Source: Synergistota bacterium (GTDB lineage: Bacteria; Synergistota; JAGHAJ01). From it: a stretch of 11,599 bases of DNA. Under the pieces are notes generated by a model, which did no database searches, was not told the DNA's origin, and saw only the letters and a list, made by a program, of their open reading frames with translations. The translations under genes were made by a program, and so were the position numbers. Numbering within the stretch: position 1 is the first letter of the stretch; every line of letters starts with the position of its first letter. The stretch is from positions 1-11,599 of the forward strand of contig JAGHAJ010000182.1 in the NCBI GenBank assembly GCA_021161545.1, read 5' to 3'. Below are positions 1 to 11,599 of the stretch, piece after piece.

Positions 1-667
1 CTCTAAAGCTCACAGTAATATTGCCAGTAACAGATGAATCTATAAGTATATTCATACCCACCATCCTGGCTATCGCCCTAAATACATCCTGAATGTTAGC
101 ATCTCTGAACTCAACTGTTATTCTCTTATTTGCCCAATAAGATATACCCGAATATTTGTTAGTCGTTACAACCTTCCGAATCATGCTGCTGGTGCTCTTC
201 TTAACACTCTTTTTGGCACCTACTGCTCTTTTAACTGCTTTTCCCTTGTTCTCTTGACGATACGGATCTTTAGAAGGCGATAGCACATATACAACCACCT
301 TCTTCTCCCTTGGTTCATACCTCACCTTATACCTTCCAGGGCTAAATAGGTCAATTACCATCCTTGCCACCACGGGGTGCAGACTAAACTGAGCACTTCT
401 GATAGCAGCCACATTACCATAACGAACGGGTAGCCCCATCTTCTTTCTCAGAATGGTATTAGGAAAATCTACTATAACTTTGTTTTCCTCAGTCCAATAG
501 GAGATTTGAGGCTTGACAAAGACGGAAAGATTTACCACAACCTTAACCCACCTATAACTCTTATAATATTGTATAGAGACTATCTTTCCATACCTTGAGG
601 CATATGAGAAAGAATACATTAATAAAAGGACAAAAACTACCCCTATTACCTTGCTCATATTTCTCAT
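1..667 (-). CDS. pilQ: Type IV pilus secretin PilQ, N-terminal part (cut by left edge)
   Basis: PilQ forms the outer-membrane ring through which the pilus fibre passes. About 222 residues are visible. They comprise a signal peptide (hydrophobic run at residues 7-22, likely cleavage after the SYA at 21-23), an AMIN domain at about 27-128 (peptidoglycan binding, with VIVDFPN and ARMVIDL strands), a linker at about 131-171 very rich in Lys/Arg, and the start of a secretin/TonB short N-terminal (STN) domain from about 181 (ITVEFRDANIQDVFRAIA). The N-domains and secretin core lie beyond the window. The start is ambiguous, with in-frame ATGs at 679, 667 and 658. I chose 667, which has GGTGG five bases upstream and gives MRN before the hydrophobic core. 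A GTG at 676 also has GGAG six bases upstream. The gene follows pilP immediately and ends the visible pilMNOPQ series. Identity rests on domain order plus context. Confidence 0.9.
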   Translation of the reverse strand, partial: MRNMSKVIGVVFVLLLMYSFSYASRYGKIVSIQYYKSYRWVKVVVNLSVFVKPQISYWTEENKVIVDFPNTILRKKMGLPVRYGNVAAIRSAQFSLHPVVARMVIDLFSPGRYKVRYEPREKKVVVYVLSPSKDPYRQENKGKAVKRAVGAKKSVKKSTSSMIRKVVTTNKYSGISYWANKRITVEFRDANIQDVFRAIARMVGMNILIDSSVTGNITVSFR

Positions 668-679
668 TACTACCACCAT

Positions 680-1183
680 CTACTCCAAATTTAACATTAC
701 CCTTTCATTTCTCCATTTTACCACAACTTTCCCATCGCCGATAGAGATAACCCTCACTTCTCCTACATTCTCCCCCTCTTTAACGATAACGCCTTTTTTA
801 TCGCCGATATCCAACACAGCTATTCTCACATTACCAGAGACTACTATACCCCTCAAAACAATGGTTGGCATCACAGGTTTCTCAACACTTACAGATTTCT
901 TACCATTATTTTCAACTATTGGAGGAGAAAATGGGTCTTTCCCTTCCTTTGCAAACCTATTTACTACCATCATTATATCCATATTCTCTTTATCCTGCAG
1001 AAAATCCCTTAATAGCTGCACTGCATGTGCACTTCCTGTTGTAGGAACATTTGACACTACCACACGAGAAAGGGTTGAAGCAGCCATGCTACCAAGATAA
1101 TTAGCAATCTTCCACCACACAACAACTGCTGTAATCATCATAAGAACAATCAAAAAAAGGCGTAAGAACCTGCTATCTTCCAC
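680..1183 (-). CDS. pilP: PilP-like pilus assembly protein with N-terminal membrane anchor
   Basis: Known PilP proteins are inner-membrane-attached periplasmic proteins that connect the PilN/PilO dimer to PilQ. Here 167 residues show a membrane helix at about 6-25, a flexible stretch, a KDPFSPP motif at 82-88 (the KDPF-type motif before the PilP/GspC homology region), and a small beta domain at about 105-165 with the pattern LRGIV...GVIVKEGENVGEVRV. Most PilP proteins are lipoproteins. This one has no lipobox Cys, so the helix probably stays as an anchor, as in GspC of type II secretion. Translation starts at GTG (1183-1181), whose G is shared with the pilO TAG stop. GGGGAGG lies 7 bases upstream and supports this start. 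It sits between pilO and pilQ, exactly where PilP is expected. The name PilP is by fold and position, since sequence similarity in this family is weak. Confidence 0.85.
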   Translation of the reverse strand: MEDSRFLRLFLIVLMMITAVVVWWKIANYLGSMAASTLSRVVVSNVPTTGSAHAVQLLRDFLQDKENMDIMMVVNRFAKEGKDPFSPPIVENNGKKSVSVEKPVMPTIVLRGIVVSGNVRIAVLDIGDKKGVIVKEGENVGEVRVISIGDGKVVVKWRNERVMLNLE

Positions 1184-1719
1184 TATTTAACCTCCCCATA
1201 TATAACCAGAAAGAGCTGAAAATCTATCCCCTTCCGTACCTTTTTAATACTTAACTGCTTCACCAAAACCACATATTCTGAATGCTTGAGTTTTAGCAAA
1301 AACTTCATGAAAGCATAGTAGTTAGCAGTACCAGATATAGAAATAGATATACCCTTTTTACCAAGCTCTGGCTTTATAGACCCAAGTCTCACACCACAAT
1401 TACCAGCTGTATTGCTTATAAAACTCAGTATATCTCCCTTATAAAGCCTCAGTTTTATCCGTGGTAGCTTTCCCTCTTCTATAGCTACCCCAAGCTCTTT
1501 AAATTTATCTCTTTCTATTCGCTTCTTAGTGAGCCTACTCTGAACCTGCGCCAGAAGTGCCATCTTTTCCCCAATAAGCCTCTTCGCATCTGAAACTCTA
1601 CTATCTAATGGGAGAAAACCCACAAAGTAAACCACCCAAACTACAGCAAGAACAATCAAAGAAACCCTTACTGCCTGCTCCTCTTTCTGAAAGTAATCTG
1701 AAAGTCCCTTCAGTGTCAT
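1183..1719 (-). CDS. pilO: Type IV pilus inner-membrane alignment protein PilO
   Basis: PilO pairs with PilN through periplasmic coiled coils and ferredoxin-like domains and contacts PilP. The 178-residue protein has a short cytoplasmic N-terminus, one membrane helix at about 17-36, a charged heptad-like coiled coil at about 41-80, and an alpha/beta C-terminal domain at about 88-178 including SISISGTANYYAFMKFL (125-141), typical of the PilO fold. Length and layout match the family. The ATG at 1719 overlaps the pilN stop as ATGA, with GAGAGGT eight bases upstream. This indicates tight coupling so that PilN and PilO are made in step. The position directly after pilN and before pilP supports the call. 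Confidence 0.92.
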   Translation of the reverse strand: MTLKGLSDYFQKEEQAVRVSLIVLAVVWVVYFVGFLPLDSRVSDAKRLIGEKMALLAQVQSRLTKKRIERDKFKELGVAIEEGKLPRIKLRLYKGDILSFISNTAGNCGVRLGSIKPELGKKGISISISGTANYYAFMKFLLKLKHSEYVVLVKQLSIKKVRKGIDFQLFLVIYGEVK

Positions 1720-2264
1720 TTATATGTACCTCTCTTAAGCTTACATTCAAAGGAAAACTCCGATACGCCAAGAGAACCTTCAACATGTCTTATAACAGGC
1801 ATAGATATGGAACTTACAACACCAGAGTCCCTCAACTTAGAAATAAAATCACCGACACTATCATCTAAGAATGCCTTTCCCTGAACTTTAGCCACGCTTC
1901 CGCTAAAATCCAGAGATTCAAGCCACATCCCAGAAGGAATATCAGCAGTGACAAACAGCAAAAATGGTACTATGCTATGCGACTTGGGCTCAGCAGAACT
2001 AATCAGACTTGCAAGCGATTTGAGATACCTATCGTCCTTAGACATAGAAAGTTCCACTTTCTGGATATCCTTATTCACGCGCTCTATAGAATACTCTATC
2101 TTCTTGAGTAAAGTAGAGTAATTATACCATTCATATATATCCATTCCTATTAAAAAGCTCATTCCAATAATCATTGCCCCACTCAAAGCAAAAAGCAATA
2201 CCCTCTGAGTATCCCATTTTCTTTTGGCAATTTCAGAAGCAGGAATAAGATTTATCTTTATCAC
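1716..2264 (-). CDS. pilN: Type IV pilus inner-membrane protein PilN
   Basis: PilN is the membrane partner of PilM and PilO. Its cytoplasmic N-terminus carries a conserved INL(L/I)P peptide that docks in the groove of PilM, and that peptide is visible at residues 4-8 (INLIP). One membrane helix follows at about 21-42, then a coiled coil at about 49-75 and a periplasmic alpha/beta domain at about 95-178 (for example MWLESLDFSGSVAKVQGKAF). The length of 182 residues is normal for the family. Translation starts at GTG (2264-2262), overlapping the pilM TGA as GTGA, with AGGGGGAT about seven bases upstream. The intact docking peptide next to a complete pilM argues for a working PilM-PilN pair. Confidence 0.93.
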   Translation of the reverse strand: MIKINLIPASEIAKRKWDTQRVLLFALSGAMIIGMSFLIGMDIYEWYNYSTLLKKIEYSIERVNKDIQKVELSMSKDDRYLKSLASLISSAEPKSHSIVPFLLFVTADIPSGMWLESLDFSGSVAKVQGKAFLDDSVGDFISKLRDSGVVSSISMPVIRHVEGSLGVSEFSFECKLKRGTYK

Positions 2265-3247
2265 TTCTCAATCCCCCTAAGTGCAAGCCCTAAAGGTACA
2301 TCCATGATTACTCTCTTATTGAAATCTCCGTTTAGGCCCTCAACCTCCCGACAGTTAATAGTCCAATCTATCGGTACATTTAGCCTATCCCTAAGCCAAT
2401 CTAAAAGGCCTTTCGTAAGAGAACCTCCACCACTTAACAAAACACACTTAACAGGTATCTCTCTATAAATACCTATAAGATAATCAAAAGCCCTCTCTAT
2501 TTCCCTATAAAGGTCACTAAAGACCTCTTCCAATCGCTCCTTAACAATGCCATCTATGTTACCACTTTTCTTCACTTCTTCTGCAGCCTCAAAATCCAAG
2601 TTAAGGACACGCTGAAAAACACCGGTAAACATGTTTCCTCCAATAGTGGTATGTCTAACCAGAGGAACCTCTTTATCACCGAACACAACAAGGTTACTCC
2701 CACCTGCACCTATATCAAGCAATAAAGACATACCCTTACACTGCTTCTCATAGAGATTCAAAAGTGCAATGACATCCACATCCAAGATTGAAGGGGTGAT
2801 TCCTATAGTTTCAAGGATATTCAGGATGGGATCAACTGCACTCCTATAAGTAGCAACCACAAATACATCAGTACCCTCGGTATTCCTGCCAAGGATACTA
2901 AAATCAAATACTAGTTCTCCCTCTCCAGGCAACAGTCTCTCTGTCTCCAAGGCAAGAAAATCCTTTATTTCCTTTTCTGATGCAAGAGGTACCGTCATTG
3001 TCCTAACGATGACCTGACTCACAGAAATCGCAGCAACTATCTTAGCTCTCCTGTATTTCCTGAAAAGCGGTATGCATTCCTGCAATGCCGATGAAACTCC
3101 CTGCACATCAATTATTCTTCCACCCCTTACTGCACCCATCGGAAGTGAGACAGATTTTGCATCTACCACTGTCACCTTACCGCCTTTACTCTGAAGGACT
3201 AAGAGTTTAACAGCAGACGTTCCTACATCTACTCCTATAGAAAGCAC
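2261..3247 (-). CDS. pilM: Type IV pilus actin-like ATPase PilM
   Basis: PilM is a cytoplasmic FtsA/actin-fold protein that binds ATP and the PilN N-terminus, linking the cytoplasmic motor components to the membrane alignment complex. The 328-residue protein shows the actin-superfamily nucleotide motifs: phosphate-1 at 5-14 (GVDVGTSAVK), phosphate-2 at about 176-189 (LLDIGAGGSNLVVF) and the adenosine motif at about 269-281 (VLLSGGGSLTKGL). Subdomain 1C-type sequence at about 75-125 includes VRTMTVP and the ALETERLLPG helix. Length is close to that of typical PilM. It starts with GTG (3247-3245) sharing a base with the comFB TAG stop, with GAAGGTG five bases upstream. It heads the classical pilMNOPQ block. 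No catalytic motif is missing. Confidence 0.95.
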   Translation of the reverse strand: MLSIGVDVGTSAVKLLVLQSKGGKVTVVDAKSVSLPMGAVRGGRIIDVQGVSSALQECIPLFRKYRRAKIVAAISVSQVIVRTMTVPLASEKEIKDFLALETERLLPGEGELVFDFSILGRNTEGTDVFVVATYRSAVDPILNILETIGITPSILDVDVIALLNLYEKQCKGMSLLLDIGAGGSNLVVFGDKEVPLVRHTTIGGNMFTGVFQRVLNLDFEAAEEVKKSGNIDGIVKERLEEVFSDLYREIERAFDYLIGIYREIPVKCVLLSGGGSLTKGLLDWLRDRLNVPIDWTINCREVEGLNGDFNKRVIMDVPLGLALRGIEK

Positions 3248-3540
3248 TATTTCACCTTCTTAAGCCCGTGTCTTGGTCTTTTAGAAACCACATCTATAGC
3301 CTCCAAAACCACCCTGGTAATGTCTGCCTGCATTTGCACGCTCATAATATCAGTCTTAAAGTGTATATCACCTCTATCACTAACTACATATTTGGGAGGC
3401 AGATGATTCAGCGCATAAGCATACATATCCGCTTTGCACTGCTCGCATTTACAAATATCATCCCTATCCTTCAAGAACTTCTCAATCTCATCTTTAATTA
3501 TTTTCTCCATACGATTCTTCACATTATCGATAAGTGCCAC
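3247..3540 (-). CDS. comFB: ComFB-family protein (late competence / cyclic-dinucleotide receptor family)
   Basis: The 97-residue soluble protein carries the ComFB signature: an N-terminal helix with VKNRMEKIIKDEIEKFL (7-23), three closely spaced cysteines in CKCEQC (Cys30, 32, 35), and ALNHLPPKYVVSDRGD (43-58). This matches the family pattern CxCxxCxxDxxAxALNxLPPxYV. ComFB was first named from the Bacillus comF competence operon, where its role was unclear. Recent work on cyanobacterial members reports binding of cyclic dinucleotides and an effect on type IV pili. Here it lies between the minor pilins and pilM and shares a base with the pilM start. I infer a regulator of pilus activity rather than a structural part. 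Start is GTG (3540-3538), fixed by a near-perfect Shine-Dalgarno. The family call is firm, but ligand and partner are unknown. Confidence 0.88.
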   Translation of the reverse strand: MALIDNVKNRMEKIIKDEIEKFLKDRDDICKCEQCKADMYAYALNHLPPKYVVSDRGDIHFKTDIMSVQMQADITRVVLEAIDVVSKRPRHGLKKVK

Positions 3541-3545
3541 ACCTA

Positions 3546-3554
3546 CACCTCCTT
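3546..3554 (-). promoter_or_regulatory. Strong Shine-Dalgarno of comFB
   Basis: On the minus strand this reads AAGGAGGTG, the full complement of the 16S rRNA 3' end, with 5 bases to the GTG start at 3540. It is the strongest ribosome binding site in the pilus operon. It stands at the only intergenic gap inside it, so ComFB translation appears independent of coupling, unlike that of its neighbours. Confidence 0.75.
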
Positions 3555-3560
3555 ACCCTC

Positions 3561-4115
3561 TCAAAATATATTCCACCTGTACTCCACAGTATATATACTC
3601 CTCACAACAGAGTTTGCCCCTTTGAAACTCCCATCTCCAAATATAACAAGGTCGAACTTCAAATAAAAATACACATGACCACTCACTGTTGCAATTATCC
3701 TTGCTGTTTCACTACTATTATCTTCATATACACGCACACTGCATTCTTCACCGTTATCAAAAATAATAAGGCTATCCCTCTTAAAAATCAAGTCATAAGA
3801 AGGTGATACAGAAATACTTCCCACAATTTTCCATTCCTTCATGGAAATCGAACTCAAATAAAAGCTACTTCTAAATAAGGAAAGCCAGCCCCATCCACTG
3901 GGAAACCAGTCTGCCTCGGGATGAATATATTTGTGCGAAAAACATGTCCTACCCCACTCCCTGCCACCCTCCATCGCCCAAAATGCCCTCTCCTTAAAAA
4001 GATAGTTCTTAGATATAACCTGCTGTGTATTAACAACAAAGAATAGAGACACAGATATTATCCCTAAAAATGCAAGAACTATAATTACCCATAATAGTGC
4101 AAACCCTCTCCTCAT
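3561..4115 (-). CDS. PilX-like minor pilin (type IV prepilin)
   Basis: The 184-residue protein begins MRRG then FALLWVIIVLAFLGI, a prepilin-peptidase site (cleavage after Gly4) followed by a hydrophobic helix, and then the segment ERAFWAMEGG (42-51), which resembles the conserved 'A..AAEAG' stretch after the helix in PilX_N/GspK-type proteins. Mature residue +5 is Trp instead of the usual Glu, as expected for the PilX/GspK class, which sits at the fibre tip. The rest is a beta-rich globular head with two Cys (in RTCFS and EECSV) that could form a disulfide. I chose the ATG at 4115 because it overlaps the upstream stop as ATGA and gives the same short basic leader as the neighbouring pilins. 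A GTG 15 bases upstream (4130) would add MGEKP and has no good Shine-Dalgarno. It follows PilV- and PilW-like genes, the usual minor-pilin order. Confidence 0.82.
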   Translation of the reverse strand: MRRGFALLWVIIVLAFLGIISVSLFFVVNTQQVISKNYLFKERAFWAMEGGREWGRTCFSHKYIHPEADWFPSGWGWLSLFRSSFYLSSISMKEWKIVGSISVSPSYDLIFKRDSLIIFDNGEECSVRVYEDNSSETARIIATVSGHVYFYLKFDLVIFGDGSFKGANSVVRSIYTVEYRWNIF

Positions 4116-4645
4116 GGGTTTCTCACCCACACAGAACTTCTTACTTCATATCTTCGGGATTTTCCGTGGACATCAGGAGGAGAAGAAAGCACAAGATAGA
4201 TACTTAACAGGTGGCTACCCACATTCCACTCAAACTCAAGGGTCTTCACATTAACATAGTATTTATCTGAAGCGCTATCCTTACCATCTGTGAGGGGCAA
4301 AGGACTACTACCATCTTTCTTATAATAGAGAGTATAGGCTCCAGAGAGGGCACTGCAGAAGAAATAACTTATATCGCCATCAATATCAGTGAATGCAATC
4401 TTTTTATACTCAGGATGTCCTGGCATATTTTGAGAAATCACAATTGTGGAAGCCCTTGCCATTCTTAATTCAACTACCATCTTATTTATTGCAACTCTCG
4501 CATTTTGAACGATATCTACCTTTTTGCTTACCAACAAGTTCACAGAAAGACCACCCATAAAAAAAACCACAGCACTACCTATAGTTACTGCTAATATACC
4601 AACAACTATAATTAGTTCCACGAGAGTAAATGCTTTCTTCTTCAT
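4112..4645 (-). CDS. PilW/GspJ-like minor pilin (type IV prepilin)
   Basis: The 177-residue protein has a textbook prepilin start: a basic leader MKKKA, then FTLVELIIVVGILAV, with the N-methylated Phe at +1 and Glu at +5 (precursor residue 10). The residue before the cleavage site is Ala rather than Gly, which prepilin peptidases tolerate in some pilins. The helix continues with NARVAINKMVVELRMA (48-63), the amphipathic part typical of PilW/GspJ minor pilins, followed by a beta-rich head of about 115 residues. The ATG at 4645 directly follows the previous TAG stop and has GAGGAG about seven bases upstream. Among the three minor pilins here it is the only one with Glu5, so it is the one best equipped to pair with the next subunit's N-terminus. 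Assignment to PilW rather than another minor pilin is by gene order. Confidence 0.87.
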   Translation of the reverse strand: MKKKAFTLVELIIVVGILAVTIGSAVVFFMGGLSVNLLVSKKVDIVQNARVAINKMVVELRMARASTIVISQNMPGHPEYKKIAFTDIDGDISYFFCSALSGAYTLYYKKDGSSPLPLTDGKDSASDKYYVNVKTLEFEWNVGSHLLSIYLVLSSPPDVHGKSRRYEVRSSVWVRNP

Positions 4646-5038
4646 CTATCTTCTCCTCAATGTATATATATCAACGAATCTGGTAGGCTTGTCCTTACGC
4701 TCTACATGCACTTTTATACACCACATGTACTCGGAAACAGAACATCCACCATCATCTACCCACACAGGTACCGATGTTGTAACTACAATGTGGTAAGTCA
4801 CACCATTAAGGGTAGCATCGTACGGAGGAGGAGTATAGCCATTATCCATCACCTGTTCTAACACTCTGCGGGAGAGATTCACCATGCACACCTTATCTGA
4901 AAGTCTATCAGTGGAAATCAAAGCACCATAGTAAGAACTTATAAAGCTTTCTACACCTATCACCAGAACCGCCACAGCAATAAGGACAGAAACCAAGCCA
5001 AACGCCCTTTTCATAAATCGATTATACCACAAATTCAC
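4646..5038 (-). CDS. PilV-like minor pilin lacking Glu5
   Basis: The protein has the prepilin signature KRA-FGLVSVLIAVAVLVIGVE, close to the PilV pattern FSLVEVLIA, but Ser replaces Glu at mature +5. The head is small (about 95 residues) with Cys in KVCMV, GGCSV and MWCIK that could form a disulfide. Two starts compete. GTG at 5038 overlaps the upstream stop as GTGA and has AGGTGAT two bases away, giving a 12-residue leader (MNLWYNRFMKRA). ATG at 5014 gives the leader MKRA, like its siblings, but has no Shine-Dalgarno. It instead has a promoter-like TGGTATAAT six bases upstream. I list the longer form. It is the first of three minor pilins in V-W-X order. The prepilin class is certain. The exact PilV label is tentative. 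Confidence 0.8.
   Translation of the reverse strand: MNLWYNRFMKRAFGLVSVLIAVAVLVIGVESFISSYYGALISTDRLSDKVCMVNLSRRVLEQVMDNGYTPPPYDATLNGVTYHIVVTTSVPVWVDDGGCSVSEYMWCIKVHVERKDKPTRFVDIYTLRRR
5021..5029 (-). promoter_or_regulatory. Possible extended -10 promoter inside the pilus operon
   Basis: On the minus strand the sequence reads TGGTATAAT, a perfect extended -10 element (TGn plus TATAAT). It ends six bases before the ATG at 5014, so transcription would start at or next to that ATG and give a leaderless mRNA. No good -35 is seen (ATAGGT at 17-base spacing). The same bases would be codons Trp-Tyr-Asn if translation starts at 5038, so chance is possible. Confidence 0.35.
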
Positions 5039-5364
5039 TTATCACCTATATCTTCCTTAGTTGTTAAAATCATCTTGTCTGGATTCTCTTTCAAAAACTC
5101 CAAATATTTTCCCATATAACCGTCTTGCTTTTTTGGTTTCTTTTCAGGTAAAATATAAGAGGTCATACGAGAAAAGATTGACCTTCTGGAGGGGAGAGAA
5201 GAGAGAGTGTTATCTATCTTTTCAAGCGTAAGGAGGATATCTTGCTGTTTCTTTTTAATCTGTTTTATATCCATCTCTACAAGGTCTATCCGACGGAAAA
5301 GTAATTCTATAATTTCTCTAAAAGAAGATAGTACTGTAGATATCTTTTCCCTTTCATTATCCAT
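5035..5364 (-). CDS. Coiled-coil protein of unknown function, first gene of the pilus operon
   Basis: I do not recognise a family. The 109-residue product is soluble, with no signal peptide or membrane helix. Residues 1-57 are a highly charged helix with heptad-like hydrophobic spacing (IIELLFRRIDLVEMDIKQI), probably a coiled coil. After SLPSRRS comes a short amphipathic stretch (SIFSRMTSYILPE, 62-74), a Lys-rich linker (KKPKKQ) and a small C-terminal helix (KYLEFLKENPDKMIL). The start ATG at 5364 has AGGAG eleven bases upstream, which is rather far. Its stop overlaps the next gene as GTGA, so it belongs to the operon and is probably made together with the minor pilins. A cytoplasmic adaptor or regulator for pilus assembly is possible but unsupported by any motif. 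Confidence 0.7.
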   Translation of the reverse strand: MDNEREKISTVLSSFREIIELLFRRIDLVEMDIKQIKKKQQDILLTLEKIDNTLSSLPSRRSIFSRMTSYILPEKKPKKQDGYMGKYLEFLKENPDKMILTTKEDIGDK

Positions 5365-5406
5365 GGCTTAAACTGCTCCTAAGGACATTAAGGAGGTAAA
5401 AGAAAA
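5365..5406. promoter_or_regulatory. Divergent spacer with facing Shine-Dalgarno sites
   Basis: Only 42 bases separate the pilus operon from the plus-strand solenoid genes. CTCCT (5376-5380) is the minus-strand AGGAG and AGGAGG (5391-5396) serves the plus-strand TTG start at 5407, so the two ribosome binding sites form the arms of a small inverted repeat. I see no convincing sigma-70 promoter for either direction here. Promoters probably lie inside the opposing coding sequence. A TATAAT at 5308-5313 on the plus strand lacks a matching -35. Confidence 0.5.
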
Positions 5407-6288
5407 TTGATAGAAACCTTTGAAAGAGAGTTTGAGACAAATGGCATAAAAAAACTTATAGTCTGTAATCCATACGGAAAGGTAGAGCTAAACCTATGGG
5501 ACAAAGAGAGAATAAAGATAACTGTAACAAAAGAGGTAAATGGCAAGAACAAAGAGCACATAAACAATACCATAAAAAACATAGAAATGCTCCCCTCTAC
5601 TGAAAACAACATCCTTGAAATCAAGACACTAATACCCCCCTTTGTTCATATTTTAAATGGATTATCTTTAACTGTCAACTACCTCATCTATGCACCAACA
5701 AAGATAGAGGTCGAAATAGACACCACAGAAGGAGCAGTTGCTTCTTCCACAAAGGAAACAGAAGAGGCAATAGTAAACTTGATAACATCTGGCAGAAAAA
5801 GTATAATACATAACTATAGTGGAGATTTATCCACATTATCTGAAGCAGGAGATATAGTAGTATATAAAGCACAAGGAACTTTAAATCTGCAGAGCTATAG
5901 TGGAAATATAATAGTAAAAGAAGTAAAAGGAGAGTTGAAAATTCACTCAAATAGCGGTAATATAGATGTTGATATATGTGAAGGTAATATCGATGCATCT
6001 TCTAAAAGCGGAAACATATCTATCTCAAACGCAAGGGTAGAAAAACTAACTGCTAAATCTACAAGTGGCAACATAGAGTTAGTAGGAAAAAGAAATGTCA
6101 AAGAGGTATGTCAGTTAAACTCAAAAAGTGGTAATATTAGACTAAAGGGTCATGGCATCCCCCCTTCACAGATGAAAATTATAACAGTTGGCGGTAGAAT
6201 ACAGCTTAAAGGAGAAAAGGTATTTGCTATGTCAAGAGATGTGCCAATCTCTATAGAAACTTCAAGTGGAGATATATTTATAGACTAA
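5407..6288 (+). CDS. DUF4097-family beta-solenoid protein (first of two)
   Basis: The 293-residue protein matches the DUF4097 'putative adhesin' pattern. An N-terminal beta segment with LNLWDKERIKITVTKEV (28-44) is followed by a ladder of short repeats with SGNI/SGDI turns at residues 138, 165, 183, 201, 220, 241 and 287 and a GGRI variant at 262. Spacing of the central repeats is 18 residues, as in a right-handed beta-solenoid. There is no signal peptide or membrane helix, so it is probably cytoplasmic and the name adhesin is doubtful. Biochemical role is unknown for this family. Start is TTG at 5407 with AGGAGG ten bases upstream, and no better in-frame start is nearby. It is followed after 15 bases by a longer paralogue, suggesting tandem duplication and a shared structure or heteropolymer. 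Confidence 0.82.
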   Translation: MIETFEREFETNGIKKLIVCNPYGKVELNLWDKERIKITVTKEVNGKNKEHINNTIKNIEMLPSTENNILEIKTLIPPFVHILNGLSLTVNYLIYAPTKIEVEIDTTEGAVASSTKETEEAIVNLITSGRKSIIHNYSGDLSTLSEAGDIVVYKAQGTLNLQSYSGNIIVKEVKGELKIHSNSGNIDVDICEGNIDASSKSGNISISNARVEKLTAKSTSGNIELVGKRNVKEVCQLNSKSGNIRLKGHGIPPSQMKIITVGGRIQLKGEKVFAMSRDVPISIETSSGDIFID

Positions 6289-6303
6289 AGTGGGAGAGGG
6301 CAA

Positions 6304-7599
6304 ATGGGAATATTCAGCAGATTGTTTGGTAGGATATTCAGCAGATTGTTTGGTAGAAAGAAGGAGACCACAAAAGGGGCAGTTCCAAAAGTTGAGGAAA
6401 GGCAACCTATTTCCATTAACACTGTTTCAGACAGTGATAAAAATAGATTAGAAAATACTTCAACCCATGTAAGAAAAGGAGGAGATGTTATGAAAAGCGA
6501 GGTTATAGAAAGAGTTGAACTTACCGAGTACTCTGAACCCTATGAGAATCTCTTGTTGGTTCCACCGAATAGTAATCTGTCTTTATCCAATATTGCAGGT
6601 GATATTATAATAAATTCGTGGGACCAATCACTGCTGAAAATAATAGCAATAAAGCACTCATGGGGAGAAAGTAAAAGGGTAGCAAGAGAAAAAGTAAAAA
6701 AGATAGAAATTAAAGTAAACCAACAAGAAGACAGCGTAAAGATACTGACCATCTTCCCGGAAATAGAAGAGGGAGTGAAGGTACAAGGGTATGTGAGTTA
6801 TAGGTTGTTTGTCCCAAAGGAGATAAGTCTGAATATCCAAACAGAAAGTGGAAATACTTTTGTAAGAGACATTTACAGAAATGTAGCTGTTAAAGCTACA
6901 ACTGGTAGTATACTGGTAAGAAATATCGCAGGAAGCGTAGATACTACATCCACAGTAGGAAACATAGAAATATCCAATGTGAGGGAGAACGTAAATGTAG
7001 TTGCAACCTCTGGAAGGGTAATAGTAAATAACATAAGCGGGAATATAGATATAGAGACCTCATCTGGAGAGGTCAGGGTCTCCAATATAGAGCAGAATGT
7101 TATGGTAACAACAGAGCAAGGAAATATCATAATAAACAATATACAGGGGAATGTAGATGCAAAATCATCAACGGGAGATGTATCTATAGATACCATAGCA
7201 AGTAATGTAAATGTCATAGTAGAGTATGGAAACATACTTCTCGATAACATACAGGGCAGTATTACCACAAGGTTCAACAGAGGTTCTCTCAACATCGTAA
7301 ACAAACACGCCCCCATGATACATGCAAGTACAACCAGTGGAGATATCAACCTCAATACAGTAGTGCACAATGGTGGAAAGTATTTACTTGAAACCACTAT
7401 AGGAACCATTAATATGAGAATCCCGAGCAATTCTTCAACAGCCATAATAGCAAAGACCATAAAGGGTAATATCTCGTGCGAACTACCACTCATCATCACA
7501 CGCAGTGGAAACGAGGAATTAGCAGGTATCCTTAATCAGAATAAGGCAATAATCAAACTAACATCCACAGAAGGAGACATAAACATCAAAAAGAAATAA
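6304..7599 (+). CDS. DUF4097-family beta-solenoid protein with N-terminal amphipathic segment (second of two)
   Basis: 431 residues. Residues 2-18 are two copies of IFSRLFGR after an initial Gly, a basic amphipathic segment able to bind membranes. A polar linker follows to about 62. From Met63 the protein resembles the start of the preceding gene's product (beta segment including INSWDQSLLKIIAIK at 103-117). Residues 176-337 are nine uninterrupted 18-residue repeats, for example VNVVATSGRVIVNNISGN, the signature of a regular beta-solenoid. Further irregular repeats run to the C-terminus. No signal peptide is evident, so I infer an inner-face, membrane-attached intracellular protein, and no enzymatic motif is seen. 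ATG 6304 has GGGAG seven bases upstream. A second, stronger Shine-Dalgarno precedes in-frame ATG 6490. It is probably co-transcribed with the gene before it and with polA 16 bases after it. Confidence 0.82.
   Translation: MGIFSRLFGRIFSRLFGRKKETTKGAVPKVEERQPISINTVSDSDKNRLENTSTHVRKGGDVMKSEVIERVELTEYSEPYENLLLVPPNSNLSLSNIAGDIIINSWDQSLLKIIAIKHSWGESKRVAREKVKKIEIKVNQQEDSVKILTIFPEIEEGVKVQGYVSYRLFVPKEISLNIQTESGNTFVRDIYRNVAVKATTGSILVRNIAGSVDTTSTVGNIEISNVRENVNVVATSGRVIVNNISGNIDIETSSGEVRVSNIEQNVMVTTEQGNIIINNIQGNVDAKSSTGDVSIDTIASNVNVIVEYGNILLDNIQGSITTRFNRGSLNIVNKHAPMIHASTTSGDINLNTVVHNGGKYLLETTIGTINMRIPSNSSTAIIAKTIKGNISCELPLIITRSGNEELAGILNQNKAIIKLTSTEGDINIKKK
6310..6357 (+). repeat. 24-bp tandem duplication in the N-terminal coding sequence
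   Basis: Two adjacent 24-base units, 6310-6333 and 6334-6357, match at 23 of 24 positions (they differ only in the last base, G versus A). They encode the eight residues IFSRLFGR twice, keeping the frame and doubling the amphipathic segment. The near identity, including third codon positions, indicates a recent duplication. Confidence 0.95.
6477..6492 (+). promoter_or_regulatory. Strong internal Shine-Dalgarno and in-frame ATG
   Basis: AGGAGGAG (6477-6484) lies five bases before ATG 6490, which is codon 63 of the 431-residue frame. It is a better ribosome binding site than the one at 6304. Initiation here would give a 369-residue form without the amphipathic segment and linker, starting at the point where similarity to the preceding paralogue begins. 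Confidence 0.6.
6829..7314 (+). repeat. Nine coding repeats of 54 bp (18 residues)
   Basis: Residues 176-337 split into nine units of exactly 18 residues with no insertions. The consensus is roughly (V/I)-x-V-x-x-x-(S/T)-x-G-x-(I/V)-x-(I/V)-x-N-I-x-(G/x)-N. At DNA level the 54-base period is visible in patches (for example around 7033, 7141 and 7249), but units are well diverged, so the array is old and not a hotspot of recent expansion. Confidence 0.9.
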
Positions 7600-7615
7600 T
7601 CCAAAGGATTGAAAA

Positions 7616-10156
7616 TTGCCCGATAAGAGATATAAAGCAGTTATTATAGATGGACATAGTTTGCTGTATCGTGCGTTTTATGCACTTCCTTCGTTTAGTA
7701 ATTCGCAGGGAGAAGCTACATCTGCAATCTATGGATTTCTCAACATGCTCTTAAAGCTCATAAACGACCAAAAACCCCACTATATAGGTGTCTCTTTCGA
7801 CCTACCCCAACCAACATTCAGACACAAAATTTTCAAAGAATACAAAAGTATAAGGCAAAAGATGCCAGAATCCCTGACACCTCAGATAAACAGATTAAAA
7901 GAAATATTGCCACTATTAGGAGTTTCATTTTGGGAAGTCGCTGGTTTTGAAGGAGACGACATCACAGGAACCATATCACAAAAACTCAGCAAAGAACACA
8001 TACCCACACTAATTGTAACGGCAGACAACGACCTCCTACAACTTGTTACGGAAGACGTAAACGTGATGAAAAATATCAAAGGTGTCAGTCACTTCAAGAT
8101 ATACACCCCAGAGAAGGTAAAAGAAGAACTCGGAATATATCCACAAAGAATTCCAGACTTCAAAGCAATAGTGGGGGACAAAAGCGACAACATCCCCGGT
8201 GTGCCTGGGATAGGAAAAAAGACTGCATTAAAGCTCCTACAGAGATTCTCCTGCATAGAAGAGATATACGAGAATATAAACGAGATCAAAGAGGAAAAAC
8301 TAAGAGAAAAACTGGAAGAAAACAAGGAAGTAGTGCTAAAAAATAAAGAAATAATAAGGATAAAGACAGATGTAGATTTGAGCACAAGTTTAGAAGAACT
8401 CACACTAAAGCCGATCAATGCAGAAAAGCTACTGCCTATACTCCAAGAACTCGAACTCTACTCTCTAATCAAAAGATTAAATATCCAGAAAAACAAAGCC
8501 CCTTCTTCAGCAGAACCTCATATCAACCACGCAGAAGAAGTAATAGAAGAAGCTAAAAAATCAAGGATTTTAGCGATAAAAATTGTTGGAAAGCTCATAC
8601 ACCTATCATCAGAGACAAGAAATTGCATTATCTCCCCAAAAGAGCTTGAAAGCATAAAGGGGATATGCGAAGATGAGAACATCAAGAAGTACGGAAACAA
8701 CATAAAAAAGGAGTACCTGTATCTATCAAAGCACAACATAAAATTAAAAGGGATCCATTTTGATACAGCAGTAGCATCTTACCTATTAAACCCGTCAAGA
8801 AAAGCCCACTCCGTGGAAAACATAAACCTCTATCTATTTGGGAAAAACAACGCATCAAACGTAATTACAAGAGATATACTTGAATCTGTTCCACAGCTAA
8901 GGGAGAAGTTAGAAAGTTATAGTCTCATTACCCTATTTAACGAGATAGAGATACCACTCATAAGCATACTTGCAGAAATGGAGATAACAGGTATAAAAGT
9001 GGATATAAAAACGCTTCAGGACATAAAAAAAGATATAGAAGACAAGATAAAAGAGGAAAACGACTATATCAGAGAAAGGATAGGCACAGAGCTGAACCTA
9101 AATTCACCAAAACAACTGTCACATCTGCTGTTTGATGTCCTTCACCTACCACCCATAAAAAAGACAAAGACAGGCTTTTCCACAGATTTCGAGACACTAC
9201 ATACCCTTTACCGAGTTACTGGTTCCAATCTTCTCAAGCAAATAATAGAATACAGACAGCTGACAAAGATACTAAATAGCTATATTACCCCCCTACTCGA
9301 GCTTGTAGATAAGAACACGCACAAGATACATACTTCATTCAACCAGATGGTAACTTCGACCGGCAGACTCAGTAGCAGTAACCCAAATCTGCAAAACATT
9401 CCGCTCTATTCAGAGTTTGGAAAAGAGCTAAGAAAAGCATTTGTTATATCATCTCCGGAGAATATCTTTCTATCTGCAGACTACTCACAGATAGAACTCA
9501 GGATACTTGCACACTTTTCAAAAGACGAGCTCCTCATGAAGGCATTCAGTGAAGGTATAGACATCCACTCCCTTACAGCCCAACAGATATTTGGAGTAAA
9601 GATGCAGAACATCACATCAGACATGCGTCGCAAGGCAAAAGCCATAAACTTTGGCATAATATACGGTATGTCGGATTATGGTCTGGCAAAAAGCATAGGT
9701 ATAAGCAGAAAAGAATCAAAAAAATACATAGAAAATTATTTCAATAGGTATCCAAAGGTAAAAGAATTCATAGAAAAGACTATAAAAGAAGCCAGAGAAA
9801 GTGGTATGGTAAAGACATTATTAGGCAGGATAAGAATGATACCAGAGATAAACAGCCGCAATAAAACAGTGCAAAAAGAAGGCGAAAGACTCGCAATAAA
9901 CACTCCCATACAGGGAAGTGCAGCTGACCTAATAAAGATGGCAATGGTAAAATCAATGAATTTCATCAAAGAATCCAACCTGCATGCACGTTTGTTGCTT
10001 CAAATACACGATGAGTTGCTATTCGAGCTACCTGAGCATGAACTTGAAGAATTTAAAGAAAAGGTGAAACATACAATGGAACATGCCATAGAGCTTGAAG
10101 TCCCTTTAAAAGTAAACATAGCAACGGGTAAGAACTGGAGTGAGCTTGATAAATAG
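7616..10156 (+). CDS. polA: DNA polymerase I with degenerate 3'-5' exonuclease domain
   Basis: The enzyme fills gaps, removes RNA primers and supports excision repair. 846 residues. The 5'-nuclease domain (1 to about 290) has DGHSLLYRAF (12-21), EGDD (112-115), TADNDL (135-140) and the helix-hairpin-helix GDKSDNIPGVPGIGKKTA (187-204). Polymerase motifs are intact: STGRLSSSNPNLQNIP (581-596), motif A DYSQIELR with catalytic Asp622, motif B RRKAKAINFGIIYG (Phe679 at the Taq Phe667 position) and motif C QIHDE with Asp799. The middle exonuclease domain (about 306-445) is short and lacks the metal-binding residues: the DxE of Exo I is aligned with KIV (322-324), the Exo II Asp with Glu366, and no Exo III YxxxD is visible. 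Proofreading is therefore probably absent, as in Taq and Bacillus Pol I. TTG start at 7616 with AAAGGAT six bases upstream, the residues matching the family N-terminus. Confidence 0.97.
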   Translation: MPDKRYKAVIIDGHSLLYRAFYALPSFSNSQGEATSAIYGFLNMLLKLINDQKPHYIGVSFDLPQPTFRHKIFKEYKSIRQKMPESLTPQINRLKEILPLLGVSFWEVAGFEGDDITGTISQKLSKEHIPTLIVTADNDLLQLVTEDVNVMKNIKGVSHFKIYTPEKVKEELGIYPQRIPDFKAIVGDKSDNIPGVPGIGKKTALKLLQRFSCIEEIYENINEIKEEKLREKLEENKEVVLKNKEIIRIKTDVDLSTSLEELTLKPINAEKLLPILQELELYSLIKRLNIQKNKAPSSAEPHINHAEEVIEEAKKSRILAIKIVGKLIHLSSETRNCIISPKELESIKGICEDENIKKYGNNIKKEYLYLSKHNIKLKGIHFDTAVASYLLNPSRKAHSVENINLYLFGKNNASNVITRDILESVPQLREKLESYSLITLFNEIEIPLISILAEMEITGIKVDIKTLQDIKKDIEDKIKEENDYIRERIGTELNLNSPKQLSHLLFDVLHLPPIKKTKTGFSTDFETLHTLYRVTGSNLLKQIIEYRQLTKILNSYITPLLELVDKNTHKIHTSFNQMVTSTGRLSSSNPNLQNIPLYSEFGKELRKAFVISSPENIFLSADYSQIELRILAHFSKDELLMKAFSEGIDIHSLTAQQIFGVKMQNITSDMRRKAKAINFGIIYGMSDYGLAKSIGISRKESKKYIENYFNRYPKVKEFIEKTIKEARESGMVKTLLGRIRMIPEINSRNKTVQKEGERLAINTPIQGSAADLIKMAMVKSMNFIKESNLHARLLLQIHDELLFELPEHELEEFKEKVKHTMEHAIELEVPLKVNIATGKNWSELDK

Positions 10157-10174
10157 AAGATTTTGTGATAAACT
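10146..10174 (+). promoter_or_regulatory. Predicted sigma-70 promoter for the TPR gene
   Basis: TTGATA (10146-10151, five of six matches to TTGACA) is followed by a 17-base spacer and TAAACT (10169-10174), preceded by TG at 10166-10167, giving an extended -10. Transcription would begin near 10181, leaving a leader of about 27 bases that contains the AAGGTG ribosome binding site (10197-10202). The -35 overlaps the end of polA, so the TPR gene may have its own promoter besides read-through. The -10 matches only four of six positions. Confidence 0.45.
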
Positions 10175-10207
10175 ATATCCCAATCTTTAAGAAGGTAAGG
10201 TGTTAAC

Positions 10208-11599
10208 ATGAGTTCAAAGCTTTTAATAAGGGAAGGCTTAAACGAGTGGAAGGAGGGACGCATGCTTAATGCAGTAAAGCTCCTGAGAAAGGCTGTAAAT
10301 ACCGACCCGTCTTCCGAAGAGGCACACATACAGTTAGGAAATCTATACTTAGATTTAAAAAAATACAGAAAAGCTGAGCTTGAATTCAAGCAGGCTTTAA
10401 TGATAAATCACAATAGCATAAAGGGAAGATACTTTTTAGGTATGAGTTACATGCTACAGGATAAGGAATCACAAGCGCTTAACGAATGGTACAAAAACAT
10501 AGAGGTTGCACCCAATCACACACCTACACTACTATCCTTAGGAGATTTCTACTTTACAAGAAACTACACAGAAAAGGCCAAAAACCTATATAGTAAAGCC
10601 TTATCGATAGAACCAGACCAATGGGAAGCGAAACTTAAACTGGGCAGGACATTGTATAGAATGGGGAGAAAAAAAGAAGCAAAAGCGCTGTGGAAAGAGG
10701 TATCCAAAGCCACAAAGGATAACATAGAAGCACAATATATGTTGGCAGAAACCTATGTTCAGATATTTGAGACAAAGGAAGCGGTCAAGGCATTCAAAAA
10801 CCTGCTTCAGCAGGAAACCAACGAGAAGAATAAAAGCGACCTCAAGGATATGATACTTGCCTTCAGCAACTTTGTGGGAGAAAAACGCACAATACTCAGC
10901 GTTACAAAGTACCTATCAAAGCAGTTTCCCAACAATCCAGAGACGCTATCAAGCTACATAAATGCGCTAATAGATAACAACAATCTCAAAGAGGCAATGA
11001 ACATAGCCGAAAGATTAGAAAAAATAAATCCTGCCATAGGGACATTCTATAAAGGGCTCATACACAAGAACGCAGGCAACACAAAACAGGCTATAAAGAT
11101 GATGGAATCAGCATACTCTCAGGGTTATAAAGAAGCAGAGGTTGTCGGTGAAATTGGAAAAGTATGGTTCGAATATGGAGAATACCAAAAAGCCATAAAG
11201 TACTTAGAAGAAGCTGCAGATTTAGACCCATTCAATCAGAATGTGATGTGGCATTTAGCACTATCCTACCAGCAGATAGGAAGTTTAGACAATGCGATAG
11301 AAAGATGGTTTGATATACTAACCATGGACCCTGAAGATGTATTTGCACAAGGAAACATGGCAATATGCTATCTTTACAAAGGTGAGTATGACACAGCAGT
11401 AGAGCTCATACAAAAGGCAGAGATGATTTACGCAAACGACCCACTAATATTATTTCTCAGGGGGATATTGTACCTTCTCGAAGGGGAGCCAAACTTGACA
11501 CTAAGAAAGTGGAAAAAGAGCTGGAATGAAGACCCAAACATACTGGACAACTACTGGCCAGTGGTAAGGGACCTCGTCCCTTCTGCACTGCTTGGAATA
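10208..11599 (+). CDS. TPR-repeat protein, N-terminal 464 residues (cut by right edge)
   Basis: An open frame without stops runs from ATG 10208 to the window edge. AAGGTG five bases upstream supports the start. The product is built of tetratricopeptide repeats. Clear units include about 4-34 (LIREGLNEWKEGRMLNAVKL), 38-70 (AHIQLGNLYLDLKKYRKAEL), 106-139 (TLLSLGDFYFTRNYTEKAKN), 140-170 and 310-380 (IGKVWFEYGEYQKAIKYLEE then LALSYQQIGSLDNAIERW). More degenerate helical repeats lie between. Such arrays are protein-protein scaffolds. No signal peptide or membrane helix is present in the visible part, so it is probably cytoplasmic, unlike lipoprotein TPR proteins such as PilF/PilW pilotins. Several units carry Trp in helix B (NEWK, NEWYK, ALWKE, ERWFD, RKWKKSW), a recurrent feature of this array. 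Partner and pathway cannot be named, and a link to the pilus is only by proximity. Confidence 0.85.
   Translation, partial: MSSKLLIREGLNEWKEGRMLNAVKLLRKAVNTDPSSEEAHIQLGNLYLDLKKYRKAELEFKQALMINHNSIKGRYFLGMSYMLQDKESQALNEWYKNIEVAPNHTPTLLSLGDFYFTRNYTEKAKNLYSKALSIEPDQWEAKLKLGRTLYRMGRKKEAKALWKEVSKATKDNIEAQYMLAETYVQIFETKEAVKAFKNLLQQETNEKNKSDLKDMILAFSNFVGEKRTILSVTKYLSKQFPNNPETLSSYINALIDNNNLKEAMNIAERLEKINPAIGTFYKGLIHKNAGNTKQAIKMMESAYSQGYKEAEVVGEIGKVWFEYGEYQKAIKYLEEAADLDPFNQNVMWHLALSYQQIGSLDNAIERWFDILTMDPEDVFAQGNMAICYLYKGEYDTAVELIQKAEMIYANDPLILFLRGILYLLEGEPNLTLRKWKKSWNEDPNILDNYWPVVRDLVPSALLGI

Follow-up and report, generated by a model that had tools for sequence, protein, structure and literature searches.

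ComFB proteins have lately been recognised as cyclic-dinucleotide receptors that affect pili in cyanobacteria, and the ComFBs of Bacillus subtilis and Thermoanaerobacter reportedly bind c-di-GMP too, according to a preprint. Type IV pili also receive cyclic-dinucleotide signals through the MshEN domain on PilB, PilZ proteins, FimX and the c-di-GMP riboswitch of Clostridioides difficile pili; these serve the same machine but act at the motor or the mRNA, while ComFB, encoded on the PilM side, would provide an input distinct from them. In Synechocystis, ComFB binds c-di-AMP (2.6 µM) and c-di-GMP (1.7 µM), and deletion of comFB results in hyperpiliation and poor transformation, together with a decrease in pilM mRNA and in PilN (PMC12313861). 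The Anabaena homologue, CdgR, acts on cell size through the transcription factor DevH (PMC13075795). In B. subtilis, deletion of comFB had no effect on transformation, and the cysteines of the C-rich motif are zinc ligands, the fourth ligand being Cys or His among ComFB homologues (PMC4381287).

Here we describe a comFB gene located inside a type IV pilus operon, in a window (the whole stretch of DNA that was analysed) of 11,599 nucleotides, which makes up one entire contig. We found no description of such an arrangement in the open-licence literature; the search was limited to papers of that kind, and the claim of novelty is limited accordingly. The ComFB of the window shares its family, its predicted fold and the signature DxxAYALNxLPPxY with the cyanobacterial ComFB/CdgR proteins (Slr1970, Synpcc7942_1924 and Alr3277; structure 8hja), which are tied to pili and to pilMNO expression, as we propose for this protein. 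However, the cyanobacterial genes form an operon with hfq and not with pilMNOQ, and their products, at about 180 aa, are extended at the N-terminus and, unlike the window protein, have no cysteine motif in the aligned part. With B. subtilis ComFB (4wai) it has in common the family, the size, the CxCxxC zinc motif and a short overlap with the following gene, but the B. subtilis operon, comFA-comFB-comFC, includes no pilM, the fourth zinc ligand is Cys where His is predicted in the window protein, and SLNKVSP stands in place of the YALNxLPP form in a protein that has no transformation phenotype. ComFBs from pilus clusters of a Clostridia-like class (L012, L021, L038, L041, L071, L076 and others) resemble that of the window in both the order minor pilins-comFB-pilM and the CCCH motif, while its nearest clade mates (L095, L158, L156, L066, L079, L020 and others) are encoded in pilus clusters downstream of pilins or pilMNO and not directly before pilM.

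comFB lies between the minor-pilin genes and pilM

The identification of comFB in the initial annotation was borne out, since the protein matched PF10719 along its whole length (profile positions 1-83 of 83, 4.9e-27, 94.2 bits, cut-off 25) and contained both the three close cysteines (CKCEQC; C30/C32/C35) and ALNHLPPKYV. The span assigned to it, 3247-3554, contains the ORF itself, which covers 3247-3540, and its end at 3554 takes in the Shine-Dalgarno sequence at 3546-3554. As had also been stated, the gene lies between the minor pilins and pilM and shares one base with the pilM start: in the junction TAGTG, the last base of the TAG that ends comFB is also the first of the GTG that begins pilM, so that the two genes are probably translationally coupled. 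The spacing between the PilX/GspK-like gene and comFB is 20 bases. Against the model for B. subtilis-type late competence ComFB (NF052654), the score of 48.3 bits was under the equivalog cut-off of 120; the window ComFB is therefore not the Bacillus competence orthologue.

comFB has a very strong Shine-Dalgarno sequence of its own, as the same annotation had claimed. According to duplex energies computed against a generic 16S tail, AAGGAGGTG is the strongest of the operon (−15.0 kcal/mol vs −1.7 to −11.9 kcal/mol at nine other starts). The predicted site was stronger for comFB than for pilM in 9 of 11 pilM-adjacent pairs, a mild tendency in a quantity separate from protein amounts. This is at most a weak hint that the stronger ribosome site marks ComFB as a switch made in excess of PilM.

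The operon runs from a small coiled-coil-like gene through three minor-pilin-like genes, comFB, pilM, pilN, pilO and a PilP-like gene to the start of pilQ, within which the contig ends (Table 1). Profile searches thus recovered the components of a type IVa pilus operon, namely pilM, pilN, pilO and a secretin, together with minor pilins. A type II secretion system, whose marks would be a GspL that joins PilM-like and PilN-like parts in one protein and a GspD lacking AMIN, was ruled out, because pilM and pilN are separate genes and the secretin carries the AMIN and N0 domains of the T4P PilQ type. The presence of a secretin implies a diderm host. An Rfam search of the window at E up to 0.1 detected neither a c-di-GMP riboswitch nor any other element.

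Table 1. Position of comFB, its translation signal and motifs, and the surrounding pilus genes in the window
Feature	Coordinates	Strand	Details
Small coiled-coil-like protein, first gene of the operon	5035..5364	(-)	No significant family
PilV/GspI-like minor pilin	4646..5038	(-)	Weak TIGR01707/TIGR02523; position
PilW-like minor pilin	4112..4645	(-)	PF07963 24.2 bits (cut-off 21.2)
PilX/GspK-like minor pilin	3561..4130	(-)	N-terminal hydrophobic segment; weak NF037980
Shine-Dalgarno AAGGAGGTG of comFB	3546..3554	(-)	5 nt before GTG; −15.0 kcal/mol
comFB	3247..3540	(-)	GTG start, 97 aa, PF10719 94.2 bits
CKCEQC codons (C30, C32, C35)	3436..3453	(-)	Predicted zinc ligands
DxxAYALNxLPPxY signature (D38 to Y51)	3388..3429	(-)	
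His91 codon	3268..3270	(-)	Predicted fourth zinc ligand
pilM	2261..3247	(-)	TIGR01175 160.7 bits (cut-off 133); PF11104 119 bits
pilN	1716..2264	(-)	PF05137 40.7 bits
pilO-like (T2SSM-like)	1183..1719	(-)	PF04612 22.9 bits, below cut-off 27.8; position and size
pilP-like	680..1183	(-)	Position, one N-terminal hydrophobic segment, DPFSPP motif; no Pfam match
pilQ, N-terminal part	2..679	(-)	AMIN and GspD N0 domains

Linkage of comFB to pilM within the phylum and beyond it

Of the 61 phylum genomes searched with profiles, four had ComFB, and these were also the ones, and the only ones, with full-length PilM; elsewhere in the phylum PilM gave weak matches with partial profile coverage (E 1e-11 to 1e-14), which we left out of this count. 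In all four, pilM came directly after comFB, the two genes either overlapping by 1-7 bases or standing 12 bases apart. The four include the MAG 'bacterium GBS-1', which carries the NCBI lineage 'unclassified Bacteria' and which we take to belong to Calescamantes (EM19). It presented an uninterrupted run, pilD-pilV-pilW-pilX-comFB-pilM-pilN-pilO-pilP-pilQ-pilB-pilT-pilC, where the names were given partly by position and by the look of the sequences.

A similar order, pilB-pilT-pilC-pilin-pilD-minor pilins-comFB-pilM, was found in a Clostridiales-labelled MAG (L007, contig L188). In the Clostridia-like class of this MAG, ComFB was present in 102 of 341 genomes; PilM was matched in 124 at E up to 1e-10, of which at least 108 were kept once matches covering only the C-terminal part of the profile had been left out. 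Among the PilM matches listed, 76 of the 341 genomes had both proteins, 26 only ComFB, 32 only PilM and 207 neither, which corresponds to an odds ratio of 19 (Fisher 5e-28, in a test that ignores kinship). For 40 comFB genes pilM was on the same contig, within 16 kb in 31 cases and always on the same strand in these (31/31). Of 108 loci, 8 had comFB immediately before pilM and a further 32 had it no more than 1.5 kb from some other pilus gene, giving 40 of 108 in total; at six loci it sat between minor pilins and pilM. Other arrangements were pilMNO-comFB-aroK, pilD-comFB and pilins-comFB-aroK, flanked by yqeG/aroE-like genes on one side and by aroQ/pepP/efp-like genes on the other (flanking names were read from the sequences).

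The pilM-neighbourhood survey that the initial annotation had called for thus upheld a conserved linkage; since this linkage is kept in the phylum and recurs in the Clostridia-like class, the objection that comFB and pilM are unlinked in relatives fails. The linkage is real and recurrent, not universal, which makes ComFB an accessory and not a core pilus part. ComFB was found without PilM in 26 of its 102 genomes in the Clostridia-like class, among the PilM matches listed, and must therefore have other roles. The suggestion of a general mode of pilus control was too broad, given these genomes and the 32 with PilM and no ComFB; it is also countered by the phylum of a Nitrospirae-labelled genome, where ComFB occurred in 29 of 395 genomes and no pilM was seen within about 1.5 kb in the loci read. 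Many comFB genes of the Clostridia-like class (L030, L037, L043, L064, L072 and others) lie apart from pilus genes, between yqeG-like and rpsB-tsf-pyrH-like genes, hinting at another ComFB role. In a Spirochaetales-labelled MAG (L008:855-1565), a ComFB domain is followed by a C-terminal extension in a protein of 236 aa overall.

Pilus-linked ComFBs group together and share a predicted zinc site

We built a tree of 142 ComFB sequences, many forks of which remained unresolved for this short protein. The window ComFB, which has a long branch, grouped with its three phylum relatives (99/94), and this group fell within a larger supported clade (95/87), whose 15 rows were without exception from pilus clusters. 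The nearest Clostridia-class rows were genes following minor pilins or pilMNO. This topology would fit a transfer of the pilus cluster, comFB included, from one lineage to another, or else its retention from a shared source. In the survey alignment, C30, C32, C35 and H91 were 99-100% conserved, and these four residues make up the predicted four-ligand zinc site, in agreement with that of B. subtilis ComFB (PMC4381287). Y42 of DxxAYALNxLPPxY was present in 93% of the pilus-linked clade and in 3% of the other Clostridia-class ComFBs; it also occurs in Synechocystis CdgR, solved with bound c-di-GMP (8hja), and is suggestive as a candidate specificity mark.

An AF2 model of the window ComFB, computed from a five-sequence alignment, reached a moderate pLDDT of 72.8 and a pTM of 0.60. 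Its best solved match was 8hja (TM 0.59, Foldseek probability 1.00, VIA-align Z 7.7), along with 4wai (probability 1.00, Z 7.4). The Foldseek top five consisted only of these two structures, far ahead of the rest by E-value, and no other match listed had a probability above 0.2. The model is thus consistent with the ComFB/CdgR fold. The rmsd, however, was 4.0-4.6. As unrelated helical proteins came close behind by VIA-align Z, family membership is carried by the sequence match and not by the fold score.

Both classes of cyclase are encoded in the genome of the window, with one DAC (diadenylate cyclase) and four GGDEF matches, and DAC and GGDEF domains were present in 5/5 genomes tested, relatives included, so that either messenger is possible. 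By its gene content, the host would be able to make the ligand.

Proposed role of ComFB

The initial annotation had also put forward a second-messenger link of ComFB to pili, and the cyanobacterial work backs it (PMC12313861). We propose, with a probability of roughly 0.6, that ComFB is a dimeric receptor for cyclic dinucleotides, stabilised by zinc, whose gene shares an operon with pilMNOPQ and whose ligand state tunes the assembly of that pilus. This small protein would bind c-di-GMP and/or c-di-AMP, as expected from its family, would probably be coupled to pilM in translation and, depending on its ligand, would most likely affect pilus extension and the number of pili; together with ComEC, it might affect DNA uptake. 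We infer the ligand binding, the direction of the effect and the target alike. ComFB may do so by touching the PilM/PilN ring in the cytoplasm, or it may adjust pilMN expression. Because comFB is tied to pilM by position and overlap in two distant lineages, the PilMN complex is the first target candidate, although we regard direct contact between ComFB and PilM as doubtful. Somewhat more speculative is the idea that a dedicated ComFB branch has become a regulatory subunit at the base of the type IV pilus, sitting on the PilM/PilN ring, where c-di-GMP or c-di-AMP would switch assembly directly and independently of the motor ATPases. The recurrence in relatives and in Clostridia-like bacteria suggests a direct connection between pilus assembly and a cyclic-dinucleotide signal, and the pilM-linked ComFBs are small proteins suited to biochemistry.

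ComFB may instead regulate expression of the pilus operon, via a transcription factor or RNA and without touching the PilMN complex, a reading that we hold to be possible if tentative. The fall in pilM mRNA on loss of ComFB in Synechocystis (PMC12313861) and the action of CdgR through DevH (PMC13075795) speak for it; the tight overlap with pilM and the location within the operon, away from its edge, would suit a protein whose synthesis keeps pace with that of PilM, but the position as such fits both readings. It is unlikely that comFB is a passive housekeeping neighbour of the Clostridia pilus-cluster region (yqeG-aroE ... aroK-aroQ-pepP-efp), carried along when the cluster was transferred. 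Many comFB genes of the Clostridia-like class do lie between yqeG/aroE/pilD-like and aroK/aroQ/efp-like genes, whether pilus genes are present or absent, but no aro, yqeG or efp gene was seen in the pilus operon of the window or of GBS-1, comFB stays directly before pilM in all four phylum genomes that have it and sits between minor pilins and pilM at six Clostridia-class loci, and in the tree the pilus-linked genes group together.

We consider it similarly improbable that ComFB serves DNA uptake (competence) specifically and not the pilus in general. ComEC was found in 5/5 genomes tested, comFB belongs to the comF operon in Bacillus, and the Synechocystis comFB mutants transform poorly (PMC12313861). 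However, ComEC was also present in 10/14 control genomes and is therefore weak evidence for a competence role, comFB is dispensable for transformation in Bacillus (PMC4381287), and the hyperpiliation of the Synechocystis mutants indicates that the pilus itself is affected. Least credible to us is a zinc or redox sensor that acts on the pilus and is no nucleotide receptor, an idea raised by the B. subtilis authors (PMC4381287). The CCCH motif is 99-100% conserved in the surveyed Clostridia-class set, and the aligned part of cyanobacterial CdgR lacks these cysteines, which would agree with such a sensor; against it, the window protein shares the fold and the DxxAYALNxLPPxY signature with c-di-GMP-bound CdgR, and the zinc site may be structural.

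Additional features of the pilus regions

Upstream of the pilus operon, and divergent from it, the window carries two adjacent DUF4097 (toastrack) proteins (5407-7599, plus strand). A similar-looking pair occurs near the pilus region of GBS-1 (L187:1-2036), so that the neighbourhood is conserved. GBS-1 also has a small protein (L187:2094-2420) that looks like the product of the first gene of the operon. The PilX/GspK-like pilin encoded before comFB has 189 aa in the window, is long in G002 and reaches 1040 aa in GBS-1 (L187:8934-12056), where a Pfam search of the protein gave no match; the long GBS-1 form is possibly a tip adhesin. PilT was matched above the cut-off in GBS-1, G002 and G061, with no such match in the window genome, which is 82% complete. 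In the PilB of GBS-1 (L187:16985-18640) an MshEN domain was matched at 90 bits, which may give c-di-GMP a second way of acting on this machine; a PilB-like protein of the window genome (L189:365-1831) presented a weaker, partial MshEN match of 28.5 bits.
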